Shown: positions 1 to 64,000 of the stretch, piece by piece | Numbering within the stretch: the first letter of the stretch is position 1 | Layout: each line of letters starts with the position of its first letter | Assembly (NCBI GenBank): GCA_951799405.1 | Contig: OX637343.1 | Location: 14,548,524 to 14,612,523, forward strand | Length of the DNA stretch: 64,000 bases | Direction of reading: 5' to 3' | Origin: Agapetus fuscipes | Lineage: Eukaryota; Arthropoda; Insecta; Trichoptera; Glossosomatidae | Position numbers and translations under genes: made by a program | The notes under the pieces: generated by a model | What the model saw: the letters and a program-made list of their open reading frames with translations, nothing else | The model's database searches: none | Told to the model about the DNA's origin: nothing

Positions 1-169
1 CGCGCTTACAAATGCTGATTGTGTACTTACAAATAAAATCCAAACCTCAAATGAACATAAGCCCTGCAACTCTTGCCGACATTCCCTGAAACAGGGGTGA
101 CATTGGCAAAGTGAACCATTTTTTACAGTATGGGTGGTCAGCCTTTTACCAACCTATAAATCAAGGAAA
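1..169 (-). repeat. rep-A retroposon, cut by window edge
   Basis: This is the first of about 40 copies of the family called rep-A here. Read 5' to 3', a complete copy starts TTCCTTGACTTATAGG and continues with GGCTGACCACCCAT, a GGTTCACTTTGCCAATG block, GTTTCAGGGAAGGTCGG, a TTCATTTGAG block and TTTGCAACTTAGATT, then an (AGATT)n/(TTAGA)n tail. It has no long ORF. The A-box and B-box resemblance near its 5' end is too weak to call it tRNA-derived. Here the tail lies outside the window. Confidence 0.85.
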
Positions 170-802
170 TCATTCCCATTATTGTGAAAATAAATAGGTT
201 CAATAATTATAACCCTTTTGATTACAAACGTGACAAAAAAGTTCATACTATACATAGATGCATTTTTTAAATAAATAATTATTTTTTAAAATCGTGCTAA
301 AATTGATGAAGATAATAATAATGATTATTGTTATGTTCACATTTTTAACAAGTTATAATCATCGTTTTAACAACTTAACAGGGCATTTAATGAAGCGGAG
401 AAATCTCGAGCTCGAGCAATTATGATTGTTCGTCTAATTCGTGTTCGTTGTATGAAGTTTCCCTGGCATAGCGAGCTTTCACATTTCTGGCATATTACGA
501 AGGTGCATAGAAACTATTAAAATTCCTGTCAAATAGAAAGATAATTTGTTCGCTGTATACAACTGTATACATACGCTGTATACAACAAGTGATTTCTGAG
601 CCTCTTTTGCTTTGTGTAAACACTTCGGAAAGTGTAGCTTCACGGGAGGGCCTTCTGCCACTCGCATCTCACATAACTTTTGCATGCGAGTCCTGTGACA
701 CATCCCCGGATGGGATGGATATACAGGGCGTGGGTCAGTGGAGGGGAGACTGACCCTGAGAGAAGGTGTTGTATACAACTATTTGTTTAAACTTACTTTA
801 TG
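170..802. other. AT-rich unannotated stretch
   Basis: No gene or recognised repeat was seen. The only long frame (about 100 codons on the minus strand) has no family resemblance. Confidence 0.5.
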
Positions 803-1335
803 ATCGGTCGGTAGTCATGTGGCAACACTTCAGACTCGTAAATGGAAGGTTGTGGGTTCGAATCCCGGCGAAGCACAAATAAAATACCATTTATGTTTTC
901 AAACATGCTCTTTGCTGTAATTTAACATTCAAAGATATATAAAAATTCAAAACTCAAATCAAATGCATGCCCACAAACAGACACGTCGTGTAAGTTATGA
1001 ATGTGTACTTACAAGTTAAAACCAAAACTCAAATGAATGACCTTCCCTGAAACAGGGGTGACATTGGCAAAGTGAACCATTTTTTACAGTATGGGTGGTC
1101 AGCCACATACCAACCTATAAGTTAAGGTTGGGTTGAAAAAATTATAAAACCTTTACCAAAGACCCGTCACTAAAGGTCCATCCAGCTTCACAGCAACTGG
1201 GTCTTGCTCGAGTATTGGCGTTTTTGTAGCGACGACCAAGCTCGTAAACACCTCTGCGGCACTAAAACAAGTGTGATAGATCCCTAGAGTCTCTGAAATC
1301 TAAGGAGTCACCCGCACAGAAGTTCTTTAAAAAAA
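803..1335 (+). repeat. SINE-B (long-tail subfamily), split by rep-A
   Basis: The tRNA-like head has the B-box GGTTCGAATCCCGG. It is followed by the SINE-B body (caaatgtgctcttcgctg, accggtcac, gacgaccaagctcg). This subfamily ends with a CTAGAGTCTCT... block, then CGCACAG and an A-run. The body is interrupted at about 924-1128 by a minus-strand rep-A copy, so the rep-A insertion is younger. Confidence 0.85.
932..1128 (-). repeat. rep-A inserted in SINE-B
   Basis: Recognised by the reverse-complement rep-A blocks (ccttccctgaaacagggg, gtgaaccattttttacag, ccaacctataagtt). A short deletion removes the GCAACTCTTGCC region. No clean target duplication is visible. Confidence 0.8.
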
Positions 1336-1489
1336 AAAATTCAAAAATGTATGCATATTAACAGTGCCTCTAGAAACCTTTTTGGTATTAAAACATTTAT
1401 GGTAAGACGGTTTGAATGAAGAGTTATTTTACTTGGGTACTGTCGCTTTCTTGTTAGGAATGATGTAAAAAAATGCTTGAAATTCAGTT

Positions 1490-1712
1490 GACCTGTACCC
1501 TTAGTACGAGTTTCAAAACTTGAGTAAAGTAAAGTTTACGGAAAGTATTAAACAGTGATTTTCCCCAAAATCTGCCGTTTTTTTTGGTCTTAGCAAAAGA
1601 GTTACAGTGATGAAAAAAATCAAACAAACAAAAACGGCAGATTTTGTGGAAAACCACTCTTTAATACTTTCCGTAAACTTTAATTTACTCAAGTTTTGCA
1701 ATTCGTATTTAG
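1490..1712. mobile_element. MITE-H copy 1
   Basis: The ends are inverted repeats of about 50 bp (TACGAGTT..., cttgagtaaagtaaagttta). Inner inverted blocks around AATCTGCCG flank a core (agcaaaagagttacagtgatg). A second copy lies at 20068-20309, and their near-identical layout defines the family. No coding capacity. Confidence 0.75.
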
Positions 1713-2179
1713 GGTAGGATATTCTATTAATTCTGAAGATTAGAAAAGATCTTTTTCGAACAATAAGGCAGCTTATGAAAAATTAACGTAAATATAAGGA
1801 AATATGACTAGGTACTCTATGACATGCCATTCTTAGTAATATTACTCTTATTGTGATAAAGTAAAAATACATAAAGTAATAAAAACAAACTGACTTATGA
1901 AAAAACAGTTTTTCCTTCGTTTCTTTAAATTAATTTGAAAACATTTGATCTTTTCCCCCCATATACGACTAAATTGCACTCATGTGGTTTTGTGACATTT
2001 GAAACAATGCAACTTTGAAGAAATTAATTTAAAGAGTGTTTTAAGTATACCCCAAACCTGTCGTTTTTGTTTCTTAAACATTAAGTAAAATAGTCATTGA
2101 AAAGAGTGAAAGTGATGAAAAAATCCTGCGGAACACTTTTCAATGAAAAAAATGTTTAAGAAGCAATTTGAAAGATGGC
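1713..2179. other. AT-rich stretch with a degraded MITE-H-like inverted repeat
   Basis: Around 2044-2165 a shorter inverted repeat (ctgtcgtttttgtttctt, gtttaagaagca) echoes MITE-H internal sequence. Nothing else was recognised. Confidence 0.35.
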
Positions 2180-2262
2180 TGAAACCGGGCTGGCAGTGTC
2201 GAAAGTGAACATGATTTTGCAGATTGGGTTCAGCCTCATACCAACCTATTAGTCAAGGAAAG
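2180..2262 (-). repeat. rep-A fragment, degraded
   Basis: Only the 5' part remains recognisable (aaagtgaac, tcagcctcataccaacctat, tagtcaagga). Confidence 0.55.
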
Positions 2263-2378
2263 TAATAATTTGTAAATGTGTCAAACAACCGTGTCTGCTT
2301 GTGAGCGTGCATTTAATATGAATACTTAAATTAATTAAATAAACACACTGTTTCAATTCACTTTTATTATTTTAACTA

Positions 2379-2416
2379 TGTCAAACGTTTTCGCCTAAAA
2401 AGGCATCCTCAGGACA
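2379..2416 (-). ncRNA. Hammerhead-ribozyme-like motif (left arm)
   Basis: On the minus strand: stem I TGTC/GACA, core CTGAGGA, a stem II hairpin GCC...GGC, GAAA, and a tiny palindromic stem III (AACGTT) followed by U at the cleavage position. The one deviation is an unpaired U after CTGAGGA. The order matches a type I hammerhead with a minimal stem III, as described for Penelope-like elements. Activity is unproven. Confidence 0.5.
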
Positions 2417-2603
2417 ATGACAATCATTCACAAATTGTCATTATATATATTTGGATGACTTATTCTTCTTTTGGGCGCCGTTTAGTGGCTCCAGCCACCC
2501 CAAGGGCGCCCACCGCTCACTCTCTTCTTGTGAAGATGGTGGTCTTCAGCTCCTTCCTGAAACGCTCCTCGCTGGTTTCTGTCCTCAGCTTCAAAGTTGT
2601 CAT

Positions 2604-2641
2604 TGTCCTGAGGATGCCTTTTTACGCGAAAACGTTTGACA
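2604..2641 (+). ncRNA. Hammerhead-like motif (right arm, mutated stem II)
   Basis: The same motif as in the left arm, with identical stem I (TGTC/GACA), core and stem III. Stem II has a mismatch (GCC against CGC), so this copy is probably weaker or dead. Confidence 0.45.
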
Positions 2642-2767
2642 TAGTTAAAATAATAAAAGTGAATTGAAACACTGTATTATTTAATTAATTATACAATGGA
2701 CTTTCACTGTGTAAATCACCAAACCCTGAAAAATTTTGACTCTTAAATGTTTTCAAGTTCATTTCAC

Positions 2768-3172
2768 CTTTTTTTTTTTTTTAAGAAATCCTGTGCGGGA
2801 GACTCCCTAGATTCTAAAGACTCTAGGGGTCTATGACACTTGTTGTAGTGCCGCAGAGGTGTACGAGCTTGGTCGTCGCTACAAAGCGCCAATACTCGAG
2901 CAAGACCCAGTTGCTGTAAGGATGGATGGACCTTTGGTGACCGGTCATTAGTAAAGGTTTATGAATTTTTCAACCCAGCGAAGAGCACATTCGAAATATA
3001 AATGGTATATTTTTGTGCTCCGCCGGGATCCGAATCCACAACCTTCCATTTACGAGTCCGAAGTGTTGCCACTACGGACTACGGACCGGTCCAAGATGCC
3101 AACGACACGCGGTGTACCTGAGCGGTTACCCATCCAAGCACTGACCACGCCCAATGTTGCTTAACCTTAATT
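2768..3172 (-). repeat. Composite 5S-SINE-B (long-tail subfamily)
   Basis: Reading the minus strand, a partial 5S rRNA-like module (about 3093-3172: gttaagcaacattgggcg, ggatgggtaaccgctcagg, accgcgtgtcgttgg) runs directly into the SINE-B tRNA-like head (accggtccgtagtcc). The SINE body, the CTAGGGAGTCTCCCGCACAG block and a poly-A (poly-T here) end follow. It shows that the 5S and tRNA-like parts move as one unit. Confidence 0.8.
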
Positions 3173-3473
3173 ACGAGTACCAAATTTTAATATTTTTTCA
3201 ACTTATACGAGAGATAAAAAATATCTTTGGATAATATTATCAACGTTTTAAAAAGATTTGACCTAGTGTTACATACTTACACATAATATTCAAGTACATG
3301 AAGTTATGTCAAAATTTTTAGCACAACAATGTCACACTTGTCATAAATTTGCACTCGTCTAAACGAGTTTAGGAAATTCAAAATTTAAGTTTAACACAAG
3401 GTCAAAATTTTCTTTGTTTTATTTTACAAGAAAAAAGTATATAAATATTTTTTTCATAAATTTACCTTTAATT
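3173..3473. other. AT-rich stretch, nothing recognised
   Basis: No repeat family or coding potential was seen. Confidence 0.5.
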
Positions 3474-3712
3474 TAATCTAATCTAAGTTGCAAAAATATG
3501 TTACATTGGGGATTCACATTATATGCATTCTCACAAGCGGACACGTACAAGTTCGCGCTTGTACATGCCGCATGTGAACCTACAACATAAAAACTCAAAT
3601 CTCAAATGAACATACACCACCCTGCAACTCTTGACGTCCTTCCCTGAAACAGGGGTGACATTGGCAAAGTAAACCATTTTTACAGCATGGGTGGTCAGCC
3701 GCATACATATGT
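3474..3712 (-). repeat. rep-A copy
   Basis: Nearly complete from the tail (aatctaatctaagttgc) to the head (ggtggtcagccgcatac). The last bases of the 5' end are replaced by atatgtggg. Confidence 0.85.
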
Positions 3713-4089
3713 GGGTACAAAAATATCCGCGGCCGGAAATCGTATAAACTTTATGTTTGTTAATTTGATATACATACCTACTTATTCTGGGATATTCACA
3801 GCACATTTAATCCATAGCTGATACACGAATCATGTTTTTTTTGGTATGGAGAATTCACAGTAGCTGGCGGTTGAGCCATGGATTTGCGGTGTGTGAATAA
3901 CACCGATTGTGTTTTAATCATTTTTCTACGGAAAATAAAAATGAGTCGATGCATTACGTTTTATGTTAGATATTGGAAATAAAACCAAAGAAAAATTTCT
4001 GAGAAATTGATATCATAATAATATTATAGAAGATATAGACTTGTTCGCGCTTACACACGCTGCAAGTTTTTTCTGCTTTATTCCTTTTA
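3713..4089. other. Unannotated; one block repeated near 33960
   Basis: A segment around 3838-3910 (gagaattcacagtagctgg, gccatggatttgcggtgtg, ataacaccg) is repeated in diverged form at 33953-34015. Its nature is unknown. Confidence 0.35.
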
Positions 4090-4322
4090 TAGATCCGAAG
4101 GATATGTTGCAAGAATAGATGGATGTCGTGGTAGAGGAAGACCGTGAAATGTATGAATGGACCGAATTTCTGAAATAGTGAATGAATGGAATATCCAGGC
4201 ATAATAAAAGGAGAGCTTGTATGAAGAAGGTTATGATTGTGGATGGAATGAAAGAAGTAGGTATGTGAGGACAGAAAGAAATGGCGGTTGATCTGTAATG
4301 TTGGCGGCTAGAACTACGGTTT
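4090..4322 (+). mobile_element. Non-LTR retrotransposon 3' end (family P)
   Basis: Broken frames encode the tail GRGRPR..W.D.I.EIV.EW followed by a MKKVM..DGM motif and a short 3' UTR (aaatggcggttgatctgtaatg). Other P copies in this window share this C-terminal tail, which resembles that of insect non-LTR elements. Stops interrupt it and no RT domain remains. Confidence 0.6.
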
Positions 4323-4422
4323 TTAAAGTTAGAATTTTGTATTCTGTTTTTGTTTTAATGTTAATACATTTTATTATTTGTTAAATGTAAAAATGTATTT
4401 TTTTGTGTATGTTTCTACACAT

Positions 4423-4660
4423 ATAGGTTGGTATGCGGCTGACCACCCATGCTGTAGAAAATGGTTCACTTTGCCTATGTCACCCGTGTTTCAGGGAAGG
4501 TCGGCAAGAGTAGCAGGTTCATTTGAGATTTGGGTTTTTTTTGTTGTAGGTTCACATGCGGCATGTGCAAGCGCGAACTTTTACGTGTCTGCTTGTGAGA
4601 ATGCATATAATGTGAATCCCCAATGTAACATATCTTTGCAACTAAGATTAGATAAGGTTA
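4423..4660 (+). repeat. rep-A copy
   Basis: Complete from ataggttggtatgcgg to gcaactaagattagata. A frame of about 111 codons across it is accidental; the same pseudo-frame recurs in many rep-A copies. Confidence 0.85.
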
Positions 4661-5289
4661 AAGTTAATAATATAAGTAAACATTGTTTTCTACGCATAAA
4701 GTATAGACAGTAAAAAATAGCTCAAGTTTAATAATTTCATCCGAGTTTCTCTAATATATTCATGCTTCGTTGTAAACAACTAAATATCACACCAACTATG
4801 TACAGATAATATATAATACACAAGTAATTTTAATATAAAGTGTCAACCCCACAACCGTTTAAAGCTACGTCGCGTCGTAGACTCTCGACAAGTATAAAAC
4901 CTTTCAAAGTATTTTACAAAAAAAATGTATAGCAACTAAGATAGCGCCACTTTAGTCTAGGTATATTTAGACGGTTACATAAGCGACGCGACGTTTTGAT
5001 AAAAAAAAAAAAGAGTTATGAATGCTATCCTACTTAAAATTTTCCGCTCTTTCTAATGCGCTAACTCCCATAGCTCTACGATGTTTTTTGTTGTTGTTTA
5101 AGCCCAAGCAAACAACCGCGTTTTCGAAGTATGGTTTTGGTGTAACCTACAAGATTTTGGCTTTTATTCTCCTAAAGGCGCTTGTGACATAAAAAATCGT
5201 AAAACATTTTAAAAACCACATTAATAGGAATGCCAATAAATGCCAAAAAAATTTAGAGCTGTTTTGATTTTAACGATATGATAAAAAAA

Positions 5290-5775
5290 TTATGTTCCTT
5301 CACTTATAGGTTGGTATGCGTCTGACCACCCATGCTGTAAAAATGGTTCACTTTGCCAATGTCACCCCTGTTTCATGGAAGGACGGCAAGAGTTTCAGGG
5401 TGTATGCCCATTTGAGATTTGATTTTTATGTTGTAGGTTCGCATGCGGCATGTGCAAGCGCGAACTTGTACGTGTCTGCTTGTGAGAATGCATATAATGT
5501 GAATCTCCAATGTTTTTTTTTTTGTTTCATAAATAAATTTGTGAAGAGGAATGCAATTCATCAACCTATTTTGCCTGGCCAGTTGTCTTCATGCGAAAGC
5601 AGAAACTTGTGTGCATGCAACGACATCTGAACCAGGGTCAATGTTATGGTCAAAGGGGCCAGCCGTGGCTCGAACCAACGTTATCTGAACCAAACACGCT
5701 AGCTGAACAAGCGCCTTGACCGCCGTGGCCATAGCACCTACAAAATATCTTTGCAACTTAGATTAGATTAGATAT
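5290..5775 (+). repeat. rep-A inserted in MITE-G, itself split by SINE-D
   Basis: The rep-A head and body run to 5515 (gtgaatctccaatg) and resume at about 5738 (aaatatctttgcaacttag, then attagatta). The gap holds a SINE-D copy. This gives a relative order: G first, then rep-A, then SINE-D. Confidence 0.85.
5515..5737 (-). repeat. SINE-D inserted in rep-A
   Basis: SINE-D is read on the minus strand. It has a tRNA-like head (tatggccacggcggtcaag) and a B-box-like ggttcgagccacgg. The body includes tgcatgcacacaag, catgaagacaactggccagg and caaaataggttgatgaattg, with an A-rich 3' end (poly-T here). Confidence 0.8.
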
Positions 5776-6112
5776 ACCATTTTTGTGCAATTTCAAAGTT
5801 TAAACTGCTCTCCTGAAAAATCTAGTTCTTGTCGCTTATGCCCTATTACCTTCAAAGCGTCGATATATTTTATGTGAAATAATATAGTCGAGTTTAAAAA
5901 GTTTTATACTGGAATAAATGGGTCAGAAGGAAATTGCTACGATATTATGCAGCTTCCATCAAGGCGGAAGTCTTCTGCGTAGACTGCAGCTGCAGTTTAG
6001 AATTGAATATTTATTTAATAATTTCTGCCGTCTCCAACTGCGCTTTTCCGAGTCACTCGTGGATAATACCTTATTTACTTATTAAAGTTTTAATGAAAAA
6101 AATATTATATTT

Positions 6113-6500
6113 AACTACTGACTGGTCCGCAGTCCAGTGGTAACACTTCACACTCGTAAATGAAAGGTTGTGAATTCGAATCCCGGCAGGGCACACAAAA
6201 ATATATGTAGTCCAGTGGCGAAGGGTGCCATACACGCCGGTTCCCATCGGCTTCCCTTTTAAAATGATGTAACAAAGTAGTTAAAAAATATAGGCATAAA
6301 GTAAAAAAAAATACATTTAAAACCAAAGAAACAATACGTATTTTTCCCCCATTGAAACCATGCAGTCTACTTTATTATCATTTTTGCCTCATTTTAAACG
6401 GGAAACCGATGGGAATCGGCTTGTATGGCACCCTTCGCCATTGATAGGTACCATATTTTATATTTTCAAATGTGCTCTTCGCTGGGTTGGTATACATTTT
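6113..6500 (+). repeat. SINE-B split by MITE-N
   Basis: The head at 6121-6196 (ctggtccgcagtccagtgg, attcgaatcccggcagggc) is followed, after a MITE, by the continuation at 6450-6500 (tattttcaaatgtgctcttc, gctgggttgg), where this copy ends. Confidence 0.75.
6213..6443. mobile_element. MITE-N (hAT-like TIRs)
   Basis: Terminal inverted repeats of 55 bp match at about 50 positions and begin CA(G/A)TGGCGAAGGGTGCC. The CAGTGG start is hAT-like, but no clean 8-bp target duplication is visible, so the superfamily is uncertain. The core is AT-rich and non-coding. Confidence 0.65.
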
Positions 6501-6642
6501 TATGTAAGTAATACTTTGTTGTGAAAATAACCACTTTTAATGTTTAAATAACTTCCTCTCCAAAGCTACCCCTGTGTCAGAAAATGTGGCAAGATTTCAA
6601 TGTATCTGATTTTTGCGATTCAAGGTTTCTTAGGGAGATTAA

Positions 6643-7135
6643 GGGCTTGTTGCACCAAACTCCAATCGGAGACAAATAAAAATTAAGCGTGATTTCTCCC
6701 ATAAAATTAAATTTTGTTTGCATATACGTAAACCAGCTGATGTACATCATCTTTCCTGTTCAAATTCCATCATATTATTCCCAGTTCCGAGAAATATTTA
6801 AGCGAGGTCCTTACCAGTTACTACAACCTCGCGCGGACAAACACAGAGGTCAGCTGCATCAAGAAGCAGCTGCCTGGACATCCCTGCAAGAAGGCTCCGC
6901 ACTGTTTTTGGAGACAGAGCATTCAAGGCAGCCGCTCCAATGACTTGGAACGCTATTCCCGCCTCACTGAGGGAACTGGATATGGAGAGACTCACCTCTT
7001 CGTCCAATCATACAGACAAGCGCCTTTGTAGTGACACACTGTAATAAAAAGCGCTATACAAATTTTGTCTTATCTTACCAAAATCAAATTTTAAGTGTCA
7101 ATCAAATATTGATTGGAGGTTCGTGCAACAAGCCC
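6643..7135. mobile_element. TTAA-flanked MITE (piggyBac-type signature)
   Basis: TTAA lies immediately outside both ends (6639-6642 and 7136-7139). The TIRs start GGGCTTGTTGCAC and match at 23 of 25 positions. TTAA duplication with short TIRs is the piggyBac signature, although no transposase is present. The middle is occupied by a LINE 3' fragment. Confidence 0.7.
6805..7077 (+). mobile_element. Non-LTR 3' end (family Q) inside the TTAA MITE
   Basis: Frame-broken sequence encodes the RT-polyprotein tail (LRSAASRSSCL, RTVFGDRAFKAAAPMTWN-like), then the stop and a short UTR (agcgcctttgtagtgacac, aaaaagcgctatacaaat). It is about 85% like 48437-48720. This tail is characteristic of CR1/L2-like elements. 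It is 5'-truncated and dead. Confidence 0.7.
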
Positions 7136-7248
7136 TTAATGTTTGCCTCTTGTCTTATTGATCCATACTTATGTTTTTCTTTTTACTATTACACAAAATA
7201 CTTCATAGTATTTTGAACTTGTAGCTCCTTATATTATTTATTTGCACA

Positions 7249-7476
7249 AGATTTAAAGAACATTCCAGAGCACTCAAAGGCTTATCTGCATACTCTGAGA
7301 TGGCAGACCATTGCATTGATAAAGACCATACTTTCGATATTACCAATATTGAGGTAATGCACTCTGAGTGTGAAGTGAGGAGACTGATGGCTCTGGAAGC
7401 GTTGGAAATCTACAAAAATAAAAATAAAGACTTAGTGAATGTGCAGATTCCCTATGTTTCACCAATATTGCAATAA
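7249..7476 (+). mobile_element. Penelope-like element, C-terminal ORF remnant
   Basis: An uninterrupted 75-codon frame begins RFKEHSRALKG, continues AYSEMADHCIDKDHTFD and LMALEALEIYKNKN, and ends SPILQ before TAA. The pattern R.KEH....A.HC...H.......E.......EA.EI fits the second half of the GIY-YIG endonuclease that closes Penelope-like polyproteins. The frame starts abruptly, so the copy is 5'-truncated; the GIY and YIG motifs and the RT are missing. About 200 bp downstream is a hammerhead-like motif, as expected for the terminal repeat of these elements. Confidence 0.7.
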
Positions 7477-7673
7477 CTTTTTATTTTTATTTAACTAACA
7501 CATTTTATTTTTATTGTATTAAAATTTTTAATTTCATTATACCTAACAATAATGCATTTTTGAATCTTACATTTGTGTTAAATAATAAAAAAAAAAATAT
7601 CTATGAATTTTGCTTTTGTTTTGAAAAAAATTGTTTTGAAAATTATTTTATAAAAATATATTTGGAACCATTC

Positions 7674-7713
7674 TGCTCCTGAAGATGCCACATTAGGCGA
7701 AAATGTTCGAGCA
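7674..7713 (+). ncRNA. Hammerhead-like motif in Penelope-type 3' end
   Basis: Stem I TGCTC/GAGCA (5 bp), core CTGAAGA, stem II GCC..GGC, GAAA, a minimal stem III (AATGTT) and C at the cleavage position. It is followed by the same AATAAAGTGAATT end seen at 2641-2672. Stem I differs in sequence from the other copies but still pairs. Confidence 0.55.
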
Positions 7714-8819
7714 AAAACAAAAAGAATAAAGTGAATTAAAACCATTACCATTTCTATTTTTAAATATTTATATTTATATTTATTTTCAACCTACTCGTTT
7801 AAGTCAACATTAATCTTTATGCATAATATACATACCTACGCAAGGAGAGAGCGTTAACCTGGTGAAAGTGTGTACGCCTCTCAGATCGATCGGAAAAACA
7901 CTGTGCACAAGTCAATCCGCAATACAAAACACAATAAAATCTACATTAAATCTTAACCAAGTCTCTCATTTGTAAACAGTGCAGTTTTTTCTGCAACCAA
8001 CAGGTGCGATTATCTCATTAAGAATTCTGAACACAAAAAAGCCAAGCTCAACAAAACGCATTTAAGATTTGAATCGAATTAGAATGTAATGTAGTCATTG
8101 TGTACACACTTTTTAAATCGCAACAGGTGGGCTTAGTTTTTTTATGCATCTGTACACAGTGTTTGATCTCTTTGAATTGTTTTGTTGTTTGTTGGGTGTT
8201 TTTGTGAGATTATCTAATGCTGTGTTTAGAGCAAGTTTCGTAATCTGGTACTGAGACATCTGAGAATTGGGTAATACCTTTTTGAGCGAGGCCAAATGAA
8301 TTACGTTTTGGCGGTACGCCCAAATATTGGAATGCCTTTTTTTTATCGGCAATCTATCGTGCATATGGTAACGCACAAAAAACTTCTAAATATACTTTCA
8401 TTGTATTTGTAGCCTCCAAAAAAATATTTGCAATCCAACTTTCAAAGTAAATTCGTGGTTCTAGGCCAGTGGTGCCCAACTGGTATCTCTCGGGCACCAT
8501 CTGTCGTCTTCATTGATGAAAACGATAGATCAGAACGCACTAATTCATTTATCTGTCAATCCAAAGGATATGCAGTGAAGTTAGCTAATCGCGAACCGAA
8601 AGACTTAACGGAAACAGTCGAGCTTTTCCGAAGTTCAATGCTGCCTTAGCTTTCGCTCTGTAGTCTTGGGCCAAAAGTAAAAGAGGACTGCAATTCACAG
8701 GATCATTTCTGTAGTACTTCCTCCCACGCTCCTGAAGCTTCTTAAATAGCGTAAACAGGTGTTTATATTTTTTCTTTTCTCAGAGGTGCAGCTCTCTGAG
8801 ACGCATAGATACTACGTTT
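7714..8819. other. Unannotated; hAT-like terminus at about 8466
   Basis: cagtggtgcccaactgg at 8466-8482 resembles a hAT end, but no partner end was found. Frames up to 87 codons show no recognisable family. Confidence 0.35.
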
Positions 8820-8980
8820 TGGTCTCAACACCACGGTAATTCTTACCTACCGAATATCGGTAATATCTGTATGTAGACAAATCAGCTGTTTACTTGCGGC
8901 CATCTTTGATTGACAAGTCTTTATACAAATATTACCGACATTCGGTGGGTAAGAATTACCGTGGTGATGAGACTTCTAGG
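8820..8980. mobile_element. MITE-F copy 1
   Basis: A palindrome-like element: (g)tctcaacaccacggtaattc facing gaattaccgtggtgatgaga, with inner arms (cggtaatatctgtatg, catacaaatattaccgacat-like) around a gcggccatct core. No coding capacity. Confidence 0.75.
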
Positions 8981-10119
8981 CTTTCACCGGACAACAACGC
9001 AAAAAATACCAAATACTTTACTTCAAGAAGAATTAAAAGTTTGGTCTAAAAACGGTTCGGATGTAGGAATAAGAAAGGATGGTAGGGAAGAGAGGAATCC
9101 TGGGCAAAACTGGAGAGGACTACAACTCGCAGAAATCAAATTCGATGTTTTACAACACGCCATTTATTTGGCTCACTGCCGCAAACACATCGCACGTTTA
9201 ATAATAAAGAGCAATAACTCAAAAAACATGAATGTTGGGAAAACGCGTTTGAAGTTCAGACACCCAGTACAACTTGTATGGGATGAAAAAGGCGGCCGAT
9301 GTTTTATCTCGGTCATATTCGTCCAAATTGAACGACTGTCGCATTCTACCTATTCTTCTCGCATTGTTCTTGCGTTTTATTACAAAATCTCGATTTTCTC
9401 AATTTTTGAGTTATTTCTCTTTATTATTAAACAGGCGACATGTTGATGGTCGTAGAGCGTGAGCGCAAAAGAGTTTTACAACTAAAAAAATGACATAAGA
9501 CGTCAGACAAGTCTTCTTCCTCTTTTTTCTTTTTTGTTGTTAGACAAAATGATATTAGACGTCAGAATCGTCTTCTTCTTCTTTTAATATTATTTATCAT
9601 ATTAAATTCAGACCAAAGTTATTGATTGTTTTTTTAAAGACATATTTAAAAGGCACATGAAATTGTTCATTCTATTCGTTGGCAATCTGCAATAATATGT
9701 AACTTTGCCTTTGCGCAACTTTGCCCACAACCAAATTACAAATTCATTACTGAACAGTTGCCCTGACCGAACAGCGAGTCCGAACTGCGCTCAAAACTCA
9801 AACAACAAACAAAATTCCGATAGAATTCAACAAGAATTCTTATAAAATACTCAGTGTTCGGACAGTTTGCTCGGTCAGTTGAATAAATTATGGTGAAGAA
9901 TTTTGTATGGAGATACAACGTGGGTTGAATGTTTCATAGAAAGCTTTGTATGTGAGTAATATTATGCAATAAACAATAATTATTTTTGTTGTTTTTGTTA
10001 CATTTGAAATGAGTTGTCATTATAACAATTATTTAAAAAAAATGAGGCTATTTTTTGAAATTTGAAAAATGTTTTTTTGTTCGGTAAAAGGTTACTGACA
10101 TATTTTTTAATAAGCGATT
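8981..10119. other. Unannotated, one 178-codon frame of doubtful status
   Basis: The frame 8910-9446 (+) starts inside MITE-F and contains ...WSKNGSDVGIRKDGREE..., with no family recognised. Its start within a MITE and its degenerate C-terminus argue against a gene. The rest is AT-rich. Confidence 0.4.
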
Positions 10120-10361
10120 CCTTGACTTATAGGTTGGTATGAGGCTGACCACCCATACTGTAAAAAATGGGTTACTTTGCCAATGTCACCCCTGTTTCAG
10201 GGAAGGTCGACAAAAGTTGTGGGGCTTATTTTCATTTGAGGTTTGAATTTTATTTGTAAGTACACATTCAGCATTTTTAAGCGCGAACTACACGTGTTGG
10301 TTTGTGGGCATACATCTGAGAGCTTTAAATGAATATATCCTTGCAACTAAGATTATAGATT
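10120..10361 (+). repeat. rep-A copy
   Basis: Full length, from ttccttgacttatagg to cttgcaactaagattatag, with a short irregular tail. This is the subfamily with TTTTATTTGTAAGTACACATTCAGC. Confidence 0.85.
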
Positions 10362-10823
10362 ACCCTCGATATTGTAAAGGAATGTACCATATGATTCCGG
10401 CCGTATGACGTACATTTTCTCAGTGATTCATATTTTACGCACCATGTTGGAGCTAGATGACTAAACTGCACGCTTGTTTTCATTTTACCTGCTTTACCAT
10501 AAACCATAAACACAACACACTACTGATTCGTCACGTAATACCATAGTACCATAAAAACTTGCAGTAGTAATGTGACCATAATATGGAAACAACACGTTCT
10601 GCAATACACATTGATAAAATATCTTTGGATTCGTCATTAGATGAGCTTACGTTTTTATCGTCACGTATTCGGAAAATAAAACACAATCGATACGATCGAT
10701 TGTAATTTATCGATACAACGTACTGCACGATGGATTGCATCTAATTAACTATTTTTCTATTCTTCCTGTTTGTCAACAAGATTTTCAATTTATTTGATAA
10801 TGCTCATCATATTGATATGTATG
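10362..10823. other. Unannotated
   Basis: Moderately AT-rich, with two minus-strand frames of 62-69 codons and no family match. Nothing supportable. Confidence 0.4.
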
Positions 10824-11084
10824 TCTAAATCTAAATCTAAGCTGCAAGGATGTGTATCATTTGAGATTCATATTAAATGCATTCCCACAAGCAGACACGC
10901 ATAATTTCGCGCTCACACAATATGCCGCATGTAGACCTACAATATAAAAAAAAAACAATTCTCAAATGGACATAAGTCCTGCAACTCTTGCCGACCTTCC
11001 CTGAAACAGGGGTGACATTGGCAAAGTGAACCATTTTTTACAGTATGCGTGGTCAGCCTCATACCAACCTATAAGTCAAGGAAT
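10824..11084 (-). repeat. rep-A copy
   Basis: Complete, with tail variant (aaatct)n, reverse-complement body and terminal cctataagtcaaggaatt. Confidence 0.85.
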
Positions 11085-11119
11085 TACTACAAGCAATTAA
11101 ATACATTTGAAATAAAATT

Positions 11120-11231
11120 ACATGTATATAGCAAATATACTTCTATAATGGATTTTTTGAAACACTTCCAGATTGTTATACACACACCAGCGTGCTTAGG
11201 CGCACGAACTACATATCCATAGTTCGTAACA
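11120..11231 (+). repeat. J repeat, 3' half
   Basis: Matches the right half of the solo-LTR-like family J (acttctataatggattttt, acacaccagcgtgc, atagttcgtaaca). Confidence 0.6.
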
Positions 11232-11440
11232 ATATTAACACCTCCAACTCGTGAAGGAAATTATTGTTTTTATTTTTGCTTTATTTATTTAAAATTAATC
11301 CTCACAATACATCTATAAGATTTTATACATTACTTATTAAAAAATCACTTTCTACGTTACTGTATCTTTCTACGTTAGCTGTAGAAACGAAGCCTGTCGA
11401 GATAAAATTATATACCTAAACGTCAAATTGGTTGCAAGTT

Positions 11441-11521
11441 GCCAACGTCTCTCTAATTACGCGTGCCGTGACCTCAGTGCACGCAAATTGCGTGTCCGTA
11501 ATGAAGACAGCGTTGGCAACC
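11441..11521. repeat. Imperfect inverted repeat, MITE-like
   Basis: ttgccaacgtctctctaatt...acgcgtgcc faces cgtccgtaatgaagacagcgttggcaa-type sequence: about 30-bp arms around cctcagtgcacg. Single copy here. Confidence 0.4.
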
Positions 11522-11547
11522 ATAACCTGTAAGAAAATCTATCATAC

Positions 11548-11716
11548 CAGGGCTGGAAGTCTCATTACCACGGCAATTTTTACCTACCGTATGTCGGTAA
11601 TATTTGTATGAAGACTAATCAGCTATTCACTTGCAGCCATTTGGATTGACAGGTCTTCATACAAATATTACCGATATTCGGTAGGTTAGAATTACCTTGG
11701 TGATGAGACTACCACC
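11548..11716. mobile_element. MITE-F copy 2
   Basis: Starts cagggctggaagtctcatta and ends with the inverted gatgagactaccaccccg. The internal arms are as in the 59312-59486 copy. Confidence 0.75.
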
Positions 11717-11828
11717 CCGTTCTTTAATATTAATATAATTGTACAGCTTATACTTTATTTAGATTTATTTTTAATTATCTGTGAATATTCATTTGCCTTG
11801 ATAATGTGCAACTCTTAGAAAGTATTGG

Positions 11829-12131
11829 CTTATCAATATAATTTTATTTGGGTTCTTTTCAAATAAACTGCGCTTAATTTATTTAATAAGATAGATCTAG
11901 CTCTATCAACTTCGCGTCACAATGTTACAAGCGTGCTGGCTCTCCGCACCATTGCGGCTCGTATATATAGGTACGAAAGAGACGATTCTTGTATGTTCTA
12001 GATTATTCCACATACTTCTATGATGGATTGTTTCACAAACATACTATATTGTTCGACACTATTCCAGTTACACACCAGCAAACTACTTGCATGTAGGTAC
12101 AAACAAACTCATAGTTCGTAAGAATACGATG
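11829..12131 (+). repeat. J repeat (LTR-like), diverged
   Basis: Shares with 34782-35000 and 45652-45936 the blocks gggttcttttc, tcgcgtcacaatgtt, ctctccgcaccattgcggc, cgattcttg, gattattcc and atagttcgtaa. The 5' end is degraded. Confidence 0.6.
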
Positions 12132-12393
12132 CATTCTGACGCACACTGATAAACGTAAGGCCCAACAAGTCTTAGTAAAAATGCGAAACTTGATATTGAT
12201 TGTCCTATGGCAAGCGGCCGTTTGATTTGCAATTGCAATAAAACAATATAATATTCCCCGGCGCAGGCATTCCACCTTGGATTCTTTACACTGTGACGTC
12301 AGGGTGCATACATTACACCCAGTATGGCCGATAACTTCTATCATTACAGGCCTGAGTACTAGCATGCGTATGGTACTGAAGGTAGGCGAGTCA

Positions 12394-12567
12394 GAAGCGC
12401 TTGTCTGCTAAATTCCTTACGACCTTGAGGAGACGAGATAGCGATTCGTGTCCAAAAACAAGGTGTACTGTGTTTTTTTTATTTTTTATCTATGGGGTTC
12501 TTTTGTAAGCGCTAGCAATTTCCTACTTGGATATCCAAAGTGTTAGGAATTTAGCGGAATAGCAAGA
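12394..12567. mobile_element. MITE-I copy 1
   Basis: Terminal blocks gaagcgcttgtctgctaaat and ggaatttagcggaatagc face each other. Internal gattcgtgtccaaaaac is shared with the other two copies. Confidence 0.65.
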
Positions 12568-12717
12568 GTAAGAATCATATTATTTATGTTCTATTTTAAA
12601 ATAGTGTGTTGGCGAATACCAGTTCCTCTTATTTGTGAAACCTTGAGAATGTTTAATTCCCCAAATAAGGTTTCAAGTTCTTTTTTTTATTTTCTGACCC
12701 CCAATACAGTAAAAAAA

Positions 12718-12890
12718 TTGTTTAACTTTGCCAATGCCAACCTCATTGCAGGGAATGGCGGTAAGAGCTAGAGTTTTATGTTCATTTGATATTTGTTATT
12801 TTATTTTGTAAGTACATATGCGGCATGTGTAAAACATGCATTCAATTTGAATATAAAATCTTTATATACGAGTATGTTTGCAATTTAAAT
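12718..12890 (+). repeat. rep-A, degraded
   Basis: Recognisable blocks: aactttgccaatgccaacc, gttcatttgatatttg, gtaagtacatatgcggcat. The 5' end is missing. Confidence 0.6.
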
Positions 12891-12917
12891 TATCGCAAGA
12901 CACATAAAATAAAGTGA

Positions 12918-13225
12918 AAGTCTGGTCGAAAGCTAAGTCGGTGCTTGCATTTCATGTCGAGAGCTCGGGTTCGGATCGGAACCGAGGGTGTCAGAAATGA
13001 TTTCCTGTTCTGTGTATATTTCAAGCCCAGAAAAGGAACACCGACAAAGTATTTTCACTTCCCCTCGGAGCTGAAAAACTTCCAATTCAAGAGAAGTGGT
13101 TGGTCTAAGTCCGGTCACCTTATCTGTGAAAATAATTAGGTTCCTCACGCCACATGCGATTTTATCGGGAATAACGCGGTACGAAGTTGTACCATAAGCG
13201 TAGTTTAGTTGCGTTTACAGTTCTA
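12918..13225 (+). repeat. SINE-C, diverged copy
   Basis: SINE-C has a tRNA-like head (consensus ggtcgatagctcagttgg, cattccatgccg, cgggttcgaatcc), then cgagggtgtcagaaatgatt, a gtgtttatttcaa block, a gagggctggtactc/ctcgggagctggg region, ataggttcaactcgccac and a 3' end agcttagttgcgtttgcg. This copy keeps that order with many substitutions. Confidence 0.75.
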
Positions 13226-13869
13226 TTCACATCGAAAAACCAATAATCCCAATATAAGGAAGTATTCATTTGACAACAATTATAAATGCAAAGCATGAAC
13301 ATTTGTACGACTTATAAACCGCACTGATAAATAGCATCCTGTGACTCGGAGTATAAAGCTCTTGAGTATGTCTTATGAAGAAATATTTCAGTGTAATTTA
13401 AAAACCTTATAATACAGTTCCTGCCAGTTTGTCTGTAAGAGTGCACTGTAGTTAGGGAAACCTGTTGTGCACAAAAAAAACTGAACCTATTTCAAGAGCG
13501 ACCATTTGATTTCGCCTATCTTAAATGACGTCACGTTTACAACCGAGTAGGCCTGCTGCGTTGAGAGCGGTCGTTGATTTCATAGACTTGTAAGTAGTAT
13601 GTTAGGCCGCATTCCTAGGCCGGTCAGGACAAAGGCCTCCCTGCCTTCCATACAAAACGCCACTACTAAATAATTCCGCTAATGAGGTGATCGCCACACA
13701 CTTCCAAATACAGAATATACCCTGCGGAAACAATGCCCGCCTAAACACATCGTTATGCAATTATTTATGCTGTTATTTTACAACTCGGACTATTTGTTTG
13801 AAAGAAAACTAAGTATTAGCTAGTTTAATTTGACTAGCGATATTAATTGTACAAATCATAGAATTAAGC
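13226..13869. other. Unannotated
   Basis: No recognised repeat. A CREB-like tgacgtca at 13527-13534 is probably chance. Confidence 0.4.
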
Positions 13870-13977
13870 AGTCCGGTCAATGGCTCAGTTGGTAGATTGC
13901 TTGCATTCCATGCCGAAAGCAAGGGTTCGCACCCCACCGAGGGTGTCAGAAATGATTTCCCGTTTTGGTGTTTATTT

Positions 13978-14272
13978 CTTATCTAAGTTGCAAAGATATG
14001 TGATAATGGGGATTCACATCTAATCTAAGCTGCAAGGATATATACCATTTAAGATTTATATTAAATGCATTCCCACAAGCAGACATGTATAATTTCACGC
14101 TAACACATGCCGCATGTGGACCTACATTATAAGAACCCATCTCAAATGAACATAAGCCCTGCAATTCTGACCGTCCTTCCCTGAGACAGGGGTGACATTG
14201 GCAAAATGAACCATTGTTAACAGTATGGGTGGTCAGTCGCATACCAACCTATCAGTCAAGGAAATCACCTTT
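13978..14272 (-). repeat. Two rep-A copies, one inside the other's tail
   Basis: A 40-bp tail-proximal piece (atctaagttgcaaagatatg, gggattcacat) is followed by a complete second copy (aatctaagctgcaagg to cctatcagtcaagg). Both are on the minus strand. Confidence 0.75.
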
Positions 14273-14400
14273 GCATTTTTTTCTTTTACCCTCACGTTGT
14301 ACATCCCATTCTTTCACAATCTCCTCAATCTGATCACTCCATAATTTCCTCGGTCGTCCCTTACCTCTTTTTTCTTTCACACTTCCTCTGTAGGTATATA
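14273..14400 (-). mobile_element. Non-LTR 3' end (family P)
   Basis: The minus strand reads GSVKEKRGKGRPRKLWSDQ then IEEIVKEWDVQREGKRKKC, the same tail as at 15255-15455. It is a short fragment. Confidence 0.65.
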
Positions 14401-14515
14401 AACTGTAATTGTACTGCTGTAAAAAAATAGGTTCCACTCACTACACTGCCACATGCCACAGTCTCGTGAAAACGTGGTAGTAGTTACACTATACCTGTAG
14501 CTTAGAAGCGTTTTC

Positions 14516-14904
14516 GGAGGTTTTTCTATTAAAATCAACTTAGTCCAAGACGACATATTTTCTGAAACGCTCCTGACTGTATCTGTCAAGGTTTCTTGAC
14601 TTTTGACAGCGCGTGAACTCGTAAGAAATCATTCATTAAATTCACACGGACCATCAATAGAGAATAGAGGTTTAACGTGTAGAGTGAGTTTTAATTGCCC
14701 CGAGCTAGGGCAGAAATAAGAAATTAATGGAAAATTCCTAATAAATATTAACGGAGTGTAAAAGATGGCACAATGGAGAAATATATAAAAGCAATTATTT
14801 CTGCAAACAGCTAATGAATCCATTAATATTAAATAATTAATACATGCAGGTATGTGTGTGATATTTAAATGAAGGTCTCAAGCAGAATTAAAGCAATAAC
14901 GGGG
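14516..14904. other. Unannotated
   Basis: AT-rich, nothing recognised. Confidence 0.45.
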
Positions 14905-14954
14905 CTATTCTTTGACATTTTAGTCGTCGGTTGAGCCCACGCTTTGACAAACTA
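14905..14954 (+). mobile_element. MITE-E terminus only
   Basis: One arm of MITE-E (ctattctttgacattttag, tcgtcggttgagcccacgc) with no partner arm nearby. Confidence 0.6.
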
Positions 14955-15254
14955 ATATACAATATAATATATATGTTAGGTACTAACATAATTTGTAATT
15001 GTTATTGATTTGTATTTATTGTACGAAATTGCGTGAGTGTGTGATCGGATGTTCTAGTAAAGTCTCGCATGTAACGATTCTCAAAGATTCGAGAATGCTC
15101 TTTATTTTTACTATAAAATAAGGGCCAATTAAGCTCTCTGTACGGGAGAACTCAAACGACCGTTGTATTGTATAGGTGTAAAGTGACTCTGAATCAGAAC
15201 CGAATCTGAAATAAATTGTGCAAAATAAATCACAGCAGTTGTGATTAAATTGAA

Positions 15255-15455
15255 CCCGTGTAACTGTAACTCTGTCGCCATTACGCTAGGGGTGGCCAGA
15301 GCCTCTGCAGAGCTGCCTCCATTTTTCACCTTTTTCATGCATTTTCTTCTTTTACGCTCACTTTGTATATCCCATTCTTTCACAATATCCTCAATCTGAT
15401 CACTCCATACTTTTCTCGGTCGTCCCTTACCTCTTTGTCCTTTCACACTACCTCA
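15255..15455 (-). mobile_element. Non-LTR 3' end (family P)
   Basis: The minus-strand frame KGQRGKGRPRKVWSDQ, then IEDIVKEWDIQSERKRRKCM, then KKV, is followed by the UTR (ggaggcagctctgcagaggc, gttacagttacac-like). It is the clearest P copy; RT motifs are absent. Confidence 0.7.
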
Positions 15456-16100
15456 GTATACATATAAAATCACATGTAAAAATATAGAATCATAATAAAT
15501 CGTAGAATAAGGAAGTTTCCATTTGACAGCGATTAAATACATAATCATTCTTTATTTACTCAATCATGAAAGGTCACTCAGTTTTAATTTTCTTTATTTT
15601 TTTTGTCACTGCTTAACAAACCGTGAACGGGCGTTTTTTCCGATTAAGGTGACAATTAGTATTGAATCCAAGATCACACCGCCGCTGTTTACAATGGATA
15701 TCACACAATGCTAGATTTTCTATTTTGTTTATTTTATTCTTTTGTTTATTATTTATTATGAATTAGATATTTCTCACGCGTGATAAGAAATTAAAAAAAA
15801 TGAAAACATTTGAATCGTTTAATTTCACCAAGTAACTTTCTTTTGTTTTTATAAAATCTTGTTATTTCTTTTAAATGGAGTTGTATTCATTTATTCAGTT
15901 TGAACTTTTCAAATTATTTTTTTGTAGACTAATAAATTCCGAACGTATCCTCACTGTTTTATCAAGGTCATCTTTATCATTTCACTTTCACGCTGAAGAA
16001 GTGCATCGTAGACATGGGAGAAACGTCTGCAAGCTCCAGATCCCACAGATCACAGGAACATATCCCGAAAAGAAACTTTCACAACAACCAAATATTTGTT
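15456..16100. other. Unannotated
   Basis: AT-rich with no recognised repeat or gene. Confidence 0.45.
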
Positions 16101-16160
16101 TACCTTTTCCCTAGCAACCCGTCCGGGTGACGTCACATTATTGTCTATGCCAATTCATAT
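16101..16160 (-). repeat. Short repeat R
   Basis: ctagcaacccgtccgggtga...gtctatgccaattc is the reverse complement of 36282-36330 and weakly resembles 40255-40300. Class unknown. Confidence 0.45.
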
Positions 16161-16161
16161 A

Positions 16162-16500
16162 AACGCAAACGCAATTAAGCTACACATATATTGTAACTTC
16201 TTGCCTGTGTTATTCCCGAAGGGGTCACATGTGGCGATTCGGGACTTATTTATTTCTAGGGGTGAGGGGGCTGGCCTCACACCAACCCCCTACAATTGAT
16301 GTGGGGGTTTCCCAGCTCCCGAGTGGGCTTGTACTCTTTTCTTGTACAGGCTGAGTCAACCTTGCCGGTATTTTATTTTTGTGTTTGAAATAAACACCGC
16401 AACGGGAAATCATTTCTGACACCCTCAGGTGGGTGGATCGAATCCTTGCTCTCGGCATGGAATGCAATCATTCTACCAACTGAACTATCGACCAGACTTT
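16162..16500 (-). repeat. SINE-C copy
   Basis: Nearly full length in reverse: cgcaattaagctacacatat to ctaccaactgaactatcgac. The head is mutated (ggattcgatcc). Confidence 0.8.
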
Positions 16501-16502
16501 TA

Positions 16503-16734
16503 ACGAGCTTGGTCGTCGCTACAATGTGCCACTTCTCAAGCAAGACCCAGTTGCTCTAAGGCTGGATGGACCTTTTGATGAACGGTCTTTGGTTAAGGTT
16601 TATGAAGTTTTCAACGCAGCAAAGAACACATTTGAAAATATAATTTGTATTTTTTTTGTGCTCCGCCGGGATTCGAACCCACAACCTTCCATTTAAGAGT
16701 CAGAAGTGTTAACCCATAGACTACGGACCGGTTA
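16503..16734 (-). repeat. SINE-B copy
   Basis: Intact head (ggttcgaatcccggcggagc on the minus strand) and body to gacgaccaagctcgtt. The 3' end is lost. It directly abuts a SINE-C head in the same orientation. Confidence 0.8.
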
Positions 16735-17007
16735 AGAGCCGATTATACGAATATTTTACTAAACCGACTTGTAATTTTTTTGTGCTATTTTTACAATCTA
16801 GTTCATTCAATTCAATATTGAATCGACCTTGCCAACAATTAATAATTGATGAAAAAAATCTGGGAATCAATTTTTTGTTATATCTATCGTTGTATGCAAC
16901 ACGGAAAATAAAACAAAGAATTCGATACTTTTCGCTCCATTGGAATTTGCACAACCCATTGAGTAATAACTAATAACATACAGGAGCAGAAACTAACTTA
17001 CTGCATT
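16735..17007. other. Unannotated
   Basis: AT-rich with no recognised feature. Confidence 0.4.
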
Positions 17008-17422
17008 AATAATAATAATAATATTAGAATGATTTATTTGGTGAGCGCTGTTTTTGTGTGTATCACACCTCAAGAGCCCTCTTGCGAGCTTGGTCGTCGC
17101 TGTAGAAAGCGCCAATTCTCAAGCAAGACCCAGTTGTTGTAAGGTTGGATGGACCTTTCAGTGACCGGTCTTTGGTAAAGGTTTATGAATTTTTCAACTC
17201 AGCGAAGAGCACATTCGAAATATAAATGGTATTTTTTTTTTGTGCTCCGCCGGGATCCGAATCCACAACATTCCATTTACGAGTCCGAAGTGCTGCCACT
17301 GGACTACGGACCGGTCGGTACCTGAGCGGTTACCCGTCCAAGTACTATCCGCGCCCAATGTTGCTTAACTTCGGTGATCTATGGGAACCGGTGCTTTCAA
17401 TATGGTAACGTCGTTGACAAAA
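17008..17422 (-). repeat. Composite 5S-SINE-B
   Basis: On the minus strand a long 5S rRNA-like module (17319-17422: gtcaacgacgttaccat, caccggttcccatagatcac, gaagttaagcaacattggg, acgggtaaccgctcagg) leads into the SINE-B head, body and (ATT)n tail. About 20 bp at the 5S 3' end (accgcgtgtcgttggc) are deleted at the junction relative to 47717-47838. Confidence 0.85.
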
Positions 17423-18276
17423 ATGTATCGTTACATACTATCGAACACATTTGTCTCAGTACCTACTGTGAAACGTTGCAGTTATGTAGTCATACAAAAC
17501 ATGTTTTTAGGTGTCACGTGTTCTTGTTTTTTCCATTTTGTGCTTTGACACCCAATTATATACGTAACACATGCCACTATGTCTTAAAAGAATGCATTTT
17601 TCCTTTATAATTCGTCAATTTTATCGATCACAAGATTTATACCGTGTGCGTCTATGTTCAGACCTATGTTCGGGCATAGTACGCACGCGGCAATGTTGCC
17701 ACTTTTCTAGAAACATTTTAATATTCGCCCGAGTTTTTTTGTACACTTGGAAATGCAGCTGTGAAGTTCTTTGTTCTCATTCTTACTAAGGACATTTTCG
17801 TAAGTAGGTTGAAATAGATATATAATGTGTAATTTCGTTAAAATAATTTCAAGTCCACAGATGTCATATGTCAATGGTACAACCAGTGGAATTGTTTCTG
17901 TCGAACACTTGCCTGTGGTATCTTGGAGTAATATGAGGAAGTCAAGATGCTGCCGAAGCGAACTTATTTTGAAGTATGTACGCCGGTCTAAGGTCAAACA
18001 GTTACCAGGCAAAAATCGAATTGAATATTACTGTTATTTTTTTTTTCTTGTCATATTTAATTAATAATAAAAAAAGTATGTATTTACCTCATATTTAAGT
18101 GTTGTCATAGCTTAGGACCGTTCGTAGCTAAGTGGTTATCATCTATTACTAGGAGACTTACTCTCAGAAAGTACACGGTTAAAAGTCCATAAAAGCTCAA
18201 AGTCATTATAAATATGTATATGCTTTTTTTTATCGTAGTTTTGTGTTCCGGTCTATAGCTCAGTCCAATACTATTC
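17423..18276. other. Unannotated
   Basis: Frames of 60-101 codons overlap on both strands with no recognisable family. A degenerate tRNA-like head (ggaccgttcgtagctaagtg) sits at about 18116. Confidence 0.4.
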
Positions 18277-18335
18277 CGCACTTTTACGTGTCTGGTTGTG
18301 AGAATGCATGTTATGTGAATCTCCAATGTAACATC
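18277..18335 (+). repeat. rep-A fragment
   Basis: Only tttacgtgtctggttgtgag...gaatctccaatgtaaca remains. Confidence 0.6.
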
Positions 18336-18344
18336 AAGCTACGT

Positions 18345-18411
18345 GCCTAGGTAGTAGGTACATGTACATTGTACACACCATAGGTACACACAAACTCATA
18401 GTTCGTTACAT
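18345..18411 (+). repeat. J repeat fragment
   Basis: Matches the J 3' end (acacacaaactcatagttcg, ttaca). Confidence 0.5.
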
Positions 18412-18477
18412 TATTATTATAATTATGATAAATCTCCCAAAGGTTCCAGAAAGAACTTTACTTTTAAATTTTACATT

Positions 18478-19037
18478 TACGGTCGATAGCTCAGTTGGTA
18501 GAGTGCTTGCATTCCATGCCGTGAGCTCGGGTTCGAATCCCACCGAGGGTGTCAGAAATGATTTCCCGATTCGGTGTTTATTTCAAACCCCAAATTAAAA
18601 TACCGGCAAGGTTTACTCAGCCTTCACAAGAAATGAGTACCAGCCCTCTCGGGAGCTGGGAAACCCCCCATGAAAACCCACCAAAAATGGTCGGGTTTTG
18701 CTCGTGGACTGTATTTTTGATTTGGACTTTAATTTTGAGGTGATGTGGGGTGTGGAGATGACTTGAAAGATGTAGTTTAGTTAAACAATTTAATGGTCCT
18801 TTATTCCATAAAGATTACAAGGGGTTTTTACAAAGGATTACGTGATTAAATTAGGTGAACAGGTTAAGACAAGTTACCAGTGCGACGCTCGAAGAGAAAA
18901 CCCCCCACTGAAGTGGTTGGCGTAAGGCCGGCCCCCTTACCTGTAAAAATAAATAGGTTCAACTCGCCACATGCGACCCCTTCGGGGATAACGCGGCAAG
19001 AAGTTACACTATATGTGTAGCTTAGTTGCGTTTGCGT
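18478..19037 (+). repeat. SINE-C, split by an unknown 227-bp insert
   Basis: The head is well preserved (ggtcgatagctcagttgg, gggttcgaatcccaccgagg). The body to 18670 and the 3' end from 18898 (actgaagtggttggcg to agcttagttgcgtttgcg) are otherwise intact. Confidence 0.85.
18671..18897. mobile_element. Unknown insertion in SINE-C with 10-bp duplication
   Basis: AAACCCCCCA flanks the insert on both sides (18661-18670 and 18898-18907), while other SINE-C copies carry this site once. There is no obvious TIR, poly-A tail or ORF, so the class is unknown. Confidence 0.55.
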
Positions 19038-20061
19038 TTTTAAAGTCAAATATTTGAATTAATATTTTATCTTTTGAAGGTCCTAGACATATTCATGTAT
19101 AGGACCTTCTACTAGTCAAAATCATATTGATAAGATGATGATTTTATTTATTGTTTACAAATATGATCTTTTAATCAATCTAGAAAAAAATATAATGATC
19201 AATTTTGATAGCATCTCGACGCGGATAAAAATATGTAGGTACTATAAGTAAATTAAATAATTTCATAAAAAAAATCTTATCATTTTAATTCGAAGAAAAT
19301 AACAGCAATTCAATCAAAAGACAATGTTAATTAAAAAAATATGTGACGCATTTCCATATATTTTTTTTGATGAATTTCTTCCTTTTTAATCAATTTTAAA
19401 AACACGTGTAGGTACACTGACGCACTAAAAAAAAAGATAAACAGTAAATTAAAAAAAAAAAACTATTATTCAAGTTGACAGTTAAGATGACAGATCATTT
19501 ACGGAATTGCTTTCCACAGATTTAAAAAGTTTTTGACCTTGATTTAATTTTTTGTAAAAAATTTTTTCATGAAATAATAGATTAAATACCTATTATTTCA
19601 AGAGTAGTGAACATAAAATGGCGCGTATTTTAATTTGCTGTGGAAAATTTGTAACTACATTTTCAACATTAAATTTAAACTTAAACATTTTTTTAAACAA
19701 TACCGTCATCAGTGAAATTTCAAATTCATGTAGATTTTAAAATAATTATGTAATTTTTTCCAGAAAAATAAGAATTGACGGCAAGGTTTACTGAGCCTTT
19801 TAAATACATAAGAATAGCTGTATTTAGAATATAAAATAAACAGATTGTTTTAAAAAAAAAAGGGGAATTACGAAGTAGTTGCACTATATATGCAGCTTAG
19901 TTACGTAAATGTTTGCGTTATGAATTTACGCGATAAGTACTCCGAGTATAAGACATTGCGTAAATCGAAAAATGTATGTAAACCATATCACTCTCTAGGA
20001 ATGCAGTCGTACATTCCATTCATTTACGATTTAGCAGGAGACTATACGCAATATTCTATAC
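19038..20061. other. AT-rich stretch with a short palindrome
   Basis: gaaggtcctagacat facing atgtataggaccttc near 19075-19110 is the only structure seen. Otherwise AT-rich. Confidence 0.45.
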
Positions 20062-20067
20062 TTGGGT

Positions 20068-20309
20068 ACTTACCCTTAGTACGAGTTGCAAAACTTGAGA
20101 AAAGTAAAGTTTACGGAAAATATTAAAGCGTGATTTCTCCAGAAAATCTGCCGTTTTTGTTTCTTACACTTTGTGGTTTTAGCAAAAGAGTTACAGTGAT
20201 GAAGAAAATCAAGTTCCAACAAACAAAAACGGCAGATTTTGGAAGAAATCACTCTTTAATAATTTCCGTAAACTTTACATTACTCAAGTTTTGCAACTCG
20301 TACTAATGA
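20068..20309. mobile_element. MITE-H copy 2
   Basis: The same terminal and inner inverted repeats as 1490-1712, with longer inner arms (aaaatctgccgtttttgttt facing aaacaaaaacggcagatttt). Confidence 0.75.
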
Positions 20310-20698
20310 TACTGGTGTCTATTCGTTTTTCTCTCTAGCTTTTATCAAGCTGAAATAAATGTTTGATAATCATACAACTTTCTATTTTATTTTAAAAAAA
20401 CAACTAACCTTATGATCGCGTCTATTAAATTGTATCAAATTAACTTAGGTAATACGACTTCTTCACTTCCGACTTCCAATATATGCAGGTACATGCAAGA
20501 AAATCGATTTGTTATCGTTCGTTAACTTTCTACGTTAATCAAAGCCCAACGTGCCATTAATCTCCATTAAGTTAATCATATTATAAACCGTAAAAATATC
20601 TGCGTAGTACTCTATTTTTTATATCCCATGTTACTTAAATATGTATAATCTAAATGGCAAAGATATACAAATTATATTTTTGATGGTTTGTGTAAAAT
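20310..20698. other. Unannotated
   Basis: Nothing recognised. Confidence 0.45.
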
Positions 20699-20904
20699 GA
20701 TTTTTTTTTAAATAAAATAGATTTGTGGAAAGGAATGCAATCCACCAACCTATTTTGCCTGGCCAGTTGTCTTCATGCGAAAGCAAAAGCTTGTGTGCAT
20801 GCAACGGCATCTGTTGAACCAGGGTCGAAGTTATCGTCGCGGGATTCGAACCAACGTTATCCGGTTCCAGATAACCTGACTTGATCCCCGCGGCCATAAC
20901 ACCG
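20699..20904 (-). repeat. SINE-D copy
   Basis: Near full length. On the minus strand the head is ttatggccgcggggatcaag...ggttcgaatcccgcgacg, followed by the conserved body and an A-rich end. It is a good reference copy with 52764-52961. Confidence 0.85.
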
Positions 20905-20934
20905 ACGATGCATATTATATGTATAATTTACGAT

Positions 20935-21115
20935 GCATATTTAATGCGTGCCCACATGCAGACACGTGTAAGTTTGCGTTTACTTACGCTAATGTGTAAT
21001 TACAAATAAAAAACATCAGATGAACAAACACCCTGCAGCTCTTACCGCTTGTCTTGGAAACAGGGGGGGGGGGGGGCGATTGGAAAAGTAAAGCAATTTT
21101 ACACTATAATAGGTG
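20935..21115 (-). repeat. rep-A, degraded
   Basis: Diverged copy with a 14-G run (gggggggggggggg) where others have gggg. Confidence 0.6.
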
Positions 21116-21124
21116 AACATCAAA

Positions 21125-21215
21125 ATGATGTCATTTGGCCGGATTAGTACCCAATATGACCGTCAGAGGAGCTGGTCTCATATCCATACAAAACCGTTTG
21201 AATCCAACATTTTTG
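21125..21215 (+). repeat. Short repeat S
   Basis: tttggccggattagtaccc and tgaccgtcagaggagctgg recur at 35445-35515. Class unknown. Confidence 0.45.
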
Positions 21216-21227
21216 ATATTTGAATAT

Positions 21228-21450
21228 TCCTTGACTTATGTAGGTATGAAGCTGACCATCCATACTGTAAAAAATGGTACACTGTGCCAATGTCACCTCT
21301 GTTTCAGGGAAGGTCAGCAAAAGATGCAGGGTTATTGTTCATTTGAGGTTTGGTTTTTTATTTGCAAGTACACATTTAGCATTTGTAAGCGCGAACTTAC
21401 ATGTGTCTTTGGGCATGCATTTGGTAAGAGTTTTTAATGTTAATATATCA
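21228..21450 (+). repeat. rep-A copy
   Basis: Head ccttgacttatgtaggtatg through gttaatatatca. The tail has been lost. Confidence 0.8.
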
Positions 21451-22156
21451 TGGGGTAAAAAATCTTAAATCTGAGTAGGTACACAAAATTTAATAAACAC
21501 CTCCATTGACTCTAGAAACAGTGAAAAATTGTACAAAAATATGAAAATATTCTCCGAATTTTAACTGGATATTTTAAAAATAAATGTTAAGCATTTTGAG
21601 CTAATTTTTTTGACATTTGACAGAAGTGCGACTGTTTAAATTGCGAAATTTGGTTTGCAAATTCACCTGACTGTCATTTGTCAATTGGAAAAAAACGTTA
21701 TATTAATGTATTGACATTTGATGACACAAAAAACGATATTATGACTCTAGATGGTTTCGTTTTGTTTTAATGTCGTGTCATTTTAATTTTAAAGACCAGT
21801 TGACACAAATTTAGTGTCGTCATCGGCACAAACCAGATTTTACAATCAATAAGAATTTTCGCAAGAAATTAACGTACGTACTTATTTAAAATTCTAATGT
21901 AGGCGTGAAATGTGAAAGGCACTTGGCTTTAGTATTCCCTCGTATTCACTAATCCTACTAACACTTCCCTTAGTAAGATTGGTGAATACGGGACTGATTT
22001 TTGAATCATAGAAAAATAATTTAACTGGACGATCAATGATTTTTCAACGTTTTTTGGTTGTTATTCAATTAAATAACACTTTTTTAAATTTCAAAACACT
22101 GTTATATTTCACAAATCTATAATATATTTAAAAATTATCAATTTTTTTTAAATATT
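21451..22156. other. Unannotated, small inverted repeat at 21938-21995
   Basis: cgtattcactaatcctac faces gtaagattggtgaatacg. It could be a short MITE; no second copy was noticed. Confidence 0.4.
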
Positions 22157-22164
22157 TTAAATAA

Positions 22165-22200
22165 TACAAACGTTTTCGACCAATTGGTCATCTTCAGGTA
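22165..22200 (-). ncRNA. Hammerhead-like motif, Penelope-type end
   Basis: On the minus strand: stem I TAC/GTA, core CTGAAGA, stem II GACC-AATT-GGTC, GAAA, stem III AACGTT, then U. Stems I and II differ from the other copies but keep pairing. Confidence 0.5.
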
Positions 22201-22449
22201 GTCAAATTTTTTAACGTATTTTTATGATATTAAACTACGGCCCTATGGGTGTCTAGGGCCTTTGAAGAGTTACCTACGCATTGTCCTATCCGTGAAAATA
22301 GTATGTTTTTTGATTCAGTCTTTGATTTCTCTCTTTTGATTCAATCACTTTTTGGTACATATCTTTCTTTTAGAATCATTTCATCTTTCTGCATTGCCAT
22401 TTCTATCGAATATTACCAATCATCTACAATATAAAATATAACATAGATA

Positions 22450-22556
22450 TAAACATTTAAGATTCATATAAACCGAATCAGAAGCAAAGACGACAGGGGT
22501 GACATTACCAAAGTGAACATTGTTAAATAGTACGAGTGAGCCTCATATCAACTCGT
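22450..22556 (-). repeat. rep-A, degraded
   Basis: Retains acaggggtgacatt and gtgagcctcatatcaac. Confidence 0.55.
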
Positions 22557-22689
22557 TAAAAAAAAAAATATATACTTACATTTAACTTTATAAAACAAAC
22601 AATAAATGAGAAAAAATATTTAAAATACAGTATAACAATTAAAATGAAGATTATCTTTTCAAATCCTTTGATCAGGGTGTTTCCTTCAT

Positions 22690-22870
22690 GTTTCTATGAT
22701 GATAATGAGTTGATGATTTATTTATAGCGCCGTTTCGTGGTGTAGCTGCAAATGATGCCAGAATTTTTCATATGGTCCTCTAGCTCTCTCACACGATGAG
22801 GCTGGTAGTTCCAGGCCAGAGGACCAGTAACTGCAAATGCACACTCTCCAAACCTTGTGTTAACTCTTCC
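22690..22870 (-). mobile_element. Non-LTR 3' end (family Q)
   Basis: Reverse complement of the 60720-60900 segment: a GERAFAVAGPLAWNYQP-like tail, then the UTR (catttgcagctacaccac, gaaacggcgctataaat). Frame broken. Confidence 0.65.
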
Positions 22871-22946
22871 TACCAGTATATATTCCATGTCCATGTATAT
22901 ATTGTTATTTTTATTCTTTGATTTAAAAAATGTAATTTGTCATGTA

Positions 22947-23209
22947 TGTTCCTTGACTTATAGGTTGTTATGCGGCTGACCACCCATAATATAAAAATTG
23001 GTTCACTTTGCCAATGTCACCCCTGTTTCAGGGAAGGACGGCAAGAGTTGCAAGGCTTATGTTCATTTGAGATTGGGTTTTTATATTGTAGGTCCACATG
23101 CGGCATGTGTTAGCGCGAAATTATACATATCTGCTTGTGGGAATGCATTTAGTATGAATCTTAAATGATATATATCTTTGCAGCTTAGATTAGATTAGAT
23201 TAGATTAGA
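22947..23209 (+). repeat. rep-A copy
   Basis: Full length, with a clear (GATTA)n tail of five units. Confidence 0.9.
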
Positions 23210-23261
23210 CCGGTTCTTCAATCCGTGCTTTGTCTCCGGTTGTCGTTGCCCATCATATGGA

Positions 23262-23538
23262 TAATAATAATAATATTAGGATGATTTATTTGCTGAGCGC
23301 TGTTTTTGTGTGTGTCACATCTCAAGAGCCCGCTGCGAGCTTGGTTGTCGCTGTAGAAAGCGCCAATTCTCAAGCAATACCCAGTTGTTGTAAGGTTGGA
23401 TGGACCTTTCAGTGACCGGTCTTTGGTAAAGGTTTATGAATTTTTCAACACAGTGAAGAGCACATTTGCCGGGATTCGAATCTACAACCTTCCATTGACG
23501 AGTCCGAAGTGTTGCCACTGGAGTACGGGCCGGTTCAA
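23262..23538 (-). repeat. SINE-B, internally deleted
   Basis: The (ATT)n tail is at the left. The body jumps from gagcacattt directly to the B-box region, deleting about 35 bp. Confidence 0.8.
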
Positions 23539-24024
23539 GAAATTCATAAAATAAGGATAGGTTCATTATCCTTCGGAAGCGATTTTTCCTTCAGGATAAG
23601 AGCCCATTGTATCCTGGCTTGTTATTACTACCATCTTTTTATGTCCAATTCATTCTTAATTTCACTTATCTGATAAAGAACAAATTTCGGTTTTGCGTTT
23701 CATGTAAACATGTCACAAAAAGTTGTTGACGTTATTTAAATGATGGATCGCTGCAGATATGTTATTGTATTGACTTCACACGAAGATCAAATGTTCAGAT
23801 ATGATTCTGATTCGATCTATCATGTAGGATAGCACTCGCACAATCACTGACCGGTGAATTTCATGATTGATTTACCCCAAAAGACGTAGAACATTCCAGT
23901 ATGTATTGATTTTTTTTGTGATAAAAATGCTATACAAGATGAGATATTTTTTTTAATTCTGAATGAGTGATCACTGCTAAAAACAGTGCACAAACGGGAT
24001 TAAAAAAAATATAAACTTGTATCT
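23539..24024. other. Unannotated
   Basis: Nothing recognised. Confidence 0.45.
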
Positions 24025-24320
24025 ATTTATTTTTTTGAGCTCTATTTTTGCGTGAATCACGCCTTATGATCAATCAAGCCTTCTGTGATTTTGACTGTCG
24101 CTGTAGAAAGCGTCAATTACGTAAGCAAAACCCGGTTGCTATAAGGCTGGATGGACCTTTTAGTGACCGGTCTTTTGGTAAAGATTTTATGAATTTTTCA
24201 ACCCAGCGAAGGGCAAATTTGAAAATATAAATGGTATATTTTTTGTGCTCCGCCGGGATTCGAACCCACAACCTTCCATTCACGAGTCCGAAGCGCAAAC
24301 CACTGGACTACGGACCGGAA
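24025..24320 (-). repeat. SINE-B copy
   Basis: Good head (gggttcgaatcccggcggag on the minus strand). The region near the tail is diverged. Confidence 0.8.
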
Positions 24321-24379
24321 AGGTAGATACTTTACTCATTTCGCTATCATTTACTGTCCGTGCTATCTTGCGACTAGAA

Positions 24380-24475
24380 TTTTGATCTCCTATATATAGG
24401 GTACCAGTGGGACCTTTCTTGCACTCTCTGGATTATTCTACCACCAGAAAATTATATGCACACAGAATCACTCCC
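24380..24475 (+). repeat. J repeat fragment
   Basis: Shares tatatagggtacc, tcttgca and ggattattc with the central part of J. Confidence 0.4.
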
Positions 24476-24589
24476 AATTCCAGACGGTTCCGTCTCACGT
24501 GTATACTCACTCATGTGCGTAGTCACTTTGATTTCATAGTCTGTCATACGATGTGTGCTTGTATAAGCGCATGTAAACTGAACCTCATG

Positions 24590-24885
24590 GTGTTCAAGGA
24601 ATGGCTCCGGAGTACTTGCGGGAACTAGTGCACCCAAAGGATTACAGGAGAGAGAACTGGCAGAGAGGGACTCCAAAACGTTGGTGAGCGAGCTAACCAG
24701 GAGATTAACCACTGTGTTCGGCAATCGTGCGTTTGCTGTTGCGGGTCCCTCTTCGTGGAACAAGCTGCCACTGAAGTTCGAGCATCGAAATCCAGGGAAA
24801 ATCTCAAAACATCCCTCAAGACACACTATTTCGCAGCGATAGCATAGAATAAGCGCCCTTGGAGAGACAATCTTCACGAAACGGC
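24590..24885 (+). mobile_element. Non-LTR 3' end (family Q), frameshifted
   Basis: One frame reads GMAPEYLRELVHPKDYRREN to a stop. Another continues LTTVFGNRAFAVAGPSSWNK. Together they are the RT-polyprotein tail typical of CR1/L2-like elements, split by a frameshift. Confidence 0.7.
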
Positions 24886-24887
24886 GC

Positions 24888-24990
24888 TATATCTGGATGA
24901 AATAAAAGAAGTATGCAAGGACCGAAAGAAATAGCGGTTGATCTGTAATGCTGGCAGTTAAAGCTGAGGCTTTAAAAAAAAAAAAAAAAA
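24888..24990 (+). mobile_element. Non-LTR 3' UTR (family P)
   Basis: ggatgaaataaaagaagtat, ggaccgaaagaaatagcgg and ttgatctgtaatgctgg match the P 3' ends at 4322 and 56600. Ends in an A-run. Confidence 0.55.
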
Positions 24991-25069
24991 ATTTTAAATG
25001 TTGTATGTTTTGTAGGTGTTAATTTTTTACTCTTAGTGTTTATTTGTTTTAAATATTTGAATGTATTTA

Positions 25070-25300
25070 ATTGCCACCCATACTGTAAAAAATGGTTCAC
25101 TTTGCCAATGTCACCCCTGTTTCAGGGAAGGTCGGCAAGAGTTGCAGGGCTTATGTTCATTTGAGATTGGGTTTTGTATATCGTAGGTCCACATGCGGCA
25201 TGTGTGAGCGCGAAGTTATGCGTGTCTGCTTGTGGGAATGCATTCAAGATGAATCTCAAATGAGACATATCTTTGCAGCTTAGATTTAGATTTAGATCAT
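25070..25300 (+). repeat. rep-A, 5' truncated
   Basis: Begins inside GCCACCCATACTG and ends with an (AGATTT)n tail variant. The truncation at the 5' end fits target-primed insertion. Confidence 0.85.
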
Positions 25301-25302
25301 AC

Positions 25303-25530
25303 TTATTTCAAGTCCGCGACAATATATTGCTTTGAGCGCTGGTCCAAACGTGAAATGGTTGTCATATCAGCCCAATTGTAGAGCAGAGTACGATTCACTT
25401 TATAAATAGAATCACGTAGTATTTGCAGTACTAGTGGCGGCTCATCCGGGGCCACAAAAACAAAGCAATATGGTCCCGTGACGCGTACGTGGGACGTCAA
25501 TTGTTGTGTGAACGAATAAGGTGATCATAA
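25303..25530 (-). other. Open frame of 70-75 codons, unrecognised
   Basis: The minus-strand frame contains HVRVTGPYCFVFVAPDEPP then VLQILRDSIYKVNRTLLYNW. It reads like real protein (few rare residues, hydrophobic periodicity) but matches no family I know. It could be a decayed transposon ORF or a stray exon. Confidence 0.25.
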
Positions 25531-25605
25531 CATGGCAAATGACGGGCTCATCTCCTGAACAAGGACGTGCGACCGCGACCCAAATCATGAGAGGAAAATA
25601 AACGT

Positions 25606-25680
25606 CATCTAATCTAATCTAATCTTAGTTGCAAAGGTATGTAACGTGGGGGTTCGCATTACATGCATTCTCACAAGCAC
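25606..25680 (-). repeat. rep-A tail fragment
   Basis: The tail and first 60 bp of the 3' part, broken at the SINE-C junction. Confidence 0.65.
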
Positions 25681-25689
25681 CGTGGTATG

Positions 25690-25855
25690 TTTTCCTCTTG
25701 AAGAAATTAGACTATGCCTCTTCTGGGAGCAGGAAAATCCACAAAAAGGAGAGTCTGCCCTCTGAGCCGTGAAAATAAATAGATTTCAATCGAGAAAACT
25801 TGGCAAGAAGTTGCTTTAAATGTGCAGCTTGGTTGCGGTGCGGTAGAAACAAGAA
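25690..25855 (+). repeat. SINE-C 3' part, diverged
   Basis: tctgggagcaggaaaatcc, aaataaatagatttcaa and ggcaagaagttgctttaaat follow the SINE-C order. Confidence 0.6.
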
Positions 25856-25869
25856 AGCCATCTACGAGT

Positions 25870-25945
25870 ATAATCTAACATTAAATGCATTACCATAAGC
25901 AGACACGTATAAATTCGCGCTAGCACATGCTGCATGTGAAAAATT
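25870..25945 (-). repeat. rep-A fragment
   Basis: Contains attaaatgcattaccataag and ctagcacatgctgcatgtg. The left part may be the continuation of the 25606-25680 fragment. Confidence 0.55.
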
Positions 25946-26057
25946 AATTTGATATTAATTAAACCGCACTAGGTATTTTATTGTTATTTATTATTGTTAT
26001 TAGTTTATTGTTTAATCAGATTAAGAATGTTTTAGTGTATTTAGTATCCAGTCAAAC

Positions 26058-26305
26058 AATCTAATCTAATCTAAGTTGCAAAGATATGTTACTTTGGAGA
26101 TTCACATTACATGCATTCTCACAACCAGACACGTACAAGTTCGCGCTTGCACATGCCCCATGTGAACCTACAACATAAAAACCAAATCTCAAATGGACAT
26201 ACACCCTGCAACTCTTGCTGTCCTTCCCTGAAACAGGGGTGCCATTGGTAAAGTGAACCATTTTTACAGCATGGGTGGTCAGCCGCATACCAACCTATAA
26301 ATCAA
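26058..26305 (-). repeat. rep-A copy
   Basis: Complete. Belongs to the subfamily with CATGCATTCTCACAACC and caacataaaaaccaaatc, shared with 27886, 29217, 39736 and 49629. Confidence 0.9.
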
Positions 26306-27339
26306 CAATAATCTTGTTAAATAAATAAATCGCAGTTACAAAAAATCAAAACAATATGAATACATATTCGTTGATATTTTGGTATGTTTTTCATAATACA
26401 CTTATCTATTGTCTAGCTCTGATAAAAATGTTATGAAGCGCTGCACCGTGTTTTGGTACTAAAGGAACAAAATATTTACTTTATATAATTATTGTTCGTA
26501 TGAGGTTTTGGATAAATCTTTAATCTTGGTATAATATAGTTCAGATGTCACAGATGACTATTTATCAGCATACCATTTGTCACTGAGCATTTTAAACTAC
26601 TTAATTAAATAAATAAAAAAAACAGTATTTCCATATTTACTCACAAACTATTGACGTTGTTACAAAAAATAGCCTATAGGATGATAAACAATGTATTATT
26701 CTGTAAAATAAAGAAGAAAAATATTTCCAAATATAGCTGTACGAAAAAAGTGTGAAAAACGAGTTTTTTTAAAATATTGTTGTGTTTTTAGGGTTAAAAA
26801 ATCTTTAAATGAACAAAAATGGTCTTTTTTCATGGATATTTATTTTACACTTAAATTTATTTAACAATTTATGTCTATTTTTTTTTATACTTTAAAATTC
26901 TTGAGCGACTCACATTTATTTCACAGATGGTTCACTTACACTGTCATTCTTGTTCACAATCAGAGCGACGTATCTCGACTGCATCACCTGCAGGCGACTT
27001 GCGCCTTATATACTCCTAAAGACAGTAGTCTCTAGAGGCCAATTTGCTAGAACTCTCTCGAACGCTCCAAAAGCTTCGAGTAGGTACATAGTGATTATGA
27101 TTTCTAGTTACTTCGAGTACATAATTTAGATGATTTCTTTAACCTTGGTACCTATAATAATTATTCCAACTATACTACACGGCTATACTCCACCTACCTA
27201 CCTACGTAATATTTATAGCACTTGTCATTTACATAACAATATTTTTTTTTGGCGACAATTCTTAAGTTGTATTTTTTTTAAACATTAAAAAATTTAGATA
27301 AAAAAAAGTTAATAAACACGCTTGATTTTTTATTACTGT
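26306..27339. other. AT-rich stretch, nothing recognised
   Basis: No repeat family or coding frame was seen. Confidence 0.5.
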
Positions 27340-27420
27340 CACTGTTTTGCTAAGACCATAAATTGTAAGAAACGAAAACTGCAGATTTAGGATATAAACT
27401 AATTCTTAATATTAATTTTC
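27340..27420 (-). repeat. MITE-H fragment
   Basis: Internal piece (ctgttttgctaagaccata, gtaagaaacgaaaactgcag) in reverse. Confidence 0.5.
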
Positions 27421-27618
27421 TTTGGTATATTTTCCGTAGACCATTAAGGACTCACCGCACACTGGAGATACATAGGTACAATTGAATTCTCCGTGTGGAA
27501 TTGCATGGCTATCGGCCATGCATGTGGTATCACTCCACTGACCTTGCCGGCTGTGAATAATAATTCTTATTGTAACTTTGTACTCGGAGCCATTTGATGG
27601 GCTAAGAAAGCAATCCTG

Positions 27619-28140
27619 ACTATTCGACCGGTCCGTAGTCCAGTGGCAACACACTTCGGACTCGTAAATGGAAGGTTGTGGATTCGAATCCCGGCGGAGC
27701 ACACAAATATACCATTTATATATCCAAATGTGCTCTTCGCTGGGTTGAAAAATTCATAAACCTTTGCCAAAGACCGGTCACTGAAAGGTCCATCCAACCT
27801 TGCAACAACTGGGTCTTGTTTGAGAATTGGCGCTTCCTACAGCGTCGACCAAGCTCTTAGAGGGCTTTTGAGGTGTGATACACACTTCACTTTGCCAATG
27901 TCACCCCTGTCTCAGGGAAGGACGGCAAGAGTTGCAGGGTGTATGTCCATTTGAGATTTGGTTTTTATGTTGTAGGTTCACATGAGGCATGTGCAAGCGC
28001 GAACTTGTACGTGTCTGGTTGTGAGAATGCATGTAATGTGAATCTCCAATGTAACATATCTTTGCAACTTAGATTAGATTAGATTAGAGATTAGATACAC
28101 ACAAAAACAGCGCTCACCAAGTATTATTAATCCTTTGAGA
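27619..28140 (+). repeat. SINE-B interrupted by rep-A
   Basis: Full head (accggtccgtagtccagtgg, gattcgaatcccggcggag) and body to gatacacac, then rep-A, then gatacacac again and the rest of SINE-B (aaaaacagcgctcacc). Confidence 0.9.
27886..28093 (+). repeat. rep-A, 5' truncated, with 9-bp target duplication
   Basis: Starts abruptly at ttcactttgccaatg and ends in (GATTA)n. GATACACAC flanks it exactly (27877-27885 and 28094-28102), and in uninterrupted SINE-B this site occurs once. 5' truncation, a simple-repeat tail and a target duplication together show insertion by target-primed reverse transcription. Confidence 0.95.
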
Positions 28141-28998
28141 ATGAGGAATGCGCTAACCCACTCATCATACAAAAATCCAAATTCAGTCTATCGGTAACCT
28201 TCCAACTGTCAACATGTGTGTTACCTCATTGTAAAAAATCCATATAAATGCCAAACTGGATATTTTCTAAACGTACCAACAAAAGAAACCATTTTTTTTA
28301 TAAAATGTGGAATAATATTTCATAAAATTTACTTTTCATTTGTCGAAATATTTTGCTCACAAAAGTGACAGCCATTTATAGAACTAATGATGTTCAAGTA
28401 TGTAACGTCTATGCTCGCGGTAATAGATAATAATATATAATATAAATAGGTAATAGATGCAAATCATCCCGTACACAATGTGGTCGGAACATTTTTGAAT
28501 TTATTAGATATTTTCATACTTAAGGACCAAAATTCCATGCAGCTTCAGAAATCAATCAACCGTAAAACTATACTGTGCAAATGCAACTCTACACCGAAAG
28601 TGATAAAATAAATAAATCACAATTTTAATTCAATTGAACCCGCGAACTTCTCTTTCAGTGCATGCGCCGTAGTTCTACTCAGTATATTTATAACATTCGA
28701 GTGTATCCAAGCGTGCATCTCTCCCATATAATAAAATCACTTCGAGCACAATATTACCCGCAATGATAATAATCATCCTATTTGCATTTTAACCTCTATT
28801 ATCTAAGTTGCAAATAGTCGTGTGATCAGAGTCCGTCCGTATACCTAGTATGAAGTTGATCTTGTAGTCCAGTGGTTATTTCTTGAGTCGTGTGCATAAT
28901 AATTATGTTGTTTCAACCATAGTTTGCGCCCTTAAAATTAATTAAAAGGTAAACACGCCGTTTGATTGCGATTCGAATATTGATGGATTTGAAAGAAA
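28141..28998. other. Unannotated
   Basis: Nothing recognised apart from a 13-bp rep-A-tail-like scrap at 28803. Confidence 0.45.
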
Positions 28999-29212
28999 TT
29001 CCTTGACTTATAGGTTGGTGTGAGGCTGACCACACGTACTGTCAAAAATGGTTCACTTTTGACAATGTGAAACCGGTTTCAGCGAAAAACGGCAGGAGTT
29101 GCAAAGTGTATGTTCATTGCTGCAAGCAAATCTAAGGATTAAGACAAAAGAAGCTGAAAAACAGTAATGCTAAAAAGGTTTTTAAAAACATATCCATGCA
29201 AAAAAATGGAAA
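28999..29212 (+). repeat. rep-A variant K, copy 1
   Basis: The 5' half is rep-A-like (ttccttgacttataggttgg, aggctgaccac). After tgttcattg the 3' half is different (ctgcaagcaaatctaagg, aagctgaaaaacagtaatgc) and lacks the (TTAGA)n tail. Confidence 0.7.
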
Positions 29213-29216
29213 TGTT

Positions 29217-29466
29217 CTAATCTAATCTAAGTTGCAAAGATATGTTACATTGGAGATTCACATGACATGCATTTTCACAGCCAGACATGTACAAGATCGC
29301 GCTTGCACATGCCGCACGTGAACCAACAACATAAAAGCCAAATCTCAAATGGACATACACCCTGCAACTCTTGCCGTCCTCCCCTGAAACAGGGGTGACA
29401 TTGGCAAAGTGAAACACTTTCTACAGCATGGGTGGTCAGCCGCATACCAACCTATAAGTCAAGGAA
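29217..29466 (-). repeat. rep-A copy between the two K copies
   Basis: Complete minus-strand copy with its tail touching K copy 1. Confidence 0.9.
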
Positions 29467-29481
29467 CAAATACAACTAATA

Positions 29482-29675
29482 ACAGGCTGACCATCCATTA
29501 TTTCAAAAATGATTCACTTTTGACAATGTCACCCTGGTTTTAGCGAAAAACGACAAGAGTTGCAAAGCTTATGTTTATTGCTGCAAGCAAATCTTAGGAT
29601 TAAGACAAAAGAAGCTGAAAAACAGTAATGCTAAAAAGATTTTTAAAAACATATCCATGCAAATAAAATGGAAAT
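29482..29675 (+). repeat. rep-A variant K, copy 2
   Basis: The 3' 130 bp are over 90% like copy 1, while the 5' half is more diverged. This fits either an old local duplication or two family members. Confidence 0.7.
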
Positions 29676-29975
29676 ATTTAATTGCTTAAAAGAATAATGC
29701 AGTAAATTGTACATTATCTTGGTTTATTTTTAATTATATTCAAATTGAAAGTAATGCGCAGTAAGTCTACGGTTCAGTGAAATTATCTCAGTTGGACTAT
29801 CGTGCACTGGGTCGACCATTTCCTGCGGCCGTACGATAAAATTATTAGATTATAATTATATTTATAACAGCCACAAACAATCGTTAATCGGTGGAAATAA
29901 ATTTTTGTAAATAATTAAAATGCTTTAATAAGCCTCAGTTTTTTCAACCTTAGCTTAGGAATTGTATACGTACTA
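29676..29975. other. Unannotated
   Basis: AT-rich. Confidence 0.45.
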
Positions 29976-30243
29976 AATCTAATCTCTAATCTAATCTAAT
30001 CTAAGCTGCAAGGATATGTATCATTTAAGATTTATATTCAATGCAGTCCCACAAGCAGATATGTATAATTTTGCGCTAACACATGCCGCATGTGGACCTA
30101 CATTATAAAAACCCATCTCAAATGAACATAAGCTCTGCAACTCTTGCCGTCCTTCCCTGAGACAGGGGTGACTTTGGCAAAATGAACCATTTTTTTCACA
30201 GTATGGGTGGTCAGCCGCATACCAACCTATAAGTCAAGCAACA
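29976..30243 (-). repeat. rep-A copy
   Basis: Complete, with a four-unit tail interrupted by a ctaatctct variant. Confidence 0.9.
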
Positions 30244-30273
30244 AATGACGATGAGAAAATCATGAGAATCGTA

Positions 30274-30464
30274 GTTCACTTTTGACAATGCCAATTTCAA
30301 GGAAAAGTGGCAGAGGTTGAAAGGTGTATGCTCATGTGAGGTTTTGTTTATTCATATGCACACATGCAGAGTGTGTAGGCGCGGACCTACATGTGCCTGG
30401 CTGTGGGCATGTATTTAATATGAGCCTTAAATGTTAACAAATCTTTGCAGCTTAGATTATAGTG
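30274..30464 (+). repeat. rep-A variant, diverged
   Basis: gttcacttttgacaatgcc links it to K in the 5' part, but it keeps the rep-A 3' end (tttgcagcttagattatag). Confidence 0.65.
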
Positions 30465-30570
30465 CGGGTAGATTTTTTCACATATAAAGTCACATATAAT
30501 AACCTTTTAAACAATACACTATGATGATCTAAGTTGTAAAGATATATCGGCATTTAAAGCTCAAACGGGA

Positions 30571-30778
30571 CTATTCTTAGACATTTTAGTCGTCGGTTGA
30601 GCCCACGCTTTGACAAACTTATGATGCATTTGTATGAAGACCTGTCAATCCAAGATGGCCGCAAGTGAACATCTGATTTGTCTTCATACAAATATTACCA
30701 AATTCGGTAGGTAAGAATGACCGTGGTGATGAACTTCCAAGCGTGGGCTCAACCGACGACTAAAATGTCTAAGAATAG
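30571..30778. mobile_element. MITE-E, complete
   Basis: 208 bp. The inverted ends ctattcttagacattttag...ggttgagcccacgctt are about 40 bp. The core (30622-30738) is a MITE-F-like sequence (aagatggccgcaagtgaac, aaattcggtaggtaagaatg). Confidence 0.8.
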
Positions 30779-31468
30779 CCTTGAATGTAGCTAAAATGAG
30801 GCCCGCACATTTAAAAAAAGTAAAAAAAGTCGTATTAAAAACTAGATAGCTTGGGTGGGTCTTGGCTGAACCCAGGATTCTCCTATACTATCGACACTCT
30901 TTTTCTGACTCTCTCGTCTGTCCATCGCCTTTGCTCTCCAGCCACGTCGTATGTCCACCTTTGTTGCATTTGAGTCCACACTGTATTCATCTCATTTGTG
31001 GCCTTAAAATTAGTTAAAAACTAATGAGGCCGCCGAGAAAAAATCTAATTAGAAACATCCGTGCAAAAAACGTTGCGAATCTATTTTGAGGGGAAAACCG
31101 CTGTCTACCTTTTTTATTTACCGCGAAGGATAAACGTTTTTCTGAAAGATACCGTGTTTATATTTAAAAAGTATTATAATGTAACGATTCTATTGGTTTT
31201 GCATCATACTACTGCAAATACATGCTAGACGTCCTTACTCAATAAAAGGAACAAACCCTATACGTTCAGAGTAGATAAACAAAGATTACAAAGTTTATTT
31301 TGTGCACCATATGTATGAAAAAAGTAGCTTCCTAACCTTACGATGTAAGCCAGACAATCTATTTTAGGATCACCGTTCACCTAACTATCTTATCTGTTAT
31401 AGGAAAAAATGTATACGCACCTTTCTCATTTGGATTTTTAGTAATTTTGTATTTTTTGTTTGTTGCAG
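30779..31468. other. Unannotated, intron side of the FAM43 exon
   Basis: Directly precedes the splice acceptor. A pyrimidine-rich run (ttgtattttttgtttgttgcag) ends at 31468. No further exon was seen. Confidence 0.5.
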
Positions 31469-33276
31469 GAGAAGGATGCGTGGACAAGCCTCTGTCAACT
31501 CTGTGGAGGAACTACAACCAGTCTTCCAAGCCAGATGTGGTGATGAAACTGTCCATCACCAACTCTGGATTGAAAGGCATCACCAAAGAGCATGGACTGA
31601 CTGAATACTGGGCTCACAGAATCACCTTCTGTTCGAGTCCAACGGAATTCCCTAAAATATTCTGTTGGGTCTACAGACACGAAGGTAGAAAATTGAAGCA
31701 TGAATTGAGATGCCATGCTGTGTTGTGCTCGAAGGATTCCGTTGCTAAAAGGATAGCTACAGAACTTCAAGCGAAGATCCAGCAAGCTCTTTTGGAGTTT
31801 AAAAGAGATAAGATATCAAGGCAGAATGCTAGGTTGAGTTTAGCAAATTCAGTTTACGAAAACCCTAGTATGCCCAGGAGAAAGATTTTGTTGAGTGTCG
31901 GTGCAAACAATTATAAACCTCCATTGGAGAGGTCGAAGTCAGCACCTAAATTGACTGCTATTGAAGAAATGTGCTCGGAAGAAGATGAAGAAGAGCTGCT
32001 GGCAAATACTGCTTTAAACTCTAGAACGTGGACCAAAGACAATTCCGCTTTGAAGGTGTGCTGCAAAGCTGAAGAAATATTCCCCTCGTACACTTTGGGC
32101 AGGCGGAAATGTGAACGCAGTAGCTGTGACAGGAAAATTAGCTTACCAGAATCTAGAAGTCAAATTGAAGAGTTGCCATTCCAGAGTAATCAGGTTCTGG
32201 AAGATAGCAAGTTCAAAAATGTTGATGACTATGAATGCGTAAATAACACTGATGACATTGTCGATGAAAGCAACAGGTTAGAAGTACACGATGATGGAAT
32301 TGATGATTGCGGATTTGGTAGAAATGTTGAAGCTGAATTTCAAAGAAGTCTGTCTTCCAGGAGATCAAACAACTCCAACAGGGTTACCTTCAGCTTCTCC
32401 AACGTTTCGGAATACAGCGATAAGAATGAAGTAGAAGATATTAACGGAGAAGATGATGTGTTTTACTGTGAAACTGATGATCACCACGAAGAAAGCAACG
32501 AGGCTGAAATCAAGGAAGAAAGTATTGAAAAGGCTGAAAGCAACGTTGATCAAATATGCAGAAAGACTAACTTTTTAGTCTTAGACAGCGACGAGGGATC
32601 CATATCAAGCGGATGCGAATCAGCAAGCACCGTAACATCTTCTGACATTGAGATGACGTCTCTTCCGTGCAACTTTACCCAAAACGATTACGACCAAGAG
32701 AAACCTGAAAAAGTGAGCGTTTTGGAAAGAGTACAAAGCTTTGAGCAATTGTTCATGCGAGAGAAAAGCAGTTCAATCAGAAGTGTCCAATCTTCATTCA
32801 ATACAAACTTCACTTACGGGAAGTGCTCAAGGAGTTTCAGAATAGGTGGTCATCAACGCGGCATTGAAACAAACTCTGAAATCACTGGATCAAGCCCCAG
32901 TGACTCCGCTTGCTTTTCTTCTACAAGTGAAACTGGTCCTGCAAGCTGCAGCGATGAAGTCAATCTAGTCCCTTTGGGGGAGAAGCACGATGGAATTAGA
33001 CGGACCTATCTTCGAGGCTTTACGTTTCCTCCTTCGACTGATGACATCGGTGAGACAGATTTAGAGAGTGCGGTGTTCTTGAGCCAGTCTTCCATGGACA
33101 GCGAGAACCTCAGCTTGCCACCTTTGAAGGAATTCACAAGCAATTACAAGGAGCAAGGGGATCCGGTGGGAGGAGACAGTGACAGCGCTTGTAGTGTGGA
33201 GTCTGGATACTCGGAGCTCTTGGATGGAGCTGGAGGTCCAAATGAATGCATTATTGGTAGCACTGTGATGGTTTAG
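31469..33276 (+). CDS. FAM43: FAM43-family PTB/PID protein, last coding exon (partial)
   Basis: The exon starts after AG at 31467-31468 with GA completing a split codon (phase 1), encodes 602 further residues and stops at TAG. The in-frame codons before 31469 (opening with TTG) are intron. The first ~125 residues look like the main part of a phosphotyrosine-binding fold: GCVDKPLSTLW, KPDVVMKLSITNSGLKGIT, YWAHRITFCSS, FPKIFCWVYRH and LRCHAVLCSK, then an amphipathic helix (ATELQAKIQQALLEFKR). The block YKPPLERSKSAPKL at exon residues ~148-161 and the acidic EEDEEEL that follows are, as remembered, hallmarks of FAM43A/B. The remaining ~430 residues are Ser/Asp/Glu-rich and probably disordered. 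The expected role is a cytoplasmic adaptor of poorly known function. The protein N-terminus and the first PTB strands are missing and must lie on exons upstream. Confidence 0.9.
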
Positions 33277-33911
33277 AAAATCTCTTTTACCATACAACGC
33301 AACGCAACGCAACTAAGCTACACATATAGTGTAACTTCTTGCCGCGTTATCCCCGAGGGGGTCGCATGTGGCGAGTTGAACCTATTTATTTTTACAGGTA
33401 AGGGGGCCGGCCTTACGCTAACCACTTCAGATGAAGTGGGGGTTTCCCAGTTCCCGAGAGGGCTGGTACTCATTTCTTGTGAAGGCTGAGTAAACCTTGC
33501 CGGTATTTTTATTTTGGGGTTAGAAATAAACACCGAAAAGGGAAATCATTTCTGACACCCTCGCCTCGACGGGATTCGAACCCGAGCTTACGGCATGGAA
33601 TGCAAGCACTCTACCAACTGAGCTATTGACCGGACCAACACCTTATCACATTCACTGATATCACCTGTATTCTCATCAACACTGCACTGAACTTAATATT
33701 TTTTTTATTTTGAGTATTGCTCTAAACACTGTACTGTCGGACGTTTTGCTGGTATGGTGTGATCTGACCTACCCACTGCCCGCGATGTTTGTTATGGTTT
33801 AAGGCACCTAGAGTGACACGCAAAACTGACACACACCGCGTGTTGTCTCCGCGACAGATTTGTATTATGTATGTATTTGTAAAATTCGTACGAAAAGTAA
33901 GACTCAATAAA
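33277..33911 (+). promoter_or_regulatory. Probable FAM43 3' UTR with AATAAA
   Basis: After the TAG there are about 20 bp before a reverse SINE-C. Non-repeat sequence follows and carries AATAAA at 33906-33911 (a second at 34414-34419). The AAATAAA at 33525-33531 lies inside the SINE. The end of the transcript is not proven. Confidence 0.4.
33297..33636 (-). repeat. SINE-C just after the FAM43 stop codon
   Basis: Near-complete copy in antisense (cgcaactaagctacacat to ctaccaactgagctattg) beginning about 20 bp after the stop codon. The B-box cgggttcgaatcccg is intact. Confidence 0.9.
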
Positions 33912-34781
33912 TGTTCTTCATTAAGTATTTGATCCATCGCATCTTTTTTATATGGAAGATTCACATTAGGTGGTGGTTGAGGTATGGATTTGCTGTGTGT
34001 GGATAACACCGTGTATGTCTAAAATTTTAAAAACTGACTTGTTTCCTTTCGTAGTAAAAGTTTGGTACCAAGCATCGGTAAATATAAAAGACATAGATGG
34101 CGTACGCTTGTTACTTTCCATAGTAACAAACGCGCCTGATATGATGATAATCGATACACAACGAAAAAATGAGATATAAGATATCAACGACATACATCAA
34201 AAAGAGACATAAACATATGTTTTGAAAATTGAAACAGAAAAGACCTCGTTTGTATCATGAGGGTGCACTCTTTTTGGCACACTAAACGACTCTGATGATC
34301 TATATGTATCTTTTATGTTGATCGATGGTACTACTAACTTTGGTACTAAACTCCTAAAAGAGTCGTTTTTTATCGGATTTTTTTAATATGAAAAAATCTA
34401 AAGTCATTGAAAAAATAAATTTCAAACTGAATTTCCTCATTTATTTATACCTTCCATAAAATACAATTTTTCCTTATTTTATTTACTTATTTATGTTAAT
34501 TTGAAATAACCACAAGGATGTACGTGGAAGTATAAAATTTAGTTACAATGTTTTTCTTGTATGGATAAAATACAACATACATTTTTATAGGCTAAATGTA
34601 CCATAAAACTTTCATTAGAAAAACTATAAAATCGTGAAATTGCATCATGTATACTTCATTTAGTTTGATGTCTGTAATTCTGTACCTACGCCTTAGAGAA
34701 TTAAAAATAAAAATTGTTTATAGTATTAAAAAAAATATATATATATATATTTGGATAGTATCATCCCGCAGTGTCTACGAG
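33912..34781. other. Unannotated
   Basis: Includes the diverged partner of the 3838-3910 repeat at 33953-34015. Otherwise AT-rich. Confidence 0.4.
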
Positions 34782-35000
34782 ATGATATTTTTTAGTTTAC
34801 TTGGACTCTTTTAATTAAACTGCGATAATTTAAAAATATTTATTTTGCACAATATACGGTTACACAATACTCTATCGACTTCGCGTCGCAATGTTTCAAG
34901 CATCCTGGCTCTCTACACCATTGCGGCTCGTATATATGGGTACGAAGGAGACGATTCTTGCATGTAGCTAGATGTACACACAAAGTCATAGTTCGTTACA
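34782..35000 (+). repeat. J repeat (solo-LTR-like)
   Basis: Aligns to J along its length (actcttttaattaaactgcg, caccattgcggctcgtata, gagacgattcttgcatg, atagttcgttaca). The middle is shorter than at 45652. Confidence 0.6.
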
Positions 35001-35434
35001 CTATAAACAATTTTATGCCGCGAACCACACTTCTTTTGTATACATTTTTTTGTTTTTGTTTAGTTTCAATGGAATCAGAAGCTTGATTATATATTCGTTA
35101 ACCATTTCATGGGGAAACACCCTTAAATAATATCATTATATTTTTATGGTTAAAATAATTACACGAGTGATCGACTATTAAATGAAAAAATGTTTTAATT
35201 TTGTTTATTTATTTTTTAATACTTTAAATGTGGCATTATAGGTGAGAAACATTCAATACACTAAGCAGAGCTTTTTCCATATTATTTTTTTATTCATAGA
35301 AAAAGTGAATTCCGTTGGTTTAAAATTTAATTAATAAATACTTCCAACATTCCACGATAATTGAAAAATAAAGAAATACTTAAAAAATAAGAATTTTAAA
35401 AAAATGTACTCGGAACATTGAAAACGGCTGGAAT
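35001..35434. other. Unannotated
   Basis: AT-rich, nothing recognised. Confidence 0.45.
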
Positions 35435-35444
35435 TTTTTTGGTG

Positions 35445-35515
35445 TCGTCATTGGGCCGGATTAGTTCTGAATCTGACCGCCAGAGGCGCTATGCTCTCAT
35501 CTATACAAAGCTTTT
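35445..35515 (+). repeat. Short repeat S
   Basis: Second copy of the 21125 block (gggccggattagttctg, tgaccgccagaggcgc). Confidence 0.45.
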
Positions 35516-35591
35516 TTATCTGTATTTTTTTTTAGAAATCGGTTAAATCTACGAAATAATTTAATGAGGCAGAATTTTGCATGGTTAAATC

Positions 35592-35665
35592 AGTGTTTCC
35601 CAACCTTTTTTCGTCCATCGCCCTTTTATTCGTTCTTTAAAAGGCACTTCACGTAGTCTTTGATG
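35592..35665 (+). mobile_element. hAT-type terminus fragment
   Basis: cagtgtttcccaacctttt is a classic hAT end followed by ggcacttcacgtagt. No second terminus was found. Confidence 0.4.
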
Positions 35666-35676
35666 TCTCGAGTTTA

Positions 35677-35812
35677 TGGGTCTTGCTTGAGTATTGGCGC
35701 TTTGTAGCGACGACCAAGCTCGTAAACACCTCTGCAGCACTACAACAAGTGTTATAGACCCCTAGAGTCTCTGAAATCTAGGGAATCTCTCGCACAGGAT
35801 TTCTTTAAAAAA
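35677..35812 (+). repeat. SINE-B 3' part (long-tail subfamily)
   Basis: From gggtcttgcttgagtattgg to cgcacaggatttctttaaaa. 5' truncated. Confidence 0.8.
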
Positions 35813-36281
35813 ATGATGCTGTAGATTTTAAGAAAAAAACTATCTATTCTAGACTATCGGAAATCTACTTTTTACTTTAATATGGGTGACGTCACGTATC
35901 CGAGATATATTTAGAATGTTCGGAGTCCGTTCCGTAGAAGATTTTTTTGTTATATAAGAAAATATGCAGATACTCATTCACTAAATTAATAAACTTTAGT
36001 GTTTTATTTTAAGTAATTAATTAGATTTTCTTTATTGTGATACTCCGACTATTTATTTAGTTGAATCAATAAGACTTGGTAGACGTAATTATTAATATTA
36101 TTATTAGTTTATAGATACGGGTTGAACTTAGTACTTTTTACTAAGAAAATGTTATGTAATTTAATCAAAATACTATAAAATACGTAAAGTTAATCCTAGT
36201 AATCAGAAAAAGTCATAAATTTAAAAATAAGTGTGTTTTTTCTTGTATAATGTGACAAAAATATAGAAGTCCGCCTTGAGA
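35813..36281. other. Unannotated
   Basis: AT-rich. Confidence 0.45.
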
Positions 36282-36430
36282 ATTGGCATAGACAATATCG
36301 TGTCGTCACCCGGCCGGGTTGCTAGGGAAAAAGGCATACAAATACTTTGTTATTGGTTGCTAAGGGCGGCAGTCCCATACAAAACTGACGTCTGCTTACC
36401 GAGAAAAACGTTGCAAATTCAAAAATACTC
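36282..36430 (+). repeat. Short repeat R
   Basis: aattggcatagacaatat and gtcacccggccgggttgc mirror 16101-16160. The following gttgctaagggcggcagtcc is loosely shared with 40305-40375. Confidence 0.4.
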
Positions 36431-37278
36431 CGACCTCATTTTTTTGTATGAAAATTTTTCTTAGATGAAATTTGTCTATATTTCAACCATTTTCTTTATT
36501 TTTATTTTTGTCACGAAGCTTTCTTATTTATCATTTTATTAAAAGTGTATATTTCCGCATTCTTGAAAAATCAGATTTTTCAGGATTTGTAATACTTTGG
36601 TTAAAAGAAAATACTGAAAAGATTTTATCTTCCAGAAGTCTAACTCAGACCTTCTTCTTCCTAAATTGATGCTCTAACTATTAAGCTATCTTTTGAACTT
36701 GATTAAATTGTTTTTCTTTTAAATAATTTTGTTGTTTAAAGTGATAAAACTTTTTGATGTCACATTTCCATGATTTATTTAAATATACGTACCTACAAAA
36801 AATTGTTGTAGATTTTATTCTTATTGCAAAATTAAGATAAATATAAGATAAGAAATGTACTATCAAATATTTAGTTATCAAAAGAAGGGTTAAAAATGTT
36901 AACCGTGAAAATATTTAAATGAAATATTTTTTATAAATAATTATAAAAAATTATAAAAAACACAGAGTTTATAGAATGTATGAGAAATATTTTTAATAAT
37001 AAATAAAAAATTAAAGTGTTTAAAAATATTCAAAATAAAATGTAAAACACTGTTTTTTTTCACATTTATTGAAAGAAATTTAAGTGTGTGGATAGGTCGT
37101 AGGATATTCGTTTATAAGTAGTATAAAGAGTAAATATATATTACATAAAAGGTGTAAAGAAATTAAATTGTAAATATTATTGAAAAATAAAAGTAATCGA
37201 TGTTGAAAAAAATTGTTTATTTTCGAGATTTTATTTGGTTGTTAAAAATCTAGCTATAATGTTTCAGAGAATTTCACA
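36431..37278. other. AT-rich stretch, nothing recognised
   Basis: Low-complexity AT-rich sequence. Confidence 0.5.
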
Positions 37279-37356
37279 TAGAGTGTAACTGCAACTCAGT
37301 CACCATTCCGCAAGGGGTAGCCAGAGCCTCTGCAGAGCTGCCTCCATTTCTCACAT
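37279..37356 (-). mobile_element. Non-LTR 3' UTR (family P)
   Basis: gtagccagagcctctgcaga and gctgcctccatttctcac match 15290-15335. Confidence 0.6.
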
Positions 37357-37964
37357 TATCATAGAAACTTCCATGGAGCTATAATAAAGAAGTTTCTGTT
37401 AATATCTGTAGAATTTTATAAGTTTCTATAACAAACTTTTAGTATCTTCTCAGTGGCTTCCCACTCTAAGATTTGTTGGAAAACTTGATTCAAAACTAAA
37501 AATAGAAATCAATTAAGTGAAGAAATAATCCCTCATGGAAGGATAAACAGGATTACAAATACAAACAAAATTAATGGAAAAATCAGGGAGAAATGGAAAA
37601 GCCATCAAGGCTTAAAGTGACTTTCAAGTGGAATTTCATGGAATCTGCTTGGCATTTTTAAGATTTGGATCCAACCTTGCCATTCTAGATAACATAGTGA
37701 GGAAATGCTTTCAAGGTATTGAAGGACTTACTTTTTCTATTCGCGGAGATTCTAATTTATCGTCAAAACCAAGAACTTCTTGTTGACTTCTTGTCATATT
37801 TTTTTGGATGCTAACTCAAGTCTTCCGTTCGTAAAGACGATGTCCAACGAATTTTATGAAGGTGATAAATGATATCAACAGAAATTGCAAATGCTTTCTT
37901 TTTCAGTTATTTTTTCTTTTTGTGGAAATGCAAGAGCTTCATAAAAGTTTTACAATTGTATAGC
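37357..37964. other. Unannotated
   Basis: Nothing recognised. Confidence 0.45.
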
Positions 37965-38138
37965 CAGGGCTGGAAGTCTCATCAGCTCGGTAATACTAAC
38001 CTACCGAATATCGATAATATTTGTATGAAAACCTGCCAATTCAAGATGGCCGCAAGTGAACACCTGATTAGTCTTCATACAAATATTGCCGATATTTGGT
38101 AGGTAATAATTACCCTGGTGATGAGACTTCCAGCTCAG
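37965..38138. mobile_element. MITE-F copy 3
   Basis: cagggctggaagtctcatc at the left, gatgagacttccagctc at the right. Core aagatggccgcaagtgaaca. Confidence 0.8.
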
Positions 38139-38400
38139 AAATTGTGCTAGGAAGGTTATATCGCTTGACCAATCGACCAAAGATGGCGGAAGAGGATCAT
38201 CCGATGGTGATCCAGGGTGTCCAAGAGAAAGCGAGGAGACCACAGCTGAGATGACTGGCGTTCAGCGGACTACAGTGAGCATATGGCTGAACAAGGTTTG
38301 CGAAATGGAGTCCTGGGGAGAATTGAAAAAGCCTGTAGTTTATAAGTCAACTAGCTTAAACCCTGCCACGTCTGGTGGTTCATCTGGTTACTGTTATTGT
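38139..38400 (+). pseudogene. Possible Tc1/IS630-type transposase HTH remnant
   Basis: A short frame reads RESEETTAEMTGVQRTTVS then IWLNKVCEMESWGELKKPV. The pattern A..TGV.R.TVS...N...... G.L..P resembles the helix-turn-helix and linker of Tc1-like or related DDE transposases. It is only about 40 residues, so the call is tentative. Confidence 0.35.
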
Positions 38401-38809
38401 ATCATGCCGTTATTCTTTTGGGCGTGGCCAATATATCCATTGAACTGTTTCCACTGTGTTGTGTCTTAGCAAACTTATTTTAGTCTAAGAATTTCCCTGT
38501 CATAAGGTGAAAATAGACATATTTCTGCTCTCATTTCCTATATTGCTCCAGTTTTATTTTAAATAGAAGATTAAGTTGGAATGTACACAATTACTCATGT
38601 AAGTTTCATCGTAATCTGTCTTGTAGTTTTGGAGTTCATACAGGACAAACATACATACATCACTGACGAAACGTAGCAGCCTTACAAAAAGAAAAAAGAA
38701 TAAAGCAGCCTACAATTATTGAACATGGTCTACAAGCCCGGAAAGATGGAGTCTACATCATTATCATCATCATACATACATCCGTTCGATTTTATGTATT
38801 AAAAGATAG

Positions 38810-38990
38810 AGACAGCCCTGGGCGGAAAAAGACAAGTGGGAAGGCTTAGACAAAGATGGAGGGATGAAGTGTTAAAAGAAAAAAATAAGTTTCAGCTTTT
38901 ACAAGCTGCGAACTGGACAGCGACTTCGTAGGACAGGTGGAGTAGGAGGCAGAAGTTACTAGAGGCTAAGGCTTGAATTCGACTGAATTG
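38810..38990 (+). mobile_element. Non-LTR 3' end (family W)
   Basis: Broken frames give gRPKMRWRDEVLKEKNKFQ-like sequence, then LLQAANWTAT and RWSRRQKLLEAKA. The GR...RW.D.V...W..A..R..W pattern is the C-terminal tail of insect non-LTR polyproteins. Confidence 0.5.
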
Positions 38991-39735
38991 CCATTAAAGA
39001 AGAAGATACAGACGAGGATATAAATCCTATATTTTCAATCACGAAACCCCTCAATAATTCACAAATTCAATTTGCAGAAAACCTTAATTTTATTATTAAC
39101 TTTTCCAGGGATTTTCTTGCAGAGTTTTCACTCGAAAGTCCACCCCATCGCGTGATCCGCCGGAGCCCATAAGGGTGTACCTACATCCTATGTACCTTAC
39201 ATCAAAACCGTAAAATAATGTGGAAAGTAAAACACTCAAAAGAGACGCTGTTTTAGTTTCAATATACTTTTCACAAACAACTAAGGTAGAAGTTAAACGT
39301 GGAGTTTTACATTTGGGGTACTGAAGTCTGAAAGTGCTTTAGTTACTTACTCACGCTTGCACATATTATATTATTATATAGTTTGTATACATCACCTGAA
39401 GGTATGCAACTCGCCCTTAACTGGGTCATGTGATCGATTAAAGCCTCCTTCATTAATATTCACCCTCTGCAAGTTGAAAAAAAAAATGCTGAATTTCAAT
39501 CTTCAAATTAATTTATGTAAAAATTGGGAAGAGCAAGGTCGCTCTAAAATGTGTCAATGTACATAATAGATTTTCTTTGGTGCTATGGTCGAGAGCTCAA
39601 GTGCAGTCGTGCTGGTAATATGTTTGAAATAAAACGGCGCCGTTTTGATCTCCGTTTCGTCGTAGGTATAGATCAGAGATCTCTAACTGTCTAATTTGAC
39701 TTGCTACGTTCCTTGACTTGTAGCTTGGTATGGTT
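38991..39735. other. Unannotated
   Basis: Nothing recognised. Confidence 0.45.
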
Positions 39736-39988
39736 CTTTGGCTTATAGGTTGGTATGCGGCTGACCACCCATGCTGTAGAAATTGGTTCACTTGGCCAAT
39801 GCCACCCCTGTTTCAGGGAAGGTCGGCAGGAGTTGCAGGGTGTATGTCCATTTGAGATTTGGTTTTTATGTTGTAGGTTCACATGCGGCATGCGCAAGCG
39901 CGAACTTGTACGTGTCTGCTTGTGAGAATGCATGTAATGTGAATCCCCAATGTTACATATCTTTGCAACTTAGATTAGATTAGATTAA
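39736..39988 (+). repeat. rep-A copy
   Basis: Complete, preceded by a partial duplicate of its own first 20 bp (ttccttgacttgtagcttgg at 39710). Confidence 0.9.
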
Positions 39989-40624
39989 ATATCATGATTT
40001 CTTAAAGGGGTAGTATGGACTCAGCATAATATGATTTGGCATAGACAATACTCAAACTTTTCTCAGAAGGATCCACAGCACATGGACGCTCATGCAAAGC
40101 TATATACATTTTCTCAAGTGGCGGAAGGCCTTCCCGTGAAGTAAAAGCAACGGCACGACAAAACCAGAACCTCTAGGTCAGAGGTGTGCCCATGGCTCTA
40201 AAAGTAAGTGGTTCGATGTTACTGAAGCTAATAAAATTGGGATTGTGAAGAATATAGATATAATATTTTGACAACACACGACCGAGTTTCTAGGGAAAAT
40301 GCAGACAAATGTTTTGTTCCTGGGAGCTAACGACCATAGACGTTTTCCCGCTGAGAAAAAAGTTCTAAATTCAAATTTGTGCTGAGCAAGCCCCATCATG
40401 CAGTTTCTATGCAATGTTTACTCCGTTGTCATGGAAACGAAGTCTACAAACAGTGACTCAGTACCCAAAGCAGGAACCTTTACGTCACGTGAAACGCTAA
40501 TCTAGTTTCCATACGTTTTTGGATAAACGCTATGATTGAGTCGATACGCAGAGTTTTATGCTTGGAGTACCTACGTATACAAATACACCTGTGGACACTG
40601 AATCTATTTATGTAGTGAGTTGGG
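39989..40624. other. Unannotated, includes a faint repeat R match
   Basis: A hAT-like cagaggtgtgcccatgg occurs near 40180 without a partner. Confidence 0.4.
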
Positions 40625-41275
40625 CCCTTTAATGGCTCATCCACACGCTTGCGGCAAGGACTTGCAAGCGCTTGGAAAACCAACAGGGTCATCCACACGC
40701 TTGTGCGTGCGTCTGTGTGTGTTCGAATAAACAAGCATGGCGGACGTCCAGCTTTTAGCCATAGGTAACATTTGGATAAACTTATTTTTATTTAAAAAAA
40801 AAAAACAAAAAAAAAGAGAGAAACTAAAAAGAAACGAATAATTCGGCAAAGACGATGGTGGATGATCAAAATTCATAGAAACCGTACCGTACCAGAATGC
40901 GCGCGCACAAGTATGTGTGTGCCTGGCATGCGCATGCGTGAATTCCCTCTGAATTGCGTCAAAAAACCGACTCTGATGGGGCTTCCACACGCTTGCCAAC
41001 CCATCACAAGTCAAGCGCACAGTGTGTCGTCTAGAACATGCTAGCTGGACAAAATTAGTCCATTAGACAAAATTTTGTCCAGCTAGCATGTTCTAGACGA
41101 CACACTGTGCGCTTGACTTGTGATGGGTTGGCAAGCGTGTGGAAGCCCCATGATCGGATCGACGACAAGCCAAGCCAAGGCGGCACAAACCACGCCCCCA
41201 GCCTAGCCAAACGGCCGTCCACACGCTTGGCTTGTAATGCCTTGGCAAGCGCGTGGATGCCCCATGAAGTTACCT
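40625..41275. mobile_element. Cluster of CACACGCTTG inverted repeats (MITE-like)
   Basis: The motif tccacacgcttg and its inverse recur at 40640, 40690, 40983, 41130, 41219 and 41250, always next to gcaagg/ccttgc palindromes. The outer ends (atggctcatccacacgcttg; cgtggatgccccat) face each other. It looks like several related foldback elements stacked together. Confidence 0.5.
40976..41151. repeat. Perfect 81-bp palindrome
   Basis: Arms 40976-41056 and 41071-41151 are exact reverse complements, with a 14-base loop. The arms include the CACACGCTTGCC motif and an inner gctagctggacaaaatt. Confidence 0.95.
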
Positions 41276-41489
41276 TATAGGAACTTCTATATTTGGCCAT
41301 TTGCTTATATATTTTCTACGTAAATAAACTGAGCTAATAAAAGCCTAGTAGGTACTAACTTAGTTAATTTTATTTAGGTCAAAATGAGAACAAAGGGAAA
41401 CAGTAGGCACTTTATAATCTCGAAGTATGGAATGGCTAACTTCAATAAGACACTAAAGATCAAGACACCCTTTTTAAAACAAATATCTT

Positions 41490-41660
41490 TCCTTTACTTA
41501 TAGGTTGGTATGAGGCTGACACTCGTACTGTAAAAAATAGTTCACTTTGCCAATTTAACCATTGTTTCGGGGAAGATCGGCAGGAGTTGCAGGGTTTATG
41601 TTTATTAGAGGCTTGGGTCTTAATTTGTAAGTAGGTACCTACATATTTCTAGCACGCTAA
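41490..41660 (+). repeat. rep-A, 3' truncated
   Basis: Head and middle (cttataggttggtatgagg to cttaatttgtaagtaggt). Confidence 0.75.
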
Positions 41661-41754
41661 AAAATCTTGATCTTATTAGAACAAAAATGCATAGGTAGGT
41701 ATTTATAATCTAAGTTGCAAAGATATATTAACATTTCAAAAATTCACATTATTG

Positions 41755-41940
41755 ATTTTGAGGGAAAAACGGCAGGAGTTGCAAAGTTTATGTTGATGTC
41801 AGGTTTGGTTTCTTTCGTATGTAGGTACACATGCAGCATGTGTAAGCGCGAATCAATATGCGCCTAATTGTGGGCTTGAGTTAAATATGAGCCTTGAACG
41901 CCGATATATCTTTGCAACTTAGATTAAAGATTAAAGACAT
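41755..41940 (+). repeat. rep-A variant with K-like middle
   Basis: ttttgagggaaaaacggcag and ggagttgcaaagtttatg are K-like. The end (atctttgcaacttagatt) is standard rep-A. Confidence 0.7.
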
Positions 41941-42585
41941 TTTTTCATATTAGGTATATCACTTACTTTAAAACATTTAATATTTCCTTTTTCAAAATTG
42001 ACCTTCAATACTTACTTACTTACCTACTTGTTTTAGGTATCTACACAATTTTTTGAATGAGGAAAATGCATAGGAATAAAAAAGGATAATAATATTTAAA
42101 TTCATTGTATGTTTTAAATTAAGGTTATAGTTTATAAATAGGATTTCTCATAAGAATAACATTTCAAATTATTTTCCTTAAAAATGCATCAAATTTATAG
42201 TGTGTTTAAAACTTTTAAAACTGTTCTCCTTTTTAACATTTGTTTCGCAATAAAAAACCTTTTAGTGTGAATAATTTGTGCAAATATCAAACTATTTCCT
42301 GTGAAGCTTAGTAGAAGAATAAAATTAAGTAACTATGAAAAACATTTTTTTTTAGTTTTAGATAAGACACAAAATTAAATAAAGAAATTAGGATAACAAT
42401 CAATTGTAAGTAGGTATGTTTGAACTTAGACATATTTGAATGGAAAACATGTGTTAGCAATAGAATAGGTAATTAATATAAGACAAAAAATCTGATCAAA
42501 AACTTGATCTCGTTTTGGAAAATGAGTAATATATTTAACAAGGTACCTTTTAAATTAATTTGAAATTACAACCAATACTTAGGTA
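41941..42585. other. AT-rich stretch
   Basis: Nothing recognised. Confidence 0.45.
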
Positions 42586-42875
42586 GGGGGCCGTCCATAA
42601 ATTACGTCATCGATTTTGGCCGATTTTCGACCCCCCCCCCCCTACAATCATCCTATAGTCATTATCTAATGACCCCCTCCCCCCTCTTGCTGTAATAATG
42701 GATGAGCTTAATAATTAATAATGTTACATTACTTGCATATTATTTTGGATATTGTGTAAAAATTGGTATTTACAAGAACGACGTCACTTCTGGGACTCGT
42801 ACATCATTTACCATCATCCGCAGACCAGACCCCCCCCCCCCCTAAATGCGAATGACGTAATATATGGACAGCCCC
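42586..42875. mobile_element. MITE-T
   Basis: TIRs ggggc(c/t)gtccata(a/t)attacgtcat. TAGGTA flanks both sides (42580-42585 and 42876-42881). C-runs border the core on both sides. Superfamily not assigned. Confidence 0.7.
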
Positions 42876-43666
42876 TAGGTACATATGGAATTAATTTTTG
42901 TGTATCTACCTAATTGAAAAAAACCTATTTACCTAATCGTCAGAAAAATTCTAAGCATTTGACCTCGTATTTTCCACAGAAATTTCCCGGCAAAGTAAGT
43001 AAAATTGATAATTAAACGAGCGCGGCCATTTTGAGCGCCAAGAACAAAAATGGAGCCAAGAATGCTTTTAAATTTCGCGCTTTTATAATTCCTCATTTCG
43101 AGAGCATCGCATTCTTTTCCCACGGCTGAACAAAAAGCCATTCACTTTTCGATGCAGGTATATTATTTCATATTATACCCATTTAGTACTTCCTCACCTG
43201 TTAAATTCTTGGTGATGCCCATACAAAATGGCAGTAAAGATGTCTACTGTTTTATCATACAAAATGAAAAATAACAGGTGTAGTTTATTTAATTTTGCTA
43301 CGAGTACTGCCATCTATGATTTTATAGAAAAAACTTTTTACAAAAACTTTTGTATACTGCCATCTGTTGGTTGGTAGAATAGTAGCGTAAAATTGTGTGA
43401 ATTAAAAAGCTTACTGTATTTACACACAGAGTCCGCTCTTCATGAAATAAAGGAAATAAAAATATAATATTTAAATATTTTTATTCCACATATTTTTAGG
43501 AATCTCAAAATTAAATTTCCTTTAAAATTAATATTTGATGTAGATTTATGGTTATTCTTCTTAATAAACTTTATTAAAGAAGAAAAAAATAATAATTATC
43601 TGCTTTATAAAAGAACAAATATATATTTATATGTAGGTACCTTAATAATTGACATAGATAGATTAT
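42876..43666. other. Unannotated
   Basis: Nothing recognised. Confidence 0.45.
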
Positions 43667-43974
43667 ATCGACGGTTAAAAGGCAGTAGCATAAGCGACAT
43701 TCTGATCGAAAATGATTTTTGTGTTGTTTATGCCCAAGCAAACAACTGCGTTTTCGAAGTATGGTGTCGATTTTGGCCTTTTTTGTCCTAAAGGCGCTTG
43801 TGACAAAAAATCGTAAACCATCGTAAAACCACAATAATAGGAATGCCAATAAACGATTTATTTATTTATTTTGGAGCTGTTTTGATTTTAACGATATGAT
43901 AAAAAATAAAAAAAATTATACCATTTTTCTGCAATCTCAAACTTTAAGCTGCTCTTCTGAACAAATTAGCAGTC
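43667..43974 (+). mobile_element. MITE-G, right end missing
   Basis: From atatcgacggttaaaaggc through gatatgataaaaaat and attataccatttttctgc. Cut by a LINE fragment before the right TIR. This copy shows that the two halves seen elsewhere belong to one element. Confidence 0.75.
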
Positions 43975-43989
43975 CCTGTATTGTTATAT

Positions 43990-44262
43990 TTTTGAAGCTC
44001 GGAGGGAGAGGCCCGTGGAAATCAAAAAGGCTTGACGTAGCACGCGCAGAGGACTCCAGGATCATCAGAACTGTCTTGGATGGTGCCTTCTCAGGTGTTA
44101 GACCACTCGGACGTCCCAGGATGCGGTGGGCAGACAATGTAGACGCCGACGCCGAAGAGTTCTGGTAGTGAGGGGACCATGGAGGGAAGCAGCACAAGAC
44201 AGAGATTCCTGTAGGATTGTGGTGCGGGAGGCCCTGGGCCTTCAAGGCTTATGAGCCGAAGA
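43990..44262 (+). mobile_element. Non-LTR 3' end (family W)
   Basis: The frame reads ARAEDSRIIRTVLDGAF then RPLGRPRMRWADNVDAD, then a stop. The remaining tail is in other frames, and the UTR is ccttcaaggcttatgagccg. It is the RPxGRPxxRWxDxV tail of a non-LTR polyprotein. Confidence 0.65.
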
Positions 44263-44551
44263 ATGTAAGGTAAAGTTTATAGCTGTGATATAATTGATTG
44301 ATCTTTACATTTTTGTAAGCAGCAGAATTGAGTTTGAATCCGATCATTGTAAAAATATATGCTGTCCATTTTTTTTTTATTTCTTTCAAATCAGATCTTC
44401 CATCAACAAGAATTTCTTGGTCTTAAAAAACGATAAATTAGAATCTCTTCGAATGGAAAACGTAAAACCTTCGAAACCCTTAAACATTTCCTTATTTTCC
44501 TCATTTCAAATGAAGATTTCATTTGAATCTAACTTTTAAAAATGCCAAGTA
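44263..44551. other. Unannotated
   Basis: Nothing recognised. Confidence 0.4.
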
Positions 44552-44703
44552 GAAGCGCTGCTCTGCTAAATTCCTTAAAATTTGGATATCAATCCAAGTC
44601 GAAGCTTGAGAAAGAACTCCATTGATAATTTTTTTTTATTTTTGGACACCAATTGCTATCTCATCGCTTTAAGATCGTAAGGAATTTAGTAGAATAGTGC
44701 TTC
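44552..44703. mobile_element. MITE-I copy 2
   Basis: gaagcgctgctctgctaaat at the left; ggaatttagtagaatagtgc then ttc at the right, as an inverted pair. Confidence 0.7.
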
Positions 44704-44771
44704 AGTTTTCATGTCACTTTGAAAGTCAACTTAAGCCTTGATAGTTTTCCCATTATTCTTCTTATTTTGTT

Positions 44772-45093
44772 TTTTTTTTTTTTAAGAAATCCTGTGCGGG
44801 AGACTCCCTAGATTCTAGAGACTCTAGGGGTCTATGACACTTGTTGTAGTGCCGCAGAGGTGTACGAGCTTGGTCGTCGCTACAAAGCGCCAATACTCAA
44901 GCAAGACCCAGTTGCTGTAAGGCTGGATGGACCTTTGGTGACCGGTCATTGGTAAAGGTTTATGAATTTTTCAACCCAGTGAAGAGCAAATTTGAAAATA
45001 TAAATGGTATATTTTTGTGCTCCGCCGGGATTCAAACCCACAACCTTCCCATTCAGAGTCCGCAGTGTTACCACTGAGCTACGGACCGGTCAA
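44772..45093 (-). repeat. SINE-B (long-tail subfamily)
   Basis: Near-complete reverse copy with tail ttttaagaaatcctgtgcgg. The head has gagctacggaccgg at its start. It carries no 5S module. Confidence 0.9.
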
Positions 45094-45146
45094 ATTATCC
45101 TTCGATGAGACTTTATTTACTTTCTATCAATAGATTCGTTTTGGAG

Positions 45147-45243
45147 TGAGGGGACCATGGAGGGAAGCGGCACAAGACAGAGAGTCCTGGATGATTGTGG
45201 TGCGGGAGGTACAGAGCCTTCAAGGCTTTTGAGCCGAAGAGAG
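45147..45243 (+). mobile_element. Non-LTR 3' end (family W), UTR only
   Basis: gaggggaccatggagggaag and agccttcaaggcttttgagc match 44169-44255. Confidence 0.6.
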
Positions 45244-45651
45244 TGCTCAAGTAAAAGTAAATTAAGAAGCTATTTTACTTTATTCTCTATCCACGGTTGA
45301 CTTTTGATGTAAAGCTTTGTCTGGAGCTTCAGACTCGGAAGAACATTGTATGGGATATTCTAAGCTGAATATTTTGATGACTAACGAAGCGCTGATTTGG
45401 GAGATGCTCCATCTAGTTTGCGTATTGGATGAAGTATTGGATCGTGTTTCATGACTGTGCTTCAAACACTGAAATAATCATCCGATAGTCGTGACACTCA
45501 ACGCCTCTGCTGGTACAGTCGTAGGCGTTAGGAAGTCTGAGACCTAGAACCACACTTACAAAGTAGTCTATTCTGTGGAAATCTGGACAGTCATCTGCTT
45601 AATTTAAGTTCTACATTTTTTTAATTTTAAACTTATCAGAAAGTTCTATAT
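45244..45651. other. Unannotated
   Basis: Nothing recognised. Confidence 0.4.
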
Positions 45652-45936
45652 TGTTATGATTTTACTTTTCACAGAATTTATTTTACTCGGTTTGGTTCAC
45701 AATTTACAATAGTTTAGATAGATAATCTTTGCGTATATTGGTTTCACGGCAAAATGCTCCGAGCGACTACTCTCCTGCTGCCCCATTGCAATCCCTTTAT
45801 GTAGGTACAACAGAGATTTTTCTTGCATATTCCAGATTATTCGATCTATGTTCTGTATTATACTAGACAGCTGTTCCACTACCATGATGGATTATACCAG
45901 ACACTATTGTACGTAGGTTCTTCGAAGTTCGTAACA
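45652..45936 (+). mobile_element. J solo LTR with 4-bp duplication
   Basis: 285 bp, starting TGTTATG and ending CGTAACA (TG...CA with inverted ends). ATAT flanks both sides (45648-45651 and 45937-45940). This is the form expected for a solo LTR of a Ty3/gypsy-like or similar element. No internal coding region was found anywhere in the window. Confidence 0.65.
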
Positions 45937-45985
45937 ATATTCTCATTTGTGACCCTTTATTAAATATAGACTCCCTATCTTAAAG

Positions 45986-46172
45986 GGTTGTTGTAAGGCT
46001 GGATGGACCTTTTGATGACCGGTCTTTGGTAAAGGTTTATGAATTTTTCAACCCAGCGAAGAGCAAATTTGAAAATATAAATGGTATATTTTTTGTGCTC
46101 CGCTGGGATTCGAACCCACGACCTTCCAGTTACGAGTCCGAAGTGTTACTTCCTGGACTACGGACCGGTCCA
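45986..46172 (-). repeat. SINE-B 5' part
   Basis: The head (tcgtgggttcgaatcccagc) and body to caaccttacaaca-type sequence. 3' truncated. Confidence 0.85.
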
Positions 46173-46173
46173 A

Positions 46174-46335
46174 TATATAGTGCAACATCTTGCCGTGCTT
46201 TCTCCGATAGGGGTCACAGTGACGAGTGGAACATATTTATTTTTACAGGGAAGGGGACCGGTGCTACACCGACCACTTCACTTAGAGTGGGGATGGGGGC
46301 TGGTACTCATTTCTTGTGAAGGCTGAGTGAGATAG
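46174..46335 (-). repeat. SINE-C 3' part
   Basis: atatatagtgcaacatcttg to ttgtgaaggctgagtgag. Abuts the SINE-B head. Confidence 0.75.
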
Positions 46336-46436
46336 GTTGTCATAGTAACGAAATATTATCTTCAATAATTGATGTCTTATGTCGATTATAGATGTAGGTA
46401 CAGTTTTATACCAAACTATAAGTCAAAGAAGTTACA

Positions 46437-46487
46437 ACAGTTCTATAAGTCAAGTTCTAACATGGTACCAAAAAATATCCATGTGGT
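46437..46487 (+). repeat. Leader sequence shared with 48240-48292
   Basis: agttctataagtcaagttct, acatggtaccaaaa and tccatgtggtacct occur in both places, immediately before a LINE tail. Confidence 0.5.
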
Positions 46488-46750
46488 ACCTCTTGGCGTG
46501 ATCGAGTCGCCAATGAAGAAGTGCTCCAACGGATGCCCACGACAAAAGAGCTTCTGCCAACCATTGAGCAGAGAAAACTGATGTACTTCGGTCACATAAT
46601 GAGAAATACCGTCTCCTTCATCGTATCAGACAGGGTAAGATTGAGGAGAGAAGATCTCAGGGACGCCGAAGGACATAAACCTGCGACAGCAGTTTGGCAG
46701 AAGCACAAAGTCCCTGTTTCGAACCGCAGCATCTTAAATCGAAATAGCCA
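46488..46750 (+). mobile_element. Non-LTR 3' end (family V)
   Basis: Reads RMPTTKELLPTIEQRKLMYF then GHIMRN, the (L/T)IKxRKLxYFGHIxR motif found near the C-terminus of many non-LTR polyproteins. Frames then break. The same element in reverse lies at 60172-60519. Confidence 0.7.
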
Positions 46751-46762
46751 TGATGATCGCCG

Positions 46763-47013
46763 ATCTAATTTGATCTAATCTAATCTAAGTTACAAAAATA
46801 TGTTACATTGGAGATTCACATTATATGCATGTTCACAAACAGACACGTACCTATAAGTTCGCGCTTAAACATGCCGCATGTGAACTTACAACATAAAAAT
46901 CAAATCTCAAATGGACATACACCCTGCAACTCTTGCCGTTCTTCTTTGAACACTTTCTTGAAACATTTTCTACAGCATGGGTGGTCAGCCGCATACCTAC
47001 CTATAAGTCAAGG
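46763..47013 (-). repeat. rep-A, internally rearranged
   Basis: Tail and 3' half are normal. The CCTGTTTCAGGG region is replaced by ctttgaacactttcttgaaa. Confidence 0.8.
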
Positions 47014-47052
47014 AATCGTCGATAGAAATATGAATATGAATAATAATATATT

Positions 47053-47320
47053 TTCTTTGTATTCCTTGACTTATAGTTTGGTATGAGGCTGACCACCCAT
47101 GCTGTAGAAAATGGTTCACTTTGCCAATGTCGCCCCTGTTTCAGGAAAGGTCGGCAAGAGTTGCAGGGCTTATGCTCATTTCAGATTGGATTTTTATATT
47201 GTAGGTCCACATGCGGCATGTGTAAGTGCGAACTTATACATGTCTGCTTGTGGGAATGCGTTTAATATGAATCTTTAATGATATATATCTTTGCAATTTG
47301 GATTAGATTAGATTAGATAC
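47053..47320 (+). repeat. rep-A copy
   Basis: Complete, with a (GATTA)n tail that runs into the next LINE fragment. Confidence 0.9.
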
Positions 47321-47710
47321 CAACCCATCGAGAGAGTGTGGAATTTAAGTTGTGTCTCACTGTACATAGGGCCCTGAACGGCACGGCACTCCCATGTCTC
47401 GCTGAGCTATGTTCTGTCGACAAGGCTTCAAAACGACCACTACGCTCTGCCCTTACTGCTGTCAACAAGGTCATAGTGCCCAAAATAGCGAACACATCAA
47501 ATTTTGCAGACAGGAGCTTTGCGGTGGCCGGGCCGGTTGCCTGGAACAATTTCCCCTTCGGTGTTCGCGCGAACCAGCCTACCACCACCTTCAGAAAGGA
47601 ACTGAAGACACTGCTTTTCTCCAGAAGCCATGGCGCCCTTGAGATGGTCCTGGACCATTAAATGGCGCCACAAGAAAGAAATCATCCATCATCATCATTA
47701 TCCATACATC
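47320..47710 (+). mobile_element. Non-LTR 3' end (family Q), frame open
   Basis: An open frame to the stop at 47661 includes EFKLCLTVHRALNGTALPCL, then ADRSFAVAGPVAWNNFPFGV, and FRKELKTLLFSR. This is the best-preserved Q tail. The 3' UTR ends in (ATC)n. RT catalytic motifs are upstream of the truncation. Confidence 0.75.
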
Positions 47711-47716
47711 AATTTA

Positions 47717-47838
47717 GTCAACGACGTTACCATGTTGAAAGCACCGGTTCCCATAGATCACCGATGTTAAGCAACATTGGGCGCGGACAGTACTTGGATG
47801 GGCTACCGCTCAGGTACACCGCGTGTCGTTGGCATCTT
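47717..47838 (+). repeat. 5S rRNA-derived module of SINE-B
   Basis: 122 bp, near full-length 5S: gtcaacgacgttaccatgtt, caccggttccc, gatcaccgatgttaagcaac, gggcgcgg, ggatgggctaccgctcagg, accgcgtgtcgttggc. The positions matching the 5S box A, intermediate element and box C are largely kept. It is fused two bases before a tRNA-like head, so it is part of the SINE and not a 5S gene. Confidence 0.9.
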
Positions 47839-48145
47839 GGACCGGTCCGTAGTCCGTAGTGGCAACACTTCGGACTCGTAAATGGAAGGTTGTGGATCGG
47901 ATCCCGGCGGAGCACAAAAATATACCATTTACATTTCGAATGTGCTCTTCGCTGAGTTGAAAAATTCATAAACCTTTACCAAAGACCGGTCACTGAAAGG
48001 TCCATCCAACTTCACAACAACTGGGTCTTGCTTGAGAATTGGCGCTTTCTACAGCGATGACCAAGCTCGCAGAGGGCTCTTGAGGTGTGATACACACAAA
48101 AACAGCGCTCACCAAATAAATCATCCTAATATTATTATTATCAAA
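47839..48145 (+). repeat. SINE-B tRNA-like head, body and (ATT)n tail
   Basis: Head accggtccgtagtccgtagtgg (small internal repeat) and B-box region ggatcggatcccggcgg. The full body ends gcgctcaccaaataaatc, then aatattattattat. With the preceding 5S module it forms the most complete composite copy. Confidence 0.9.
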
Positions 48146-48239
48146 GTCGGTAACAATATGCCATTGTGTACCGCCATTCTCAGATCCATCGTCAATCGCT
48201 TGTTCTTTGCTATTCTTCTATATTATAGGTCAAGGAAGT

Positions 48240-48292
48240 TCTAACAGTTCTATAAGTCAAGTTCTAGCATGGTACCAAAACAAAAGATCCAT
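48240..48292 (+). repeat. Leader sequence shared with 46437-46487
   Basis: The same block directly before a different LINE tail. GGTACC repeats bound its right half as a small palindrome. Confidence 0.5.
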
Positions 48293-48738
48293 GTGGTACC
48301 TACATCAAACCCCACCAAAAGACAGTCCTTCAAGCTCTGCATTGGCTGAAAATCCCTGAGAGGATTACCTATAAAGTTGGTCTGCTCACTTTTAAAGCAC
48401 TACGTGGGAGTGCTCCGGGGTACCTGATGGAGCTGGTGTCTCCAACAACTATAACCTTGCGTGGACAAACACTGAGGTCAGCTGCATCAAGAAGCAGCTG
48501 CCTGGAAGTCCCAGCAAGAAGACCCCACACTGTTTTTGAAAACAGGGCATTCAAGGCAGCCGCTCCAATGACCTGGAATGCTTTTCCTGACACACTGAGG
48601 GAACTGGATTTGGAGACGCAATTTAAAAGAAGTCTCAAAACTCACCTCTTCGTCCAATCATATGGACAAGCGCCTTTGTAGTGACACATTGTCATAAAAG
48701 GCGCTATATAAATTCTGTGTTTATTATTATTATTATTA
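48293..48738 (+). mobile_element. Non-LTR 3' end (family Q), longest fragment
   Basis: Reads VLQALHWLKIPERITYKVGL, LTFKALRGSAPGYLMELVSP, LRSAASRSSCLEVPARRPH and FENRAFKAAAPMTWNAFPD, ending FKRSLKTHLFVQSYGQAPL. LHWL...RI.YK...L..KAL.G.AP.YL is the conserved tail of CR1/L2-type elements. The UTR ends gcgctatataaattctgtg with an (ATT)n tail. Confidence 0.8.
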
Positions 48739-48756
48739 GTCTGTCCATGTGGAATT

Positions 48757-49018
48757 AACAATGTGAAGCGGTCTAGAAGAGCGAAGAGTGCGCGGGCATG
48801 TGTGCGAGTTTGCCCGGCGCTGGTATTGAGTGCCAGCGAGGAACAAGTGGGTCAACAAACAAGGTCGAGCGTATTTTCTCTTCCACCTCTCGCTCGAAGA
48901 CGAAGCCAGCAGCACTGCTGGCGTCTCTCTTTCACTCGAAGCGGTCTTGTCGTTCCGCTTTCCGAGGTAAAATTACCATTGGAAGTATGCGGAAGGTCTG
49001 TGACGCGAAATGTGGTGG
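48757..49018. other. GC-richer island
   Basis: About 260 bp with gcgcgggcatgtgtgcg and ccagcagcactgctgg, unlike the AT-rich surroundings. Overlapping frames show no family. It could be a transposon 5' end or a stray exon or promoter piece (a CCGAG/GTAAAA donor-like site is at about 48966). Confidence 0.35.
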
Positions 49019-49020
49019 CT

Positions 49021-49275
49021 AATCTAATCTAATCTAATCTAATCTAATCTAATCTAATCTAATCTAATCTAATCTAATCTAATCTAATCTAATCTAATCT
49101 AATCTAATCTAATCTAATCTAATCTAATCTAATCTAATCTAATCTAATCTAATCTAATCTAATCTAATCTAATCTAATCTAATCTAATCTAATCTAATCT
49201 AATCTAATCTAATCTAATCTAATCTAATCTAATCTAATCTAATCTAATCTAATCTAATCTAATCTAATCTAATCT
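49021..49275 (-). repeat. Pure (AATCT)51 array, expanded rep-A tail
   Basis: 51 perfect tandem copies with no interruption, followed by aagctgcaaaggtat, which is the last 15 bp of rep-A in reverse. It is therefore the simple-repeat tail of a severely 5'-truncated rep-A copy. Confidence 0.95.
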
Positions 49276-49290
49276 AAGCTGCAAAGGTAT

Positions 49291-49385
49291 TGTTACGTTT
49301 TCTGCTGGATTCTCTTTTAAATTAAAATGCCAGAATTTATTTTTTACAGAATTTATTGAACTGACAATTTAGTAACCTTTCATGG
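49291..49385 (+). repeat. J repeat, 5' part, joined to a rep-A tail
   Basis: TGTTACG start, then gattctcttttaaattaaa and cagaatttatt as in J. The junction with the rep-A tail is repeated at 63908-63930. Confidence 0.55.
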
Positions 49386-49451
49386 AAAGACTTGACCTGG
49401 TGGTAAAGACAAAAACCCCGAAAACTTCCGAAAATTTGAATACTTTGAATA

Positions 49452-49942
49452 CTATTCTTAGACATTTTAGTCGTTGGTTGAGCCAACGCTTTGACACACT
49501 AATGATGCATTTGTATGAAACCCTGTCAATCCAAGATGGCCGCAAGTGAACAGCTGATTTGTTTTCATACAAATATTACAAAATTCGGTAGGTAAGAATG
49601 ACCGTGGTGATGAAATTTTCAGGTCGGGTAATCTAATCTAATCTAATCTAAGTTGCAAAGATATGTTACATTGGAGATTCACATTACATGCATTCTCACA
49701 ACCAGACACGTACAAGTTCGCGCTTGCACATGCCTCATGCGAACCTACAACATAAAAACCAAATCTCAAATGGACATACACCCTGCAACTCTTGCCGTCC
49801 TTCCCTGAGACAGGGGTGACATTGGCAAAGTGAACCATTTTTACAGCATGGGTGGTCAGCCGCATACCAACCTATAAGTCTATTTTTACTAAATTTGTTT
49901 ATCAAAGCGTGGGCTCAACCGACGACTAAAATGTCTAAGAAT
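49452..49942. mobile_element. MITE-E interrupted by rep-A
   Basis: Left arm 49452-49500, core to 49621, then rep-A, then the right arm (gcgtgggctcaaccgacgac, taaaatgtctaagaat) at 49904-49942. Confidence 0.8.
49629..49880 (-). repeat. rep-A inserted in MITE-E
   Basis: Complete reverse copy of the CTCACAACCAG subfamily. Confidence 0.9.
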
Positions 49943-50145
49943 GTTTGAATGTCTATTTCCATATTTTAAATTATTTTATGAAAGAAAGTTTTTCACAGTA
50001 AAGATGATTATATTATCTAGATTTTCAGCGGTTACTTTGTGGAAGTTTAGTTTTTATTTAAGCTTATATTAACAATCATTATTATAATTATTATTTATTC
50101 TAAAACTGATATAAATGATTTTGTTTTATCGGAAATGAACAATAA
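49943..50145. other. AT-rich spacer
   Basis: Nothing recognised. Confidence 0.4.
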
Positions 50146-50462
50146 CCCGGTCCGTAGCTCAGTGGTAACACTGCGAACCCTAAATAGGAAGGTTGTGGGT
50201 TCGAATCCCGGCGGAGCACAAAAAATATACCATTTATATTTTCAAATTTGCTCTTCGCTGGGTTGAAAAATTCATAAACCTTTAACAATGACCGGTCACC
50301 AAAGGTCCATCCAGCCTTAGAGCAACTGGGTCTTGCTTGAGTATTGGCGCTTTGTAGCGACGACCAAGCTCGTAAACCTCTGAGGCACTACAATAAGTGG
50401 CATAGACCCCTAGAGTCTCTAGACTCTAGGGAGTCTCCCGCACAGGATTTCTTAAAAAAAAA
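50146..50462 (+). repeat. SINE-B, complete long-tail copy
   Basis: ccggtccgtagctcagtgg, gtgggttcgaatcccggcgg, the complete body, cgcacaggatttctt and an A-run. The head keeps a GTAGCTCAGTGG A-box, the best tRNA match in the window. Confidence 0.9.
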
Positions 50463-50578
50463 CCTTTTTGATCTCTAGTCTAAAAAGATAACCATTACAA
50501 TACAAATATTTGAACTTTAACAAATATCTTTTAGCTTATCATAAAAAATGAAATCTTAGACTTATAAGATGAAATAAA

Positions 50579-50822
50579 ATTCTTTGACTTATAAGTTGGT
50601 ATGAAGCTGAAAACCACCCATACTGTAAAAATGTTTCACTTTGCCAATGTCACCCCTGATTCAGGTGAGATCGGCAAAATTTGTAGGGCTTTTGTTCATA
50701 TGAGGTTTGTATTTTAATTTGTAAACACACATGCAGCTTGAGCCTACACAGTACACACGTCTGTTTGTGGGCATGCTTTAAATATGAATTTTAAATGCTA
50801 ATATATATATGCAACTAAAAAC
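50579..50822 (+). repeat. rep-A copy
   Basis: Somewhat diverged. The tail is replaced by ctaaaaacg. Confidence 0.75.
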
Positions 50823-50932
50823 GTAAACAAATTGCGTCTAACCAGTGGATCAAAAATTGGTGATAACCAGTTTTCGATAGGAGTGGCATTACAAGAAGAG
50901 GTGACGATCAAAATTACACTGCTACAGAATCC

Positions 50933-51228
50933 ATATCGACGGTTAAAAGGCGGTCATTTTGGTTAAAAATGAGTTATGAATGCTATCCTACTTGAAATTT
51001 TTCGCTCTTTCTAATGCGCTAGCTCCCATAGCTTTACGATGATTTTTGTGTTGTTTATGCCCAAGCAAACAACTGCGTTTTGGAAGTATAGTTTTGGTGT
51101 AACCGACAAGTTTTTTTTGCCTTTTTGTCCTAAAGGCGCTTGTGACATAAAAAAATCGTACAACATCGTTAAAACACATTAATAGGAATGCCAATAAATG
51201 CCTTTATTGGTTTTAAATTTTAGAGCTA
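50933..51228 (+). mobile_element. MITE-G left part
   Basis: catatcgacggttaaaaggc to ttttaaattttagagct, then cut by rep-A. Confidence 0.75.
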
Positions 51229-51482
51229 ATCTAATCTAATCTAAGCTGCAAAGATATACCTCATTTAAGATTTATATTCAATGCATTCTAACAAGCAGAC
51301 ACGCATAATTTCGCGCTCACACATGCCGCATGTGGACCTACAGTATAAAAAACCCAATCTCAAATGAACATAAGCCCTGCAACTCTTGCCGACCTTCCCT
51401 GAAACAGGGGTGACATTGGCAAAGTGAACCATTTTTTACAGTATGGGTGGTCAACCTAATACTAACCTATCAGTCAAGGAAT
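51228..51482 (-). repeat. rep-A copy
   Basis: Complete reverse copy, abutting MITE-G. Confidence 0.9.
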
Positions 51483-51974
51483 TTTGACTATTAGGAATTA
51501 ATTATTACTAAGGAATTGTGGAATATTGACGGTCAAAAATACACTGCTGCAGAATTCATATGAAATCAAGAGAAAAAAAACAGTCATCTCACTGAAGATG
51601 ATGATGCTGATAGGTGAAAGGTGGGGGGGGGGTATGATGAGGGGGGAAGAGGAGGGGGGGGGGGGAGTGCCCCCAAAACATACAAGAGTGAAAGTTTTTA
51701 TAACTCTCATGTAAGGATTAGCACCAATAACTCTATTCGTGTGATTAAGTGGAATATGACGCGGAAAAAAACAACTGCGTAGTATGTAGACTCCGAAACA
51801 AAGAAAGAGCATTAAAGTAAAAATAAAGCTACTCACACGATTTTCCGTTTCGGTGTTTACTTGTGAACTCAATCTTGGTGCTGGCAAGATTAAATAGAGC
51901 CTTCACAAGAAATCAGAACACACGACTTTATTTTCTTTTAGTGCCATTCCTATCTAAGATCGTTTTTTGTTTTT
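51483..51974. other. Unannotated, with a G-rich patch
   Basis: 51617-51666 is purine-rich (ggtggggggg, gaggagggggggggggg). No gene. Confidence 0.45.
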
Positions 51975-52034
51975 GTTTAAAAAAAATAGATTTGAGAAGA
52001 GAAATGCAATTCACCAACCTTTTCTGCCTGGCCA
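51975..52034 (-). repeat. SINE-D 3' fragment
   Basis: gaaatgcaattcaccaacct and tctgcctggccag. Confidence 0.6.
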
Positions 52035-52200
52035 GAAACAGGTATTATTATCATCAATTAATAATTCATTATTGATATAATCGTGAAAATACAAAACAGT
52101 GTTTTGATTTGAATCTTTCAATTAAATAAAAAAAATATTATTGAATATGAATTTTCACAGTGTTAATACACAAACAATTCAAAATATAATTCATTATTGA
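52035..52200. other. AT-rich spacer
   Basis: Nothing recognised. Confidence 0.4.
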
Positions 52201-52345
52201 TGTTCATTTGAGATTGGGTTTTTATATTGTAGGTCCACATGCGACATGTGTGAGCGCGAAATTATGCGTGTCTGTTTGTGGGAATGCATTTAATATGAAT
52301 CTCAAATGATAAATATCTTTGCAGCTTAGATTTAGATTTAGATTA
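52201..52345 (+). repeat. rep-A, 5' truncated
   Basis: Begins at gttcatttgagattggg. Tail of agattt/agatta units. Confidence 0.85.
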
Positions 52346-52560
52346 GATTATAAGATTGATTAGGTCATATTAATGAGGGTTTTTTTTTTGAAAAGCGGTG
52401 TTTTGTGCTTTTGGCTCTGAAATGAGATATGTTATCATTGATTTATTTATCACATAATTTATTTATCAAAGAAGTATGTTTTTAACGGGAAAAATATACT
52501 TTTATGTTTCACAATTGTTAGAATGAAAGCCTCAATAAATTTGTACTTACATAATATGCT

Positions 52561-52722
52561 TATAATCTAAGTTGCAGAAGGAATATTGCCTCATTTCTTT
52601 GCATGCCCACAAGCATGCAAATGTAAGTTCGCGCTTACACATGCTGCATGCATACGTACAAAATAAACAAAACCTCACATGAACGTGAACATCAATTTCG
52701 CAACTCCTGCCGCCTTTCCCAT
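52561..52722 (-). repeat. rep-A, 5' part missing
   Basis: From tataatctaagttgcag to ctgccgcctttccc. Confidence 0.75.
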
Positions 52723-52763
52723 ATGTAGTTCCATTCACAGTTTTGTTATCAATATCAGTCGGT

Positions 52764-52961
52764 GTTATGGCCGCGGGGATCAAGTCAGGTTATTTGGAAA
52801 CGGATAACGTTGGTTCGAATCCCGCGACGATAACTTCGACCCTGTTTCAACAGATGCCGTTGCATGCACACAAGCTTCTGCTTTCGCATGAAGACAACTG
52901 GCCAGGCAAAAAAGGTTGGTGGATTGCATCCCTTTCCACAAATCTATTTAAAAAAAAAATG
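52764..52961 (+). repeat. SINE-D, complete
   Basis: ttatggccgcggggatcaag, gttggttcgaatcccgcgac, the body, then aaatctatttaaaaaaaaaa. It is the best reference copy with its A-run. Confidence 0.9.
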
Positions 52962-53352
52962 TTTCCATTCAGAAGAGAATGATATTTTTTCAGCTTTTAC
53001 TTGTGATCAAACTGCATACCTTATGAATGACATTCTGACATATAATCCACTAGACTACTTGTGGTCACGTACACACTCGTGTAACTGTAGTCTTTATTTT
53101 AGGATTTATTTTACGCTGTATCGATCAAAGGTTATAAATAACTCATTATAGTGTATTTGATATTGTTTATGGTATTTATTAAATATATCAGTAGATTGAT
53201 GATAAACCATGAAGGCAACAAAACAAACTATCTGCTGCTAGGTTTTGATTCGATTTCAAGAATATATATAATTATTTTTTTTATTTAAAACAAGAATACA
53301 ACAGCATTAAATAGAATTTTGTACATACATAAGATATTTTTTACATTTCATG
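52962..53352. other. Unannotated
   Basis: AT-rich. Confidence 0.45.
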
Positions 53353-53440
53353 TCGCCTATTACTGTATTCTACAATAATTGTAGAATACAGTAAAGGCGA
53401 TGTAATTTGAAATATCCAATTATTGGATATTTCAAATTAC
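53353..53440. repeat. Two adjacent hairpins
   Basis: Hairpin 1: 53360-53376 against 53378-53394 (17-bp exact arms, extendable with one indel to 53353-53400). Hairpin 2: 53402-53420 against 53422-53440 (19-bp exact arms). Each has a single-base loop. Confidence 0.9.
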
Positions 53441-53961
53441 AAATCATCCCAGGTAAATAAATAAAAAGTAAAGAAAAACAAAAAGAAGCTACACCCAAAA
53501 CCAAAAATAAATAAATATACAAATCAAAATAGAATAAAAAATAAAAAGAATCTCGTCCTCGTGATGGGATAAGGAAAGGAAAGTCAGGAGAAAGGGAAGG
53601 GAGTATAAATGCAATGCGCATACCAAACACGTCAATGATGATTAATAAGCAATAAAAACAAAATGGGAATTGAGAATGATGAAAAATTAGAAATGAAATT
53701 CAAATCCCGCAAGATTCAAAGTCCTCTTTTTTAATGACTGTGCAGACAGAAAGAATATGTCCAACTTAGGATCAGTCCTTTGGACACTATTTACTGCAAC
53801 GCAGGCTCTACTTATAAAATAATTTTGCTTATAATTTGTCCTGGCTGCACCCACATAAAATAAGGATGTGTCTCGATGAGTTCTGATTGGACAATGAAAT
53901 GGAAGGAGGCTTGTGAGAGGTGCACTATCGATTTTGTTATTAACAATCTTATGGATATATT
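53441..53961. other. Unannotated
   Basis: Contains only chance frames. Confidence 0.45.
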
Positions 53962-54090
53962 GTTAGAATTTTTATATGGTTCTTTTAATCAAACTGCATT
54001 TTTTTTATTTTTCAAGATTTATTTTGCACAATATACGGTTCACAATGTGCTGGTCACTTTTTCTAGCTCTTGGCTTATATGCTATATATA
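53962..54090 (+). repeat. J repeat, 5' part
   Basis: TGTTAGAATTTT, ggttcttttaatcaaactgc and tttattttgcacaatatacg. Cut by rep-A. Confidence 0.6.
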
Positions 54091-54092
54091 TG

Positions 54093-54342
54093 ACGTATAG
54101 GTTGGTATGAGGCTGACCACCCATACTGTAAAAAATGGTTCACTTTGCCAATGTCACCCCTGTGTCAGGGAAGGTCGGAAAAAGTTGTAGGGCTTATGTT
54201 CATTTGAGGTTTGGATTTTATTTGTAAGTACACATTCAGCATTTGTAAGCGTGAACTACACGTGTTTGTTTCTGGGCATGCATTTGAGAGCCTTAAATGT
54301 TAATATATCTCTGCAACTTAGATTATAGATTATAGATATAGA
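54093..54342 (+). repeat. rep-A copy
   Basis: Complete apart from the first bases. Tail is (attatag)n-like. Confidence 0.85.
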
Positions 54343-54343
54343 A

Positions 54344-54499
54344 ATGCATGCTCACAAACAGACACATGTAAGTTCACCCTTACTGGATGTGTGCTTACAA
54401 TTTAAAACCAAAACCTCAAATGAACATAAACCCTGCAACTTTTGCTGACCTTGCCTGAAACACTCGCATAGTAAACTGGCATAGTGAACCATTTTTTAG
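54344..54499 (-). repeat. rep-A, head to head fragment
   Basis: Follows the previous copy directly in inverted orientation. Ends at ccattttttaga. Confidence 0.75.
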
Positions 54500-54580
54500 A
54501 GGTGCGATTCACACAAAAACAGCGCTCACCAAATAAATCATCCTAATGTTATATGTATCTACTATTATTATTATTATTAA
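54500..54580 (+). repeat. SINE-B tail fragment
   Basis: cacacaaaaacagcgctcac, aaataaatcatcctaatg and (TTA)n. Confidence 0.75.
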
Positions 54581-54823
54581 AGCGTTTAAAATGCAAATTT
54601 GAGATTATGCATTTAATTTAGCAGAAAATTTTACACAGAAATGGGCAGAGCTGAGCGGCATAAATGAAAATATCACAAGATCGCCGAACCGCGAAAAATT
54701 GGCGTGCATTGCATTAAAATTCTTCTACGCACAAGAAATAATATTAATAAGTTAAATAGCTTCATAATACACGCAAAAAGTATTAGCGAATACCTTACCA
54801 TAACTTATTCATTGTTGATACAG

Positions 54824-54903
54824 TGTAGATTGGTAGATGGCTCAGTTGGCAGAGTCTTGGATACGATTCCGAGTGTCTCAGGTTTGATTTCCTGTTTATG
54901 TCT
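54824..54903 (+). repeat. SINE-C head, diverged
   Basis: tggtagatggctcagttggc, gattccgagtgtctcagg and gatttcctgttta. Confidence 0.55.
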
Positions 54904-55100
54904 AATCTAATCTTAGTTGCAGAAATATGTAACATTGGGGATTCACATGCCAAATGTGGACTTACAATACAAAAACCCAAATCTCAAATGAACATACACT
55001 CTACAACTCTTGCGGACCTTCCCTGAAACAGGGGTGACATTGGCAAAGTGAACAATTTTCTACAGAATGGGTGGTCAGCCGCATACCAACCTGTAAGTTA
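54901..55100 (-). repeat. rep-A copy
   Basis: Short internal deletion between gattcacatgc and caaatgtgg. Otherwise complete. Confidence 0.85.
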
Positions 55101-55284
55101 TTGAACATAATTCACAAATAAGAATCGATAAATAATAATTAATTAGTATAAATATCAAAACAATTACAAATCCCAAATTGTTATTTAAAAATTGATAAAA
55201 AATCCTAGCCCTAGCCGCCAACATTACAGATATATTAACAAAAGTAATATTAATCAACAATTTTATACAATAAAAAAAATACTA

Positions 55285-55480
55285 CTCTCTCATTCTTCTT
55301 TCTAGCAACACCTTCCATTCACGTATCAGTCTATTCATTCTGGATATTTTGGATGCTCTAAGGAGAGGCTTACTGTGAATCCACTGCGGACGCAGCTTGG
55401 CCAAAAGAAGCTCAAATCGCTCAAAAAGAAGCTCAAATCGCTCAAAAAATAACCTCAAAAAGAAGCTCAAATCGATCGAC
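55285..55480 (-). mobile_element. Non-LTR 3' end (family U), fragment
   Basis: The minus strand ends RMNRLIREWKVLLERRMRE, matching the next U copy. It is preceded by a tandem of agaagctcaaatcgctcaaa units. Confidence 0.5.
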
Positions 55481-55557
55481 AAGAAGACGTCTGGAAAAAA
55501 ACGGTGGATAGACGAGTACCTACGAGCAAAATACGCAAGCCAAGCTATTCCTTGACT

Positions 55558-55935
55558 TTTTCTTTTATTTATTTTATTTCTTTATTTATTGAAACAATAT
55601 AACATGACAGTTGATACCATAAAGTTATAATGTAATACAAGTATTATAAAAGTAAAACAATATTTTAGGCAAAAAAATCAAAACAATATAAGTGTATTAT
55701 TCTAACATTCGTCTTTCTAGCAGAACCTTCCACTCACGCATCAGTCCATTCATTCTAGTATTAAATATATCCAGATGTGGTGAGGACGACATCAATTCGT
55801 TTATGAGCGTTTGCGCTCGCAAAACAAATGAATTGCGAAGAATATTGGTTCGGCTCGCGGTGACATTAAAAAGCCTATGCGACCGGGCTCTGATAAATGA
55901 GTCGGGTACATAGAGCGTCAAGACTTATATGTTGG
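55558..55935 (-). mobile_element. Non-LTR 3' end (family U)
   Basis: A minus-strand open frame reads VPDSFIRARSHRLFNVTASR, then TNILRNSFVLRAQTLINELM, then REWKVLLERRMLE. The R..H....P..RT....S...R...L.N pattern is the polyprotein tail of jockey/CR1-like elements. A 130-bp UTR ends in AATAAATAAA. Confidence 0.6.
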
Positions 55936-56170
55936 TATGAGGCTGACCACCCATACTGTAAAAAATGGTTCACTTTGCCAATGCCACCCCTGTGCCAGAA
56001 AAGGTCGGAAAAAGTTGTAGTGTTTATGTTCATTTGAGGTTTGGATTTTATTTGTACGTACAGATTCAGCATTTGTAAGCGCGAACTACACGTGTTTGTT
56101 TGTGGGCATGCATGTGATATGTGCTTTAAATGTTAATATATCTTTGCAACTTAGATTATAGATTAAAAAC
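55918..56170 (+). repeat. rep-A copy
   Basis: Complete from gacttatatgttggtatg to caacttagattatagatta. Confidence 0.85.
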
Positions 56171-56517
56171 GCTGGATAGGCGAGTACGAGTAAAATACGC
56201 AAGCTATGTTAAGTATTCGCAAGAACCGTTTGCTCAGCGCTGGCTTACATTTGGTGGGTGAGATGTAAAAGCGAGAGTTTGTGATCTACTGACACGGTTA
56301 AGGACAAACGGCGTAACTGTAACTGTGCGTGTGCCGGTGACTGTAGCCGCGTCCGCGCTGCAGCCGGAAGTGAGGCTTATCGCAGAGTTCAGAGATCCAT
56401 CTCGGCAGGAAATCACAAGCCGATAGATTTCTAGTGTAAAGTGCCAATGGGAAAAATTTACATTGGAAATGCAATGTGGAATGTTATTTTAATTTTATAT
56501 ACCTACCACTGCATAGT
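56171..56517. other. Unannotated
   Basis: A GC-richer patch at 56275-56420 (gtgccggtgactgtagccgc) has no recognised identity. Confidence 0.4.
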
Positions 56518-56650
56518 CCAGAGTCTTGTGTGAAGAAGTTTATGACTCTGGATGAAATGAAAGAAGTATGGAAGGAGAGAAAGAAATGGCGGTTGATCTG
56601 TAATGTTGGCGGATAGGGCAAGGGTTTTTTTAATTAGAATTTTGTATTTT
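56518..56650 (+). mobile_element. Non-LTR 3' end (family P)
   Basis: gtgaagaagtttatgactct, gaaagaagtatggaagg and ttgatctgtaatgttgg. Confidence 0.6.
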
Positions 56651-56701
56651 GTATTTGTTTTGATGTTTATACATATTATAAAAAATGTATTTTGTTGTGT
56701 A

Positions 56702-57062
56702 TGTTCCTTGACTTATAAGTGGGTACGCGGCTGACCACCCATGCTGTAAAAAATGGTTCACTTTGCCAATGTCAATGTTTGCCACAACCTTTCAAATATG
56801 CTCTTTGATTGGTGAAAAAATTCATAAACCTTTACCAAATACCGGTCACTAAAGATCCATCCAGCCTTACAGAAACTGGGTCTTGCTTGAAAATAGGCGC
56901 TTTCTACAGTGACGACAAAGCTCACAGAGGGCTCTTGAAGTGTGATACACACAAAAACAGCGCTCACCAAATCAATCAATTTCAATTTTTAATGTCACCC
57001 CTGTTACAGGGAAGGTCGGTAAGAGTTGCAGAGTGTATGTTCATTTGAGATTTGGGTTGCAT
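56702..57062 (+). repeat. rep-A split by a truncated SINE-B
   Basis: Head 56702-56774; continuation 56991-57062 (aatgtcacccctgttacagg to gatttgggttgcatgc). The 3' part is lost. Confidence 0.85.
56775..56990 (+). repeat. SINE-B, 5' truncated, with 7-bp duplication
   Basis: Starts inside the body and runs to gcgctcaccaaatcaatc. AATGTCA flanks both sides (56768-56774 and 56991-56997) and occurs once in intact rep-A. Confidence 0.9.
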
Positions 57063-57065
57063 GCA

Positions 57066-57264
57066 ATGCATATCGACGGTTAAAAGGAAGTACGTTATAA
57101 GCGACGTTTTGGTCAAAAATGAGTTATGCATGCCATCCTACTTAAAAATTTCCGCTCTTTCTAATGCGCTAACTCCCATAGCTCTACGATGATTTTTGTT
57201 TTTGTTTATGGCCAAACAAACAACTGCGTTTTCGAAGTATGATTTTGGTGTAACCGACAAGATT
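57066..57264 (+). mobile_element. MITE-G left part
   Basis: catatcgacggttaaaagg to tggtgtaaccgacaagatt. Confidence 0.75.
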
Positions 57265-57512
57265 GGTGTTTATTTCAAACTCAAAATAAAATACCGACAA
57301 GGTTTACTCAGTCTTCACAATCGGGAAGGCTGAGTAAGCCCATGAAAAAAAACCCATGAAAAGTAGCCTCCTCGGGAGCTGGGAGACATCTTCAAAGGGG
57401 AGCTGGGGTTGTCGTAAGGCCGACCTCCTTCCTTGTAAGACTAAATAGGTTCCACACGCACATGCTTGACGACCCCTTTGAAGAAAACGCGGTAAGAAGT
57501 TGCTCGATGTGG
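57264..57512 (+). repeat. SINE-C, head missing
   Basis: ggtgtttatttcaaactc, ctcctcgggagctgggag, aataggttccacacgcac and ggtaagaagttgctcgatg. Confidence 0.75.
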
Positions 57513-57529
57513 GAATAATGAATGGTGAT

Positions 57530-57790
57530 AGACTGACTGAAGTATATATACAGAGGAAGTGTTAAAGGAAAAAGAGGCAAGGGACGACCGAGAAAAGTGT
57601 AAAGTGATCGGATTAAGGAGATTGTGAAAGAATAGGATAAACAAAGTAGCGTAAAAGAAAAAAATGCATGAAAAAGTTTATGTATATGAATGAATTGGAA
57701 GAGGTATGTAAGGATAGGAAGAAATGGAGGCAGCTCTGCAGAGGCTCTGACCACATCTAGCGGAATTGCGATGGAGCTACTGTTACAGTT
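57530..57790 (+). mobile_element. Non-LTR 3' end (family P), longest
   Basis: gtgttaaaggaaaaagaggc encodes the SVK.KRGKGRPRKV-like tail with stops. UTR aatggaggcagctctgcaga ends near gttacagttgatgatgg. Confidence 0.65.
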
Positions 57791-57794
57791 GATG

Positions 57795-57980
57795 ATGGAT
57801 GATTTATTTCCGGTGGCGCCATGTTATGATCACATACCATCTCAAGGGCGCCGTGGCTCTTCGAAAACAGTAATTTCTTAAGTCCTCTTCTGAAGGTTAT
57901 GGTGGGCAGGTCGACAGGCAGCTTGTTCCAGGCAACTGGCCCAGCTACCCCAAAGCTCCTATCCGCAAAATTAGAGGTAT
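57795..57980 (-). mobile_element. Non-LTR 3' end (family Q)
   Basis: The minus strand matches 47500-47690 (RSFGVAGPVAWNKLPVDLP-like, TITFRRGLKKLLF-like). Confidence 0.65.
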
Positions 57981-58310
57981 TTGCTCATAAAAAGTTACAG
58001 ATCAAAAAAGTTTGGGCTCCTTTTAAAGGGTTGCTTTGTGCAAATAAAAAATGGACTAATTAGTACAGAGAAATCTGCAAGCCATAGCATGATGTGTGAA
58101 CCACTAACCAGAATGTATGTATGTTGTTATTAAATCAGCACACATTTTTGCTCATGTAGACAGGTCGCTTGTTTTATTAAGACAACACAGACTGAGCGGA
58201 TTTCTTGCCCGTGTAGCGCTCAACAATGGGAAGCAGGTCATGTCAAATGTCAATATCACAACTTGCCGTGGATCTAACAGTTGCTGTTATTGTTGAATTT
58301 TTACACTGCA
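57981..58310. other. Unannotated
   Basis: Nothing recognised. Confidence 0.4.
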
Positions 58311-58362
58311 TTCCTTGACTTATATTTTGGTATAGTATTCCTTGACTTATATGTACGTTGGT
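58311..58362 (+). repeat. Two rep-A 5' ends in tandem
   Basis: ttccttgacttatattttgg then ttccttgacttatatgtacg. Only about 25 bp of each. Confidence 0.5.
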
Positions 58363-58382
58363 ATCATGGAGGTAGTAATAGG

Positions 58383-58760
58383 AGGTAAGCAACATTGGGC
58401 GCGGATAGTACTTGGATGGGTTACCGCTCAGGTACACCGCGTGTCGTTGGCATCTTGGACCGGTCCGTAGTCCAGTGGCAGCACTTCGGACTCGTAAAAG
58501 GAAGGTTGTGGATTCGGATCCCGGCGGAGCACAAAAATATACCTTTTATATTTCGAATGTGCTCTTCGCTGAGTTGAAAAATTCATAAACCTTTACCAAA
58601 GACCGGTCACTGAAAGGTCCATCCAACCTTACAACAACAGGGTCTTGCTTGAGAATTGGCGCTTTCTACAGCGACGACCAAGCTCGCAGAGGGCTCTTGA
58701 GGTGTGATACACACAAAAACAGCGCTCACCAAATAAATCATCCTAATAGTAGTATAGTAG
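58383..58760 (+). repeat. Composite 5S-SINE-B
   Basis: 5S module from about 58383 (taagcaacattgggcgcgg, ggatgggttaccgctcagg, accgcgtgtcgttggc), then accggtccgtagtccagtgg, the full SINE-B body and a degenerate TAGTAGTA tail. The 5' half of the 5S part is missing. Confidence 0.9.
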
Positions 58761-59094
58761 TAGTATTCAATGGAGGGGCTATAAATGTGATTTAGTACCA
58801 ATCAACATGATGCACCATCTTTGACACCAAACATTGTTTATAATGCTGTCTCGCTCACGACATATGAAATGCTTTTCTCATTTCTATCTAATCAACGTGT
58901 CTCTAATTCGTCTTCAATCTATTTACATATCACCATAGAAACCATGAAATCACCATGGCAACGGAATTTGTTCTTATATATCGATGGTTGGTATAGTATT
59001 CCTTGACTTATACATACATTGGTTCAGACATTTAAACCCTAATTTCAATGGACGTGTTTGGCGGTGTTCCGATCTTTTTGACAGATGAGATGAG
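58761..59094. other. Unannotated
   Basis: Nothing except another isolated rep-A start (ttccttgacttata) at 58999. Confidence 0.4.
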
Positions 59095-59186
59095 AGATTC
59101 CTCGACTTATAGGTTGGTATGTGACTGACCACTCATTCTGTATAAAATGGTTCACTTTGCTAATGTCACCCCTGTTTCAGGGAAGA
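59095..59186 (+). repeat. rep-A head
   Basis: Truncated after cctgtttcagggaag. Confidence 0.75.
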
Positions 59187-59195
59187 GTTCTTCAC

Positions 59196-59311
59196 CGGGC
59201 AGTCTCAACACCACGGTTTTTCTTACCTATCGAAAATCGTTCATATTAGTATGAAGACCTGTAAATGTCCAATCAGCTGTTCACTTGCGGCCATCTTTTA
59301 TTCATACTAAT
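59196..59311. mobile_element. MITE-F left part (copy 4)
   Basis: ctcaacaccacggtttttct to ttattcatactaat. Its right half is replaced by copy 5. Confidence 0.65.
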
Positions 59312-59486
59312 CAGGGCTGGAAGTCTCATCACCACGGTAGTTCTTACCAACCGAATATCGGTAATATTTGTAAGACGATTAATCAGCTGTTCACTTGCGG
59401 CCATCTTGGATTAAGATGTCTTCATACAATTATTACCAATATTCGGTAGGTAAGAATTACCGTGGTGATGAGACTTCCAGCCCTGA
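59312..59486. mobile_element. MITE-F copy 5, complete
   Basis: 175 bp. cagggctggaagtctcatca faces tgatgagacttccagccctg, with almost exact complementarity along about 50 bp. Inserted into copy 4. Confidence 0.9.
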
Positions 59487-59634
59487 CTAAGAACAGTAGA
59501 GGAGATGTCTCGTATTGCTCGAAGCAGATATTTTTTTCAAATACATAGGTACCATTTTGATCATTCTGGTATCAAAGCAGTCCACGTGTCAGATACGTAT
59601 CATTATCAGATATTTGTTTTTAATTTCCTTCATA
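59487..59634. other. Spacer
   Basis: Nothing recognised. Confidence 0.4.
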
Positions 59635-59747
59635 CATATCGACGGTTAAAAGGCAGTAGGGCATAAGCGACATATACTAAATTGTTCAGGAGAGCAGTTT
59701 AAAGTTTGAGATTGCAGAAAAATTGCATAACTTTTTTTATTTTTTTA

Positions 59748-59998
59748 TCTATAATCTATAATCTAAGTTGCAAGGATATATTCATTTAAAGCTCTCAGAT
59801 GTATGCCCACAAACCAACAAGTGTAGTTCGCGCTTACAAATGCTGAATGTGTACTTACAAATAAAATCCAAACCTCAAATGAACATAAGCCCCACAACTT
59901 TTGCCGGCCTTCCCTGAAACAGGGGTGACATTGGCAAAGTGAACCATTTTTTACAGTATGGGTGGTCAGCCTCATACCAACCTATAAGTCAAGGAATC
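59748..59998 (-). repeat. rep-A inside MITE-G
   Basis: Complete reverse copy. Confidence 0.9.
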
Positions 59999-60171
59999 AT
60001 CGTTATCATATCGTTAAAATCAAAACAGCTCTAAAATTAAAACAATAAAGGCATTTATTGGCATTCCTATTAATGTGGTTTTACGATTTTTTGTCACAAG
60101 TGCCTTTAGGACAAAAAAGGCCAAAATCTTGTCGGTTACACCAAAACTGTACTTCGAAAACACACTTGTTT

Positions 60172-60519
60172 CTTCTTCTTCTTTTTGTGCCTCTTCTATC
60201 GAAGATCGGCGATCATCATGGCTATTTTGACTTTAGATGCTGCGGCTCGAAACAGGGACTTGGTGCTTCTGCCGAACCACTGTCGCAGGTTTTTCAGCCA
60301 GGATGTCCTTCGGCGTCCCTGAGATCTTCTCCCCTCAATCTCACCCTGTATGATAGGATGAAGGAGACGGTACTTCTCAATTCTCATTATGCGACCGAAG
60401 TACATAAGCTTTCTCTGCTTAATGGTAGGCAGGAGCTCCTTTGTAGTGCGCATTCGTTGAAGGACTTGTTCATTGGTGACTCGATCACGCCAAGAGATCC
60501 GAAGAATTTTTCGGTATAG
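60172..60519 (-). mobile_element. Non-LTR 3' end (family V) inside MITE-G
   Basis: The minus strand reads RTTKELLPTIKQRKLMYF then GRIMRIEKYRLLHPIIQG, and GRRRTSWLKNLRQWFG. It is flanked by acacttgttt and acagttgttt (10 bp, one difference), a target duplication. Confidence 0.85.
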
Positions 60520-60612
60520 ACAGTTGTTTGCTTGGGCATAAACAACACAAAAATCATCGCAGAGCTATGGGAGTTAGCGCATTAGAAAGAGCGGAAATTT
60601 TCAAGTAGGATA

Positions 60613-60940
60613 TTATCCGCTGAGTCCCAAATATCTCGCTGATTTAATCAAACCAGTCACCCTCGGCAAAAAAAGCCTTACACTGCGCTCGGCTGAGACT
60701 GGAGCCAAATCAAGAATTGAAGAACCTATAAGAAGAGTTAACACAGTGTTTGGAGAGCGTGCATTTGCAGTTGCTGGCCCTCTGGCCTGGAACCACCTGC
60801 CACATCATGTGAGAAAGTTCCGGAATGCACTGAAGACAAGCAAATTTCTGGCATCGTTTGCACCAGCGCCCTTGGAGTGACTACATCACGAAACGGCGCT
60901 ATAAAGAAATCATCAACTCATCATCATCATCATAATCATC
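60613..60940 (+). mobile_element. Non-LTR 3' end (family Q) inside MITE-G
   Basis: Frame fragments encode TVFGERAFAVAGPLAWNHLP and HVRKFRNALKTSKFL. The tail is (ATC)n. GATA is present on both sides at the junctions with MITE-G. Confidence 0.8.
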
Positions 60941-61010
60941 GATAGCATTCGTAACTCATTTTTGACCAAAATGTCGCTCATGCCCTACTACCTTTTAACC
61001 GTCCATGTAT

Positions 61011-61378
61011 ATATATATTTATTCATTGATTCGTCACCACCTTATATCTCTCAAGACAATGAAAATGGAATATGTTCTTAGAACAAGAACTGTACAAAAT
61101 ATCAAATTTTGTGTAATTTCGTGATTTGCCATTATGACCCTTGTTTTATCAGTATTTAAAGTGACTATTTCAATGTGTTTCAGTTCATTCAGCCAATTGA
61201 TTATTTTGTTTGACTTATTAGATAAAAACAATTATTTTGCGTGATTTCTTTCACGTATACAGAGCAATAATAAATGATCGTTTATTTAATTTTTGAATAA
61301 ATAAAATAAATTATGTGTATAAACAAAACTGACCTTAAACAATTAAAAGTAATGTTGAATTAAATTTGTCAAAAAAAG
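61011..61378. other. AT-rich
   Basis: Nothing recognised. Confidence 0.45.
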
Positions 61379-61623
61379 GGTTTCTTTAACTTATAGGTTG
61401 GTCTGAGGTTGACCACCCATACTGTACAAAAATGGTTCACTTTGCCTTTCGTTAGGGAATTTCGGCAAAAGTTGCAGGGCTCATGTTCATTTGAGGTTTG
61501 GATTTTAATTTGTAAGTACACATTCAGCATTTGTAAGCGCGAACTTACGCGTGTTTGTTTGTGGGCATGCATTTAATAGGAGCTTTGAATGTTAATATAT
61601 CTTTGCAACTTAGATTATAAATA
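61379..61623 (+). repeat. rep-A copy
   Basis: Complete, with a small deletion replacing CAATGTCACCCCTG by tttcg. Confidence 0.85.
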
Positions 61624-61659
61624 AATAAAAAAATCAGCATGACAAAGAAAAAAGGGTTT

Positions 61660-61870
61660 TCATTTGGGGTTTGTTAATTTTTGTAACTATACAGTATATG
61701 TACATGCACCATTATATGAAGCACGAACTTACACGGCTTTGCTTGTAGATATGCATAAATATGAATCTAAAATGTAGAAATAAAAAAACAAGTTGTTGAG
61801 ACTTTAACAATTTGTGGTTGTTGTAAGCCCGACCACCTGAAGTGTGAAAAATTGGTTTACTAATGTCAAG
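61660..61870 (+). repeat. rep-A-like, strongly diverged
   Basis: gaagcacgaacttacacgg and taaatatgaatctaaaatg. A further head-like scrap (gaccacctgaagtgtg) follows at 61830. Confidence 0.45.
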
Positions 61871-62228
61871 AAAGGTGACAAATTAATTAAGATGATAGAA
61901 AAAAAGTGACACCTACCTGTCATTAAAATAAGTATTGGTCGAAATTTCCGTAAAACAAATCGCATACGTTTTTCCATATGAAGAGTGCGGTGCTATAAAA
62001 ATTGCTCAAGTGCGAATGAAATGACTGTATGCTTAGTGCCTATACCTGAATTCCAAGTTAATAACTTTACGTTTATACTCTGCTTTAACGTTTATGAAAA
62101 ATTGTATGGAAGCTAAAAGAGAGGCTTCCAGTGAGAATTTAATTTACGTACATTTTTGGTACAACTGTGTGTCTGAGTTTAAACGGGAAGTTTCTTACTT
62201 GGGAAACTGTAGTTTCTTGTAGAGACTG
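61871..62228. other. Unannotated
   Basis: Nothing recognised. Confidence 0.4.
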
Positions 62229-62282
62229 AGAAAATGTATGCCATCGACCTACATACACACACGCACGCAGTAATTTATACAT

Positions 62283-62299
62283 ATGTATGTGTGTGTCTA

Positions 62300-62395
<96 letters not shown>

Positions 62396-62446
62396 TGTAT
62401 GTGTGTCTATGTATGTGTGTGTGTATGTATGTATGTGTATATGTAT
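62283..62446. repeat. TG/TATG microsatellite
   Basis: Uninterrupted (GT)n across about 62304-62391, flanked by (TATG)-rich sequence. Three overlapping frames of Cys/Val or Thr/His repeats here are artefacts. Confidence 0.95.
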
Positions 62447-62525
62447 GGAAAGAAATTTACGTAGATCACTTCTCAAAGAGATTACAGACTTCATTGTTTT
62501 TTTTTAATCATTACTGAAGTACCTT

Positions 62526-62596
62526 CTTATTCTTGGACACGAATCACTATCTAGTCGCCTTAGGGTTGTAAGGAATTTAGCAGAATAGCGCTTCTA
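62526..62596. mobile_element. MITE-I, right half
   Basis: ttggacacgaatcactatct and taaggaatttagcagaatag then cgcttc. Confidence 0.6.
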
Positions 62597-62651
62597 ATGT
62601 TGGTTATTATTAAAAGGCTATTAAGACACCATTGAATTCAGTTTTGAACTA

Positions 62652-63091
62652 AACATAAATTACATTTAAGATTCATATTACATGCGTTCCCTTAAGCCAG
62701 CGGTCGGGGAACCGGGGTAAAATACTGCAAATGGGGTAATTTGATACAATTTGAGTTTTTCTTTTTGTCTTTTGCATATTAACTATTTTCATGTAACTTT
62801 TTATTTATTTTCCGTATAAATTAATTAAATAAATAATGTTTATTCAAATATACATCGATTGTCTTCTTTTAAAAATGGGGGGAAGGAGTTATATCGACTT
62901 ACGCAAAAATATTTTGGAGTAATGGTTAAAAAAAGTTCCCCGACCGCTGCCTTAAGCAGATACGTATAAGTTCGCGCTTATGTATGCCGCATGTGGACCT
63001 ACAACATACAAACCCGACCTCAAATGAACACAAACCCTGCAACTCTTACCGATATCCTTCCCTGAAACAGGGAACATTGGCAAAGTGAACC
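62652..63091 (-). repeat. rep-A interrupted by a hAT-type MITE
   Basis: rep-A 3' part to ccttaagc at 62697, then resumes at 62950 with ccttaagcagatacgtataa and continues to gtgaaccatc. Internal piece GGGTGAC shortened. Confidence 0.85.
62698..62949. mobile_element. hAT-type MITE, 252 bp, perfect TSD
   Basis: TIR CAGCGGTCGGGGAAC, exact at both ends. CCTTAAGC (8 bp) lies at 62690-62697 and again at 62950-62957. 8-bp duplication plus the CAGCGGTCGG start is diagnostic of hAT. Non-coding core. Confidence 0.9.
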
Positions 63092-63421
63092 ATCTATGTG
63101 ATCATGACTGAGCTGTCAGTGGACGTATTGCCAGTGACCGATTTGTCGTGGTACTGGAATGAAGAGCACTTTAGTACTGTTTCACAATGGTTCACAATGA
63201 CTGTCTTCACATTTACGTTTAAGTGTAGGCATAAATTTTGTTGATATTTCATATGAACAGCTATAAAGTACACAACAGCTTCATGCGCTCCTATGTAACA
63301 AGATCTCCAGCATTGAGTCCGGCCTTCTGTAATCATGACCCGTGATCGCATGCGAAACCAGCCTTTGTGGATAACGTGATAGAGCCCATTTTACAAACCC
63401 GACCATAGTGATTATCATAGA
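63092..63421. other. Unannotated
   Basis: Nothing recognised. Confidence 0.4.
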
Positions 63422-63835
63422 CAGGCCCGGATTAACCCCTCTGGAGCCCTGGTGCGGGATAAAGCTCGGGGCCCCCTATATGCCCCCCCCCATTCCTCAT
63501 ACTTTTCCATAACCTCAAAGATGCATATCTTTTCCGAAAAATAAGTACGTTGAAGTTTTTTCTGTACAATACTTTTTAGCTTTTGGGGGGCCCCTTGGAT
63601 GCGTATATAAGACAGCATAAGAAAGCATAAGACTTACACCCCAAAGATATTTTGTTGTAATGCTTGTAAACTAATTTCTATTAAGTCTGTCATCGGGGAC
63701 ACCTTTGGTCACAAATGCCCGGAAAGACCTGGGCACTGATAAAAATATAAGAGTTTTGTTGACCCTGTGGGGGCCCCCTGAGTGTGGGGGGCCTGGTTCG
63801 GTTGTACCGCTCGAACCGCCCTTAATCCGGGCCTG
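63422..63835. mobile_element. hAT-type MITE, 414 bp, perfect TSD
   Basis: TIR CAGGCCCGGATTAA exact at both ends. ATCATAGA at 63414-63421 and 63836-63843. The subterminal parts are GC-rich (gggggccccctgag; ctcggggccccctata). No transposase sequence. Confidence 0.9.
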
Positions 63836-63907
63836 ATCATAGACCATTTTACGGTTTTGCTCAAAATATAGGAAACAATTTCGCAAGCGACTGTTACAAT
63901 TTTTACT

Positions 63908-64000
63908 TAAATCTAAGTTTCAAAAATTTTGTTACGATTTTAATAGGGTTCTCTTTTAATGAAACCGCAATTATTTATTTTACACGGTTTGGTTCACAAT
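63908..64000 (+). repeat. rep-A tail joined to a J repeat, cut by window end
   Basis: aaatctaagtttcaaaaat (end of rep-A, reversed) is followed at 63930 by TGTTACGATTTT, ggttctcttttaatgaaacc and ttacacggtttggttcac, the 5' end of J. Confidence 0.6.

Follow-up and report, generated by a model that had tools for sequence, protein, structure and literature searches.

A 5S rRNA module in front of a retained tRNA-like head in SINE-B elements of the caddisfly Agapetus fuscipes

Some copies of the short interspersed element SINE-B in Agapetus fuscipes carry a 5S rRNA-derived module directly in front of a tRNA-like head, which raises the question of whether the two pol III modules are chance neighbours or parts of one mobile unit and, in the latter case, how they were joined. 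The window analysed here is a stretch of 64,000 nucleotides (64 kb) of contig OX637343.1. When the window was searched by blastn with the individual modules, 13 SINE-B copies proved to have a head, and in 4 of these the 5S rRNA module lies directly 5′ of it. In SINE-B, a head that resembles tRNA is followed by some 160 nt of body and by one of two tail types; the composites measure 372-425 nt and end in (ATT)n-like or A-rich sequence. The 4 composite and 9 tRNA-only head-bearing copies are thus short and dispersed, with a head-body-tail layout and a simple-repeat or A-rich 3′ end, as is characteristic of SINEs. The composites are referred to below as copies 1 to 4, and the tRNA-only copies by a coordinate at or near their 5′ end. 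The composites, with the parts of copy 1, are:

47717-48141, + strand: composite copy 1, with full 5S, common junction, head, and type 1 body and tail
47717..47835, + strand: 5S module of copy 1, full length from +1 (Rfam model 1-120, fold)
47836..47842, + strand: junction zone of copy 1, where 5S gives way to the head, with an uncertainty of ~5 nt as to the exact point
47843..47915, + strand: tRNA-like head of copy 1 (called tRNA-Thr(cgt)-like by ARAGORN at 80%, at positions 8-80 when counted from 47836)
47916..48082, + strand: SINE-B body type 1 of copy 1 (blastn to other copies, alignment)
48083..48141, + strand: type 1 tail of copy 1, with hairpin GTGTGATACACAC, GCGCT, AAATAAATCATCC and (ATT)n
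58386..58757, + strand: composite copy 2, in which 5S begins at module position 52 and is followed by the common junction, head, body and type 1 tail
17010..17418, − strand: composite copy 3, with 5S from +1, 5S 3′ end lost at the junction, head, body and type 1 tail
2783..3165, − strand: composite copy 4, a mosaic in which 5S begins at module position 50 and is followed by the common junction, a type 1 head, and type 2 body and tail

The tRNA-only copies, all without 5S, are:

27623..27888, + strand: type 1, tail interrupted, head nearest to the composites (93.9-96.5%)
23262..23540, − strand: type 1, deletion just after the head
44784..45094, − strand: type 2 tail, body closest to that of copy 4 (97.5%)
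50144..50453, + strand: type 2 tail
24020..24321, − strand: diverged, type 1-like tail
16504..16735, − strand: no tail found
45986..46176, − strand: no tail found
802..1327, + strand: type 2 tail, interrupted by another repeat
6120..6205, + strand: head, interrupted

The 5S identity of the first module is clear in two of the composites. Copy 1 (47717-47834, +) matches the Rfam 5S_rRNA model with 85.8 bits (E 6.7e-17) and copy 3 (17418-17301, −) with 61.2 bits (E 2.1e-10), both from model position 1 and against a gathering score of 38. Copies 2 and 4 keep only the 3′ 57-58% of 5S, that is, module positions 52-118 and 50-118; by blastn they match the 118 nt module of copy 1 over 67 nt (E 5.9e-28) and 69 nt (E 1.1e-24), respectively, and their Rfam scores of 29.3 and 18.8 bits both lie below gathering. 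The near full-length 5S of the initial annotation is therefore a property of two of the four composites, each of which begins at 5S +1, and does not extend to copies 2 and 4. Positions ~53 to 97 of 5S are present in all four, so the composites have the SINE3 trait of a 5S-derived 5′ head that includes the internal promoter region, with Rfam 5S at gathering in 2/4. Outside SINE-B no 5S was found in the window, either with Rfam at gathering or by blastn with the 118 nt module, and none stands upstream of the head in the nine tRNA-only copies. In copy 1 the Rfam alignment marks no non-standard pair, and the MFE fold of the module is a 5S-like three-way, both alone and inside the 411 nt element. 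The copy 3 module does not adopt a 5S-like three-way fold, probably because a deletion at its junction removed the 3′ strand of helix I. The 5′ truncations of copies 2 and 4, which differ in subfamily and tail type, lie no more than 2 nt apart at 5S ~51-53 (Drosophila-like numbering), which could reflect chance or a reverse transcriptase stop; a 5S truncation at position 46, in loop C, is described for human 5S/L1 chimeras in the available passages of PMC13174262.

The second module was described at the outset as tRNA-like, and this description is upheld by ARAGORN, which at thresholds of 80% finds a tRNA in one register in 8/13 heads and in 13/650 shuffles. Default ARAGORN found no tRNA in the whole window, and neither did Rfam at E up to 1 in 49900-50500 (a tRNA-only copy) or in two composite regions, thus indicating that the head is a diverged tRNA relative. 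The heads show the SINE2 trait of A and B boxes at tRNA spacing (43-45 between A and B in 10/13 heads). The box scan did not place an A box before the B box in 3/13 heads (47717, 46176 and 6120), and the best A box of the copy 4 head has 3 mismatches.

The two modules had been reported to be joined at the same point in all four copies. This holds for three: GTTGGCATCTTGGACCGG occurs exactly at 47828-47845 (+), 58446-58463 (+) and 3086-3103 (−), so one junction is shared by 3/4 composites and by two composite subfamilies. Copy 3 departs from it, with CAGGTACCGACCGG at 17311-17324 (−) and 21 nt less between the common flanking motifs. Its subfamily partner, copy 2 (both with GTAGTCCAGTGGCAGCAC), keeps the common junction, so a later deletion in copy 3 is the simplest reading. 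In the nine tRNA-only copies homology starts a few bases from GACCGG, and upstream of their heads the 5S 3′ end finds 1-6 matches in 15 (random mean 3.4, random maximum 10). Since these copies start near GACCGG without 5S, the junction appears to link two natural ends, the 3′ terminus of 5S and the 5′ terminus of a complete SINE. Two of the tRNA-only copies, 23540 and 46176, also carry TTG or TTGG before the head, which leaves the joining point uncertain by ~5 nt.

A 5S 3′ end adjoining a SINE 5′ end is the pattern expected from template switching or RNA ligation in LINE-driven retrotransposition. Our preferred reading, to which we assign a probability of roughly 0.83, is that a type 1 SINE-B gained a complete 5S 5′ of its head, apparently once, through a template switch of a LINE reverse transcriptase or through RNA ligation, and that the product then spread as a unit. 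A mechanism is proposed where the LINE reverse transcriptase, on arriving at the 5′ end of the SINE RNA, would have jumped to the 3′ end of 5S rRNA; as an alternative first step, SINE RNA and 5S rRNA may have been ligated before reverse transcription. The composite would then have spread as one unit to give two subfamilies, and one composite would later have swapped its own body and tail for those of a type 2 SINE. The composite would be transcribed by pol III from 5S +1, and a CR1/L2-like LINE may mobilise it. Template switching has been proposed for the moth 5S/tRNA chimera HaSE3 (passages of PMC3272025), and switching or ligation is considered for human L1 copies that carry U6 in sense at their 5′ end (passages of PMC13174262). 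In the human 5S/L1 chimeras of the latter source, the 5S is typically antisense and truncated, whereas here it is in sense and full length in 2/4.

The same 5S-first order with one junction would also result at the DNA level, if a SINE-B had landed just where a 5S gene or pseudogene ends on its 3′ side and a transcript reading through from 5S into the SINE had turned into the mobile unit; that the full modules begin at 5S +1 agrees with such an origin. The insertion would, however, have had to fall no farther than ~5 nt from the 3′ end of mature 5S, and between 5S and head neither a duplicated target nor 5S spacer is seen, although ~5 nt give little room to show one. We consider this route unlikely.

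For a fusion that happened once, the sequence of the heads is informative. Twelve copies were aligned, namely the four composites, seven tRNA-only copies with a head and the headless copy 56787; the alignment does not include the interrupted copies 802 and 6120. Omission of 56787 gives a head tree of 11 rows, and 46176 is absent from the body tree. In the head tree the four carriers of 5S form one group (support 82/87; 84% of 200 bootstrap trees) that adjoins the type 1 tRNA-only copies 27623 and 23540. The carriers also share two private bases: an A to G change in the B box (4/4 carriers versus 0/7 other aligned copies) and a change of CAAAT to CGAAT (4/4 versus 0/8); the diagnostic B-box position is A in copies 802 and 6120 as well. 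Among themselves, the heads of the composites share 96.5-99.1% identity; with the heads of six tRNA-only copies they share 83.3-90.6%, and with that of the seventh, 27623, 93.9-96.5%. Body sequence does not separate the composites, because in the body the tRNA-only copy 23540 matches those of type 1 as closely (95.2-97.6%) as they match one another (96.8-99.2%). The grouping of the four carriers and their two shared bases suggest that the fusion arose once and that its product moves as a unit. Together with three insertions that have an identical junction in two subfamilies, they support the initial proposal that the two modules move together.

Movement as a unit could in principle reflect segmental duplication of one composite instead of retrotransposition. 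In keeping with this, target-site duplications are not convincing at any of the 4 composites (the tRNA-only copy 45094 (−) has one candidate, with a match of 9/10), and some flanks share other repeats off the boundaries, including 239 nt at 84% in the 5′ flanks of copies 4 and 1, at unequal distances from the elements. Within 1000 nt flanks, however, no match among the four composites touches an element boundary, and the set comprises 2 full and 2 5′-truncated copies, as in retrotransposition, so duplication is very improbable. Of the 5′ ends at 5S +1 with target duplications that had been envisaged, the starts at +1 are thus seen in 2/4 window copies and the duplications are not convincing. 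Chance joining, through independent SINE-B insertions beside dispersed 5S pseudogenes, would accommodate the one junction of four that differs, but is hardly credible against a base-exact junction in 3 copies with flanks unrelated at the boundaries, a SINE part with private bases shared by the carriers, and a window in which no 5S was found outside SINE-B.

As first noted, 5S occurs with both tail types, in three copies with type 1 and in one with type 2. The latter, copy 4 (−), is of type 1 at 11/11 diagnostic sites before, and of type 2 at 17/18 after, a breakpoint at ~2975-2988. Its head is 99.1% identical to that of copy 1 and its body 97.5% identical to that of 45094, and in the body tree it groups with 45094, 50147 and 16732 (91/91). 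GTAGTCCGTAGTGGCAACAC with a 2-4 nt duplication is common only to copies 4 and 1. Copy 4 being a mosaic of two parents, the tail was swapped after the fusion and the 5S part need not predate the tail split; of the two histories first suggested, a swap is therefore supported, and a greater age of the 5S part is not required. The mosaic also indicates that switching or recombination occurs among SINE-B copies.

The type 1 tail, which consists of a 5 bp hairpin, GCGCT, AAATAAATCATCC and ATT repeats, was compared with two LINE 3′ ends that flank copy 1 on both sides:

47317..47707, + strand: LINE 3′ end A, whose 3′ terminus resembles the type 1 tail (hairpin, GCGC, trinucleotide repeat)
48268..48739, + strand: LINE 3′ end B (hairpin, GCGCT, AAAT and (ATT)n)

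For these LINEs, which were chosen by eye, the tail gave alignment scores of 27 with end A, reached by 5/2000 single-letter shuffles, and 23 with end B, reached by 10/2000. Both ends may be CR1/L2-like, judged by a C-terminal motif only, and neither has a match in Pfam. The reading frame of end B has a 79% relative on a 686-base contig. Another reading frame, at 60196-60564 (−), resembles by eye the C-terminus of a LINE reverse transcriptase and has no Pfam match. Against the proposed switch or ligation we have counted the restriction to four copies from one 64 kb window, the one differing junction, the lack of convincing target-site duplications, the moderate head-tree support (82/87), the body of 23540 and the modest LINE tail resemblance.

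Two putative promoters in tandem raise the question of which one is used. The B box has two mismatches to GGTTCGANTCC in all four composites (GATTCGGATCC in three of them and GGATCGGATCC in copy 1); among the nine tRNA-only B boxes, 5 have no mismatch, 3 have one and 1 has two. A TTTT follows the tRNA head in 6/7 tRNA-only copies that keep this stretch versus 0/4 composites at that place. The B-box mismatches and the loss of TTTT would fit a take-over by the 5S promoter. It is conceivable, if rather doubtful, that the 5S (type 1) promoter took over as the tRNA (type 2) B box and TTTT were lost in the lineage that expanded, and that the retained 5S fold could bind proteins such as TFIIIA or ribosomal protein L5 and thereby take the SINE RNA to ribosomes. 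In Alu, the 7SL-derived part is thought to bring the RNA to ribosomes. Other evidence does not favour a take-over. The tRNA-only copy 27623 also lacks TTTT after the head, and in composite copy 2 a different TTTT lies at element position 159. Of the two B-box changes, the first (G53A in tRNA numbering) is shared with the tRNA-only copies 27623 and 23540, which indicates that B-box decay began before the fusion. The second (A58G) is private to the composites and counts as one event, since all four share it, most simply by descent. In addition, the promoter part of the copy 1 5S agrees at 36/48 positions and the preceding part at 37/48 with D. melanogaster 5S; conservation is thus no higher in the promoter part, and this argues against simple promoter selection.

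Fusion with small RNAs is regarded as the way in which SINEs obtain new heads. In the composites a new head has been added and the old one is still present, a stage that can be compared with its own tRNA-only relatives in one window. The closeness of the copies (96.5-99.1% in the head) would make it possible to test directly whether the 5S promoter, once captured, drives the SINE and whether the older tRNA promoter decays afterwards. Chimeric 5S/tRNA SINEs are already known, and what seems new is a 5S placed ahead of a tRNA head that has been kept. The tRNA-5S class of the flying fox Pteropus medius, which we take to be the MEG-TR of Gogolevsky et al. 2009, reportedly has the order tRNA then 5S, the reverse of that in the composite. 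This RepeatMasker class, listed with 2,413 copies in the passages available from PMC7403528, resembles the composite in its tRNA-derived and 5S-derived parts and differs in being mammalian. In insects, HaSE3 of Helicoverpa armigera is a 5S rRNA-derived SINE that its authors regard as maybe the first insect 5S/tRNA-SINE chimera; like the composite, it combines a 5S head with a body and tail from a tRNA-derived SINE, but as far as the descriptions can be compared, 5S replaces the tRNA head in HaSE3 and precedes a retained tRNA head here (passages of PMC3272025). PxSE4, PxSE5 and other lepidopteran SINE3 elements likewise have a 5S head with A, IE and C boxes; they differ in that the 5S head stands alone, with ~63% identity to 5S in PxSE4 and PxSE5, and no double head of 5S and tRNA is mentioned in the parts of their descriptions at hand (PMC8010984, PMC10886601). 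Sbg9 of Blattella germanica is also an insect case of two fused SINE modules spreading as one, but it joins two SINEs (Sbg1 and Sbg8), whereas the composite joins a full 5S rRNA to a tRNA-headed SINE (passages of PMC9191728). In the accessible passages of the open-licence literature no SINE with 5S ahead of a retained tRNA head was found, and those of PMC5063351 (fungal SINEs), PMC8466645, PMC7245038, PMC3747384 and PMC8881205 (caddisfly genomes) make no mention of one. Searches of viral contigs (exact matches to a single junction pattern and a single body pattern), of prokaryote genome contigs (exact matches of one body pattern) and of phage and plasmid records (blastn with the 409 nt of 47717-48125) gave no match, and these nulls say little because none of the collections is an insect collection.

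Further features of the window were noted in passing. By eye, SINE-B copy 16732 (−) continues below 16504 on the minus strand into a second tRNA-like sequence, GTCGATAGTTCAGTTGGTAGAATGATTGCATTCC, which may be another SINE or a joint between two SINEs. A perfect (CTAAT)n array of 51.8 copies occupies 49019-49277; CTAATCTAAGCTGCAAAG, at the end of this array, is also present at 51236-51253 (+) and 23176-23193 (−), and owing to these further sites it may belong to another repeat family. The long reading frame at 31336-33276 contains Pfam PID_2 (profile 43-181, most of the domain) and matches FAM43A-like proteins. Among the best 120 of 882 matches, three of the seven best are at 56% over the full length, and the first named ones after the seven come from Lepidoptera and then Diptera; the frame probably represents the final exon of such a FAM43A-like gene.
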